From positions 1-43,686 of the forward strand of contig VYFB01000083.1 in the NCBI GenBank assembly GCA_009842645.1: 43,686 nucleotides of DNA. The letters run 5' to 3'. Source of the stretch: Nitrospira sp. SB0677_bin_15. Its GTDB lineage: Bacteria > Nitrospirota > Nitrospiria > Nitrospirales > UBA8639. Every line of letters begins with the position of its first letter. Positions within the stretch are counted from its first letter, which is position 1. Both the position numbers and the translations under genes were made by a program. Shown one piece after another: positions 1 through 43,686 of this stretch. Below the pieces are notes generated by a model that was not told where the DNA came from, ran no database searches, and was given only the letters and a program-made list of their open reading frames with translations.

Positions 1-109
1 ATGCAGAACCGGAAAAAAGACCGGCCCCTACGCGAGTTAAAGCCTGGAAAGAATGAAAATACCTCAAAGCTGTCATTGGAATGCAACGAGTCAACGACAC
101 GTCGAATTT

Positions 110-225
110 GTCATTCCCGCGAAAGCGGGAATCCAGTGTTTTTCTCCTTCCGTTCATCCATTTGTGCTGTCCGGCACGGAAAACAAAAAATCTCTGGATT
201 CCCGATTAAAGATGTCGGGAATGAC
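110..225. repeat. REPIN-like paired palindrome, copy 1
   Basis: Two hairpins face each other. The left one (110-136) begins GTCATTCCCGC with a GAAA loop and ends GGGAATCCAG. The right one (194-225) runs CTGGATTCCCG to CGGGAATGAC. The spacer is itself partly self-complementary (a TTTTTC-rich side against a GAAAA/CAAAAA side), so the whole unit is an imperfect palindrome. Related copies lie at 3011, 8513, 33055 and 35988. No RAYT-type transposase gene is present in the window. Confidence 0.85.
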
Positions 226-249
226 AGGAAGGGACATGTCGGGAATGAT

Positions 250-312
250 GGGATTGGAGAAAGGTATGCCCTTTGCGTGTTTTCGGATACAGGCGGCAAG
301 CCTGCAAGGGGA
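250..312 (+). promoter_or_regulatory. alaS leader hairpin related to the mltG and rluB leaders
   Basis: Downstream of the REPIN copy there is a GATTGGAGA-like stretch, then an inverted repeat (CAGGC, short loop, GCCTG) directly before the AAGGGGA ribosome-binding site at 306-312. The order and the hairpin resemble the leaders before mltG and the rluB-like gene. This is the most diverged of the three. A regulatory role is inference; it may only be part of the repeat. Confidence 0.4.
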
Positions 313-318
313 ATTCCC

Positions 319-2964
319 ATGTCCTTAAGCGCCAATGAGCTTCGACGGTCGTTTCTGGATTTTTTTCGTGCGGCCGGCCATGCCGTCATTCCCAGCGCGT
401 CCCTGCTTCCCCAGGCTGATCCTACGCTGCTGTTCACCAACGCGGGCATGAACCAGTTCAAGCGGGTGTTCCTGGGAGAAGAACAGCGTTCGTACTCCCG
501 CGCCGTTTCCGTACAACGGTGCATGCGGGCCGGAGGCAAACACAATGACCTGGAAAACGTCGGGTATACCCGTCGTCATCACACGTTTTTTGAAATGCTC
601 GGCAATTTCTCGTTCGGCGACTATTTCAAAAAAGACGCCGTGCATTACGGCTGGGACTATTTGACGAAGACGCTGGGCCTGCCCGCGGAGCAGTTGTGGG
701 TTACGATCTTTCAGGACGATGATGAGGCGTTTGCATTGTGGGAGAAAAGCGTGGGCGTGCCTTCGACCCGGATCGTGCGGCTTGGGTACAAGGATAATTT
801 CTGGCAAATGGGGGAGACCGGCCCCTGCGGACCTTGTTCTGAAATTCACATCGATCAGGGCGCGGATCTCGGGTGTGGCGGGGTCGCATGTGCGGTGGGC
901 TGCGATTGTGACCGGTACCTGGAAATCTGGAACCTTGTGTTCATGCAGTTCGACCGCGACGCCGAAGGCAACCTGCATCCGTTGCCCAAACCCAGTATCG
1001 ACACCGGCATGGGGCTTGAGCGGCTGGCCGCCGTGGTCCAAGGCGCGGATAGCAATTATGCGACCGACCTGTTCATGCCGTTGCTTTCGGCGATTGCCGA
1101 CCGAACGGGTTGCGCCTACGGTAAGGCCGAAGCTTCCGATCGTTCCATGCGCGTGATTGCGGATCATTTGCGGGCCATCACGTTCATGATTGCGGATGGG
1201 ATTCTTCCATCGAACGAAGGCCGCGGATACGTGTTGCGACGGATTTTACGCAGAGCTTCCCGGCATGGACGGCTTCTGGGCGTCACCGAACCGTTTCTGC
1301 ATGAATTGACGGGTTCGGTGACGACTCAGATGCAAGGGGCCTACCCCGAACTGGCCGGTACAACTGAGACGTGTTGCACAATTGTCGAAGGTGAAGAGGA
1401 ACGGTTTATCGGCACGTTGGATCAAGGGTTACCCATCCTGAACCGTATGATCGGTGAAGCCAAGGCCGGAGCCCTGGACGGCGAGAACGTCTTCAAACTG
1501 TACGATACGTATGGCTTTCCCCTGGATTTGATCGAAGAAGCTGCCCGTGAACAGGGTTTAGTCACCGATCTCGAAGGCTTTCAAGGTGCGTTGGAAGCCC
1601 AGCGTGATCGGGCACGTCAATCGGCTGTTTTCGTCGCAGACCAGGAAAAACCATTCATTGCCGAATTGGCACAACAACTTCCTCCTACGGAGTTCCTCGG
1701 ATACCAGGCGCTTCAATCCGAGAGCGTGGTGCAGGTCATGCTTCAAGGAGAGGTTCCGGCGGAAGAAGTCGTGGAAGGGGATGACGTGGAACTGGTCCTG
1801 AATGCCACTCCCTTCTATCCTGAAGGAGGGGGACAGGTTGGCGATCAGGGTACGTTGACGGGCTCGGAGGGCCGAATTCAGGTCCGGGAAACCTCTAAGG
1901 TTGGCGGAAAATTCCTGCTTCACAAGGGAACGGTCGTGGCCGGACGCATTCGTAAGGGTGAGCCGCTGGTTGCGACGGTGGACTCGACGACCCGGCACGG
2001 CGCGGCCCGGAATCATACTGCCACCCATCTCCTCCACGCGGCGCTTCGAGAAGTGCTGGGCTCTCAGGTGAAACAATATGGCTCGCTGGTTGCCCCGAAC
2101 CGGTTGCGTTTTGATTTTTCCTATTTCAAACCACTCCGTACCCGGGATCTTGAAGAAATCGAAGCCATGGTTAATTTTCACGTGTTGGGCAACACGCTCG
2201 TCCAAACCGGCGTCATGGGTATCCAGGAAGCCATTCACGCCGGTGCCCTGGCGTTTTTCGGCGACAAGTACGGGGAACGGGTTCGCGTGGTGGGGATCGG
2301 GGAGTTCAGCAAGGAACTCTGCGGGGGCACGCATTGCCACCATACGGGTGAGATCGGTTCGTTCCGTATTACCTCCGAAGGCGGGGTTGCGTCAGGGGTG
2401 CGACGTATCGAAGCGCTGACCGGGACAGGGGCGTTGGAGCACGGGAAAAAACTCGAATCCGACGTCAGGGAATTAGCGGAATTGTTGAAAAGCAGCCCGT
2501 CAGAAATCGTGCCGAAAACCCGGAAACTCGTTGCCTTGTTGAAGGAAAAGGAGCGGGAACTCGAACGGCTCAAGTTGAAGTGGATGGATCAGAGCGCAGG
2601 CGGTGACAAGGCCCAAACCCGGGAGATTCGTGGTATTCCCGTCCACGTTCAGGAAGCCCAGGGTTTATCTATGCAGGAACTTCGGCTGTTTTCCGACAAA
2701 ATGCGGAATAAGGTGCCCAAGGGCGTCATTGCATTGGGCTCGGTTGCAGATAGCAAGGTCTCGTTATTGGTGATCGTGTCTCCGGATCTGACCCACACGT
2801 TGCAAGCCGGGAAATTGATTAAGGAAATGGCACGCGACGTTGGCGGATCTGGCGGGGGACGACCCGAAATGGCTCAAGCCGGCGGGAAGCATCCTGAAAA
2901 ATTGGGTCGGGCTCTCGAAAAAGTGTTTGACTTGGTCGAAGCGCAGGTTTCGGAACAGTCGTGA
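319..2964 (+). CDS. alaS: Alanine--tRNA ligase
   Basis: AlaRS of 881 residues, close to the usual bacterial length, charging tRNA-Ala in the cytoplasm. The class II catalytic core is recognisable from the start (LFTNAGMNQFK, residues near 35-45), followed by the tRNA-recognition region. The editing domain has the zinc motifs HTATH (near 566) and CGGTH (near 668), which hydrolyse mischarged Ser/Gly-tRNA-Ala. A coiled coil and a C-terminal C-Ala domain follow. I chose ATG 319 because the family N-terminus (SANELRRSFLDFF) begins there and AAGGGGA lies 6 nt upstream. The open frame before it is repeat DNA. mltG follows after a REPIN and leader. Confidence 0.97.
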   Translation: MSLSANELRRSFLDFFRAAGHAVIPSASLLPQADPTLLFTNAGMNQFKRVFLGEEQRSYSRAVSVQRCMRAGGKHNDLENVGYTRRHHTFFEMLGNFSFGDYFKKDAVHYGWDYLTKTLGLPAEQLWVTIFQDDDEAFALWEKSVGVPSTRIVRLGYKDNFWQMGETGPCGPCSEIHIDQGADLGCGGVACAVGCDCDRYLEIWNLVFMQFDRDAEGNLHPLPKPSIDTGMGLERLAAVVQGADSNYATDLFMPLLSAIADRTGCAYGKAEASDRSMRVIADHLRAITFMIADGILPSNEGRGYVLRRILRRASRHGRLLGVTEPFLHELTGSVTTQMQGAYPELAGTTETCCTIVEGEEERFIGTLDQGLPILNRMIGEAKAGALDGENVFKLYDTYGFPLDLIEEAAREQGLVTDLEGFQGALEAQRDRARQSAVFVADQEKPFIAELAQQLPPTEFLGYQALQSESVVQVMLQGEVPAEEVVEGDDVELVLNATPFYPEGGGQVGDQGTLTGSEGRIQVRETSKVGGKFLLHKGTVVAGRIRKGEPLVATVDSTTRHGAARNHTATHLLHAALREVLGSQVKQYGSLVAPNRLRFDFSYFKPLRTRDLEEIEAMVNFHVLGNTLVQTGVMGIQEAIHAGALAFFGDKYGERVRVVGIGEFSKELCGGTHCHHTGEIGSFRITSEGGVASGVRRIEALTGTGALEHGKKLESDVRELAELLKSSPSEIVPKTRKLVALLKEKERELERLKLKWMDQSAGGDKAQTREIRGIPVHVQEAQGLSMQELRLFSDKMRNKVPKGVIALGSVADSKVSLLVIVSPDLTHTLQAGKLIKEMARDVGGSGGGRPEMAQAGGKHPEKLGRALEKVFDLVEAQVSEQS

Positions 2965-3010
2965 GCCCGTTGCATTGTTGATATGAAAAGAGACAACAAC
3001 ACCTCGAACT

Positions 3011-3103
3011 GTCATTCCCGACGTTAGTAATCGGGAATCCAGTGTCTTTTGTCTTCACCAACAAAAAACCCCTGGATCCTCGATTAAAAATGTCGAGGAT
3101 GAC
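3011..3103. repeat. REPIN-like paired palindrome, copy 2
   Basis: The left hairpin (3011-3042) runs GTCATTCCCG to CGGGAATCCAG and the right hairpin (3072-3103) runs CTGGATCCTCG to CGAGGATGAC. The right arm carries compensatory changes (TCCTCG with CGAGGA), so base pairing is conserved while sequence varies. Confidence 0.85.
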
Positions 3104-3156
3104 AGATTAGAGAGATTTTCATCCCTTGGGGTGCAGGCAGCAGGCCTGCATGGGGA
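3104..3156 (+). promoter_or_regulatory. mltG leader with GCAGGC/GCCTGC hairpin
   Basis: After copy 2 comes AGAGAGATTTTCATCCCTTG, then TGCAGGC, a short loop, and GCCTGCA, then GGGG before the start codon. The block closely matches 33183-33240 upstream of the rluB-like gene and more loosely the alaS leader. Function unknown. Confidence 0.5.
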
Positions 3157-3159
3157 TTG

Positions 3160-4179
3160 ATGGTCAAAAAGGTCCTCCTCGTCATTTCGGGCGTTCTCAT
3201 CCTCGTGGCCGGCTGCGGATTCGCAGTGCTGGGTCAACTCCAACCTGTCGGCAATGCCTCGCAGGTCGTTGTTTTGGATATTGTCGAAGGTTCTTCTTTG
3301 TCCGACGTTGCGGAACGATTGCACCGCCAGGAGCTGATCAAAAGCGATTGGGCGTTTGTCTGGTTGGGCCGTCTCTCCGGATCGGACCGTAAAGTCATTC
3401 CGGGGGAATATGAATTTCATGGAGGTATGGACCCCTCGCTTATTCTGGAGAAGATCATCAGGGGTGAGGTCATCCAGTATGCAGTCACGATCCCCGAAGG
3501 CTTTTCGGTGAGCCGGATTGCCGATTTATTGCACGAAAAACGCTTGGCCGATCGTGAGGAGTTTCTTCAATGCACCAGGGACCCGGTTTTCATTGAAACC
3601 CTGTCGCTGTCCGTCGATAACCGCGTCGATAATCTGGAAGGCTATCTTTTTCCCGATACCTATCAGTTTGCCCGTCACGTGGCGCCGGATCGATTGATTG
3701 CGACGATGGTGGCCCGGTTTAAGCAAACCGTGACGGAGGAAGACCGGCGGCGAGCCGCGGAATTGGGCCTATCCATGCACCAGGCGGTCACGTTGGCCTC
3801 GGTGATTGAAAAAGAAACGGCCAAGCCGGATGAACGTACCTTGATTTCCGGGGTGTTTCATAATCGACTACGAAAGAACATCCCGCTGCAGAGCGACCCA
3901 ACGGTCATTTACGCCTTGAATGGATTTGACGGTAATCTCCGCAAAAAGGACCTGTCGATCGACAGTCCTTACAATACTTACCGGGTCGTGGGGTTGCCCC
4001 CCGGCCCTATTGCCAATCCGGGAAGCGCCGCGTTTCGTGCGGCCCTCTATCCTGAGCCGAGTCAGTACCTGTATTTCGTGTCACGCAACGACGGAAGCCA
4101 TGAATTTTCGGCAACGCTTGCCGAACATAACCGGGCCGTGAGGAAATATCAGTTGCGCGAACGTCGTCGTACCTCGTAA
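3160..4179 (+). CDS. mltG: Endolytic murein transglycosylase MltG (YceG-like)
   Basis: MltG family protein of 339 residues. It cleaves nascent peptidoglycan strands within the chain, in the periplasm and anchored in the inner membrane. Residues about 3-25 form one hydrophobic segment. A LysM-like part follows (DIVEGSSLSDVAERL), then the YceG domain with the catalytic glutamate in SVIEKET (Glu217) and the FHNRL and LQSDPTVIYAL blocks typical of the family. A TTG lies at 3157 directly before ATG 3160; GGGG at 3152-3155 could serve either, and I prefer ATG. The RidA-like gene starts 9 nt after the stop, so co-transcription is likely. Confidence 0.93.
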   Translation: MVKKVLLVISGVLILVAGCGFAVLGQLQPVGNASQVVVLDIVEGSSLSDVAERLHRQELIKSDWAFVWLGRLSGSDRKVIPGEYEFHGGMDPSLILEKIIRGEVIQYAVTIPEGFSVSRIADLLHEKRLADREEFLQCTRDPVFIETLSLSVDNRVDNLEGYLFPDTYQFARHVAPDRLIATMVARFKQTVTEEDRRRAAELGLSMHQAVTLASVIEKETAKPDERTLISGVFHNRLRKNIPLQSDPTVIYALNGFDGNLRKKDLSIDSPYNTYRVVGLPPGPIANPGSAAFRAALYPEPSQYLYFVSRNDGSHEFSATLAEHNRAVRKYQLRERRRTS

Positions 4180-4188
4180 TCTTCCCGC

Positions 4189-4656
4189 ATGATGTCTTTC
4201 GAACAGCGCGTCACGTCTCTTGAACTGGCCTTGCCGGCGCCTCCCCAGCCAGTGGCCACCTACGTGCCCTCCGTCCGAGTCGGCGACCTGCTTTTCATCA
4301 GTGGCGTGGTGCCCAGCCGTGACGGGCAGATTGTCTTTCAGGGAAAGGTAGGGCGTGATCTTTCCAAGGAAGAAGGCTATGAGGCGGCCAAGGTATCGTT
4401 GCTCAATGCCCTGGCCAATATTCGTCAGGCCGCAGGTTCTCTTGACCGGGTACAACGGGTTGTCAAGATGACGGGATACGTGGCCTCTCACGAAGGATTC
4501 AGGGAACAGCCTTACGTAATCAACGGCGCATCCGATTTGCTGGTGACAATCTTTGGGGAGGCCGGCCGTCATGCCCGCGCAGCCGTGGGAGTGGCCGAAT
4601 TGCCTCTGGGAGTTCCGGTCGAGCTCGAATTGACCGTCCAACTGCTGCCTCTGTAA
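4189..4656 (+). CDS. RidA/YjgF/UK114 family protein
   Basis: A 155-residue protein of the RidA (YjgF/YER057c/UK114) superfamily. RidA proteins hydrolyse reactive enamine/imine intermediates from PLP enzymes; other subgroups have unproven roles. The C-terminal part (HARAAVGVAELPLGVPVELE) is the family signature, and its arginine matches the substrate-carboxylate-binding arginine of active RidA. The N-terminal extension of about 25 residues and the overall length fit the longer subgroup rather than the ~128-residue archetype, so deaminase activity is not certain. Two consecutive ATG codons (4189, 4192) make the start ambiguous by one residue. It sits between mltG and a secreted HEAT-repeat protein. 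Confidence 0.85.
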   Translation: MMSFEQRVTSLELALPAPPQPVATYVPSVRVGDLLFISGVVPSRDGQIVFQGKVGRDLSKEEGYEAAKVSLLNALANIRQAAGSLDRVQRVVKMTGYVASHEGFREQPYVINGASDLLVTIFGEAGRHARAAVGVAELPLGVPVELELTVQLLPL

Positions 4657-4680
4657 CCTGAGCGCCTGCCGGTTTTCAGG

Positions 4681-5586
4681 ATGAGGATGAACACGTACAT
4701 GCAATGGGTGCTCCCGGTCGTCGTGGCGGTCTGTGTGCTTGTCTGCGAACAGGTCGCGGCGCAGGTGCGGTATTTGACCGACCGGAACGTTTTTCCTTCC
4801 ATCAGCAGGGCCAACACGATTTACGTGGACGTGCAGGCTTCGAGTTGGAAACCGCGCGGCAGGTTGCTGTGGGATCCTCCGGCGGACATTCGAGCCAAGT
4901 TGATTGCGGTGGGTTTCGAGATCGTGCGGGAGAAGACTCACCCGCACGCGTTGACCTTGACGGGTTCGTATGAGGAAACCAGAGGTAGGCAGTTTGGCAT
5001 CAATCGATACGGCACTGTGCTGACGGGCACGTTCAGGATCGACCATCACGAAAAAGGCCCGTTGTTTGAAATGACGATTCAAGAAAGAGCCGTGCTGACA
5101 CCATCGGGAACCTTGCCCTACCTCGACTCCCTGCATAATTTTTTAACCAATCCTTACTATCATTTTCTCGGAGAAATCATAGACGGACAGATTCATCGCA
5201 ACCAGGACGCCCATGCCGTTTTCCTGAAAGAGTTGCACGCCAACGTTGTCCGCGATGCCGCCCCACAAGTATCCGATAACCCCGAATGGATTCCCGAAGG
5301 TATCCATAGCATGCAACAGGCTCATACACTGTATGAGCCAGTGGCCACCAGACGCACGATTGGAGAGTTCGTACAGGCGGAAGACAACAGTATCGTCGAT
5401 CTTTTGCCGAATCTGCTGAACCATCCTGACGTGTACGTCAAGGTACGCAGCATTGAGGCCTTTGGAGAGTTCGGCGTCACGGAAGCCCTTCCCCTGTTGC
5501 AGGGGCTGAAAAAAAACGCCCAGGAGGTTGAGGTTAGAAACGCTGCTTCTGCAACGATTTCCCGTTTGACCAAAACTTCGCCATAA
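4681..5586 (+). CDS. Secreted protein with C-terminal HEAT-like repeats, unknown function
   Basis: A 301-residue protein I cannot assign to a named family. A signal peptide covers about residues 8-28 (WVLPVVVAVCVLVCEQVAA), so it is probably periplasmic. The middle (about 30-170) contains a predicted beta-rich segment with a GTVLTGTFRIDHH-type strand pattern. The last ~75 residues (LLPNLLNHPDVYVKVRSIEA, then a second helical pair) look like two HEAT/PBS-lyase-type repeats, usually protein-binding. Start codons at 4681, 4687 and 4699 are all possible; the overlapping AGGATGAGG makes 4687 attractive. It begins 24 nt after the RidA-like stop and a strong terminator follows. Confidence 0.7.
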   Translation: MRMNTYMQWVLPVVVAVCVLVCEQVAAQVRYLTDRNVFPSISRANTIYVDVQASSWKPRGRLLWDPPADIRAKLIAVGFEIVREKTHPHALTLTGSYEETRGRQFGINRYGTVLTGTFRIDHHEKGPLFEMTIQERAVLTPSGTLPYLDSLHNFLTNPYYHFLGEIIDGQIHRNQDAHAVFLKELHANVVRDAAPQVSDNPEWIPEGIHSMQQAHTLYEPVATRRTIGEFVQAEDNSIVDLLPNLLNHPDVYVKVRSIEAFGEFGVTEALPLLQGLKKNAQEVEVRNAASATISRLTKTSP

Positions 5587-5645
5587 CCCCTCACTACCGA
5601 GTGTTGCCGTTGGTTGACGGCAAAAAGTACGTCGTTATACAGTAT

Positions 5646-5689
5646 AAAGTGGCCGCGTCATCTGCTGTGGTGCGGCCACTTTACGTTTT
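5646..5689 (+). terminator. Rho-independent terminator after the alaS-mltG gene block
   Basis: AAAGTGGCCGC (5646-5656) pairs perfectly with GCGGCCACTTT (5672-5682), an 11-bp stem with a 15-nt loop, followed by ACGTTTT. It lies 60 nt after the HEAT-repeat gene and before the TIG gene. Confidence 0.85.
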
Positions 5690-5707
5690 AAGTCTCTGGA
5701 TGTGTAG

Positions 5708-5770
5708 CCCCCCTCACCCCAGCCCTCTCCCGCGGTGGGGAGAGGGAGTTAATGGGGAGAGGGGGCGTGA
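5708..5770. repeat. CCCTCACCCCAGCCCTCTCCC-type hairpin repeat
   Basis: CCCTCTCCC (from 5723) pairs with GGGGAGAGGG (to 5746) around a short GCGGT loop, followed by a further GGGGAGAGGGGG. The same repeat type appears near 14335-14395 and 23970-24003. Confidence 0.75.
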
Positions 5771-5824
5771 GTTTCAATATGAAGTATCAGTTTTGACAGG
5801 TAACAACAGAAAGGTATGTTCGAT

Positions 5825-7483
5825 ATGAGACACGTGTTTATTGCTTTACTGGTCGTTTGTATAACGGCTTCATTTGTCCAGGCTGAATTGTTTCCGGCCT
5901 CGGGACCTCCGGGGGTGACGGTGACGATCGGCGGGTCCGCGTTCGGGGAGTTTGTTTCGACGGCGGAGAATCGGGTGGATTTCAACGGCGTGCCCGCGTT
6001 GATTCAGCTCTGGGAACCTGACTTGATCATGGTCAAGGTGCCGCTGGGCGCCAAGAGCGGTGACGTCAACGTGTCGGGACCGAAAGGCACCGTGGTGGCA
6101 GGCCGGTTTGCCATTCAGCAGGTGAAGATTACCAGGTTGATGCCGCCGGAAGCGGAACCCGGCTCGGTGCTCACGATCGAGGGTGAGCATTTCGGCAATA
6201 CTGCAGGATCACGCGATCCCAATACCATGTTTGGCGTGAACCGCGTGTTGATCAACGGCATTCTGTCGGAAATCCTGAAATGGCGGCCCGGGAAGATTGA
6301 CGTCAAGATCCCGGCCAATGCCAAGTCCGGTGACGTGATCGTGCAACTGGCTTCCTCTGATCCGCTGCCGGATGGGTCCTGTTGTGCGCCGGTCAAATAT
6401 GCCGAGAGTAATCGCATGTCGGTTTCCTTGATCCCCAGTATTTCGTTTGCGCCGAATCGAGGGCCAGTCGGAACCAAGGTCGTGCTGAGCGGGCAACAGT
6501 TCGGTGACGCCAAAGGGCCGAATGATGCGATTACAATCGGCGGCAAACCCGTGACGATTGCCAAATGGGCGCCGCGCACCATCGTGGTCCACGTGCCGCT
6601 TAACGCCGTCAGCGGGCCCGTGACGTTTCAACAGGACGGGCGTGCGAGGACTTTGGGCCAATTCGAATTGGTCGAACCCGGATCCGATGGGCTGTTCCCG
6701 ACTCAAGGACCGATCGGCACCTTGGTTTATATCAAGGGGAAAAATTTCGGAGTCTTTTCCGAAGCGGGGAGTACGGCGTATGCGTTCGATTTCGATCCCG
6801 GTCAGAACCGTGTGGAAATTGGCGGGGTTCCGGCCATTATTCACCGATGGCAGGATAATGAAATCAACGTATGGGTTCCCTATAGCGCCAAGTCCGGTCC
6901 CGTTGTCGTGAAGCGGGGCGGTACAATTCCCAACCCCGATGGGACCTGTTGTGCCAAGCAGGACGTCGTCGACTTGGAAGTGGGCTTATTTACCGTGCAG
7001 ACGCCAAAGGTCACGTCCTACTCTCCAAAGGAAGCCGGCATCGATGAGATCGTGACGTTGAAGGGCGAAGGGTTCGGCGAGTTTCTGAAAATCGCGGAGG
7101 CGACGCGCTTGGAATTGAATACCGATGCCCATGATTGGAAGAACTATCGACTGGGGCCCGACGTTTCACGCACGGAAGTGCTGGTGAACGGGGTTGCGGC
7201 CGTTGTGGTCTCCTGGAAGGATACCGAAATCAAGGTTCAGGTGCCCAGGCGGCACGTGTTCGGGTTCGGGCATCCCGAAGGATTTTACGTTGATCCCACC
7301 AAAGGGGAAATCGTCGTGCGTCGCGGGTCCTGGGATTTACTCAAGAATGGCCGGTGCTGTTCACGGAAGCAGTGGCAGAGCGCCGTGGCAGGCGAATTCA
7401 AGATTCTGCCGCGGGGATTGCCCCACAAGGAATTTTTCTACGATTACACGCAAGAACCTTGGAGGACCGACCAAGCGCCGTGA
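5825..7483 (+). CDS. Secreted TIG/IPT-repeat protein
   Basis: A 552-residue exported protein. Residues 1-20 are a signal peptide ending near VQA. The rest is a tandem of about five IPT/TIG immunoglobulin-like domains, seen as repeated FGE/FGD, VxINGxxAxIxxWxxxxIxVxVP and SGxVxV patterns. Three repeats carry a near-identical insertion with a vicinal cysteine pair (DGSCCAP, DGTCCAK, NGRCCSR). I chose ATG 5825 over ATG 5816 because AAAGG (5810-5814) is correctly spaced from 5825 and the signal peptide then starts cleanly. The YCF48-like gene overlaps its last 4 nt, so the two are probably translated together. TIG domains are often adhesive or scaffold modules; the actual role is unknown. Confidence 0.82.
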   Translation: MRHVFIALLVVCITASFVQAELFPASGPPGVTVTIGGSAFGEFVSTAENRVDFNGVPALIQLWEPDLIMVKVPLGAKSGDVNVSGPKGTVVAGRFAIQQVKITRLMPPEAEPGSVLTIEGEHFGNTAGSRDPNTMFGVNRVLINGILSEILKWRPGKIDVKIPANAKSGDVIVQLASSDPLPDGSCCAPVKYAESNRMSVSLIPSISFAPNRGPVGTKVVLSGQQFGDAKGPNDAITIGGKPVTIAKWAPRTIVVHVPLNAVSGPVTFQQDGRARTLGQFELVEPGSDGLFPTQGPIGTLVYIKGKNFGVFSEAGSTAYAFDFDPGQNRVEIGGVPAIIHRWQDNEINVWVPYSAKSGPVVVKRGGTIPNPDGTCCAKQDVVDLEVGLFTVQTPKVTSYSPKEAGIDEIVTLKGEGFGEFLKIAEATRLELNTDAHDWKNYRLGPDVSRTEVLVNGVAAVVVSWKDTEIKVQVPRRHVFGFGHPEGFYVDPTKGEIVVRRGSWDLLKNGRCCSRKQWQSAVAGEFKILPRGLPHKEFFYDYTQEPWRTDQAP

Positions 7484-8469
7484 AAGTCGTTTCATCCTCT
7501 TTTTATGCTCTCCTTCACTTGATGGTCTTGGGCTTGGTCTGTCTCCCGGGCTTGGCGGGACAGGTCCAAGCCGAAGAAAACGTGGTTTCGACCATCCAGA
7601 AGAGCGGCACGAAATCCACGCTCCTCGGGACGTTCTTTGTGAGCGCGCAACACGGCTGGGCCGTGGGCGCGGGGGGAACCGTCCTGAAAACGGAGGATGC
7701 GGGAGAGACGTGGCAGGCAGTCACGCGCCGCACCGCGGCCCTGTTGACCAGCGTCTATTTTACTGATCCTCAACACGGGTGGATCGTCGGGCAGAATGGG
7801 ACTATCCTGCATACGAACGATAGCGGAAAACAGTGGCGCCGGCAGGTTGCCGGATTTGGGGCCGCACTCTATGACGTGTTTTTCCTGAATCCTTCGCAGG
7901 GCTGGATCGTCGGAGGCCGAGGTACCATTTTGCGGACCGCGGACGGTGGCGCGACGTGGGAGGATCAAAGCAGTTCGACCGCGGTGGATTTGTTCGGCGT
8001 ACAATTCATCGATGCGCAACGCGGGTGGGCGGTCGGTGCGATCGGAACAATCCTCGTCACGCAAGACGGCGGACAAAACTGGATTCAACAGGCGACCGAC
8101 AGTGCCACGACGTTCTTCGATCTGTATTTTACGGATCCTGAAGGTGGCTGGGTCGTGGGCTCCCAGGGTGCCATCTTTCAAACGATCACCAGTGGAGAAA
8201 AATGGGTTGATCGTACCCTGCCGTGCGGGTCTCCCTGTATCAGGCCGCCGGATTTTTTGAAAGTCCAGTTTACCGGGTTCCGGGCCGGGTGGATCATTGG
8301 CGAGCGAGGCGCGTTTCTGACCACCACGGACGCCGGTTTCACGTGGACCAAACCGGAACTCTCCGAGCCCTTCAGCCTCTATGGGTTATCCTTTCCGGAC
8401 CCCAAGGTCGGCTGGGCCGTGGGCGACGGCGGAATTATCCTCAAGATCGCGCCAGCGTCTTCCTCCTAA
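7480..8469 (+). CDS. Secreted YCF48/BNR-like seven-bladed beta-propeller
   Basis: A 329-residue protein starting at GTG 7480, which overlaps the TIG stop in GTGA; GGAGGA lies 13 nt upstream. Residues 1-30 form a signal peptide (LMVLGLVCLPGLAGQVQA). Seven blades follow, each with a GWxVGxxGTIxxTxDGGxxW core, the pattern of YCF48/Hcf136-like and BNR-repeat proteins. YCF48 assists photosystem II assembly in phototrophs; similar proteins in non-phototrophs have no settled role, so photosynthesis must not be inferred. One blade carries an extra CGSPC motif. The overlap suggests a partnership with the TIG protein at the cell surface or in the periplasm. Confidence 0.82.
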   Translation: MKVVSSSFYALLHLMVLGLVCLPGLAGQVQAEENVVSTIQKSGTKSTLLGTFFVSAQHGWAVGAGGTVLKTEDAGETWQAVTRRTAALLTSVYFTDPQHGWIVGQNGTILHTNDSGKQWRRQVAGFGAALYDVFFLNPSQGWIVGGRGTILRTADGGATWEDQSSSTAVDLFGVQFIDAQRGWAVGAIGTILVTQDGGQNWIQQATDSATTFFDLYFTDPEGGWVVGSQGAIFQTITSGEKWVDRTLPCGSPCIRPPDFLKVQFTGFRAGWIIGERGAFLTTTDAGFTWTKPELSEPFSLYGLSFPDPKVGWAVGDGGIILKIAPASSS

Positions 8470-8512
8470 ACCAAGTTGGTTTTCCCTTCTATCATCCTTG
8501 TCTTCTCCTTCT

Positions 8513-8614
8513 GTCATCCTCGACATCTTTAATCGAGGATCCAGGGGTTTTTCTGTCTCCTCCGTTCGCAAAAACAAAGACCCTGGATTCCCGATTACTA
8601 ACGTCGGGAATGAC
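8513..8614. repeat. REPIN-like paired palindrome, copy 3
   Basis: The left hairpin (8513-8544) runs GTCATCCTCG to CGAGGATCCAG and the right (about 8583-8614) CTGGATTCCCG to CGGGAATGAC. The spacer sides GGGGTTTTTC and AAAAACAAAGACCC are complementary, extending the outer palindrome. Confidence 0.85.
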
Positions 8615-8638
8615 GGAAGGAGGGCTATTTTCATTCCA

Positions 8639-8669
8639 GTCGGGTTAGCCACTCGTGGCGTAACCTGAC
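8639..8669. repeat. Inverted repeat related to 36262-36316
   Basis: GTCGGGTTAGCCAC (8639-8652) is followed after 3 nt by TGGCGTAACCTGAC (8656-8669), an imperfect palindrome. A related GGTTGGGTTA/TAACCCGACAACC pair lies at 36262-36316. Confidence 0.65.
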
Positions 8670-8682
8670 AATCTGCCAATCC

Positions 8683-8746
8683 GTCGGATTACGCCTGTCC
8701 TGAGCGTAGCGACAGCGAAGTCGAAGGGCTTCGCTAATCCGACCTA
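8683..8746. repeat. GTCGGATTA/TAATCCGAC inverted repeat with CCTGAGCG core
   Basis: Outer arms GTCGGATTA (8683-8691) and TAATCCGAC (8735-8743) enclose a TCCTGAGCG...GAAGTCGAAGG core. The same core type occurs at 36270-36300 and 41890-41945. It lies between two converging genes (YCF48-like and rsmE). Confidence 0.65.
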
Positions 8747-8761
8747 CTTGCTAATCGTCAA

Positions 8762-9499
8762 TCAGAGGTTTCCTAAACGGTATTGCAGGATGCTGAGCGC
8801 CACCAATGGAGCGGTTTCGCTCCGAAGAATGCTTTTGCCCAGCGTGATGGGTTGAAAGCGTTGGTCGAGAATTTCCTGCATCTCTTCCTGTGTCCATCCT
8901 CCTTCGGGACCGACGACGAGTGCGATAGTGCCTTGGAACGTGTGATCGATGGAAAGGGAGCCGAGATTTTGTTCCGCACTGCGTTCAAGTAACACACACC
9001 GGAGTGTCGCGTGGGGAACGTGTTTACATAAATCTGACAAGGTCATGGGTTGGATGATCCTGGGGTACGTCCATTGCTCCGATTGCTGTGCGGCATCGAC
9101 GGCGATCCGTTGCCACCGTTCTTGTATGGTTCGGACGCGACTTGCCGGTGGACGGACGATAACTCTCGACGTGAGCAATGGAATGATCTCGACGACTCCA
9201 AGCTCCGTGGCTTTTTGAATCATCCAGTTCATGCGATCCCCTTTCAGAACGGCCTGAAACAGGACAATCGGAGCCAATGGCGCGGGTGGACCTTCGATTG
9301 TTTCAAGGATGGAAGCCTGTAGCGATTTCGACTCCAAGTGGTCGATCCGAACCCGGTATCGAACCCGGTGCTCGTCTCCGACGTAAATGTTCTCGCCTTC
9401 ACGGACGCGGAGGCTCTTTGACAGGTGAGTGAAGAGGGGGCCGTCAATCGTGACGGTGTAGTTGGCAATCCGGTTTGATTGAATGAAAAAGACCGGCAT
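8762..9499 (-). CDS. rsmE: 16S rRNA (uracil-1498-N3)-methyltransferase
   Basis: RsmE of 245 residues, a SPOUT-class enzyme that methylates N3 of U1498 in 16S rRNA using SAM. The N-terminal PUA-like part (HLSKSLRVREGENIYV) is followed by the RsmE signature MNWMIQKATELGV, then the knotted SAM site VVGPEGGWTQEE and LGKSILRSETAPLVALS near the C-terminus. It starts 45 nt after dnaJ on the same strand, so it is likely the last gene of grpE-dnaK-dnaJ-rsmE. No strong Shine-Dalgarno is visible before ATG 9499. Confidence 0.93.
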   Translation of the reverse strand: MPVFFIQSNRIANYTVTIDGPLFTHLSKSLRVREGENIYVGDEHRVRYRVRIDHLESKSLQASILETIEGPPAPLAPIVLFQAVLKGDRMNWMIQKATELGVVEIIPLLTSRVIVRPPASRVRTIQERWQRIAVDAAQQSEQWTYPRIIQPMTLSDLCKHVPHATLRCVLLERSAEQNLGSLSIDHTFQGTIALVVGPEGGWTQEEMQEILDQRFQPITLGKSILRSETAPLVALSILQYRLGNL

Positions 9500-9544
9500 G
9501 TGGCAAAGGGAAGGGGAGTGGATAGGCCAGGAAGAGAGAGTCGC

Positions 9545-10672
9545 CTATTCGAACATGTTCTTGACTTTGCCGAACAAGCCGTCTTCCTGGTTTTTCGATG
9601 CGGTTCCGCTTTCTTCGGCAAAGGCGGCCAGCAGTTCCCGTTGTTTGGCCGACAGTTTGGTTGGAACGGTGACGTTGATCCGAACGAGTTGATCGCCGGT
9701 GGTGCGACCTTTCAACGCAGGCGCTCCCAGTCCTTTGAGTCGAAGAACCTGATCGTGTTGGGTGCCTTCGGGAATTTTGACGCTGGTTTTCCCTTTGAGC
9801 GTCGGCACGTCGACTTTGCCGCCCAGGGCAGCCGTGACCATGTCCAGCGACAATTCAACGAGAACGTCATTGCCGTTCCGGGTAAAGACCGGGTGCGGTT
9901 TAACTGCGACTGCGACGTAGAGATCGCCGGGCGGACCGCCATTGATCCCGTGTTCACCTTCGCGGGCCAAACGAAAGCGCATGCCGGTATCGATTCCCGC
10001 TGGAATGGTGACGGATAAGGTTCGTTCCCGGTACACCCGTTTTTGACCGCGACAAGCGTGGCAGGGATCCGTAATGATGTGTCCTGTGCCCTGACACTGC
10101 CCACAAGCCCGGTTGATCGAGAAGAAGCCTTGTTGCAGTCGAATCTGCCCGGTGCCTTGGCAGCCGCGACAGTGTTGGATGGCATCGTTTGATTTGGCTC
10201 CCGTGCCTTTACAGGAGTCGCAGCCTTCCCATCGCGGGATTTTGAGTTTGGCCTCTTTTCCCTCGATGGCTTCTTCAAAGGAGAGTTCCAGGTTATATTG
10301 CAGGTCATTGCCCTGTTCAGGCCGGCTTCGGCCTCCTCTCCCTCCGCCGAAGAAATCTTCGAAAATGTCTCCGAATACGTCGCCGAATCCTTGCCTGACG
10401 TCAAACCCTTCAGCTCCGCCGAACCCTTGCTGGCCCGCCGAATGCCCGAACATGTCGTACCGTTTCCGCGATTCCTCATTGCCCAGGACTTCATACGCCT
10501 CATTGGCTTCCTTAAACTTTTCTTCGGCTTTTTTCTTGAGTTGCGGGTCGCTCTGCAAATCGGGATGGTGCTGGCGGGCCAGCTTCCGGAAAGCCTTCTT
10601 GATCTCGTCATCCGAGGCGGCCCGATCGACTCCGAGCACTTCATAATAATCCCGTTTGGTCACGCTAGCCAT
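9545..10672 (-). CDS. dnaJ: Chaperone protein DnaJ
   Basis: DnaJ of 375 residues, the J-domain co-chaperone that stimulates DnaK ATP hydrolysis and delivers substrates. The J domain has HPD at 36-38. A G/F-rich region follows (FGGAEGFDVRQGFGDVFGD), then four zinc-binding CxxCxG repeats (CDSCKGTG, CRGCQGTG, CGQCQGTG, CHACRGQK) and the C-terminal substrate domain. An upstream TTG (10705) would add 11 residues; I chose ATG 10672, where the conserved start ASVTKRDYYEVLG begins and GGAAAAG stands just before it. It lies downstream of dnaK after a palindromic spacer. Confidence 0.96.
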   Translation of the reverse strand: MASVTKRDYYEVLGVDRAASDDEIKKAFRKLARQHHPDLQSDPQLKKKAEEKFKEANEAYEVLGNEESRKRYDMFGHSAGQQGFGGAEGFDVRQGFGDVFGDIFEDFFGGGRGGRSRPEQGNDLQYNLELSFEEAIEGKEAKLKIPRWEGCDSCKGTGAKSNDAIQHCRGCQGTGQIRLQQGFFSINRACGQCQGTGHIITDPCHACRGQKRVYRERTLSVTIPAGIDTGMRFRLAREGEHGINGGPPGDLYVAVAVKPHPVFTRNGNDVLVELSLDMVTAALGGKVDVPTLKGKTSVKIPEGTQHDQVLRLKGLGAPALKGRTTGDQLVRINVTVPTKLSAKQRELLAAFAEESGTASKNQEDGLFGKVKNMFE

Positions 10673-10780
10673 CTTTTCCGATCGGTGCTGGTCATTGATG
10701 GACAATAATCTTTCTCAGGTCATCTCTCTTGTTCCCTTTCTGTGTAAGGAGGGGCAAGGGGAGATAGAAGGTTTCTCTGG

Positions 10781-10806
10781 TAGGGGCGACCGGCCGGTCG
10801 CCCCTA
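10781..10806. repeat. Perfect 26-bp palindrome between dnaK and dnaJ
   Basis: The sequence has 13-bp perfect arms (TAGGGGCGACCGG and its complement). It lies 29 bp past the dnaK stop. No T-tract follows on the minus strand, so it would more likely be an mRNA-stabilising or intercistronic hairpin, or a dispersed repeat, than a terminator. Confidence 0.7.
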
Positions 10807-10835
10807 CTAACAGAAGGCACCATGAGAGGATAGCA

Positions 10836-12767
10836 TTATTTTTCCTTATCCACCTCTTCAAATTCGGCATCGACGACTTTTTCGTCCTGTTGCGTTCCAT
10901 TGGCCGCTTCGCCGTTGGGGCTTGCGCCGTCTCCGGTGTTACTTCCGTCTCCGGTCTCAGCAGACGTCTTTTTGTACATTTCTTCCGCGAGTTTGTGTGA
11001 GGCGGTCGTGAGGGTCTGCATGGCCGTTTTGATGGCTTCCACGTCGTCTCCCTCCATGGCTTTCTTCATGCCGTCGATCGCTTCCTGAATCCTGGTTTTT
11101 TCCTCCTCGGGGATCTTGTCTCCGTGTTCCTGGAGATTCTTTTCCGTTCCATAGACCAGGGAATCGGCTTGATTGCGAATCTCTACGGTTTCGCGGCGTT
11201 TTTTATCCTCTTCGGAATGCGCCTCGGCGTCTTTCACCAATTGCTCGACTTCTTCTTTGCTCAGGCCGCTCGAAGCCGTGATCTTGATGGACTGTTCTTT
11301 TTGCGTAGCCATGTCCTTGGCCGAAACGTGAACGATCCCGTTCGCGTCGATGTCAAACGTAACTTCGATTTGCGGCATGCCTCGCGGGGCAGGGGGAATC
11401 CCCACCAGATCGAATTGGCCGAGCAGTTTATTGTCATTGGCCATTTCCCGTTCGCCCTGAAAGACCCGGATGGTCACGGCGGTCTGACTGTCCGCGGCGG
11501 TGGAGAAGATCTGACTCTTCTTGGTTGGAATCGTGGTGTTGCGGTCGATTAACCGCGTGAAGACGCCGCCCAGTGTTTCAATGCCCAGGGACAGGGGAGT
11601 GACGTCCAGGAGCAACACGTCCTTGACGTCGCCCTTGAGGACGCCACCCTGGATGGCGGCTCCGATCGCCACGACTTCGTCGGGATTCACGCCTTTATGA
11701 GGTTCCCTGTCGAAGAAGGCTTTCACACGTTCGATGACTTTGGGCATCCGTGTCATCCCGCCGACGAGTACCACTTCATTGATCTCGCCGGCGGAAATGC
11801 CGGCATCGGCCAAGGCTTTTTTGCAAGGCTCGATGGAGCGAGTGATCAGGTCGTCGACGAGCTGTTCCAGTTTGGACCGGGAAAGTTTGAGCACCAGGTG
11901 TTTGGGCCCGCTGGCATCGGCGGTGATAAAGGGTAAATTGATTTCCGTTTCCTGGGCCGATGACAGTTCGATCTTGGCGCGTTCTGCGGCTTCTTTCAGG
12001 CGTTGCAGTGCCATGCGGTCGTTCTTTAAATCAATGCCCTGATCCTTCTTGAATTCGTCCACCAGCCAGTCGATGATGCGAAGGTCGAAGTCGTCACCGC
12101 CCAGGAAGGTGTCACCGTTGGTGGCCTTCACTTCGAACACGCCGTCCCCGATTTCAAGGATCGAAATATCGAAAGTGCCGCCGCCGAGGTCGTAGACGGC
12201 GATGCGCTCTTCTTTCTTTTTCTCCAGGCCGTAGGCCAATGAGGCCGCCGTAGGCTCGTTGATGATCCGAAGGACGTTGAGCCCTGCGATCTGGCCTGCG
12301 TCTTTAGTGGCTTGGCGTTGGCTGTCGTCAAAGTACGCGGGGACGGTAATCACCGCCTCCGTAACTTTTTCCCCTAAAAAGTCTTCGGCCGTCTGTTTGA
12401 TTTTTTGAAGGATCATTGCCGACACTTCGGGGGGGCTGTATTGTTTGCCTTGGATTTCTACGTGCGTGTCCCCGTTCGAGGCTGCGAGAATCTTATAGGG
12501 CAACCGTTCGGTTGCTGTTTTGACTTCCTTGGTGCTGAACTTTCTTCCCATCAGGCGCTTGACCGAGAAAATGGTATTCTCGGCGTTCGTGATAGCCTGA
12601 CGTTTGGCAATCTGGCCGACGAGCCGCTCTTCTTTATCCGTCACAGCCACCACGGACGGCGTGGTGCGTCCGCCCTCCGAGTTGGCAATCACTTCCGGGT
12701 CGGTCCCGCTCATGACGGCGATACATGAGTTCGTCGTTCCCAGGTCAATTCCGATTATCTTGCTCAT
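10836..12767 (-). CDS. dnaK: Chaperone protein DnaK (Hsp70)
   Basis: DnaK of 643 residues, standard length. ATPase-domain signatures are [11 protein letters not shown] at the N-terminus, [15 protein letters not shown] and [12 protein letters not shown]. The linker region [19 protein letters not shown] leads to the substrate-binding domain and lid. The C-terminus [12 protein letters not shown] is the usual bacterial acidic tail. The ATG overlaps the grpE stop (ATGA), with AAGGAG upstream, so translation is coupled to grpE. It refolds proteins with GrpE and DnaJ encoded on either side. Confidence 0.98.
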
Positions 12768-13420
12768 GCTTCGGCTCCTTCCTTCGATTCCTGTGCTTCT
12801 TCATCGCCCGGTTCCGTTTTGGCTTTGGCGACGGTCACCATGGCTGGTCGCAATATCCGGTCGTGGACAAAATATCCTTTCTGATACTCATCGACGATGA
12901 CGTTCTCGGGGATGGTCGTTGATTCGACTTGCCCGACGGCTTGATGTTTGGCCGGGTCGAAGACTTCTCCCACGCTCGAAACTTGTTTGATACCCATTTT
13001 TTGGAGGGTATCGAGAAAATGTTTGTATGTGAGGTCAACCCCTTCCAGGAGTCCTTCGATACGGCCTTGCTCGCGCCCGGATTGCAGGGCTCGTTCCAGG
13101 TTGTCTAAAGTCGGCAGCAAGTCCTTGAATAATTTTTCGTTTGCAAACCGGATGGTATCCTGTTGGTCACGTTGAACCCGCCGTTTGTAGTTGTCGAATT
13201 CCGCTGCCAGGCGTAAGTATTTATCATTCAGTGCGTGCAGTTCCTCGTCTTTTTCGAGAAGTCGGTCGGTGAGACTTGGAACTTCTGCATTTTTCTGAGG
13301 ATTTTCAGATACCCCTTCTTCGTCCGTATCAACTGACTCGGTATCCGGATGATCGGAAAGTGGCTTGGATACTGTGTCTTTGCCACGAACTTCATCTGAT
13401 TGTTGAAGATTGTCGCTCAT
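12764..13420 (-). CDS. grpE: Nucleotide exchange factor GrpE
   Basis: GrpE of 218 residues releases ADP from DnaK. An acidic, disordered N-terminus (about 1-60) precedes the long coiled coil ([20 protein letters not shown]) and the beta-wing domain with the family block [13 protein letters not shown]. First gene of the chaperone operon; no hrcA precedes it. A sigma70-like promoter candidate lies directly upstream. Confidence 0.95.
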
Positions 13421-13442
13421 GTCACGGCTCTGGTGTCTTGCT

Positions 13443-13471
13443 CAGATAGTCATCATGGCTTGGTAAGTCAA
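13443..13471 (-). promoter_or_regulatory. Candidate sigma70 promoter for the grpE operon
   Basis: On the minus strand TTGACT (13471-13466) and TATCTG (13448-13443) are separated by 17 nt, 23 nt upstream of the grpE start. The -10 box is imperfect. No CIRCE-like inverted repeat and no clear heat-shock sigma box are visible here. Confidence 0.4.
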
Positions 13472-13553
13472 CTGAAAAGGTGAAAAAAGTGACGAAAAAT
13501 CAGAAAGAAAGGCGGGGTTCCGGTGTATGTCGGAATTCCCATCGGACGGGCGC

Positions 13554-14324
13554 CTATTGGCCGGTTTTGCGGCGGTAGAGCAATTCCAGACCCTCCAGCG
13601 TGAGCGACGGCCTTATTTCTTGGAGAGTCTTCGATATTGGCGCAAGAATTGGGGCAAGGCCGCCGGTGGCGACGACCTTGGTTGAGTGACCGATTTCCTG
13701 TTCGATTCGGGTCACCATGGCATCGACCAGTCCGGCATAACCGAAGATCAAACCGGATTGGATGCTGCTTGTCGTATCGGTTCCGATCACGCTTTTCGGA
13801 CGGGTCAGCTCGACGTTGGGCAATTTGGCGGTATGGTGATGCAGCGCCTCGGCGGCGCTCTTGATTCCGGGGGCAATCGCTCCACCCAAATATCGTCCGT
13901 CTTTAGTGACGGTGCAAAACGTTGTAGCGGTTCCGAAGTCCACAATAATGAGATGGGTTTGGTAGCTTGCGAACGCCGCAGCCGCGTTGACCAAACGATC
14001 TGTTCCGATTTCCTGGGGGTTGGCATATTCCAAGGTCAGCCCAAAGGGAAAGTCAGAGGAGACGATGAGCGGGGAGTGCTGGAAAAAGGTTTCGATCATG
14101 GATGCAATCGTCGGGGTCAGGGGAGGGACTACGCTTGAAATGATGGTCCCGTGGATATCATTGGCCTGAATGCCGGATTTCCGTATGAGCGACGCGAAGA
14201 CGATACCGTATTCGTCCGCCGTCTTCGTGTGGTCAGTGGCCAGTCGCCAGGAACTTCGCAGGGTTTGCCCGTCGAATACGCCGGAGACGATTTGGGTATT
14301 ACCTATGTCGATTGTCAGGAGCAT
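13554..14324 (-). CDS. coaX: Type III pantothenate kinase
   Basis: CoaX of 256 residues, the first step of coenzyme A synthesis (pantothenate to 4'-phosphopantothenate). ASKHA-fold motifs are the N-terminal IDIGNTQIVSGVF phosphate loop, the GTDRLVNAAAA block and VDFGTATTFCTV followed by YLGGAIAPGIK. It follows birA on the same strand; bacterial birA-coaX neighbours are common. The spacer holds a dispersed repeat, so the ribosome-binding site (GTAGAGA) is weak. Confidence 0.95.
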   Translation of the reverse strand: MLLTIDIGNTQIVSGVFDGQTLRSSWRLATDHTKTADEYGIVFASLIRKSGIQANDIHGTIISSVVPPLTPTIASMIETFFQHSPLIVSSDFPFGLTLEYANPQEIGTDRLVNAAAAFASYQTHLIIVDFGTATTFCTVTKDGRYLGGAIAPGIKSAAEALHHHTAKLPNVELTRPKSVIGTDTTSSIQSGLIFGYAGLVDAMVTRIEQEIGHSTKVVATGGLAPILAPISKTLQEIRPSLTLEGLELLYRRKTGQ

Positions 14325-14334
14325 AAAAAATCTC

Positions 14335-14395
14335 TACCCCTCACCCCAGCCCTCTCCCTATTTCCCGCTTAATGCGGGAAATGGGCGAGGGAGTT
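14335..14395. repeat. CCCTCTCCC-type nested hairpin overlapping the birA 3' end
   Basis: An inner perfect 8-bp hairpin TTTCCCGC/GCGGGAAA lies within an outer CCCTCTCCC/GGGCGAGGG stem. It is the same family as 5708-5770 and 23970-24003. Positions 14369-14395 code for the last residues and stop of birA. Confidence 0.8.
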
Positions 14396-15217
14396 GGATA
14401 ATCGTAGATGGTGAACGTCGCCGGATCGAATTTCCAGGGTGTGGGTCTTGCCTTCTCGCATGGTGGACACCAGTAATGCGCCGTCTTGCCCGATGCTGGT
14501 AGCCGTTCCGCGAATTGTTTGGCCTGCCAGGCAGTCAATTTCCACTGCCCGGCCGAGCGTGACGCACGACGCCTCATAGGATTTGCGCACGCGTTCGAAT
14601 TGTTCCGAAATGACGCAATCATACCAGTTTTCCAATTGGTTGAATATATCGGCGATCAGGCCGTTCCGATCATGGAATTGGCGGGTGGCCTGGTGACACG
14701 ACGTGGCAAGCGATCGCAATTCTTCCGGGAAATCCGTCTCCCGGCAATTGACGTTAAGGCCGAACCCCACGACACATGTCGAGATTCGGGAGTCTTGACT
14801 CATGCTTTCGCATAAAATGCCCCCGATTTTTTTCTCGATATACAACAAATCATTAGGCCATTTTAACGAGATCCCAATGCCGCAGGTACGGTGGATGGCT
14901 TCAACCAGGGCGAGTCCCGTCACAAGCGGGATCCATGACACGTGACGCGAAAGTTTCGGATCGATCAGTATCAGGGAACAAGAGATATTGAGATGAGGCG
15001 ACGAGGTCCATTGTCGTCCCAGTCGTCCCTTCCCGGCTGTTTGAGTTTCTGCGAGAACCGCTGTGCCATGAGGTGCTCCGGAGTCGGCCAGCGTAAAGGC
15101 CGTGGTATTGGTGGAGGCGAGTTCTGCAAAGAGATGAAGCGGGCGGCCCAGGCTGCGCGTGGTCAACCGCCGTTCAATACTTGCGGCTTCCAGCGGTGTG
15201 GATACGGGATTCGCCAT
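14369..15217 (-). CDS. birA: Biotin--[acetyl-CoA-carboxylase] ligase, without DNA-binding domain
   Basis: BirA-type biotin protein ligase of 282 residues. It makes biotinyl-AMP and biotinylates carboxyl carrier proteins. Visible motifs are the adenylate-binding GKGRLGRQW, KWPNDLL, and IGGILCE. The protein begins almost at the catalytic domain, so it lacks the N-terminal helix-turn-helix of E. coli BirA and should not act as a biotin repressor. I use ATG 15217, 12 nt after the nadC stop, rather than the TTG two codons upstream. The C-terminal SNSLAHFPH and the TAA stop lie inside a dispersed hairpin repeat, so the native tail was probably replaced. Confidence 0.92.
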   Translation of the reverse strand: MANPVSTPLEAASIERRLTTRSLGRPLHLFAELASTNTTAFTLADSGAPHGTAVLAETQTAGKGRLGRQWTSSPHLNISCSLILIDPKLSRHVSWIPLVTGLALVEAIHRTCGIGISLKWPNDLLYIEKKIGGILCESMSQDSRISTCVVGFGLNVNCRETDFPEELRSLATSCHQATRQFHDRNGLIADIFNQLENWYDCVISEQFERVRKSYEASCVTLGRAVEIDCLAGQTIRGTATSIGQDGALLVSTMREGKTHTLEIRSGDVHHLRLSNSLAHFPH

Positions 15218-15229
15218 ACGCAAGTCAGG

Positions 15230-16102
15230 TTATTGAGAGGACGTGGGAAGCACGTCCAGACTGACATCGACCGCGGGCGCGGAATGGGTGAGTGCCCCGA
15301 TGGAAATGGAGTCCACACCCGTGGCGGCATACTCGCACACGTTCTCCAGTGTTATACCTCCCGAGACCTCGACGTGGGTCTTGCCTTTGATGAGGTCTAC
15401 GGCTTTCCGGACAAGCGCGGGGGGCATATTGTCCAGGAGCAGCACGTCAGCCCCGCCGTCCAGGGCCTCGATAACGTGCTTGAGGTTCTCGACTTCCACG
15501 CAGATGCGGAACTGACGGGAGACTCGCTCTCTGGCTTTGCGACAGGCTTCGCGGATGGTTGTGCCTTGGGCTTCCAACAACACCAGGTGATTGTCCTTGA
15601 TGAGGACTCCATCGCTTAGTGTCATGCGATGGTTGGTTCCACCCCCGAGAGCGACCGCCCATTTTTCAAGCCGGCGAAGGCCGGGAATCGTTTTTCTGGT
15701 ATCGACGAGGACAGCAGGATACTGCCGGATTTCGGCTTTGAATCGTGCGGTCAAGGTAGCGATGCCGGAAAGACGTTGCAAAAAATTCAGCGCCACCCGT
15801 TCCCCACCCAAAATTGAATGCGCCGGTCCTTGAAGGGTGGCGAACGTCTGTCCGGCTTCAAGGGGCTCGCCATCCTGGAACGCGGCCGTTACCGTCACGG
15901 CAGGGTCCAGGACCCGATACACGGCGTGGAGCACTACGACACCGGCAAGGGTCAGGTCCTGCTTGGCGACGACGTGGGCTTGCGCCTGAAGTGACGGATC
16001 AAGGAGCGCGCGCGTGGTGACGTCGCCGTGTGGCACGTCTTCCTTCAGCGCCGCTGCGACCAGCGTTTCAAGTTCAAAAGGTGGCAAGGGAGTGGATGCC
16101 AT
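15230..16102 (-). CDS. nadC: Nicotinate-nucleotide pyrophosphorylase (carboxylating), quinolinate phosphoribosyltransferase
   Basis: NadC of 290 residues. It converts quinolinate and PRPP to nicotinate mononucleotide in de novo NAD synthesis. Family blocks are KEDVPHGDVTTRAL, ALNFLQRLSGIATLT, VDTRKTIPGLRRLEKWAV, LIKDNHL, and VEVSGGITLENV. I chose ATG 16102 because GGAGG sits 5 nt before it; the ATG at 16114 would use part of that ribosome-binding site as codons. It is followed at 12 nt by birA. The endonuclease gene ends about 50 nt upstream on the same strand. Confidence 0.95.
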   Translation of the reverse strand: MASTPLPPFELETLVAAALKEDVPHGDVTTRALLDPSLQAQAHVVAKQDLTLAGVVVLHAVYRVLDPAVTVTAAFQDGEPLEAGQTFATLQGPAHSILGGERVALNFLQRLSGIATLTARFKAEIRQYPAVLVDTRKTIPGLRRLEKWAVALGGGTNHRMTLSDGVLIKDNHLVLLEAQGTTIREACRKARERVSRQFRICVEVENLKHVIEALDGGADVLLLDNMPPALVRKAVDLIKGKTHVEVSGGITLENVCEYAATGVDSISIGALTHSAPAVDVSLDVLPTSSQ

Positions 16103-16105
16103 TAA

Positions 16106-16112
16106 TCCCTCC
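16106..16112 (-). promoter_or_regulatory. Shine-Dalgarno that fixes the nadC start
   Basis: Minus-strand GGAGGGA lies just before ATG 16102. The same bases would be coding if the upstream ATG 16114 were used, so the downstream start is favoured. Confidence 0.6.
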
Positions 16113-16155
16113 ATAATACGGACGACGTTAAGTTATCCGTCCAATTGCGATCTGT

Positions 16156-17076
16156 TTAGAAGTGTCCCTGCTGCAGCACCTTATCGGTTTCCGGTGCTTT
16201 GTCGTCAATGGCTTTCTGAATTTTGTCAAGCATGCGCTGAAATACATCTACGGCGTACTTTGATTTCTCTAGGAATTCGATATACTCGTCTCTGAGGATT
16301 TGCCTTTCTTTTGCATTTCTGTATTCTTGACGGATGTTCGACGAAATCCGCTTTGCTTTTCTGATGATCAAAACGTCGTCAATATATGTCGATGTGATGG
16401 AAACCGGCGTCATGTCGAGGAACTCGCATACGAGAAAATAAAGGGAAGACGGAATTGCGATCTTCAGGTTGCGGCTTGTGGCAACAGCCTCTTGGAACAT
16501 GGTCTTGTCGAGATTTGTCTTACATTCTGCGCATATATAGCCCAAGTGTGTCTTTATGTCTTCAGCATCATGAAATTCGTGGTCGAATGATGTTTTGATA
16601 TACAAGCGTTTCCCAAGGATGAAGTCCTGATCTTTGGTCATGAGACGAGGACAACCTGCGATCCCAGGATTTGCAATCGACGATGCAAAATTCAACCCAG
16701 TGAACGTCTTGCGCGGCCCCATCTCGAAATGATTTTTAGGCCATCTCAATCCCCGATAGAGCAAATGAGGAAGAAATTCCTCAATGATTGTATTGTCGAG
16801 CTTTAACTGACCTTTCTGTCGGTAGAGAAAATCATTCGGGCTGTTGAAAATCAACTCCAGCTCAATATATGTTTTATATCGATCTGCAGCTTCTACCAGC
16901 CTTTGAACCGAGTCTTTTTGCCCCCTTTTCACGTTTTCAAGTTCACTGATCCAGTTATGATAGTGCCGAATTGCTTCTTCGACTCTAGGTTTGTCGCCTT
17001 GGGGGAGGCGTTTGTTGGCACGGAGTGCTTCAAGTTTATCCAAATGCGGTGTCGATAACTCTAAATCGGCATTCAT
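16156..17076 (-). CDS. Type II restriction endonuclease, Bpu10I-like family
   Basis: A 306-residue protein resembling the RE_Bpu10I family, from memory of blocks such as NDFLYRQKGQLKLDN, ECKTNLDKTMFQEA and KAKRISSNIR. A PD-(D/E)xK nuclease site is plausible: KDQDF (148-152) with ECK (184-186). The ATG overlaps the methyltransferase stop in ATGA, the usual order of modification gene first. Upstream in-frame codons to 17136 overlap the methyltransferase and lack support. Base composition is visibly more AT-rich than valS and nadC, consistent with horizontal acquisition. Target sequence is unknown; a lone subunit would more easily cut a symmetric site than the asymmetric CCTNAGC of Bpu10I. Confidence 0.75.
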   Translation of the reverse strand: MNADLELSTPHLDKLEALRANKRLPQGDKPRVEEAIRHYHNWISELENVKRGQKDSVQRLVEAADRYKTYIELELIFNSPNDFLYRQKGQLKLDNTIIEEFLPHLLYRGLRWPKNHFEMGPRKTFTGLNFASSIANPGIAGCPRLMTKDQDFILGKRLYIKTSFDHEFHDAEDIKTHLGYICAECKTNLDKTMFQEAVATSRNLKIAIPSSLYFLVCEFLDMTPVSITSTYIDDVLIIRKAKRISSNIRQEYRNAKERQILRDEYIEFLEKSKYAVDVFQRMLDKIQKAIDDKAPETDKVLQQGHF

Positions 17077-18314
17077 GTTGGTTTTCCCTCTTTTACCATC
17101 ATTACACCATCTCTTGTCTGATATTGGGGGTAGCAAGAGCTGTTAAAAATCGGTGTGCCGGTAACCTGATCGATACGAGAAATTGCATCGAGAAGCAGGG
17201 TTTTATTTTCATCGGGGGCGTTTCCCACGGCTGCATTCAGCAAGCATCGAGCCGCGTCGCGTCCGAGGACTGTAGGCAAGTTGTTATCGTCTCTGTATTT
17301 TTCTCTTTCAAGATTTAGAACATCTTCCCTGATCATCTCGCCGTAGCGGTTTTTGAAGATTCTTTGTTGGCGGAGGATAAGACGGAACATTTTCGACTCG
17401 CAAGCAAGTTGTTCGACAATCCTGGCATTGAAAAATGGTGTGCCTAACACCTGGGATTGATGCCCAAGGATCAGCACGGCACGTCCACCTGTCCTTAGAA
17501 CTCTGGCTAATTCTTGGATCACGCTTCCCATATCAATGCAGTATTGAATCACGGTATAAAATCGGTTGCCTCGATTGGCACGATTGGAACCGATTTCGGA
17601 ACGAGCCACGCGAAGCAGATTCCAGCCCAGTACTTCGACCGAACGTCTGTAGTTCTGATGATAATTGAACACGTTGAGATAGGGCGGAGACGTGACCGCA
17701 AAATCGATCGATTGTTCTTGAAGCGGGAGTGCCCTTGCATCTTCCAGATCCGCCTTGATCGGACGATTGGAATATGGAAGTTGACGAATCAACGAAATCA
17801 AGGTTAGGAATTTGCGTTGAATCAAATCGCAGGAGATTCGGTTCTTGTAGATGTCCAGGAGCACGACTAGGGAATTAAAAATGATTTTTGCCGAATCGCT
17901 GAGTGATTCCCCGATGCGGGTAACTATTTCTTTGAACTCGTCTTCTTTTAGCTCGATTTCTTCAGAAAAAAATGACGTTGGAAATTCATGATTGATCCTC
18001 TTTTGGAGTTCCATTATTGCCTCTTCTCTTTCTTCAGAAGACGCCATGGTAAATTCGTAAAGTTTGCTGAAGCTCCACGCAGATGGGTTAATCTCAAATC
18101 CAAACGCAGGAAGAGACAGGGTGGCGGCTTCGTAGAGAACTGTGCCGCTTCCGGCAAATGGATCAAGAACGACTGAGCCTGGCAAACAGTATGCTGTGAG
18201 CAAGGATTCAATAAGTTGCGGAGAGAATTGTCCTCGCCACGCAAAAAGATTAGATCGGGTTTTCTCTTGGATATTCAGAGATTCCTGGGGTATTGGTTTC
18301 GAGAAATCTTTCAA
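17073..18314 (-). CDS. DNA methyltransferase (amino-type, TSPPY), partner of the Bpu10I-like endonuclease
   Basis: A 413-residue SAM-dependent DNA methyltransferase. Motif I is DPFAGSGT (51-58), preceded by RGQFSPQLIESLL; the catalytic motif IV is TSPPY (208-212). TSPPY marks cytosine-N4 or adenine-N6 methylation, not 5-methylcytosine, whose PCQ motif is absent. The motif I before IV order differs from the beta-class orphan enzyme at 36321. The start is TTG 18314 with AAGGTG 4 nt upstream. It overlaps the endonuclease by 4 nt, forming a compact cassette inserted between valS and nadC on the same strand. It should protect the host site cut by the endonuclease. Confidence 0.88.
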   Translation of the reverse strand: MKDFSKPIPQESLNIQEKTRSNLFAWRGQFSPQLIESLLTAYCLPGSVVLDPFAGSGTVLYEAATLSLPAFGFEINPSAWSFSKLYEFTMASSEEREEAIMELQKRINHEFPTSFFSEEIELKEDEFKEIVTRIGESLSDSAKIIFNSLVVLLDIYKNRISCDLIQRKFLTLISLIRQLPYSNRPIKADLEDARALPLQEQSIDFAVTSPPYLNVFNYHQNYRRSVEVLGWNLLRVARSEIGSNRANRGNRFYTVIQYCIDMGSVIQELARVLRTGGRAVLILGHQSQVLGTPFFNARIVEQLACESKMFRLILRQQRIFKNRYGEMIREDVLNLEREKYRDDNNLPTVLGRDAARCLLNAAVGNAPDENKTLLLDAISRIDQVTGTPIFNSSCYPQYQTRDGVMMVKEGKPT

Positions 18315-18375
18315 ATTGACACCTTGCGAAGGAAGGATGAAATAGAGAAGATTGGAGATAGTCTTCTCGATGATT

Positions 18376-21123
<2,748 letters not shown>

Positions 21124-21284
21124 AGAGATGAAACTCACGCTGACAGAGCGAAAAATCTTAGCATGGGGGGTAGCCCCTCGCAAGCAAAGCGCCGGGTGGC
21201 TGCTGTCTCAGTTTGAATTTTCCCGCCTTCAATTTCTTGGCTCATTCCATCCCAGAGTGTGGTAGTATTTTTTCTGACGTCACT

Positions 21285-21839
21285 ATGAAAATGAAACTAA
21301 CGGATCCATCGGGTAGAGGTAGCCTGTACAGTTCACCAAGGCCAGGGGTCGTCGGTGTATGGTTTTGCGGATGGACAGAGGCTAACTTTGTTAATGCAAC
21401 TGAGGCCTTGGAAGAAAAAAGACCTGGGGTAAACGAAGAGATCGTGGCTGAGGCGCATTATTTAGTTCTTTGGCTTCATAGGCTTCCTCAAATAGGTTTC
21501 TTCTGTGGGGTTATCTTTTTCAACTCTTTGTTGGCTGGACTCTTGTTATTTGGTGTGGCTTTTATTCTCGAGTATATGCGTTTCTATATGTTTGGGGCCT
21601 CGCTCCTTCTTTCTCAATTATCGAAAATTTGGGGCTATATAAAGGTTCCAGCGTTTATTGTTGCTGCGGTCAGCTTGTGGCCGCAGGGTATGTTTCTACC
21701 AATAGCTTTGGCTGTGTTTCTGGTAAGTTCTACTGTGTTAATGATGCCTATTAATGTTATTGCTAGTCGTATAGTACACACAATGTTTTCTGAGAAATTA
21801 GCAGCACAATATGGTGAAGATTGGTTCAAGATGACATGA
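21285..21839 (+). CDS. Small integral membrane protein, unknown function
   Basis: A 184-residue protein that I do not recognise. Residues 1-75 are polar. The rest has three to four hydrophobic segments (about 75-98, 100-120, 126-142 and 143-165), including FFCGVIFFNSLLAGLLLFG. The C-terminus (SEKLAAQYGEDWFKMT) is soluble. I chose ATG 21285; a TTG 72 nt upstream would add an unlikely leader. The codons are clearly more AT-rich than neighbouring valS, and it lies next to a frameshifted remnant and two nuclease-like genes, so it may belong to an acquired patch. Confidence 0.6.
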   Translation: MKMKLTDPSGRGSLYSSPRPGVVGVWFCGWTEANFVNATEALEEKRPGVNEEIVAEAHYLVLWLHRLPQIGFFCGVIFFNSLLAGLLLFGVAFILEYMRFYMFGASLLLSQLSKIWGYIKVPAFIVAAVSLWPQGMFLPIALAVFLVSSTVLMMPINVIASRIVHTMFSEKLAAQYGEDWFKMT

Positions 21840-21924
21840 TTAGCCATGGACTTTGTTATCCATCGCTGGAAATTAAAATTGGTCTCAATAGCTAAGATTT
21901 AGTCATCATGTAAAGGCCCCCCGT

Positions 21925-22140
21925 ATGCCAAAGGACCCACGGGACAGAAACGAATTGGTGACGTGATCGGGGTCGCGAGCAAGGTGGCGAAGATCGCCAG
22001 GGGTGAGGTTGAAGACGAAACCATGGCCGGGAAAGAATTGCACCGAAAGGGTGTCCTGATCGGCGGGAAACTCCGAGTCAAAAATCTGGCACCAGAACGC
22101 CGACGGAGCGGCTTAGGCGAGATGGAGACGTAAGAGCTGA
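21925..22140 (+). pseudogene. Frameshifted remnant of a small basic protein
   Basis: ATG 21925 reads MPKDPR and then runs out of frame. A single extra G in the CACGGGACAG stretch would continue as GQKRIGDVIGVASKVAKIAR, then GGKLRVKNLAPERR. Near the end another frame gives ARWRRKS and a stop at 22138. These pieces in order resemble a common small family (KRPADVIGNAVKVARIATGE, GGKARAKxLxPERR, ARW) that I know only as a hypothetical protein family. The gene therefore seems broken by at least two changes, or the assembly has homopolymer errors here. AAAGG lies about 10 nt before the ATG. Confidence 0.5.
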
Positions 22141-22267
22141 CCGAAGGTTGGTAGATTTCAGACGGGACAGTGGCCCCTTGACTCTGCATAGTGAGCTGCG
22201 TAAAATCCTTTTATTACCTCTACTCCTTTATGGGAGTACTTGTTACCGCATGACCGTAGGCGGTTTC

Positions 22268-22303
22268 GGCCCCCGTGCTTAGTGTACGGGGGCCTTTTTA
22301 TTT
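22268..22303 (+). terminator. Strong Rho-independent terminator upstream of the NYN gene
   Basis: GGCCCCCGT (22268-22276) pairs with ACGGGGGCC (22286-22294) and is followed by TTTTTATTTT. It would close transcription of the broken gene upstream. It lies only 22 nt before the NYN start, so it could also attenuate read-through into the NYN/GIY-YIG pair. Confidence 0.85.
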
Positions 22304-22325
22304 TCCCAACCGGAAGGCACACCTG

Positions 22326-22943
22326 ATGATAAGAATTGCAATCATGATTGATGGCGGGTATTTACGCGCAAATGTGGATTCTCAATACCGTTTCAATGTA
22401 GATTTTATTGAGGAAGTTGCGCTGCGGATGGTTGAGGCAGAAGAAGAGCTTCTTCGAGTGCTATTTTATGATTGTGACCCGTACAGAGGAAGTATACAGC
22501 TTCCGGTGTCCGGAAAAATGATGAAGTTAGAGCAACCTGGATGGCTCGATGCGTTGGCATCCAAAGAACTTTTTGCAGTCCGTCGCGGCGTCGTAAAATT
22601 TCGAGGCTTCAAACTAAAAGAGTCTCACAAAAAATTCGCAGGTCTATCCGAAAAGGATTTGAAGCCTGATTTGCTACAAAAAGGCGTTGATATGAGGCTT
22701 GGAATTGATATTGCAAACTTTTCAATAACCAAGGCAGTAGATAGAATTATCCTCGTCTCAAGGGATACAGACTGTGTGCCCGCAATGAAATATTGTCGGA
22801 TTGCAGGTCTTCAAGTTTATTTGGCTCAGTTCCCAGGCCAACTGCCTTTACCAGAATTGTCACATCATGCTGACGGATACCGGAAAATTCCGTTGTCTGA
22901 CATTACTAAGAAGTTTAAAGCCAAGTCCAGATCAACTCGCTAA
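22326..22943 (+). CDS. NYN-domain (PIN-like) putative ribonuclease
   Basis: A 205-residue protein with the NYN/LabA-like fold of the PIN superfamily, probably a metal-dependent RNase. The acidic residues expected for the site are visible: IMIDGGYLR (Asp9), GVDMRLGIDI (Asp122, Asp128), and LVSRDTDCVPA (Asp147, Asp149). ATG 22326 follows GGAAGG by 8 nt; an in-frame codon at 22275 lies in the terminator and is rejected. The GIY-YIG-like gene starts 11 nt after the stop with a perfect ribosome-binding site, so the two form an operon. AT-rich codons and the neighbours suggest an acquired cassette. NYN proteins occur in RNA turnover and in defence loci; the role here is unknown. Confidence 0.82.
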   Translation: MIRIAIMIDGGYLRANVDSQYRFNVDFIEEVALRMVEAEEELLRVLFYDCDPYRGSIQLPVSGKMMKLEQPGWLDALASKELFAVRRGVVKFRGFKLKESHKKFAGLSEKDLKPDLLQKGVDMRLGIDIANFSITKAVDRIILVSRDTDCVPAMKYCRIAGLQVYLAQFPGQLPLPELSHHADGYRKIPLSDITKKFKAKSRSTR

Positions 22944-22950
22944 GGAGGAA
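22944..22950 (+). promoter_or_regulatory. Strong Shine-Dalgarno for the GIY-YIG-like gene
   Basis: GGAGGAAGG-type sequence begins right after the NYN TAA and precedes ATG 22955, indicating efficient downstream translation within a two-gene transcript. Confidence 0.6.
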
Positions 22951-22954
22951 GGCG

Positions 22955-23401
22955 ATGACAAATCTCAAAGGCCGTAGTTATCCCGACCAGGCTCAAGGCA
23001 GCATACGTGATGATCTCCGTAGACTCCGTGAATTAAGACGAGTACCCTACAGGGTCGTCTGGTACACGTGCGGAGAACAGGGAAACTGGTGCCGGCTAGA
23101 CACCGTTAATCTCAGTCAGATTGATATGAAAGGGGTCTATATTATTTGGCATGGAGGGACGAATCCCAAAGTGGTTCGAGTTGGTCAAGGGGATATTCGT
23201 GACAGACTAACCCAACATAAATCCGATGATAGTATGCTTTATTACAAACGATTTGGGGTATTGATGGTGACTTGGGCCGAGGTTCCAAAACGGTATCGTG
23301 ATGGTATCGAAGTTTATCTAGAGAATATGTGCAACCCCCTTAGCAGACAACGAACCTTGCCGATTGCAGACCCTATTCGTGTCAATTACCCATGGGAATA
23401 G
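22955..23401 (+). CDS. GIY-YIG-like nuclease domain protein
   Basis: A 148-residue protein. The GIY-YIG pattern is visible as GVYII (60-64) and VRVGQG (74-79), followed by DIRDRLTQH with the expected arginine, and a glutamate in GIEVYLENMCNP (119 or 123). The N-terminal ~55 residues (WYTCGEQGNWCRLD) are extra and may bind a partner or nucleic acid. The second motif lacks a tyrosine (VRVG instead of YxG), so activity is uncertain. It is tightly downstream of the NYN gene. The pairing of an RNase-like and a GIY-YIG-like protein is the least familiar gene arrangement in the window. Confidence 0.68.
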   Translation: MTNLKGRSYPDQAQGSIRDDLRRLRELRRVPYRVVWYTCGEQGNWCRLDTVNLSQIDMKGVYIIWHGGTNPKVVRVGQGDIRDRLTQHKSDDSMLYYKRFGVLMVTWAEVPKRYRDGIEVYLENMCNPLSRQRTLPIADPIRVNYPWE

Positions 23402-23728
23402 AGCACGAACTTGCTTTTTCCTCATTGCACACCGTACCCGCAACCATACGTCGTTTTCTCCGAAGAAACGAGGCCCCGCCCAACGTAGTTTATAAATTTC
23501 TGTCTGCTGTCTGACAGTTACTCGTCTTCTGTCTATCCGTTCTGAATCTGGCATGGGTAAGAGGCAGGAACGTCTGCTTTCTCCACAGTTCCAAACCATA
23601 ATTGAAAATAATCTAATGCTCCCGGTTGTTTTCACGAGAACAAATATGATAGAACTCCCGAACGAATTACCTAGGGATTATACTGATTTATTGACAATCA
23701 CGGCCAAACAGGACCAGGAGACATTCTG
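23402..23728. other. 327-bp AT-rich spacer without visible gene
   Basis: The stretch contains no convincing ORF on either strand. TTGACA occurs near the end (23694-23699) but without a matching -10 box. A minus-strand open frame overlapping the GIY-YIG 3' end looks like a shadow. Confidence 0.5.
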
Positions 23729-23839
23729 ATGCCCAGAGGACGAGAGAAAGATCGAGAGCTTCGTCGCAAACACCGGAAGAATCAACGGCGCATGAAGGCT
23801 CTTGAGCAAGCCCAACGCAAAGCCGGCACCAAGAAATAA
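23729..23839 (+). CDS. 36-residue highly basic small protein
   Basis: MPRGREKDRELRRKHRKNQR begins this short ORF, which continues with RMKALEQAQRKAGTKK and a TAA. AGGAG lies 8 nt upstream of the ATG, well placed. About 40% of residues are Lys or Arg, suggesting nucleic-acid or ribosome association. Similar tiny basic proteins (REKDRELRRRR style) exist in other bacteria as uncharacterised families. It could be a real gene of the accessory patch. Confidence 0.5.
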   Translation: MPRGREKDRELRRKHRKNQRRMKALEQAQRKAGTKK

Positions 23840-23969
23840 GCCCCTGCCTTTCTCTCGCTCATCGCGGCCCATTTTTGACTCGGGTCATGGACGAGGATCA
23901 GTAGCGTAATCCGACAATTGTAGCCCCCGGCCCACAATCATCGCACGTGCCATGTTTTTTTCTTTCCTC

Positions 23970-24003
23970 CTCACCCCGGCCCTCTCCCTCCAAGGGAGAG
24001 GGA
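23970..24003. repeat. CCCTCTCCC-type hairpin repeat
   Basis: CTCTCCCTC pairs with GGGAGAG across a CCAA loop, preceded by CTCACCCCGG. Same family as 5708-5770 and 14335-14395. It lies directly upstream of the HAD hydrolase and may supply a spurious Shine-Dalgarno-like run. Confidence 0.75.
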
Positions 24004-24026
24004 GCAGATGAAAATAGCACCTCGAC

Positions 24027-24743
24027 GTGTCGGGACATCACATAAAAGTCGTGTTTTTCGATGCGGCCGGAACCTTGTTTCGCGTCAAGGGATCCGTCGG
24101 GGACGTATATCTGCAATATGCCGCAAAGTATGGCGTGCCTCGTTCGCCCGACGTGGTGACCAAGGTGAATCAGGCGTTCAAGGATGCCTTTCGTCAAGCG
24201 CCTCCACCGATTTTTGCCGTAGAGCAACCTGAAAAATTGAAGCAATGCGAAAGACTCTGGTGGTTTGACATCGTGCATGCGGTGTTCTATCGCGTCGGTA
24301 TGTTCGAAGGTTTCGATGATTATTTCGATGAGGTCTACGAAGCTTTTAGCCGGGCAGAAGCATGGGACCTCTATCCTGAAGTGCCGGAGGTTCTACAGCA
24401 ATTGCGCTCGCAAGGCTATGAATTGGGAGTCATCTCCAATTTCGACACACGGTTTTTTGAAATTATCCGGGCGTTACGGTTGGAGCATTTTTTCGATTCC
24501 ATCACGATTTCCAGTATCGCCGGGTCGGCCAAACCCGCTGAGAAGATTTTCCGCCATGCCTTGGCTCAACACGTGGTCGAACCGGAAGAGGCCATGCACG
24601 TGGGCGATGATCTCAAGGAAGATTTTGAAGGAGCCACCGATGCCAGGTTAAGGGGAGTCCTTCTCGATCGGGACAAGATAGGCATGGACGACAAGATACC
24701 TTGCGTTGCCGACCTGCGAGGCTTGCACCATCTTCTTCAATGA
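24027..24743 (+). CDS. HAD-superfamily hydrolase (HDHD3-like)
   Basis: A 238-residue haloacid-dehalogenase-type phosphatase. Motif I is FFDAAGTLF (nucleophile Asp12; the fourth position is not Asp as in classic DxD, a pattern seen in the HDHD3/REG-2-like branch). Motif II is VISNFD, motif III the lysine of GSAKPAEKIF, motif IV HVGDDLKEDFEGA. A helical cap lies between I and II. Substrate unknown. The start GTG 24027 is uncertain because the upstream repeat hides any clear ribosome-binding site. It may be separate from the next gene, which has its own promoter candidate. Confidence 0.85.
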   Translation: MSGHHIKVVFFDAAGTLFRVKGSVGDVYLQYAAKYGVPRSPDVVTKVNQAFKDAFRQAPPPIFAVEQPEKLKQCERLWWFDIVHAVFYRVGMFEGFDDYFDEVYEAFSRAEAWDLYPEVPEVLQQLRSQGYELGVISNFDTRFFEIIRALRLEHFFDSITISSIAGSAKPAEKIFRHALAQHVVEPEEAMHVGDDLKEDFEGATDARLRGVLLDRDKIGMDDKIPCVADLRGLHHLLQ

Positions 24744-24764
24744 ACACAATGTCCGGCCCCTTCC

Positions 24765-24794
24765 TTGACTTCGGAAAGAATGGCTTGCTAGACT
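24765..24794 (+). promoter_or_regulatory. Candidate promoter for the NHL gene
   Basis: TTGACT (24765-24770), 18-nt spacer, TAGACT (24789-24794), about 100 nt upstream of the NHL start, in the gap after the HAD hydrolase. Confidence 0.4.
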
Positions 24795-24891
24795 TTTTCC
24801 CAACTTCTTGGTTTTATTTGAAAAATTCTCAATACATGGCAATAGAATTACGTAAATTCAATTTGGCACGAAACAAACGTTGAGGAATGTT

Positions 24892-27849
24892 ATGAAGGAT
24901 TTTTTTGAGTTGGATTGTGATCTGATTTTGCAACGGCTGGTTTTGATGGCCGAAGGCTTTGAAGAGGACTGGGGCGCGGGCGAAGAAGGTGATGAGGAAA
25001 AGCTTCCCGATCCGCCAAGCGGCGTCAGGGCCGTCGCGGGCAATGGATTTATTACGCTGAGTTGGGATGCCGTGCCGGATGCAATGTATTACAACGTCTA
25101 TTATCAGACCTCTCAAGGGGTCAGCATCAAGCCCAATGAACTGACTCGTCCGATTGCGGGTCAGGAAGATTTCAACCCCGTGATTGGAGTCACCAAGGAA
25201 AAAGGGAATTGCATCGAAGGTCCTTCCTGCCCCTACACGCATAACGACCTTGCCAACGGGTTGTGTTACCACTACGTGGTCACCGTCGTGACTGCGGACG
25301 GAGAAAGCCGGGAATCGGAAGAAGTCATGTCGATCCCTTCGCCGTACTTGCCCGTGTTGCAGTTTGGGCAGGAAGGCGTCGATGACGGGGAGTTTCGTTC
25401 GCCGACTGGCATTGCCCTCGATAGCGACGGCAACATCTACGTGGCGGATACTGATAATCATGCCATTCAGCGGTTCGATAAGGACGGCAATTGTTTGGCT
25501 CGTTGGGGCGGGGAAGCCGACTCGGAAGACGGCACCTTCTATTATCCCCGCGGGTTGGCGACCGCTCCGGAAGGACACGTGTACGTGGCGGACAGTGGAA
25601 ACAACCGCGTTCAGAAGTTTGATCCCGACGGGAACTTTTTGAATGCCTGGGGCAAGTTCGGCTTTGCCTGGCGCGGGGCCGAGGCCGGGAAATTCGACGT
25701 GCCATGGGGGGTGGCCACGGATCAACAGGGCAATCTCTACGTGTCGGACACAAGTAACTCTCGTATCCAGAAATTTCAGTCGGACGGCAGCCCCCTGATC
25801 AAATGGGGAAAGGACGGGAGTTTTGACGGCGCCTTCTATTTCCCGCGAGGGCTGACGGTCGACTTTGCCGGACATATTTACGTGGCCGATGAAGGCAATC
25901 ATCGCATTCAGAAATTCGACTCCCGTGGCAATTTCCTTGCGAAGTGGGGAAGAGAAGGCACGGGGCTCGGGCAGTTCAAATCTCCCTGGGGCGTGGCGTG
26001 CGACGCCTTGGGCAACGTGTACGTGGTGGACAGCGGGAATCACCGTATTCAAAAGTTTGATTCGAACGGGACGTATCTGTGTTCTTGGGGCAATCGAGGG
26101 CTCACGGAAGCTCAGGTGAATTTTCCATCCGGTATTGCGGTAGACAAGGAAGGGTACGTCTACGTGGTGGACAGCGGGAACTACCGGGTGCTGAAGTTCG
26201 CGCCCACTGAAGAGGAACTCGCCAGGGGCCGGGAAAAAGCTGACAAGGCCGCAGAAGCCGAAGGCGCCCCGCTTGCCGTGCCGTTGGTGGGGAAACCCGG
26301 TGATACGGAAGCGATGCTGAGTTGGATGGAGGTGCCCGGTGCCGTGTCTTACAACCTCTACTTCAGCACCGATCCCGGTGTGTCCAAAGAGACGGCGACG
26401 CTCATTGAAGGGGTGACGAGTCCTTATACCCATACCGGCTTGACGAACAATACGGCCTATTACTATGCGCTCACGAGCGTTGATGAGCATGACGTCGAGA
26501 GTGCCCTGTCGGAAGAACAGGAAGTCATGCCCGTGCTGATTGACGTGGCCGCACCGCAGAATCCGGATATCGTCCTGAATCATGGAGCGTATATGACGAA
26601 TTCGTTGGACGTGGTGGCGACGATTTCAGCCAGGGACGTGGATACCGGCGTAGCGGGCTATTTCATCTCTGAAAATCCCATGACTCCCGGCGCGACCTTG
26701 CCGGGATGGATCGAAGTCGAACCGGAGCATCGTTTTGGGGCGACGATTCCTCTAACTTTATCGCCCGGTGACGGGCCAAAAACGGTGTACGCGTGGTTCA
26801 AAGACGTCGGCAATAACATCTCGATCCCGGCCAGTGCGAACATTTTGCTGAATACCTCGGGGTACGTCTGTACGGGTAAATGGGGAAAACCAGGTCGTGG
26901 GGCCTCGTTGCTGCACGGCGGTGAGTTCATGGCGCCGCTCTATGGGCTGGCTATCGACAACCAGGGTTCCTTGTTCGTTATCGACAACGGGAACACCCGT
27001 GTTCAAAAGTTCGATCGCAATGGGAACTTCATCCTGCTGTGGGGAAATTTCGGCACGGCCAATGGGAATTTCAACAGTCCCACGGGTATCGCGTGTGATG
27101 GAAAAGGTGACGTGTACGTGTGCGATACCAACAACCATCGCGTACAGAAGTTTGATGGAAAACTAGGCCAATACCTCATGAAAATCGGCGGGCGTGGGAA
27201 CGGAGAAGGGCAGTTCAATGCGCCTTGGTCCATTGCCGTCGACCGGGTTCGCGGCTATCTGTACGTTGTCGACAGTGCCAATTTCCGCGTACAGAAATTC
27301 GATGAGGACGGTGAGTTTGTGATGCAGTGGGGCAGTTTCGGGAATAACGACGGGCAATTCTATTTTGCCCGGGGTATTGCCGTCGATCAGAATGACGGGA
27401 TGGTCTACGTCGTGGACATGGGGAATCACCGTATCCAGAAGTTCGATACCAGCACCAACGTCCTCCCGCAACTCGTGGCCAAATGGGGTGGAGGGATCGG
27501 TCCTGGGCACGCGAGCAGCGCACAGGCCCAGGAGCCGGGCCAATTTCGTTCACCCTGGGGAATTGCGGTAGACGGCGCAGGTGACGTCTACGTCTCGGAC
27601 ACCGGGAATCAGCGGCTGCAAAAATTTGATCGGGACGGAAACTTCATCACCCAATGGGGAGGGTTCGGCAATGCCGAAGGGCAATTCAACTTTCCCTATG
27701 GGCTCGTAGTCGATCATCGAGGCCACGTCTTCGTGGTGGATAGCGGCAACATGCGCGTCCAACACTTCATGCCGGCCGAAGACGCCGAAGAGTTCCTGCA
27801 GGAAGAAGCGGAAACGGTGGCGGCTCTTCCGGAAAGCGAAGCGCAATAA
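24892..27849 (+). CDS. Large NHL-repeat protein, two six-bladed propellers linked by FN3/Ig-like domains
   Basis: A 985-residue protein. The first ~45 residues are acidic with no signal peptide. An FN3-like domain follows (PPSGVRAVAGNGFITLSWDA). Six NHL repeats (about 155-445) each carry GIAxDxxGNxYVxDxxNxRIQKFD. A second FN3-like domain, an Ig-like segment, then six more NHL repeats to the C-terminus complete it. That gives 6 + 6 blades, two closed propellers. ATG 24892 has GAGG 6 nt upstream; an upstream TTG is unlikely. NHL propellers bind proteins or RNA, and export can occur without a classical signal. Function unknown; a Rho-independent hairpin follows. Confidence 0.85.
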   Translation: MKDFFELDCDLILQRLVLMAEGFEEDWGAGEEGDEEKLPDPPSGVRAVAGNGFITLSWDAVPDAMYYNVYYQTSQGVSIKPNELTRPIAGQEDFNPVIGVTKEKGNCIEGPSCPYTHNDLANGLCYHYVVTVVTADGESRESEEVMSIPSPYLPVLQFGQEGVDDGEFRSPTGIALDSDGNIYVADTDNHAIQRFDKDGNCLARWGGEADSEDGTFYYPRGLATAPEGHVYVADSGNNRVQKFDPDGNFLNAWGKFGFAWRGAEAGKFDVPWGVATDQQGNLYVSDTSNSRIQKFQSDGSPLIKWGKDGSFDGAFYFPRGLTVDFAGHIYVADEGNHRIQKFDSRGNFLAKWGREGTGLGQFKSPWGVACDALGNVYVVDSGNHRIQKFDSNGTYLCSWGNRGLTEAQVNFPSGIAVDKEGYVYVVDSGNYRVLKFAPTEEELARGREKADKAAEAEGAPLAVPLVGKPGDTEAMLSWMEVPGAVSYNLYFSTDPGVSKETATLIEGVTSPYTHTGLTNNTAYYYALTSVDEHDVESALSEEQEVMPVLIDVAAPQNPDIVLNHGAYMTNSLDVVATISARDVDTGVAGYFISENPMTPGATLPGWIEVEPEHRFGATIPLTLSPGDGPKTVYAWFKDVGNNISIPASANILLNTSGYVCTGKWGKPGRGASLLHGGEFMAPLYGLAIDNQGSLFVIDNGNTRVQKFDRNGNFILLWGNFGTANGNFNSPTGIACDGKGDVYVCDTNNHRVQKFDGKLGQYLMKIGGRGNGEGQFNAPWSIAVDRVRGYLYVVDSANFRVQKFDEDGEFVMQWGSFGNNDGQFYFARGIAVDQNDGMVYVVDMGNHRIQKFDTSTNVLPQLVAKWGGGIGPGHASSAQAQEPGQFRSPWGIAVDGAGDVYVSDTGNQRLQKFDRDGNFITQWGGFGNAEGQFNFPYGLVVDHRGHVFVVDSGNMRVQHFMPAEDAEEFLQEEAETVAALPESEAQ

Positions 27850-27872
27850 CCGCCTGACTCCGTACAGAGCGA

Positions 27873-27908
27873 GGCCCCCGCGATGGCATGTGCCGTCCGG
27901 GGGCCTTA
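27873..27908 (+). terminator. Terminator-like hairpin after the NHL gene
   Basis: GGCCCCCG (27873-27880) pairs with CGGGGGCC (27898-27905), with an inner GGCA/TGCC stem. The arms match those of 22268-22303 but the following T-tract is poor (TTACTATTCTC), so termination may be weaker. Confidence 0.65.
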
Positions 27909-28056
27909 CTATTCTCAAGTCCCAAAATAGAGCGAAAAAAACATTTTTTCGGTTTTCTATCCCAAACATTCGGATAAGATACAAAATCGGCCACCATAAT
28001 CGACTATCCACTAGAGCCGGATACCTTCAGCAGGTATGTACAGATAGAGAATTCTC

Positions 28057-29763
28057 ATGGGAAAAGCCGAAGCAACCGTTGAGGAGTTGGTGGGTATGAT
28101 CGAGCGCGGTGAGTTGCGCCTGCCTGAGATGCAGCGCCGCTACGTCTGGCGCTCAACCCGCGTACGGGATCTGCTAGATTCGCTTTACCGCGGCTACCCT
28201 TCGGGCGCTATCCTGCTATGGGAAACGGATGAGGAGGTTCCCCTTCAGGACATGGCGGTCACGCAGGCGGCCAATCCCTTCTCGAGTACTCGGTTGCTCC
28301 TCGACGGTCAGCAGCGCCTCACTTCATTAGCCGCAGTTATCCATGGTGAGGCGGTCACGGTGCGTGGACGTAAACGGCCCATTGAGTTACTTTTCAATCT
28401 TGAACACCCCGACGAATTATCCTTGGTTACTGAAGTGTACGAAGATGGCTCTGATGACGAAGACGATGAGGAACGGATTGAGGACGAGACGGACTCTACC
28501 GAGGACGAGTTACAGAAGCGCTTTGACAGCATGACCTTCGTCGTCGCGACAAAGAAGCTTGCCCGGCTACCACATTGGGTCAAGGTGAGTGATGTATTCA
28601 AGACCAACAGCAACGGAGCCTTTCTCAAGCGGGCTGGTGTGGAAAACTTCGACGATCCAAACTATGAGCGTTACAGCCAGCGGTTGGGCCGACTACGAGC
28701 CATCCGTGAATACTCCTACCGAATGGATGTCCTAGAACGCTCGCTCTCCTACGACGAGGTCACCGAGATTTTCGTACGGGTGAATTCACTTGGCGCTAAG
28801 CTGCGCAGTTCAGATTTGGCACTGGCGCAAATCACCGCTAAGTGGCGAAACTCCCTGAAAGAATTCCAAGCATTTCAGCAGGATTGCAAACGGGAAGGCT
28901 TTGACCTCGACTTGGGTAGCGTCCATCTACGGAATTTGGTGGCTTTCGCCACCGGACAGTCGCGCTTTCTCACTATCGGCGGCTTAATCTTGGATGCTCT
29001 GAAAGCGGGCTGGAAGGAGAGTCGCCGCGGTATGGAATTTGCTTTGAACTTCATGCGCAGCAACGCGAAGATCGAGAGTTCAGCGTTACTCGCTTCTCCA
29101 TTCATCCTAATCACGGTGGCCTACTTTGGGCACAAACGCGACTATTCCTTATCGCCCGATGAGTCAGAGAATCTGCGTTGTTGGGTACTTTTGGCTAATG
29201 CCAAAGGCCGATATTCACGAGGCTCCAGTGAGACCATCCTCGACCAAGATCTTCTAATTATACGAGAGGGCAGAGGTGCGAATGAACTCATGGATGGTCT
29301 GCGTCGGCAAGTCGGTCGCCTCGATATTACACCTGAGGAGTTAGAAGGCCGCAACCAACGTAGCGCTCTTTTCAAGACAATGTTTCTTGCTTTTCGTGCC
29401 GCTGGAGCGAAAGACTGGCGCTCCAATTTGGCCATCGCAATCAATCACAAAGGTACTCAGCACAAACTTCAGTTTCACCACATCTTTCCAAAGGCGGTGC
29501 TTAAGGACACTTATACTGTTCGTGAGGCGGATGATATTGCCAACCTCTGCTTTATCTCTGGTAAGACCAACCAGCAGATTAAGGACAAGTCACCGCAGGC
29601 CTATTTCCCCGACCTTCTCAAGAAGGTAGGCCGCGAGCCGTTCATGGCCCAGTGTATTCCGACAGATACGAATCTTCTTGGTCTGGAAGCATATAAGGCA
29701 TTCCTAGTCGAGCGTCGAAAACAGATAGCGAAACGACTTAATGAGTTTCTGCAGCAGGCGTAG
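28057..29763 (+). CDS. DUF262/HNH protein, GmrSD-like putative restriction enzyme
   Basis: A 568-residue protein. The N-terminal DUF262 (GmrS-like) domain has LPEMQRRYVW and the nucleotide-site motif DGQQRLTSL (83-91). A very acidic linker runs about 128-150 (GSDDEDDEERIEDE). The C-terminal region has an HNH/DUF1524-like LQFHHIFPKAVLKD (His near 474-475) followed by a conserved NLCFISGKTNQQIKDKSP. GmrSD enzymes cut modified (for example glucosylated hydroxymethylcytosine) phage DNA using NTP; the single-chain form fits. No neighbouring methyltransferase is needed. Codons are less GC-biased than guaB. It stands alone between the NHL gene and guaB, likely acquired. Confidence 0.85.
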   Translation: MGKAEATVEELVGMIERGELRLPEMQRRYVWRSTRVRDLLDSLYRGYPSGAILLWETDEEVPLQDMAVTQAANPFSSTRLLLDGQQRLTSLAAVIHGEAVTVRGRKRPIELLFNLEHPDELSLVTEVYEDGSDDEDDEERIEDETDSTEDELQKRFDSMTFVVATKKLARLPHWVKVSDVFKTNSNGAFLKRAGVENFDDPNYERYSQRLGRLRAIREYSYRMDVLERSLSYDEVTEIFVRVNSLGAKLRSSDLALAQITAKWRNSLKEFQAFQQDCKREGFDLDLGSVHLRNLVAFATGQSRFLTIGGLILDALKAGWKESRRGMEFALNFMRSNAKIESSALLASPFILITVAYFGHKRDYSLSPDESENLRCWVLLANAKGRYSRGSSETILDQDLLIIREGRGANELMDGLRRQVGRLDITPEELEGRNQRSALFKTMFLAFRAAGAKDWRSNLAIAINHKGTQHKLQFHHIFPKAVLKDTYTVREADDIANLCFISGKTNQQIKDKSPQAYFPDLLKKVGREPFMAQCIPTDTNLLGLEAYKAFLVERRKQIAKRLNEFLQQA

Positions 29764-29829
29764 CGTAAGCCAATGAAGGCAGTTGGGGGCTTTGTATTTA
29801 CCGTCGATTTTTTTAGAAAAACTTGCTAA

Positions 29830-31404
<1,575 letters not shown>

Positions 31405-31437
31405 GTGAGGCAGGACCCGACTTCGACAACATCATCC

Positions 31438-33009
31438 ATGGCGTCCTGTCACGATACCATCGTCGTTCTTGATTTCGGGTCACAATACACCCAACTGATT
31501 GCTCGCCGGATTCGAGAGTCCCACGTTCACTCCGTTATCCTTCCTTCTTCCGCTTCCCTGGAAACGATTCAAGCGAATCGTCCCAAGGGCATCATTCTGT
31601 CCGGTGGGCCCGCCAGTGTGACGAACGTCGGTCGGCCGGAATGGTCAAAGATGATTATGAAAGAAGGAGTGCCGATTCTCGGCATTTGCTACGGCATGCA
31701 ATTGATGGCGCAATCCATGGGCGGGCGAGTCGGCAGGGCGAAGCACAGGGAATTCGGTCGCGCCGGGTTGCTGGTTCAGGATGAATCAGATTTATTCAGG
31801 GGACTGGCTGGGAAAAGTCCTTTTTCGGTCTGGATGTCGCACGGCGACCGGATTGAAACGTTGCCTCCCGGGTTCGAGGCCATTGCGCAGACGGCTAATT
31901 CTCCCATTGCCGCGATGAAGTTGGTTCACGGGCAACGTCGTTTCTACGGCCTGCAGTTTCACCCCGAAGTCGCCCATACGACGCATGGCGCACGCATCCT
32001 CAAAAACTTCGTCCGTCATATTTGCGGGGCGAGACCAACCTGGACCATGGGGTCGTTTTTGCACGATTCCATTGATCAAATTCGCGAGTACGTCGGCAAG
32101 GAGAACGTGCTCTGTGCCCTGAGCGGGGGAGTCGATAGTACGGTGGCGGCGGCCATGACTCATCGGGCGATCGGAAAGCAATTGACCTGTGTGTTTATCG
32201 ACAACGGTGTGATGCGGAAACAGGAAGCCAAACAACTCAAGCAGGTGTTCAGGTCGTTTAGGGCGGACACGCAGGTCCGCCCCTACATCCGGATGGTGAA
32301 CGCCTCCGGGGAATTTTTACGAGCGCTGGGCGGAACGACCGATCCCGAAAAAAAGCGCAAGATCATCGGGCGTCAATTCATCAAGGCGTTCGAGCGCGAA
32401 GCGCGAAACATCGGCAACGTGCGGTACCTGGTCCAAGGCACACTCTATCCCGACGTGATTGAAAGCGTGAGCCACAAGGGGCCGTCAGCGACGATCAAGT
32501 CGCACCACAACGTCGGCGGGCTTCCGGCCAGGATGAAGCTCAAATTGATCGAACCGCTTCGGGAACTATTCAAGGATGAAGTCCGACTGCTGGGCAGGGA
32601 ACTGGGTTTGCCGGACGACGTGGTCCATCGTCACCCTTTTCCGGGGCCGGGCTTGGCTATTCGCGTGCTCGGCGCCGTGACGCCGGCTCGCTTGGACATG
32701 CTCAGAGAAGCGGACGCCGTGTTTATCGATGAATTAAAGGCGCAAAGCCTGTACGGGAAGACGTGGCAGGCGTTTGCCGTGTTGCTGCCCGTTCGCACCG
32801 TCGGGGTGATGGGTGATCAACGGACGTATGAGCACGTGATCGGGTTGCGAGCCGTGACCAGCGTGGACGGCATGACCGCGGATTGGGCCCCGTTGCCAGT
32901 GACATTTCTGGCGCACGTGGCGAACCGGATCATCAACGAAGTGCCGGGAGTGAACCGCGTCGTGTACGATATCAGTTCCAAGCCGCCGAGTACGATCGAA
33001 TGGGAGTAG
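31438..33009 (+). CDS. guaA: GMP synthase (glutamine-hydrolysing)
   Basis: GuaA of 523 residues. It aminates XMP to GMP using glutamine and ATP. The class I amidotransferase domain begins [16 protein letters not shown], with the catalytic cysteine in GICYGMQLM and the His/Glu in FHPEV. The ATP-pyrophosphatase PP-loop is [10 protein letters not shown], and the dimer domain ends in [12 protein letters not shown] at 31405 is in frame, but the conserved N-terminus fits ATG 31438; neither has a clear Shine-Dalgarno. It follows guaB by 33 nt. Confidence 0.97.
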
Positions 33010-33054
33010 CCGACGACAGACCGAATTGGTCATGAGTATGAATAGCCTGAAGCC

Positions 33055-33176
33055 GTCATTCCTGCGGAAGCAGGAATCCAGCGTTTTTCTCTTCACGAAC
33101 GAGGGAAAAAGCAAAGATCTTGGATTCGTCCCCGACATCCTTAATCGGGGATCCAGTTTATATGGTCGGGAATGAC
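33055..33176. repeat. REPIN-like paired palindrome, copy 4, with a nested unit
   Basis: The left hairpin (33055-33081) is GTCATTCCTGC to GCAGGAATCCAG. The right half starts TTGGATTC and ends GTCGGGAATGAC (to 33176). Between them sits another unit (33128-33156) with CCCCGACATCC and GGGGATCCAG. It looks as if one hairpin unit interrupted another. Confidence 0.75.
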
Positions 33177-33182
33177 GGATTG

Positions 33183-33241
33183 GAGAGAGACGTCTATTTT
33201 TCATCTCTTGGGGTGCAGGCGGCCAACCTGCATGAGAGATT
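33183..33241 (+). promoter_or_regulatory. rluB-like leader with GCAGGC/GCCTGC-type hairpin
   Basis: TTTTCATCTCTTGGGGTGCA is followed by GGCGGCCAACCTGCATGA. It matches the mltG leader at most positions, with a short insertion after GAGAGA. The hairpin here is imperfect. Function unknown. Confidence 0.5.
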
Positions 33242-33248
33242 GAAATCC

Positions 33249-34190
33249 ATGATGGTTCGATTGCAAAAAGTCATTGCCGCCAGTGGAGTGGCTTCCCGGC
33301 GCGCGGCTGAAACCATGATCCGGGAGGGGCACGTTACAGTGAACGGTCAAGTCGTGCGCGTGCTTGGCACGTGTATCGATCCATCGAAAGACCACGTGAA
33401 GATCGATGGTCGTCACGTGCAACCGGCCGAGCCTGAAGTGTTCGTTTTCTTGCATAAGCCGCCCGGGTACGTCACCACGATGGACGACCCGCAAGGCCGT
33501 CCGACGGTTGCGGATCTGGTGCCGAAGGTAAAAGTGCGAGTGTTCCCGGTCGGCCGGCTGGACTATGACACCGAAGGATTGTTGCTGTTGACGAATAACG
33601 GAAAGGTGGCGCAGGCCTGCGTTCATCCTCGTTACCACGTGCCGAAGACGTATCTGGTCAAAGTGTCAGGCGTGTGTACGGATGAGGAAATCCGAAACCT
33701 CGAGGACGGGGTGGTTTTGGATGACGGGATAACCGCTCCGGCCACCGTGAGAAAATCCGGAAAAGCCAAGGTCAATTCATGGCTGGAACTCACGATTTAC
33801 GAAGGTAGAAAACATCAGATCAAGCGCATGCTCGAAGCCTTGGGCCATCGCGTTGTGCGTATCAAGCGAATTCGTTTCGGTCCGATCGAGTTGGGAGATC
33901 TGCCCGCGGGTGCTTCCCGGTTTGCTACCGATGCCGAAGCCAATGCCCTGCGGGCAGTGGTGCATCGAACGGCCGGGGCCCGAAGCATGCGTGGATCGGT
34001 GAAGTCGTCAGACTTGCAAAGTTCGGGACCGGCTGGAGATACTGTGCCGCCGCGCGTGCGTCAAACGAATGTTCCGGCAAAAAGAAATTTGAGCGGTGCG
34101 GGCCGCAACGTGCGTCCGGCTTCGGACGGTACCCGGCCACAGGGGCGCGTGGTGAAAAGCAAGGGTCGCACACGGACTCGAAAAGGATAA
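33249..34190 (+). CDS. rluB: Pseudouridine synthase of the RsuA/RluB family
   Basis: A 313-residue rRNA pseudouridine synthase, acting on 23S (RluB-like) or 16S (RsuA) rRNA; the exact target cannot be fixed from sequence. An S4 domain (LQKVIAASGVASRRAAETMI) is followed by the catalytic domain with Asp105 in GRLDYDTEGLLLLT and KTYLVKV. The final ~70 residues are basic and disordered (VVKSKGRTRTRKG), an extra RNA-binding tail. ATG 33249 is used (ATG 33252 is adjacent); the frame upstream is leader and repeat. aspS follows after 8 nt. Confidence 0.9.
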   Translation: MMVRLQKVIAASGVASRRAAETMIREGHVTVNGQVVRVLGTCIDPSKDHVKIDGRHVQPAEPEVFVFLHKPPGYVTTMDDPQGRPTVADLVPKVKVRVFPVGRLDYDTEGLLLLTNNGKVAQACVHPRYHVPKTYLVKVSGVCTDEEIRNLEDGVVLDDGITAPATVRKSGKAKVNSWLELTIYEGRKHQIKRMLEALGHRVVRIKRIRFGPIELGDLPAGASRFATDAEANALRAVVHRTAGARSMRGSVKSSDLQSSGPAGDTVPPRVRQTNVPAKRNLSGAGRNVRPASDGTRPQGRVVKSKGRTRTRKG

Positions 34191-34198
34191 GCAACACC

Positions 34199-35959
34199 GT
34201 GAAGCGTACACACCATTGTGGAGAGCTGACTCGTGAGCAGGATGGCCAACCCGTCACGTTGATGGGATGGGTGCATGGCCGGCGTGATCACGGAGGCGTG
34301 TTGTTCATCGACGTGCGTGATCGTTTTGGCGTGACGCAACTCGTGTTTGACGTAGAGGCCGATCAAACTATTCACGAGCAGGCCAACGAACTCCGCAACG
34401 AATTTGTGATTGCCGCTACGGGACAGGTGCGGTTGAGACCCGAGGAGTCGGTGAACCCGCAGATCACGACCGGGGAAATCGAAATTCGCGTTGACGCATT
34501 GGATGTGTTGAATCGCGCCAATACTCCGCCCTTTTTAATCGAAGATGACAGCCAGGCCACGGAAGCCCTGCGGTTGAAACATCGCTACTTGGATTTACGC
34601 CGGCCGCCCATGCAGCGCTTGCTCACGTTGCGTCATGACGTGACCTACCTGACGAGGCAGTTTCTCCATGAACGCCGGTTTCTGGAAATCGAGACTCCGA
34701 TTCTGACGAAGAGTACGCCCGAAGGGGCCAGGGATTACCTGGTGCCGAGTCGCGTCAATCAAGGGTCATTTTTTGCCTTGCCGCAATCACCGCAATTGTT
34801 CAAACAGATCCTGATGGTGGGCGGAGCCGACCGGTACTTTCAGATCGCCCGTTGTTTCCGCGACGAAGATCTGCGGCTCGACCGGCAACCCGAGTTTACG
34901 CAGATCGACCTTGAGATGTCGTTCGTGGAACGCGACGACGTCATGAACCTGACGGAAGAGTTGCTGAGACTCGTGTGCAAGGACGAGGCGGGTGTTTCGT
35001 TGCCGTCTCCGTTCCCGCGGCTGACCTATCAGGAAGCCCTGTCGCGCTATGGGACTGACAAACCCGATCGTCGCTTCGGGTTGGAACTTCACGATCTGAA
35101 CGAAGTCGCCAAACAGGTCGAGTTCAAAGTATTCAGAGAAACGGTGGAACAAGGCGGGCAGGTTTCCGGGCTCGTGGTTAAAGGCGGCGCGGACATCGCA
35201 CGCAACCAGATCGACAAGCTTATTGACGTTGCCAAAGGGTTTGGGGCCAAGGGCTTGGCTTGGGTCAAGATCACCGAAGGGTGGCAGTTTGAGTCGGCTG
35301 TTGCCAAATTTCTCGATGCCGGACTGTTTCAGTCTGCACTGCCGGATGCCTGTCCCGGTGACCTCCTGCTGTTTGTCGCAGACAAACCCGCCGTCACGTA
35401 TGACGTGTTGGGCCGGCTTCGCTTATACCTCGGCGTCGAATTGAAATTGATCGATCACGACAAATGGGAGCCGGTCTGGGTCACGGATTTTCCCATGTTC
35501 GAATACGATGCAGCGGAACAACGGTACGTGGCGCTGCACCATCCCTTCACGTCGCCTCGTGCCGACGACGTTTCAGTCCTGGATTCCGACCCGTTACACG
35601 TTCACGCGCAAGCCTATGACGTGGTTCTCAACGGGTTCGAGATCGGTGGGGGCAGTATTCGTATCCACCGGAGTGAGTTGCAGCAAAACGTGTTCAACCT
35701 GTTGGGGATTTCCAAGGAAGCCGCTCAGGAAAAGTTCGGGTTTTTGCTGGACGCGCTGGAGTATGGCGCCCCGCCCCACGGTGGCATTGCCCTGGGCCTG
35801 GACCGCCTGGTCATGCTGCTCGGCAAAGCCGAATCCATTCGAGAAGTCATTCCCTTCCCCAAAACGCAAAAAGTCCAATGCCTGATGACCGAAGCCCCGT
35901 CGGACGTCGGACAAACCCAACTCAAAGAACTCGGCATCAAACTCGACGTTGAAATCTAA
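34199..35959 (+). CDS. aspS: Aspartate--tRNA ligase
   Basis: AspRS of 586 residues, standard for the bacterial type. The N-terminal OB-fold (VTLMGWVHGRRDHGG) binds the anticodon. Class II motifs are visible in the catalytic core: motif 2 in YFQIARCFRDEDLR and motif 3 in GIALGLDRLVMLL. The bacterial insertion (GAD) domain lies between. Start is GTG 34199, with AAGGA about 11 nt upstream overlapping the rluB stop. Whether the enzyme also charges tRNA-Asn cannot be told from the window alone. Confidence 0.96.
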   Translation: MKRTHHCGELTREQDGQPVTLMGWVHGRRDHGGVLFIDVRDRFGVTQLVFDVEADQTIHEQANELRNEFVIAATGQVRLRPEESVNPQITTGEIEIRVDALDVLNRANTPPFLIEDDSQATEALRLKHRYLDLRRPPMQRLLTLRHDVTYLTRQFLHERRFLEIETPILTKSTPEGARDYLVPSRVNQGSFFALPQSPQLFKQILMVGGADRYFQIARCFRDEDLRLDRQPEFTQIDLEMSFVERDDVMNLTEELLRLVCKDEAGVSLPSPFPRLTYQEALSRYGTDKPDRRFGLELHDLNEVAKQVEFKVFRETVEQGGQVSGLVVKGGADIARNQIDKLIDVAKGFGAKGLAWVKITEGWQFESAVAKFLDAGLFQSALPDACPGDLLLFVADKPAVTYDVLGRLRLYLGVELKLIDHDKWEPVWVTDFPMFEYDAAEQRYVALHHPFTSPRADDVSVLDSDPLHVHAQAYDVVLNGFEIGGGSIRIHRSELQQNVFNLLGISKEAAQEKFGFLLDALEYGAPPHGGIALGLDRLVMLLGKAESIREVIPFPKTQKVQCLMTEAPSDVGQTQLKELGIKLDVEI

Positions 35960-35987
35960 AGAAGAACTAGAGAGAGCTCTCCTTGTT

Positions 35988-36100
35988 GTCATCCCCGACT
36001 TGATCCCCGATTAAGGATGTCGGGGACGGATCCAGGGGGGACTGGTTTCCTTTGTGAAGAGAACGACGCTGGATTCCCGATTAAAGATGTCGGGAATGAC
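35988..36100. repeat. REPIN-like paired palindrome, copy 5
   Basis: The left unit (35988-36035) runs GTCATCCCCGAC through CCCCGATTAAGGATGTCGGG to GGATCCAG. The right (about 36069-36100) is CTGGATTCCCG to CGGGAATGAC. Both halves share the GATTAA.GATGTC loop. Confidence 0.85.
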
Positions 36101-36192
36101 GGAGGGGGAAATGTCAGGAATGACGGAAGGGGGCAGTGAATGTGTCAACGAATGAGTGAACACATACGGGAATGACCGATTAAAAATGCGAA

Positions 36193-36212
36193 GGGCAGGC
36201 TCCAGCCTGCCC
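36193..36212. repeat. GGGCAGGCT/AGCCTGCCC hairpin
   Basis: Perfect 9-bp arms with a CC loop, flanked by a further CCCTACC. It lies between converging genes and could help termination, but there is no T-tract. Confidence 0.6.
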
Positions 36213-36261
36213 CTACCAGAAGAAATCAGTGGCCTGTAGGGGACGTCCCCCGTGCCAGGTA

Positions 36262-36316
36262 GGTTGGGTTAGTGAAGCCCTTCAACTTTGCTCAGGACAG
36301 GCGTAACCCGACAACC
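36262..36316. repeat. GGTTGGGTTA/TAACCCGACAACC inverted repeat
   Basis: Arms at 36262-36271 and 36304-36316 enclose a TGAAGCCCTTC and CTCAGGACAGGCG core. It is related to the elements at 8639 and 8683. Confidence 0.65.
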
Positions 36317-36320
36317 CCAA

Positions 36321-37175
36321 CTAGATGGGAATGGCTTGTTGTGCGACGCTACTGACCCGTGTTTTGGAATGCGTCACGTATGCTTCGTTCAGTTCGATAA
36401 GAACAGCTTTGCGATTCAATTCGGCGGCCACCATACCAGTGGTCCCGGAACCGGAAAACGGGTCAAGGACCAAATCTCCGGGACGACTGCCCAGAAGTAT
36501 GCAACGCCTCGCCAGTTCTTTTGGGAAAACGGCGGGATGGGGCGTGCCACTGGAATCGGGTCCCAATAGCCAATAATTCTTGAGGTTTGCGCCAGTTTCT
36601 TCACGGACGGCTTGATTGTCGTAGTAGTAATTTGGAGTTTTCGAGAACAGGAAAACCTCCTCTGTCGCATTTGAGGGACGATTTTTGACGCTCTCCGGCA
36701 TAGGGGCTTTCTTTACCCAAGTAATATTCGACCGCAGCAACCACCCATCCGCTTGCAGAGCGAATGCCACTCGCCACGGCAACCCCATCAGATCACGGTC
36801 TTTCAGCCCCCAACAATCGGGTACGGTACAGTTGCGTCTTTGAATCAGTTTCCTGGTGTTGCCGACTTGTGCATTGGGGCCACAATTTCCGGTTCCGCCG
36901 TTGCGAGCGTATCCGTCACCGACGTTCAGCCAAAACGTTCCGTCATCAGTCAGGACCCTTCGCACATCGCGGAAAATTTTTACAAGGTTTTCCACGTATG
37001 CTTCAGGAGAAGGTTCAGTACCTATCTGTGCTGAATGATCGTAATCCCGCAACCCCCAATATGGCGGAGAAGTGACGCAACATTGAATCGATCGGGCTTC
37101 AAGTTGAGGGAGGATATCCCGGTTGTCGCCCAGCAGGATTTCCACGCCATCGTATTCCGGTTTTTTGTGTGTCAT
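36321..37175 (-). CDS. Orphan DNA methyltransferase (beta-class, TSPPY)
   Basis: A 284-residue SAM-dependent DNA methyltransferase with motif IV TSPPYWGLRDY (35-45) before motif I DPFSGSGTTGMVAAEL near 245, the beta-class order. It methylates cytosine-N4 or adenine-N6. A FWLNVGDGYARNGG block is typical of phage-like and orphan enzymes. No endonuclease gene is adjacent, so it is orphan (regulatory, phage-derived or anti-restriction). ATG 37175 follows GGA by 7 nt; an upstream TTG 37205 would add 10 residues. It is 70 nt downstream of the sulfite-oxidase-like gene. Target unknown. Confidence 0.85.
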   Translation of the reverse strand: MTHKKPEYDGVEILLGDNRDILPQLEARSIQCCVTSPPYWGLRDYDHSAQIGTEPSPEAYVENLVKIFRDVRRVLTDDGTFWLNVGDGYARNGGTGNCGPNAQVGNTRKLIQRRNCTVPDCWGLKDRDLMGLPWRVAFALQADGWLLRSNITWVKKAPMPESVKNRPSNATEEVFLFSKTPNYYYDNQAVREETGANLKNYWLLGPDSSGTPHPAVFPKELARRCILLGSRPGDLVLDPFSGSGTTGMVAAELNRKAVLIELNEAYVTHSKTRVSSVAQQAIPI

Positions 37176-37245
37176 GCGACGTTCCGTCAACAAATATATT
37201 CTCAATCAAATCCAGATTCGCCACACGATTGGCGAACAATACGGG

Positions 37246-38256
37246 CTAGGCGTTTTGCACGTTGACCACGATGCTGTGCAGGCCCGTGGCGCCGTTGGGT
37301 TGAGGGCGGGTGATTTCTGAGGTTTGCACGGTGCCGGTGGTATCGACGGCGCGAACGGAAACCATGCTCTTGCCATCCGGCATATCGTCCCGCTGATAGT
37401 TCCAGACCACCCAGGACCATGGGGATTGGGGCGGTTCGATGGCGGCATCGAGCCACGTTTTCTCCTGATCGAAACTCAGTTGTACCTGGGCAATGGAATT
37501 AGGCCCGCCGAAGGCGATACCGCGGAATTGCACGTTGGGGCCGCGGATATCCTGGTAATGTCCCGGGCTGTCGATTCGGGAAAAAATATGGATCGTGCCC
37601 TCGTCGGTCCACCCTTTGCGCTGCCAGTAGCCCTGATAGTCCCCGTTGTACACCTCAATTTCCGTAATCCACTTGACGTTCTTGATGCCGTATAACCCGG
37701 GGACGATCAAACGTACTGGAAACCCATGGGCTTTGGGAAGTTTTTCCCCGTTCATGAGATAGGCCAACATCACTTCATCGTGCATGGCCCGTTCAAAGGG
37801 GATGCTGTCATGATAGGCGTCGGCTCCGCGAAAAATGACGTCTCTTGCGGTTTCAGCGTCGGCCCCGGCTTCAATCAGCAACTCTTTCAGGGAAATTCCC
37901 CGCCAGATGGCATTGCCGAGACTCGTTCCCCCCGGCAGGGTATCGATGCACATGAGGGTGGAGACCTGATCGAACGGTCTGCGATTCAGGAGATCCCGCC
38001 ATTTGAGTACCATGGGGTTGCTGACGGCGCCCTTGATTACCATTTGCCATTGCTCCTGGTCGAGATCGCGCGAGAGGTTGTACGGAGAGTCCATATAATT
38101 GACGGTATAAAATTTTTCATTGGGCGTGAAATAGTGTGTTTCACGTGGAGGAATGGCAAACATGCTGCCGAGGTCGCACCCGCCGGTAAGGCTGCCGAGT
38201 CCCACCATGGTGCCCAAGCTGCCAAGTTGAAACAATTTGCGACGGGTAATGTCCAT
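37246..38256 (-). CDS. Sulfite-oxidase-like molybdopterin enzyme, Tat lipoprotein
   Basis: A 336-residue periplasmic molybdenum-cofactor enzyme. The N-terminus TRRKLFQLGSLG is a Tat signal, and LTGGC places a lipobox cysteine at Cys27, so it may be a Tat-exported lipoprotein. The oxidoreductase domain has the molybdenum-ligand cysteine Cys103 in STLMCIDTLPGG, followed by LGNAIWRGISL. The C-terminal part fits the Mo-co dimerisation domain. Substrate is unproven: sulfite or another oxo-substrate. ATG 38256 is chosen over TTG 38301, because a promoter with its start near 38300 would leave the TTG leaderless. Confidence 0.85.
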   Translation of the reverse strand: MDITRRKLFQLGSLGTMVGLGSLTGGCDLGSMFAIPPRETHYFTPNEKFYTVNYMDSPYNLSRDLDQEQWQMVIKGAVSNPMVLKWRDLLNRRPFDQVSTLMCIDTLPGGTSLGNAIWRGISLKELLIEAGADAETARDVIFRGADAYHDSIPFERAMHDEVMLAYLMNGEKLPKAHGFPVRLIVPGLYGIKNVKWITEIEVYNGDYQGYWQRKGWTDEGTIHIFSRIDSPGHYQDIRGPNVQFRGIAFGGPNSIAQVQLSFDQEKTWLDAAIEPPQSPWSWVVWNYQRDDMPDGKSMVSVRAVDTTGTVQTSEITRPQPNGATGLHSIVVNVQNA

Positions 38257-38301
38257 GGGCGAGAAGGGGAGATGTTTTTGGGGATCTTCAGGCTTTTGCA
38301 A

Positions 38302-38335
38302 GTACTATAATAGTACAGTGCCCGACCCTCTGCAA
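38302..38335 (-). promoter_or_regulatory. Promoter with palindrome over the -10 box, sulfite-oxidase-like gene
   Basis: On the minus strand TTGCAG (38335-38330), 17 nt, TATTAT (38312-38307). The -10 box sits in the perfect palindrome GTACTAT-A-ATAGTAC (38302-38316). A repressor or activator bound there could control the gene; this is inference. Confidence 0.5.
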
Positions 38336-38346
38336 GAAGAAGAGCG

Positions 38347-39375
38347 TTATGGTGCAGGCTGTTGAGCCAGGACCAACGGAAGAGGTTCCCACGTCCTGCC
38401 TCCGTTGGGTGACCGGAAGAGTCCTGCGCGATTCGTGCCGACGTACAAGGTCGAAGGGTCCGTCGGACTGATGACCAAAGCCCGGATGTTGAGATTGGTC
38501 AGTCCCTCATTGATCGCATCCCATGTTTGGCCTCCGTCCCGGCTGATATGGACTCCGGCTCGACTGGCCACAAAGACAACGCCAGGGGTCACCGGGTCGA
38601 GAATGAGATCACTGAAAAATTGGTCGGGCAGGGCTTCTCCAATCCGTTGCCAGGATTCCCCACCGTTGGTTGTTTTAAAGAGGCCCTTTAACGTGGCCGT
38701 ATACACGGTGTGGGGCGCATGGGGGGCAATCTTGATTTTCACCACGCTGAGGGCGCGTGACGCTTTCAATACCTCGGGCGGCACCAGACCGTTGTTGACC
38801 TTTGTCCAATTCCTGGCTCCATCGAGCGAACGATACACGCCTCCGCTGGTGCCGGCGTACAGGGTCTGCGGCTGGTTGGGGTCCACGTCGATAGTCACGA
38901 CCATGAGGACTTCGATCATCCCGTCCATGCGTTTGGCCCAGGTGGCGCCGGCATTCTCCGTTTCGAAGACGCCCATCGACGTGGCCGCAAAGATATGCTG
39001 GCTCGATCCAGGAACGAATTTGAGTTCATGTACCACCGAGGTAATGGTCACGCCTTCCAAACCCTTGCGTTGCGAGATCCATTGCTGGCCGCCGTTAAAA
39101 CTCTTGAAGACCGCGTCGCCCTTGGTGCCGGCGTACACGTTAGCCGGAAGCAGGGGGTCGACGGCCAGCGAAATCACGCGGGAATGAGTCATGCCTTTGG
39201 ATACGTTGACCCAGGTTTTACCGGCATCGCGGGTCTTGAAGATGTAGTCGTTCGTGGCCACGTAGAGCAGGCTGGGCTTGGTGGGGTGTAACGCGATCTC
39301 AACGACTGTTTCGCCGCTTCTCCCACAAGCCGAGAGGGTCAGACAACAAACGAAAATTGATAAGAAACGTGTCAA
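38347..39375 (-). CDS. Propeller lipoprotein with BNR/sortilin-like repeats
   Basis: A 342-residue lipoprotein. I place the start at TTG 39375, because the following residues TRFLSIFVCCLTLSAC form a compact signal peptide with lipobox cysteine 17. GTG starts at 39411 and 39450 would add 12 or 25 residues without support. About seven repeats carry LYVATxxxIFKTxDAGxTW or VYAGTxGGVYRSLDGARNW, the BNR/YCF48-type blade. It belongs to a surface-propeller theme seen at 7480 and 24892. It lies upstream of the sulfite-oxidase-like gene on the same strand, separated by that gene's promoter. Role unknown. Confidence 0.78.
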   Translation of the reverse strand: MTRFLSIFVCCLTLSACGRSGETVVEIALHPTKPSLLYVATNDYIFKTRDAGKTWVNVSKGMTHSRVISLAVDPLLPANVYAGTKGDAVFKSFNGGQQWISQRKGLEGVTITSVVHELKFVPGSSQHIFAATSMGVFETENAGATWAKRMDGMIEVLMVVTIDVDPNQPQTLYAGTSGGVYRSLDGARNWTKVNNGLVPPEVLKASRALSVVKIKIAPHAPHTVYTATLKGLFKTTNGGESWQRIGEALPDQFFSDLILDPVTPGVVFVASRAGVHISRDGGQTWDAINEGLTNLNIRALVISPTDPSTLYVGTNRAGLFRSPNGGRTWEPLPLVLAQQPAP

Positions 39376-39530
39376 CGTGGCTTCACGATTGGGGATGGAT
39401 CGTTCCGCCACACTATCACACGGACGATTGGTTGAGAAGGGACGTTTCACGTGCCCAATGCCATAGCGAATCTTCTCTTTCTCTTCTTTCCAGTGCAGAA
39501 AAGTGTACTCGAAGCCTGTGCGGGACGGCG

Positions 39531-40370
39531 TTATTCGATAACGGGAAGGGTAGAGACGGGGGCTTTGTCGGCACGTTCATAAAGTGCCAAGGCTTCGGGC
39601 ATCCATTTTTGAAGGTTTTGAATGCGTGTCTCGTGCGCAGGGTGGGTTGACAGAAATTCCGGAGGAGAGTTTTTGGAAGATTCCGCCATGCGTTCCCACA
39701 GAAGTACGGCTTCTCTCGGGTCGTATCCAGCCTCGGCGGCCAGGAGTAACCCGATATAGTCCGCTTCGGATTCATGGCTTCGACCAAAGGGCAGCAGGAC
39801 ACCGACCCCCAACGCCTGCATGGCCAATGCCTGAGTGATGGGTTTCATGTCCAAGGCTGCCGCAGCGATCTGCATTCCGACGTTGGCTACCGAGTGCTGG
39901 CTGATTCGTTCGGCGCCATGGCGGGCCAGTGCATGAACGACTTCATGCCCCATGATTGCCGCCAACCCGTTTTCGTTTTTGGCTTCGGGGAAAATGCCCG
40001 TATAAAATCCGATTTTACCGCCGGGCAAGGCCCACGCGTTCTTGGTCTTGTCGTCTTTGATCACCGTGACTTCCCATTGGAACGATTTCGCGCGTTCGGC
40101 GTACTTGGACCGTTTGGCCGCGGCAATAATCCGTTCAGCCACACGTTGCACGGGTTCCACTTCCTCCGGGTCGTTGGAGATGACCACCTCCGGATCATTG
40201 AGCGTTTGGGCATAGGCCTGGTTGCCCATGTGAACTTCCTGGCTTTCCGGGATCAGCAGAAACTGCGACCTGTTCGTGTACGGGTTCGTCGCACATCCCG
40301 CCACGTTGATGATGATACAAAACAGGGTAAGCGTTTGCATCACACGTTTGACCATATGCCGAACGTGCAT
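39531..40370 (-). CDS. M48-family metallopeptidase lipoprotein
   Basis: A 279-residue lipoprotein peptidase. The signal peptide ends in VAGC, lipid-linked Cys26. The zinc site is HEVVH (142-146) with the third ligand in HESEAD (Glu202), the BepA/LoiP-like M48 pattern, which works in outer-membrane protein quality control. The start ATG 40370 has AAGGAG 7 nt upstream; upstream in-frame codons would overlap the M16 gene. It follows the M16 pair on the same strand and may be co-transcribed with them. Confidence 0.9.
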   Translation of the reverse strand: MHVRHMVKRVMQTLTLFCIIINVAGCATNPYTNRSQFLLIPESQEVHMGNQAYAQTLNDPEVVISNDPEEVEPVQRVAERIIAAAKRSKYAERAKSFQWEVTVIKDDKTKNAWALPGGKIGFYTGIFPEAKNENGLAAIMGHEVVHALARHGAERISQHSVANVGMQIAAAALDMKPITQALAMQALGVGVLLPFGRSHESEADYIGLLLAAEAGYDPREAVLLWERMAESSKNSPPEFLSTHPAHETRIQNLQKWMPEALALYERADKAPVSTLPVIE

Positions 40371-40422
40371 CGGAATCTCCTTGCCTGACCGGTTTTGCCC
40401 CATGAGGGGTAGAATCCTATTT

Positions 40423-41859
40423 TTACGATTCAGGGATGGAAATGTCGAGTTCTTCAACGGTTTCGTATCGTGCCAGGGCCGGTGCGGTTTCCTGTCGCGG
40501 GCCTATGATCAGGATAACAAACTGGTCCGGTCTGATGTGCGTACGGGCCGCTTTTTGTACTTGAGGCACGGTCGTTTCTTCGACGCCGGTCCTGAACCGG
40601 CTCAGCCAATCAGCAGGATATCCGAAATATTCATAGGTAAGAAATTTTCCGAGGAGTTTTCCGGGAGAATCGACCGAAAAGACAAAAGAATTCAGGAGAC
40701 TGGTCTTGGCCTTGCGTACTTCCTCTTCAGTCGGAGGTTCCGTTTCCATGATCTTATGGGCTTCCTCCAATAACGCGTCGATGCCTGCTCGCGTGGTTTC
40801 CGTTTTGGTGGACATTGAAAAACTGGCGGTGGCCGGATAGTCCCACCCGAATCCGATTCCGCCGTCCACGTCATAGGCCAATCCTTTTTGTGAACGAATA
40901 TTGGAAAAGAGCCGAGCCCCGAAAGACCCGGAGACGATTTGGTTGATAATGACCACCGGATGGTAGTCCGGGTGTTTTCGCGTGAGACCCAAATGTCCGA
41001 TGATGATTTTGGCTTGGGTCATATCGTCTTTCTCAACGTAATAGACCTTTCTCGTGGTAGAGGCCTGGTACGGGACAACCGGATCATCAAAGGCTTTCCC
41101 TTGCGGCCAACTCCCGAACGTGTGTTTGACCAGGTCTATGGCCTTATCCGTTTGGAAATCGCCGACCAGGCCCAGGATGATGCGATTGGGGACAACATAT
41201 TTGGCATGCCAATCGACGAGATCCTGTCGGGAAATATTGTTGACGGTGTCATAAGTCTCGACCCGGGCATAGGGTGAATCGTTGCCGTATATCAACTTTG
41301 CAAATTCCCGGGACAGGATGCCGCCCGGATTGTCGTTTTGCCTGGCGATCCCGGCCATGACCTTCTTTTTAGCAAGGGTCAGTTTTTCCTGATCGAAGCG
41401 CGGGTTTCGCAGGACTTCGCCGAATACCGAAAAGACTTCGGAAAAGTCTTCACTCAAACACGTCATCGAGGCTGAGCCACTGGCCACGCCGATACCGGTT
41501 TCAATCGACGCGGCTTTGCGTTCCAGGTAGTCATCGAGCGCATCGCCGGTCCGTGTCGTCGTGCCTCCGCTTCGCGTGACGGTTCCCGTGAGTCCGGCCA
41601 AGCCGACCTTGTCGGCCGGTTCCAGACGGGAGCCGGTCCGGATACGTGCCGAAACCTGGACAATCGGGAGTTCGTGATCTTCCAGGAGAAACACCACCAT
41701 GCCGTTGTCCAGGACAATCCGGGTTGGTTGCGGAATATGCAGATCCGGCAGAGGGGGGTACGTCAGTTGCTCAACCGTGTCTACCTGACCGGCTACCGGT
41801 GTGGCCAGGAAGAGAACGAGCACCGCACACGTGAGAAAGAATGGTAAACGTTTACTCAT
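40423..41859 (-). CDS. M16-family peptidase-like protein without zinc site
   Basis: A 478-residue secreted protein with a signal peptide (LTCAVLVLFLATPVAG). The M16 fold is clear (GMVVFLLEDHELPIVQVSARIR), but where the HxxEH motif should stand, the sequence reads KVGLAGLTGTVTRSGG, so zinc ligands are missing. In M16 heterodimers such inactive chains bind substrate and pair with an active chain. The active partner is immediately upstream at 41997-43550. It ends 52 nt before the M48 gene start. Confidence 0.88.
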   Translation of the reverse strand: MSKRLPFFLTCAVLVLFLATPVAGQVDTVEQLTYPPLPDLHIPQPTRIVLDNGMVVFLLEDHELPIVQVSARIRTGSRLEPADKVGLAGLTGTVTRSGGTTTRTGDALDDYLERKAASIETGIGVASGSASMTCLSEDFSEVFSVFGEVLRNPRFDQEKLTLAKKKVMAGIARQNDNPGGILSREFAKLIYGNDSPYARVETYDTVNNISRQDLVDWHAKYVVPNRIILGLVGDFQTDKAIDLVKHTFGSWPQGKAFDDPVVPYQASTTRKVYYVEKDDMTQAKIIIGHLGLTRKHPDYHPVVIINQIVSGSFGARLFSNIRSQKGLAYDVDGGIGFGWDYPATASFSMSTKTETTRAGIDALLEEAHKIMETEPPTEEEVRKAKTSLLNSFVFSVDSPGKLLGKFLTYEYFGYPADWLSRFRTGVEETTVPQVQKAARTHIRPDQFVILIIGPRQETAPALARYETVEELDISIPES

Positions 41860-41875
41860 GCACTCTCATTTCCTC

Positions 41876-41962
41876 TACCTCCCCTTGCCCCTCTTGATCC
41901 TTCGCCGGTCCTTCGCTTCGCTCAGGATAAACTCAGGACAGGCAAAGGAGGGGAACAAGAGA
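41876..41962. repeat. Inverted repeat between the two M16 genes
   Basis: Arms CCTCCCCTTGCC and GGCAAAGGAGGGG enclose a CTTCGCTTCGCTCAGGATAA core. The core is related to those at 8683-8746 and 36262-36316. It interrupts an otherwise operon-like gene order and could separate the expression of the two M16 chains. Confidence 0.6.
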
Positions 41963-41996
41963 GGGGTTTGGGTGAGCAATAGGTTCATGCCTCACG

Positions 41997-43550
41997 TCAG
42001 GGTTCTTTCCGTGCTCCGGTCGGCGCGGAGACGGCAGAGGGCACGGTTTCGATTTGGGCCACGACCCGATTGGAGTCAGTGAACGTTTGCCGGGCGATAC
42101 GTTGGATGTCTTCTTTCGTGACGCGGTCAAAGCGTTGAATGTAGCGAAACAGTTCGCGCCAATCGCCAAAGAGGGTCTGGTAGTCCGTCAAGCTCATGGC
42201 CAATCCGAGGTTGCTTTTCAAGGAATAGATCAGGCTGGCTTTAGCCCGTGTTCGAAACTTGGCCAATTCCTCGTCCGTGACGTCTTCGGTCTTCAGGCGA
42301 TCCAATTCTTCACGGATAGCGTGCTGAACGGTTTCGTTGGCAACCCCACGCGCGGGTACTGCATAAGCCACCCACAGGTGCGGATATTTTTCTCCCGGGT
42401 AGGCTCCATAGGCACCGGCGCTGACTGCAATCTGTTTGTCTCGAACCAAAGAGCGGTAGAAACGGGAGGTCCGTCCGTTCGTCAAAATGTCGTCGATGGC
42501 GTCGAATACGGGTTGATCGGGATGCGTGGCTGCGGGTTTATGGTACCCTTCCATGTAAAAGGGTTGAGCGGGATCCTTGATTGTCACCACTTTCTCCGCA
42601 ATAGACGGGGGTTCCACGGTTCTTAAGGCTGGGGGTTTTGGTCTGCCGGGAATCCGGCCGAAATAGGTTTCCAGCAAGGGGATCAAGGTCTTGGGGTCAA
42701 TGTCTCCGACGATCGCCGTGACCATGTTGGACGGCACGTAATACGTGTCAAAGAATTCTTTGGCATCGGTCATGGTATAGGATTGAATGTCACTGGCATA
42801 GCCGATCACCGGATGATGATAAGGATGAGCCGTGAAGGCCGTGACCACGAATTGTTCAAACAGCCGGCCGACGGGTCGGCTCTCCGTGCGCATCCGGCGT
42901 TCTTCCATCACCACGTCCCGTTCTTCGTAGAACTCGCGAAACACCGGGTGCAGGAATCGTTCCGACTCCAGATAACAGAAGAGTTCGATCTTGTTGGCCG
43001 GGAGTGCATAAAAATAGCCGGTGACGTCGGCGCCGGTAAAGGCGTTTAAGGCGACCCCACCTTCTCGCTCAACGATGTCCCCGAATGCGTTTTTTTTCAC
43101 AAATTTCGCAGCGGCTTCTTGCTTGTCTTTAAAGACGTCAGAGAGGTCTTCGACGTGTTGGACGTCGGGCTGGGCACTCAACTTGGCTTCCTGATAAGCC
43201 AGGTACGCCCGTTCCAACTCCTCCAGGGCTTTTTTCTCTTCTTTGTAGTTTTTAGTGCCGAGTCGCGGCGTACCTTTAAAGGCCATGTGTTCAAACATGT
43301 GCGCGAGCCCGGTCCTTCCCGTGCCTTCCTGCGCGGAACCCACGTTCACGGCTGTCATAAAGGCAAATACCGGAGCTACGGGGCGTTCAACGAGAATAAA
43401 GGTCCAGCCGTTCTTGACGGTGTATTCCGTGACGTTCCGTTCAAAGGACTCAAGGTCAATTGCTTGGGAAGCGGAAGGAAAACAGCAAATGCAGAACAGA
43501 AGCAGTGTGAAAAGACATCGTGGCGGTTGCTGTGCGGGAATCGAAAGCAT
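41997..43550 (-). CDS. M16-family metallopeptidase, active subunit
   Basis: A 517-residue secreted zinc peptidase with a signal peptide (LLLFCICCFPSASQA). The inverted zinc motif is HMFEH (84-88), in GLAHMFEHMAFKGT. A further glutamate lies in EERDVVMEERRM about 130 residues on, after a helical insertion rich in Lys/Glu. It probably forms a heterodimer with the zinc-less partner downstream, degrading peptides in the periplasm or at the outer membrane. The ATG at 43550 has no strong ribosome-binding site; a promoter candidate stands upstream. Confidence 0.9.
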   Translation of the reverse strand: MLSIPAQQPPRCLFTLLLFCICCFPSASQAIDLESFERNVTEYTVKNGWTFILVERPVAPVFAFMTAVNVGSAQEGTGRTGLAHMFEHMAFKGTPRLGTKNYKEEKKALEELERAYLAYQEAKLSAQPDVQHVEDLSDVFKDKQEAAAKFVKKNAFGDIVEREGGVALNAFTGADVTGYFYALPANKIELFCYLESERFLHPVFREFYEERDVVMEERRMRTESRPVGRLFEQFVVTAFTAHPYHHPVIGYASDIQSYTMTDAKEFFDTYYVPSNMVTAIVGDIDPKTLIPLLETYFGRIPGRPKPPALRTVEPPSIAEKVVTIKDPAQPFYMEGYHKPAATHPDQPVFDAIDDILTNGRTSRFYRSLVRDKQIAVSAGAYGAYPGEKYPHLWVAYAVPARGVANETVQHAIREELDRLKTEDVTDEELAKFRTRAKASLIYSLKSNLGLAMSLTDYQTLFGDWRELFRYIQRFDRVTKEDIQRIARQTFTDSNRVVAQIETVPSAVSAPTGARKEP

Positions 43551-43580
43551 AGGCAGGTTTGCGCAAGAGTGCTTTCTGAT

Positions 43581-43609
43581 ATCCTAACCAGTTCAGTGAC
43601 GCCTTGCAA
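43581..43609 (-). promoter_or_regulatory. Candidate sigma70 promoter for the M16 operon
   Basis: TTGCAA (43609-43604), 17-nt spacer, TAGGAT (43586-43581) on the minus strand, about 31 nt upstream of ATG 43550. Confidence 0.45.
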
Positions 43610-43686
43610 GTTAAGGAACCTCTGATTAAGCGCACTATCGGGCGCAGGGCTGCGTTGTGTCCTCGCTCAACCCTCACCTATCTCCA

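What the first reader, a model, noticed from the sequence alone, without database searches (positions are those of the whole stretch)
16156..18314. Bpu10I-like endonuclease paired with a TSPPY methyltransferase
The compact RM cassette pairs a Bpu10I-like nuclease with an N4-cytosine/N6-adenine-type methyltransferase, whereas, as I recall, the Bpu10I system itself uses 5-methylcytosine enzymes and two nuclease subunits. A single nuclease subunit suggests a different, perhaps symmetric, target. The cassette splits the minus-strand order valS - nadC.
Basis: partly seen in the sequence, partly recalled or inferred. Interest (0 to 1): 0.55.

Follow-up and report, generated by a model that had tools for sequence, protein, structure and literature searches.

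The report
Symmetric relative of Bpu10I restriction system
A Nitrospira bacterium carries a compact two-gene system, one DNA-methylating enzyme and one DNA-cutting enzyme, that probably protects and cuts the symmetric sequence CCTNAGG, making it an ordinary-looking but informative relative of the two-subunit enzymes Bpu10I and BbvCI.

Summary
Window 16156-18314 (minus strand) is an intact two-gene restriction-modification cassette: an amino-type (TSPPY) DNA methyltransferase overlapping by 4 bp a nuclease that matches RE_Bpu10I (E=1.6e-93) and, as a predicted fold, BbvCI subunit 2 (Z 26.8). It is the only RE_Bpu10I match in a 99%-complete genome; both C5 methyltransferases lie elsewhere, each beside a Vsr gene. 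A cassette-free congener has valS and nadC 5 bp apart, so the cassette is an insertion. The same pair recurs across phyla (71 two-gene loci and 11 fused in one frame, of 88 examined). Positions that the BbvCI paper ties to base reading are Asp/Arg, as in BbvCI R1, plus the Met that goes with any central base; this predicts a homodimer cutting CC|TNAGG. By z-score that site is the most depleted gapped palindrome in sampled own genome and in pooled carrier loci, and carriers rank lowest in three matched groups; across Nitrospirota the difference is not significant (p=0.11), and several ungapped palindromes are more depleted. A sister branch with Lys/Asn and a C5 methyltransferase fits GCTNAGC. 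It is a new member of a known kind; target and methylated base are inferred.

The parts
17073..18314 (-). Amino-type DNA methyltransferase (413 aa, TTG start), motif I before motif IV with a helical insert between them
   Evidence: PF01555 E=1.3e-14; model pLDDT 92.7; purifying selection against G302, dN/dS 0.188
18141..18164 (-). Motif I, DPFAGSGT (AdoMet binding)
   Evidence: direct reading of the translation; D51 P52 F53 G55 S56 T58 invariant in 52 rows
17679..17693 (-). Motif IV, TSPPY (catalytic; the form I recall as typical of N4-cytosine enzymes)
   Evidence: direct reading; S209 P210 P211 Y212 invariant and T208 nearly so in 52 rows
17073..17076 (-). 4-bp overlap ATGA: start of nuclease gene, stop of methyltransferase gene
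   Evidence: sequence
16156..17076 (-). RE_Bpu10I nuclease (306 aa, ATG start), PD-(D/E)XK fold
   Evidence: PF09549 E=1.6e-93; AlphaFold pLDDT 91.2, BbvCI R2 Z 26.8 over 272 residues; dN/dS 0.129
16624..16626 (-). Catalytic Asp151 (BbvCI R1 D140 / R2 D146)
   Evidence: alignment to BbvCI, Asp in 88 of 88 loci
16519..16527 (-). Catalytic E184-C185-K186 (BbvCI R2 E177-C178-K179)
   Evidence: alignment, Glu and Lys in 88 of 88 loci; paper PMC6326814 section 11
16498..16509 (-). Recognition loop D190-K191-T192-M193; Met at the place that the BbvCI paper ties to the central base pair (Met = any base)
   Evidence: PMC6326814 sections 18-19
16414..16416 (-). Asp221, equivalent of BbvCI R1 D204 (proposed outer C:G reader)
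16348..16350 (-). Arg243, equivalent of BbvCI R1 R227 (proposed outer C:G reader)
15230..16114 (-). nadC, downstream flank; host gene
   Evidence: 5 bp from valS in the cassette-free congener G081
18376..21183 (-). valS, upstream flank; host gene

Best explanation
A Type IIP-like restriction-modification cassette of the Bpu10I/BbvCI nuclease family. The methyltransferase gene comes first; its product methylates both strands of its site in host DNA. The nuclease, a PD-(D/E)XK enzyme whose gene overlaps the first by 4 bp, pairs with a second copy of itself and cuts unmodified incoming DNA at the symmetric site CC|TNAGG, leaving 3-base 5' overhangs as BbvCI does. The methylated base is most likely a cytosine at N4, because the motif is TSPPY (recalled usage). 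Shown here: intact genes, family and predicted fold, single nuclease match, conserved pairing, purifying selection, insertion at valS/nadC. Inferred: homodimer, coupled translation, target, methylated base, defence role.
For: Family and fold. Single nuclease match, C5 methyltransferases next to Vsr genes. Pairing: 71 two-gene loci, methyltransferase-then-nuclease on one strand in all 71, plus 11 fused, of 88. Asp/Arg outer readers in 86 of 87 rows of this branch (the 87th, L050, is cut before them) and Met in 87 of 87. CCTNAGG avoidance: lowest z of 64 gapped palindromes in 663 kb from 84 carrier loci, 33 seen against 81.8 expected, ratio 0.40, and 0.41 and 0.40 in the two halves; lowest z of 64 in 351 kb of the own genome (27 against 39.2) but rank 19 in the cassette-free congener G081 (54 against 56.1). 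Ratio CCTNAGG/CCTNAGC: the two carriers are the two lowest of 14 in the genus (chance 1 in 91); the Endomicrobium carrier is lowest of 40 (0.036; next 0.568) and the Azoarcus carrier lowest of 40 (0.138; next 0.28). Internal contrast: G243, whose nuclease has Lys/Asn, is lowest of 46 for GCTNAGC (0.017), with CCTNAGG at 0.644.
Against: Across Nitrospirota the CCTNAGG ratio of 7 carriers is not significantly below that of 38 chosen non-carriers (p=0.11); carriers G228 (1.38) and G241 (1.26) show no avoidance, and G339 is poor in GCTNAGC (0.034) rather than CCTNAGG (0.70). In that comparison GCTNAGC is lower in carriers (p=0.0009). In the own genome the depletion is mild (z -1.95; by ratio two rare palindromes are lower; ungapped palindromes such as GTCGAC reach z -6.2) and the count per megabase is within the genus range. 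In the pooled loci ungapped CTGCAG, CTCGAG and others are also more depleted by z, so part of the effect may be general palindrome avoidance. Ten of 11 cyanobacterial carriers counted are poor in both palindromes and do not discriminate. In the Azoarcus sample five gapped palindromes rank below CCTNAGG (rank 6 of 64). The outer-base residues rest on a proposal in the BbvCI paper, not on a DNA complex. No activity, dimer or methylation was measured.
Confidence: 0.75

Rival explanations
1. A symmetric homodimer of the same family with another palindromic target, such as GCTNAGC or CTNAG.
For: GCTNAGC is third-lowest of 64 in pooled loci (100 against 126.7) and lower in the 7 Nitrospirota carriers than in 38 chosen non-carriers (p=0.0009); carrier G339 has 33 GCTNAGC sites. 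The own genome is also the lowest of 14 for GCTNAGC (0.631).
Against: Asp/Arg rather than Lys/Asn at the outer readers. In the Endomicrobium family the carrier lacks CCTNAGG only, GCTNAGC ranking 31 of 40; in the Azoarcus family GCTNAGC ranks 11 of 40; in the own genus the other carrier G302 ranks 8 of 14 for GCTNAGC.
Confidence: 0.14
2. Half of a Type IIT heterodimer of the Bpu10I/BbvCI kind whose second subunit was missed because the genome is in 156 contigs.
For: The closest solved relative is half of a heterotetramer; BbvCI subunits are inactive alone (PMC6326814). The genome is fragmented.
Against: 99% completeness and one match only. None of the 88 loci showed a second nuclease gene next to the first; where two hits occur they are pieces of one (L043, L049, L050, L096) or, in L054, a weak tail of the methyltransferase frame. 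One methyltransferase, where Type IIT systems in general have two (PMC4081073 passage).
Confidence: 0.05
3. A degenerate or silent cassette in which only the methyltransferase still works.
For: Decay is seen in the family: the nuclease frame is split in 4 of 88 loci (L043, L049, L050, L096) while the methyltransferase stays open; avoidance in the own genome is mild.
Against: Both genes are open, catalytic residues intact, and dN/dS against G302 is 0.129 for the nuclease and 0.188 for the methyltransferase, near the 0.12-0.18 of four flanking housekeeping genes.
Confidence: 0.06

Closest known systems
BbvCI (CC|TCAGC), Type IIT; structures 6eg7, 6m9g, 6maf, 6mag
   Same: Same fold over nearly the whole length (Z 26.1-26.8, 259-272 residues aligned); same catalytic D...E-x-K; recognition loop three residues after the Lys.
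   Different: BbvCI needs two different subunits and an asymmetric site; here one subunit, with R1-like outer residues and R2-like Met at the central position.
Bpu10I (CC|TNAGC), Type IIT
   Same: Same Pfam family, named after it; predicted site shares the CCTNAG part.
   Different: Bpu10I is described as a heterodimer (PMC4081073 passage); its methyltransferases are recalled as C5-type (paper not held); here one subunit and an amino-type enzyme.
Bsu36I (CC|TNAGG)
   Same: Same predicted site, symmetric, and named in PMC6326814 as a relative with Met at the central position.
   Different: Its sequence is not in the tools, so identity, methyltransferase type and gene order could not be compared. 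This may be the same kind of system outright.
BlpI (GC|TNAGC)
   Same: Relative of BbvCI with Met at the central position (PMC6326814); its site is the one predicted for the sister branch L017, L109, L111, which has Lys/Asn and a C5 methyltransferase.
   Different: The window enzyme has Asp/Arg and an amino-type methyltransferase.
Pandoravirus CCTNAGG methyltransferase (PMC7253447)
   Same: Same site; that paper reports N4-methylcytosine in the pandoraviruses surveyed (passages). A later paper calls these enzymes 5mC, citing the same work (PMC12700378 passage).
   Different: Not associated with a nuclease. Its sequence was not found (one search returned only generic methyltransferase hits), so kinship is untested.

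Membership tests
RE_Bpu10I nuclease family (PF09549) | Profile match over curated cut-off | tested here: met
   312.8 bits against 25, full profile 1-218
RE_Bpu10I nuclease family (PF09549) | BbvCI fold and PD-(D/E)XK residues | tested here: met
   Z 26.8, rmsd 2.9, 272 aligned, predicted model; D151, E184-x-K186
Type IIT (Bpu10I/BbvCI kind) | Two different nuclease subunits or catalytic sites | tested here: not met
   One PF09549 match in the genome; no second nuclease gene seen in 88 loci
Type IIT (Bpu10I/BbvCI kind) | Two accompanying methyltransferases | tested here: not met
   One methyltransferase in the cassette; C5 genes are on other contigs with Vsr neighbours
Type IIP | One nuclease gene and one methyltransferase gene | tested here: met
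   gene content only
Type IIP | Symmetric site cut within it | not testable with these tools
   Inferred from residues and avoidance; needs cleavage mapping
CCTNAGG (Bsu36I) specificity | Met at the central-base position; R1-like outer Asp/Arg | tested here: met
   DKTM, D221, R243; the outer pair is the paper's proposal, not proven
CCTNAGG (Bsu36I) specificity | Avoidance of CCTNAGG in carrier genomes | tested here: inconclusive
   Seen in pooled loci and three matched groups; not significant across Nitrospirota, p=0.11; ungapped palindromes are also avoided
Amino (N4/N6) DNA methyltransferase | Motif I and (D/N/S)PP(Y/F)-type motif IV, profile match | tested here: met
   PF01555 E=1.3e-14; DPFAGSGT and TSPPY
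N4-cytosine methyltransferase | Methylates cytosine at N4 | not testable with these tools
   TSPPY is suggestive by recalled usage; fold comparison gives Trm11-type tRNA enzymes as nearest (Z 17.9), which does not decide the base

The most novel reading that the evidence does not exclude
The Bpu10I family splits into two single-nuclease branches with one residue code: Asp/Arg reads an outer C:G and travels with an amino-type methyltransferase (CCTNAGG), Lys/Asn reads an outer G:C and travels with a C5 methyltransferase (GCTNAGC). The heterodimers BbvCI and Bpu10I are chimaeras, one subunit from each branch. Several times the first branch has also become a single protein, methyltransferase then nuclease, that cuts inside a palindrome.
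Probability: 0.4. Interest if true: 0.6.

Novelty: new member of a known kind. Interest (0 to 1): 0.38.

Why it matters
The authors of the BbvCI structure speculated that the heterodimer arose from symmetric enzymes of the Bsu36I and BlpI kind (PMC6326814, discussion section read). The window cassette and its relatives supply many natural candidates for the first kind and a few for the second, with a residue difference that predicts the outer base pair and so makes the idea testable by mutation and by mixing subunits. Practically, it predicts enzymes for CCTNAGG in an unstudied Nitrospira and in other phyla, including fused single-chain forms.

Tried and rejected
Missing second subunit or C5 partner: searched and not found as a partner.

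Nuclease relatives in phage and plasmid records: none by tblastn with the window nuclease nor, in plasmids, with the L024 nuclease; no methyltransferase match in phage records. The first viral-contig scan with the single nuclease gave none; the alignment scans gave 8 loci for the methyltransferase, four of them only short matches, and 4 for the nuclease.

In the fold comparison of the methyltransferase no N4-cytosine DNA enzyme is among the 50 rows shown, which excludes nothing.

Chimaera test by tree: BbvCI R1 joins the amino branch and R2 the C5 branch (98/94), but R1 is only 46% filled, branches are long, and with specificity columns masked the support falls to 87 and the alternatives are not rejected (p-AU 0.30 for R1 with the C5 branch, 0.35 for R2 with the amino branch, 0.15 for R1 with R2). 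So this is suggestive only.

Third C5-type nuclease L113 has Glu/Asn, and its genome G438 shows no depletion of CCTNAGG (rank 14 of 40) or GCTNAGC (rank 35 of 40); its target is left open. Promoter-like hits are at chance (3 against 3.1), terminator-like hits 6 against 3.0. Repeats: four weak two-copy families and one 14-nt inverted pair, none framing the insertion. I did not search for an integrase.

Papers: PMC6326814 abstract, sections 3, 11, 17, 18, 19 and passages read; PMC7253447, PMC4081073, PMC1459862, PMC12700378 passages only; PMC147350 not held. The listings of searches showed no title on this cassette, but REBASE and most subscription journals are outside the library, so no claim of absence is made.
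Full report
WHAT IS THERE. The minus strand of window 18314-16156 holds two genes. The first, 413 codons from TTG 18314, is an amino-type DNA methyltransferase (PF01555 E=1.3e-14). Motif I (DPFAGSGT) precedes motif IV (TSPPY), with about 150 residues, largely helical in the model, between them. The second, 306 codons from ATG 17076, is a nuclease that covers the whole RE_Bpu10I profile (E=1.6e-93). The genes overlap as ATGA, with GAGGG just upstream of the ATG. The mechanical ORF starts at TTG 17136, but the G302 orthologue starts at the ATG.

FOLD. The nuclease model (pLDDT 91.2) matches BbvCI subunit 2 over 272 residues with Z 26.8 and rmsd 2.9; the next family, PspGI, scores Z 10.2. The catalytic residues D151 and E184-x-K186 line up with those that mutagenesis identified in BbvCI (PMC6326814 section 11). 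The methyltransferase model (pLDDT 92.7) has an AdoMet-dependent methyltransferase fold, nearest Trm11-type tRNA enzymes (Z 17.9). The fold comparison does not decide which base it methylates.

ONE SUBUNIT. The genome (2.55 Mb, 156 contigs, 99% complete) has one RE_Bpu10I match. Its two C5 methyltransferases lie on contigs C102 and C94, each directly next to a Vsr mismatch endonuclease gene. So neither looks like a missing partner of the cassette.

AN INSERTION, KEPT INTACT. In G302, a congener, the same pair sits at the same place between valS and nadC. In G081, a congener without an RE_Bpu10I match, valS, nadC, birA, coaX and grpE are contiguous and valS stop and nadC ATG are 5 bp apart; this is the only cassette-free congener in which the site was found. 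The cassette genes have GC 44-46% against 55-60% for four neighbours. Against G302 they have dN/dS 0.129 (nuclease) and 0.188 (methyltransferase); the four neighbours give 0.12-0.18. The insertion is therefore foreign in composition, shared by two species, and under purifying selection. No repeats frame it; an integrase was not searched for.

HOW COMMON. In Nitrospirota 8 of 395 genomes have a match. Seven of the eight, the window's own included, pair the nuclease with the same methyltransferase; the eighth (G243, L017) pairs it with a C5 methyltransferase. A scan of a collection of 84,980 species' genomes gave 400 pattern matches, 344 confirmed as relatives, of which the best 80 loci were kept. 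I examined 88 loci: the window, 7 Nitrospirota loci and these 80, three of which (L020, L064, L082) repeat Nitrospirota loci. 71 (68 without the repeats) have separate methyltransferase and nuclease genes, in that order on one strand in all 71, and 11 have both in one reading frame. Of the other six, L017 is the C5 form; L033, L090 and L092 are cut by contig ends; L053 and L058 show no methyltransferase although 5 kb upstream were held. In four (L043, L049, L050, L096) the nuclease frame is broken while the methyltransferase is open; in L054 the methyltransferase frame runs 77 bases into the nuclease frame. The fused forms need 8 changes on a quick tree, at least 6 if only strong branches count, so fusion or fission recurred. 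Carriers span many phyla, including Cyanobacteriota, Planctomycetota, Myxococcota, Candidatus Poribacteria, Bacteroidota, Elusimicrobiota and an archaeon, which suggests lateral spread; many are metagenome bins.

WHICH SITE. The BbvCI paper (PMC6326814, sections 18-19) shows by mutation that the fourth residue of a loop beyond the catalytic Lys reads the central base, and says that Bsu36I, BlpI and Bpu10I, which accept any central base, have Met there. It proposes that R1 D204 and R227 read the outer C:G and R2 K214 and N236 the outer G:C. The window enzyme has D190-K191-T192-M193, and D221 and R243 at the outer positions. In the alignment of 88 loci Met is present in 88 of 88 and Asp/Arg in 86 of the 87 rows of this branch (L050 is cut before them); the third loop residue differs in L048 (Pro) and L058 (Ala). 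The 88th row, L017, has Lys/Asn, as do L109 and L111, and these three go with C5 methyltransferases. This gives two predictions: CCTNAGG for the window branch and GCTNAGC for the other.

TEST BY AVOIDANCE. The CCTNAGG prediction came from the residues and the paper; the first count with it (genus, raw numbers) showed no obvious carrier effect, and it was written down afterwards. The GCTNAGC prediction for L017 was not written down before its count. (a) Carrier loci with cassette genes masked, 84 loci and 663 kb: CCTNAGG has the lowest z of 64 NNN-N-NNN palindromes, 33 against 81.8 expected; the two halves of the family give 0.41 and 0.40. The window alone has 2 sites against 7.3 in shuffles. 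(b) Own genome, 351 kb sampled: CCTNAGG has the lowest z of 64, 27 against 39.2, z -1.95; cassette-free congener G081, 400 kb: rank 19, 54 against 56.1. Endomicrobium carrier G425, 142 kb: none against 5.6 expected, rank 1 of 58. (c) Ratio CCTNAGG to the mixed site CCTNAGC, whole genomes (from counts): own 0.477 and G302 0.546 are the two lowest of 14 in the genus (next 0.607; chance 1 in 91); the Endomicrobium carrier is 0.036, lowest of 40 (next 0.568), its GCTNAGC ratio ranking 31 of 40; the Azoarcus carrier is 0.138, lowest of 40 (next 0.280; one of the 41 genomes was left out for the handle limit), though in a 319-kb sample of it CCTNAGG ranks 6 of 64. (d) G243, Lys/Asn: GCTNAGC 0.017, lowest of 46, CCTNAGG 0.644. 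Whole-genome counts were made for 34 of the 80 carrier loci from other collections; apart from the Endomicrobium and Azoarcus carriers these have no matched non-carriers, and their ratios run from 0.012 to 1.192.

RESULTS AGAINST. Over Nitrospirota the CCTNAGG ratio does not separate 7 carriers from 38 non-carriers that I chose out of 387 (p=0.11), whereas GCTNAGC does (p=0.0009), as does the product of the two (p=2e-5). G228 and G241 show no CCTNAGG depletion. G339, of the same genus as G243, lacks GCTNAGC although its nuclease is of the window type. By raw count per megabase the own genome is within its genus's range, and the own genome is also the lowest of its genus for GCTNAGC. Ungapped six-base palindromes are more depleted by z than CCTNAGG in the pooled loci (CTGCAG z -7.7), the own genome (GTCGAC z -6.2) and the carrier samples, so general palindrome avoidance contributes. 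Of 11 cyanobacterial carriers counted, 10 have both ratios low (CCTNAGG 0.012-0.195, GCTNAGC 0.004-0.123) and cannot discriminate; G408 has 0.446 and 0.390. Avoidance also records past enzymes.

PHAGE SIDE. Four viral contigs encode full-length relatives of the methyltransferase. L100 has the whole cassette. L102 has the methyltransferase without a nuclease in the stretch held. By eye L103 keeps only about the first 16 residues of the nuclease and L101 about its first third. L101, L102 and L103 also carry phage-type genes: DNA helicase, DNA polymerase and terminase large subunit respectively. This fits phages that took the methyltransferase as protection, which is inference. A C5-type cassette (L111) sits between major head protein and head maturation protease genes of a prophage-like contig.

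ORIGIN OF THE HETERODIMERS. A tree places BbvCI R1 with the window branch and R2 with the C5 branch (98/94), as the paper's speculation would have it. With specificity columns masked the support falls to 87 and alternatives are not rejected (p-AU 0.30 and 0.35; 0.15 for R1 with R2). It is a lead for better sampling.

VERDICT. The thing should work like a Type IIP restriction-modification system. By gene content it is not Type IIT. Its nuclease is a member of the RE_Bpu10I family. Because Bsu36I is already known to cut CCTNAGG and to be related to BbvCI, I file it as a new member of a known kind. The two-branch residue code and the fused forms are the parts worth following.

Noticed in passing
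L018 (own genome C102:10000-24000), 444-7608: C5 methyltransferase, Vsr, HATPase, Z1 and DUF4420 genes in one cluster: a second, different restriction-like locus in the same genome.
   Followed up: partly
L021, L022, L023, L026, L028, L029, L030, L036, L055, L056, L098: Methyltransferase and nuclease fused in one reading frame of 711-786 codons; at least six changes forced on the tree.
   Followed up: partly
L101, L102, L103: Phage contigs with the cassette's methyltransferase and no intact nuclease next to it (a truncated start, none, a stub), with phage replication or packaging genes nearby.
   Followed up: partly
L111:3610-5678: C5-type methyltransferase and nuclease cassette inserted between major head protein and head maturation protease genes of a prophage-like contig.
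   Followed up: partly
G242 (same genus, no RE_Bpu10I match): CCTNAGG 11, GCTNAGC 35 and CCTNAGC 12/18 sites in 1.9 Mb while the backward control of CCTNAGG has 1346: the CTNAG contexts counted are all scarce, as if by an enzyme for CTNAG (DdeI's site, recalled).
   Followed up: no
Cyanobacterial carriers G403-G406, G427: CCTNAGG and GCTNAGC both nearly absent (5-40 sites each in 5-12 Mb) while CCTNAGC has over 1000 on each strand.
   Followed up: no
G339 (L014): GCTNAGC strongly depleted (33 sites in 3.3 Mb) although its only RE_Bpu10I nuclease is of the predicted CCTNAGG type; same genus as G243.
   Followed up: no
L113 (G438): A further C5-type cassette whose nuclease has Glu/Asn at the outer positions; its genome is not depleted in CCTNAGG or GCTNAGC.
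   Followed up: partly
L043, L049, L050, L096: Cyanobacterial loci whose nuclease frame is split while the methyltransferase is open; L049 and L050 also have a C5 methyltransferase just downstream.
   Followed up: no

Follow-up and report, generated by a model that had tools for sequence, protein, structure and literature searches.

Two short open reading frames lie side by side in a 43,686-nucleotide stretch of a Nitrospira genome (the window, by which we mean the whole of this stretch), and the closeness with which the second follows the first raises the question of whether their products form a two-part system or whether the genes are neighbours by chance. The first gene encodes a PIN-like protein of the NYN family and the second a protein with a predicted GIY-YIG fold. 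A sequence-only reading had described them as a tight pair behind a strong terminator in an AT-rich accessory patch, and had proposed an uncharacterised defence or nucleic-acid surveillance module. The features of the pair are the following.

22268-22304, + strand: intrinsic terminator 5' of the NYN gene (stem at 22268-22294 of 11 bp, 9 of them G-C, followed by a T run)
22326-22943, + strand: NYN (PIN-like) gene, 205 amino acids, ATG start at 22326
22941-22954, + strand: Shine-Dalgarno sequence TAAGGAGG and the 11 nt intergenic gap, overlapping the NYN stop codon
22955-23401, + strand: GIY-YIG-fold gene, 148 amino acids, ATG start at 22955

The layout was as described. The sequence TAAGGAGG is a perfect Shine-Dalgarno element for the second gene and runs over the NYN stop codon, 11 nt separate that stop from the next ATG, and the strong terminator stops about 22 nt short of the NYN start codon. 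Between 21.0 and 24.0 kb the G+C content is about 46-48%, compared with 55% in most of the window, which bears out the AT-rich character of the patch; its accessory status was likewise confirmed. In blastn comparisons, position 21198 is joined to position 23621 without a gap in seven of eight congeneric loci, from which the intervening DNA is absent. Because the two positions are directly joined in these seven congeners, we conclude that an insertion of about 2.4 kb took place next to the 5' end of valS. The edges of the insertion carry an imperfect short repeat (CCGGGTG and CCGGTTG). The insertion and the other cargo near valS comprise the following features.

21199-23620: precise accessory insertion of about 2.4 kb, with the 5' side of valS at one edge and a HAD hydrolase gene at the other
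21213-21839: membrane-protein-like ORF in the insertion, 208 amino acids, with no Pfam or PADLOC match
21924 to about 22057-22140, + strand: frameshifted relic of a small conserved gene (PKGPTGQKRPGDVIG... and MPKGPTGQKRPGDVIG...) in the insertion
16156-18314: Bpu10I-type restriction endonuclease (PF09549, E = 1.5e-93) and DNA methylase

The frameshifted relic is about 80% identical to intact copies in congeners, whose ORFs are 75 and 80 amino acids long. The Bpu10I-type gene pair, on the 3' side of valS, was likewise inserted cleanly; of the eight congeners compared, one (G006) has it and seven lack it. At the point where the 2.4 kb insertion lies in the window, the eighth congener (G013) has other genes (L065 1552-3881) flanked by a 13 bp direct repeat, CGCCGGTTGTGTT, at the junctions, with no integrase gene among this cargo. 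The region beside valS is an accessory integration hotspot. No tRNA gene was found in the window and no Rfam RNA at the insertion. The patch has no integrase or transposase ORF either, and the earlier statement that no mobile-element gene explains the pair is thus correct for the patch itself; it does not carry over to the gene families, since relatives of each gene are found in phages.

The first protein belongs to a recognised domain family. It matches Pfam PF01936 with an E-value of 4e-8 and 34.3 bits, above the curated cut-off of 24.2, and it matches nearly full length (E = 6e-31) the phage protein family PHROG_5783, whose listed function is unknown. An AlphaFold2 model built with 22 relatives has a mean pLDDT of 92 and adopts a PIN-like Rossmannoid fold. 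The best Foldseek match is 2qip (VPA0982), which gives a VIA-align Z of 14.5; the NYN domains of human and mouse MARF1 score higher, the better of the two at Z 15.3 (rmsd 2.8 over 145 residues) and the other at 15.2. The MARF1 and 2qip alignments span about 145-151 residues, and the next unrelated fold follows at Z 8.9. The NYN assignment made from the letters was therefore upheld. A PDB sequence search returned only chance matches to neuraminidases, and the PADLOC HEC-09 and NYN defence models matched weakly (E 0.001-0.002), with partial coverage of the NYN model.

Twenty-seven positions are invariant across the 22 relatives. Among them are the conserved acidic active-site residues D9, D122, D128, D147 and D149, all of which are kept in the window protein. 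This copy has S-R-D where the motif is S-G-D, at a position that also varies in other relatives (SND, TAD). Family membership, with the predicted fold and the conserved acidic residues, makes RNase activity likely.

Assignment of the second protein depended on structure prediction. It falls in no Pfam, NCBIfam, PADLOC or PHROG family; its best Pfam entry is DUF7508 (E = 0.096, under the cut-off of that family), there is no match to Pfam GIY-YIG, and a PDB sequence search gave no match. Its AlphaFold2 model (pLDDT 86) nevertheless places UvrC GIY-YIG domains at the top of a Foldseek search, with probability 1.00 and weak E-values (0.02), and all of the top eight matches are GIY-YIG domains. VIA-align scores are 8.4 and 8.1 for UvrC, 8.0 for T4 EndoII, 7.5 for I-TevI and 7.3 for R.Eco29kI, with an rmsd of 2.3 over 81 residues for the best UvrC alignment and 91 residues aligned for EndoII. 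The GIY-YIG call was thus supported by structural comparison, though no Pfam match accompanies it. The protein is a single domain with the family motif IIWHGG, and its first approximately 30 amino acids are poorly predicted and have no counterpart in relatives.

The predicted active site is partly canonical. The active site of R.Eco29kI consists of Y49, Y76, R104, H108, E142 and N154 (PMC1952068). In the window protein the tyrosine of the GIY half-motif, the arginine and the glutamate are present as Y62, R84 and E119, together with H88; the YIG tyrosine is replaced by R75 and the canonical C-terminal asparagine is absent. Two of six aligned relatives (L010 and L022) keep the YIG tyrosine, three others (L013, L020 and L021) also have arginine there, and the equivalent of E119 is valine in a relative from genome G156. 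R.Hpy188I, which is an active enzyme, has lysine at the YIG tyrosine and glutamine at the asparagine position (PMC2630997). Because R.Hpy188I departs from the canonical motif at both positions too, the fold assignment stands, and nuclease activity of the predicted domain is possible and not certain.

Relatives of this protein, 41-49% identical to it, come from a congener (G011), an alphaproteobacterial MAG, the genome G156 of the same phylum (two copies) and three phage contigs, and their genes are solitary. In one phage (L021) the gene lies between the terminase and portal genes, an interval of the kind that often holds free-standing endonucleases; in the other two (L020 and L022) it lies in early regions. 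The named phage and plasmid collections yielded no such relatives, and the phage copies matched no PHROG family. In two of the phage contigs a small conserved ORF converges on the 3' end of the GIY-like gene (L020 6203-6466 and L022 6212-6490; E = 1e-17 to each other). As a general partner of GIY-like genes this ORF was rejected, because its match in L013 is only marginal (E = 0.001) and none was seen next to the gene in the window.

If the two genes formed a system, adjacency should recur in independent genomes, and it did not. We scanned 167 loci with HMMs of both families; NYN relatives occurred in 131 and GIY-like ones in 18 (overlapping or repeated loci being counted), with both together only in the window's own loci. 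Absence of the pair from other genomes was what the sequence-only reading had named as refuting its proposal, and the two-gene defence or surveillance module is not supported by this survey. Outside the window, about 100 NYN relatives and eight GIY-like relatives, the latter a small sample, show no case of adjacency. Viral contigs with an NYN gene carry no GIY-like relative paired with it. Across 396 genomes of the phylum the NYN family occurs in 12 and the GIY-like family in five, three of these being close relatives, and only two genomes have both: the window's own (G000) and its congener G011, where they are split between contigs C2 and C65 and have other neighbours. The window's own genome has a second NYN copy (C17, 57% identity), which stands without a GIY-like partner, as do the other NYN copies of the genus. 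As the pair recurs in none of the other genomes or phages examined, we read the neighbourhood as chance and not as a two-part defence system. Within the genus, NYN genes occur in three of 14 genomes and GIY-like genes in two, and both GIY-like genomes are also NYN-positive (expected overlap 0.43; hypergeometric estimate, P about 0.03), which in a sample of 14 is a weak hint of association without adjacency.

Temperate phages carry the NYN family as a lone gene, often placed between repressor and integrase. In 59 dereplicated viral NYN loci with a downstream ORF, that ORF encodes an integrase or recombinase in 16 (13 tyrosine, three serine), and upstream ORFs most commonly encode Cro/CI-type HTH proteins, with some integrases, IrrE-like and S24 proteins. 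In the Escherichia lambdoid phage ev099 the NYN gene follows the repressor and precedes N, a slot that we take to be the rex position of lambda, and Proteus phage Brookers and Streptococcus phage Javan85 have it at the corresponding place in their immunity regions. NYN relatives thus sit in the part of a temperate phage genome that is expressed during lysogeny, whereas the window copy does not. Other members of the family are on conjugative plasmids, away from phage genes. In G006 the NYN gene is followed by a gene for PifA (E = 8e-106), a plasmid phage-exclusion protein, and in G011 a type III methyltransferase is two genes away.

Several further observations concern the surroundings of NYN genes. 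An NYN gene fragment in the window's genome (G000:C41:1975-2139, L005) has a type III DNA methyltransferase gene a few genes away. About 300 nt upstream of the NYN gene in both G011 and G006 is a HigA-like antitoxin gene with no evident toxin (L011 2758-3950 and L012 4494-5726), and a PIN-domain-like ORF is also upstream of the NYN gene in G006.

NYN genes are thus placed, within phages and beside defence genes, as lysogen-protecting or host-protecting genes typically are, and a single-gene anti-phage RNase is therefore the best reading of the family. More broadly, the NYN protein is most likely a single-gene, prophage-derived RNase with an anti-phage or lysogeny role, and the phage position together with the PifA and type III methyltransferase neighbours makes a defence-like role for this protein alone plausible. 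None of the papers searched names this NYN family as a defence gene or gives an exclusion phenotype for any member. We suggest that two unrelated accessory genes were caught side by side in the valS-adjacent hotspot and so came to form a chance two-gene transcription unit. The NYN protein, acting alone, would cut RNA upon infection by another phage, either as superinfection immunity or as an abortive response. The phage-derived GIY-YIG-fold protein would have a separate role, as a small DNA nuclease or nickase or as a DNA-binding relic; of these, a small nuclease or nickase unconnected with the NYN protein is likely. Taken whole, this account of chance neighbours, a lone NYN anti-phage RNase and an unrelated solitary GIY-YIG-fold gene seems to us fairly probable.

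The main rival to an anti-phage RNase is that the NYN family regulates lysogeny in temperate phages by processing phage mRNAs (repressor, integrase or antisense RNA), the chromosomal copy being a prophage leftover. The position between repressor and integrase, which recurs in phages of several bacterial phyla, speaks for such a regulator. Copies on conjugative plasmids and in chromosomal patches beside PifA or a type III methyltransferase nonetheless fit defence cargo better, and we consider the regulator somewhat unlikely as the explanation, while recognizing that regulatory and defence roles are not mutually exclusive.

It is less likely again that the two genes no longer have a function and are relics in decay. 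Decay is evident in the frameshifted gene of the same insertion and, elsewhere in the genome, in the NYN fragment on C41, and the change from SGD to SRD, the arginine at the YIG tyrosine and the missing catalytic asparagine could be taken as its marks. Both ORFs are intact, however, the second has a good Shine-Dalgarno sequence, and the invariant family residues are kept; moreover, the SGD position varies among relatives and the arginine recurs in three GIY-like relatives.

Against chance pairing, the 11 nt gap and the perfect Shine-Dalgarno sequence point towards co-expression, and a young pair could be maintained by selection. The genes might then be a young but genuine two-gene anti-phage system, in which the GIY-YIG protein nicks invader DNA and the NYN protein cuts RNA, both made from one co-translated message. 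The tight, terminator-bounded unit and its position in an accessory hotspot, with a Bpu10I-type restriction-modification insertion across valS, speak for this idea, which we nevertheless regard as improbable given that the adjacency was found nowhere else, that the G011 genes are on different contigs and that the other NYN copies of the genus lack the partner. Even more doubtful is a combination of the two views, in which the NYN protein would be an undescribed single-gene, prophage-borne anti-phage RNase, spread among the phages of many bacteria, plasmids and chromosomal defence patches, and in this lineage would recently have recruited the GIY-YIG-fold protein into a two-nuclease operon against invader RNA and DNA. 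A toxin-antitoxin pair was rejected as unsupported, the second protein being unlike antitoxins and the relatives being unpaired.

We therefore return to chance neighbours as the preferred explanation. The two genes are additional members of known folds within an accessory hotspot. The pair itself is probably a coincidence, and what makes the locus interesting is chiefly the uncharacterised phage NYN family, which is widespread, is kept by temperate phages where known exclusion genes sit and has no assigned function that we could find (PHROG_5783 being listed as unknown).

Phage NYN relatives resemble lambda RexAB, and the RexAB-type system reported in Pseudomonas putida (PMC12894663), in their position next to the repressor. 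RexAB consists of a DNA-binding protein and a membrane effector, whereas the NYN family has a nuclease-like domain. With the PHROG_5783 phage proteins the window protein shares a nearly full-length match and a lone-gene organisation, but its gene is chromosomal, adjoins valS and has no phage genes around it. To the MARF1 NYN domain and 2qip it is linked by its PF01936 score, Z values of about 15 and 14.5, and the conserved acidic residues. MARF1 carries OST-HTH/LOTUS domains, whereas the window protein is small and single, without partner domains; relative to PF01936 NYN structures it also has an insert with beta strands around residues 52-115, and SRD in place of SGD.

The GIY-YIG-fold protein shares with the N-terminal domain of UvrC, I-TevI, T4 EndoII, R.Eco29kI and R.Hpy188I the predicted fold, the GIY tyrosine, the helix arginine and the helix glutamate. 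It differs in having arginine for the YIG tyrosine (lysine in R.Hpy188I), in lacking the asparagine, and in being a small, stand-alone protein with the motif IIWHGG. As with R104 and H108 of R.Eco29kI, a histidine follows the helix arginine by four residues, and in its single-domain build the protein is similar to T4 EndoII.
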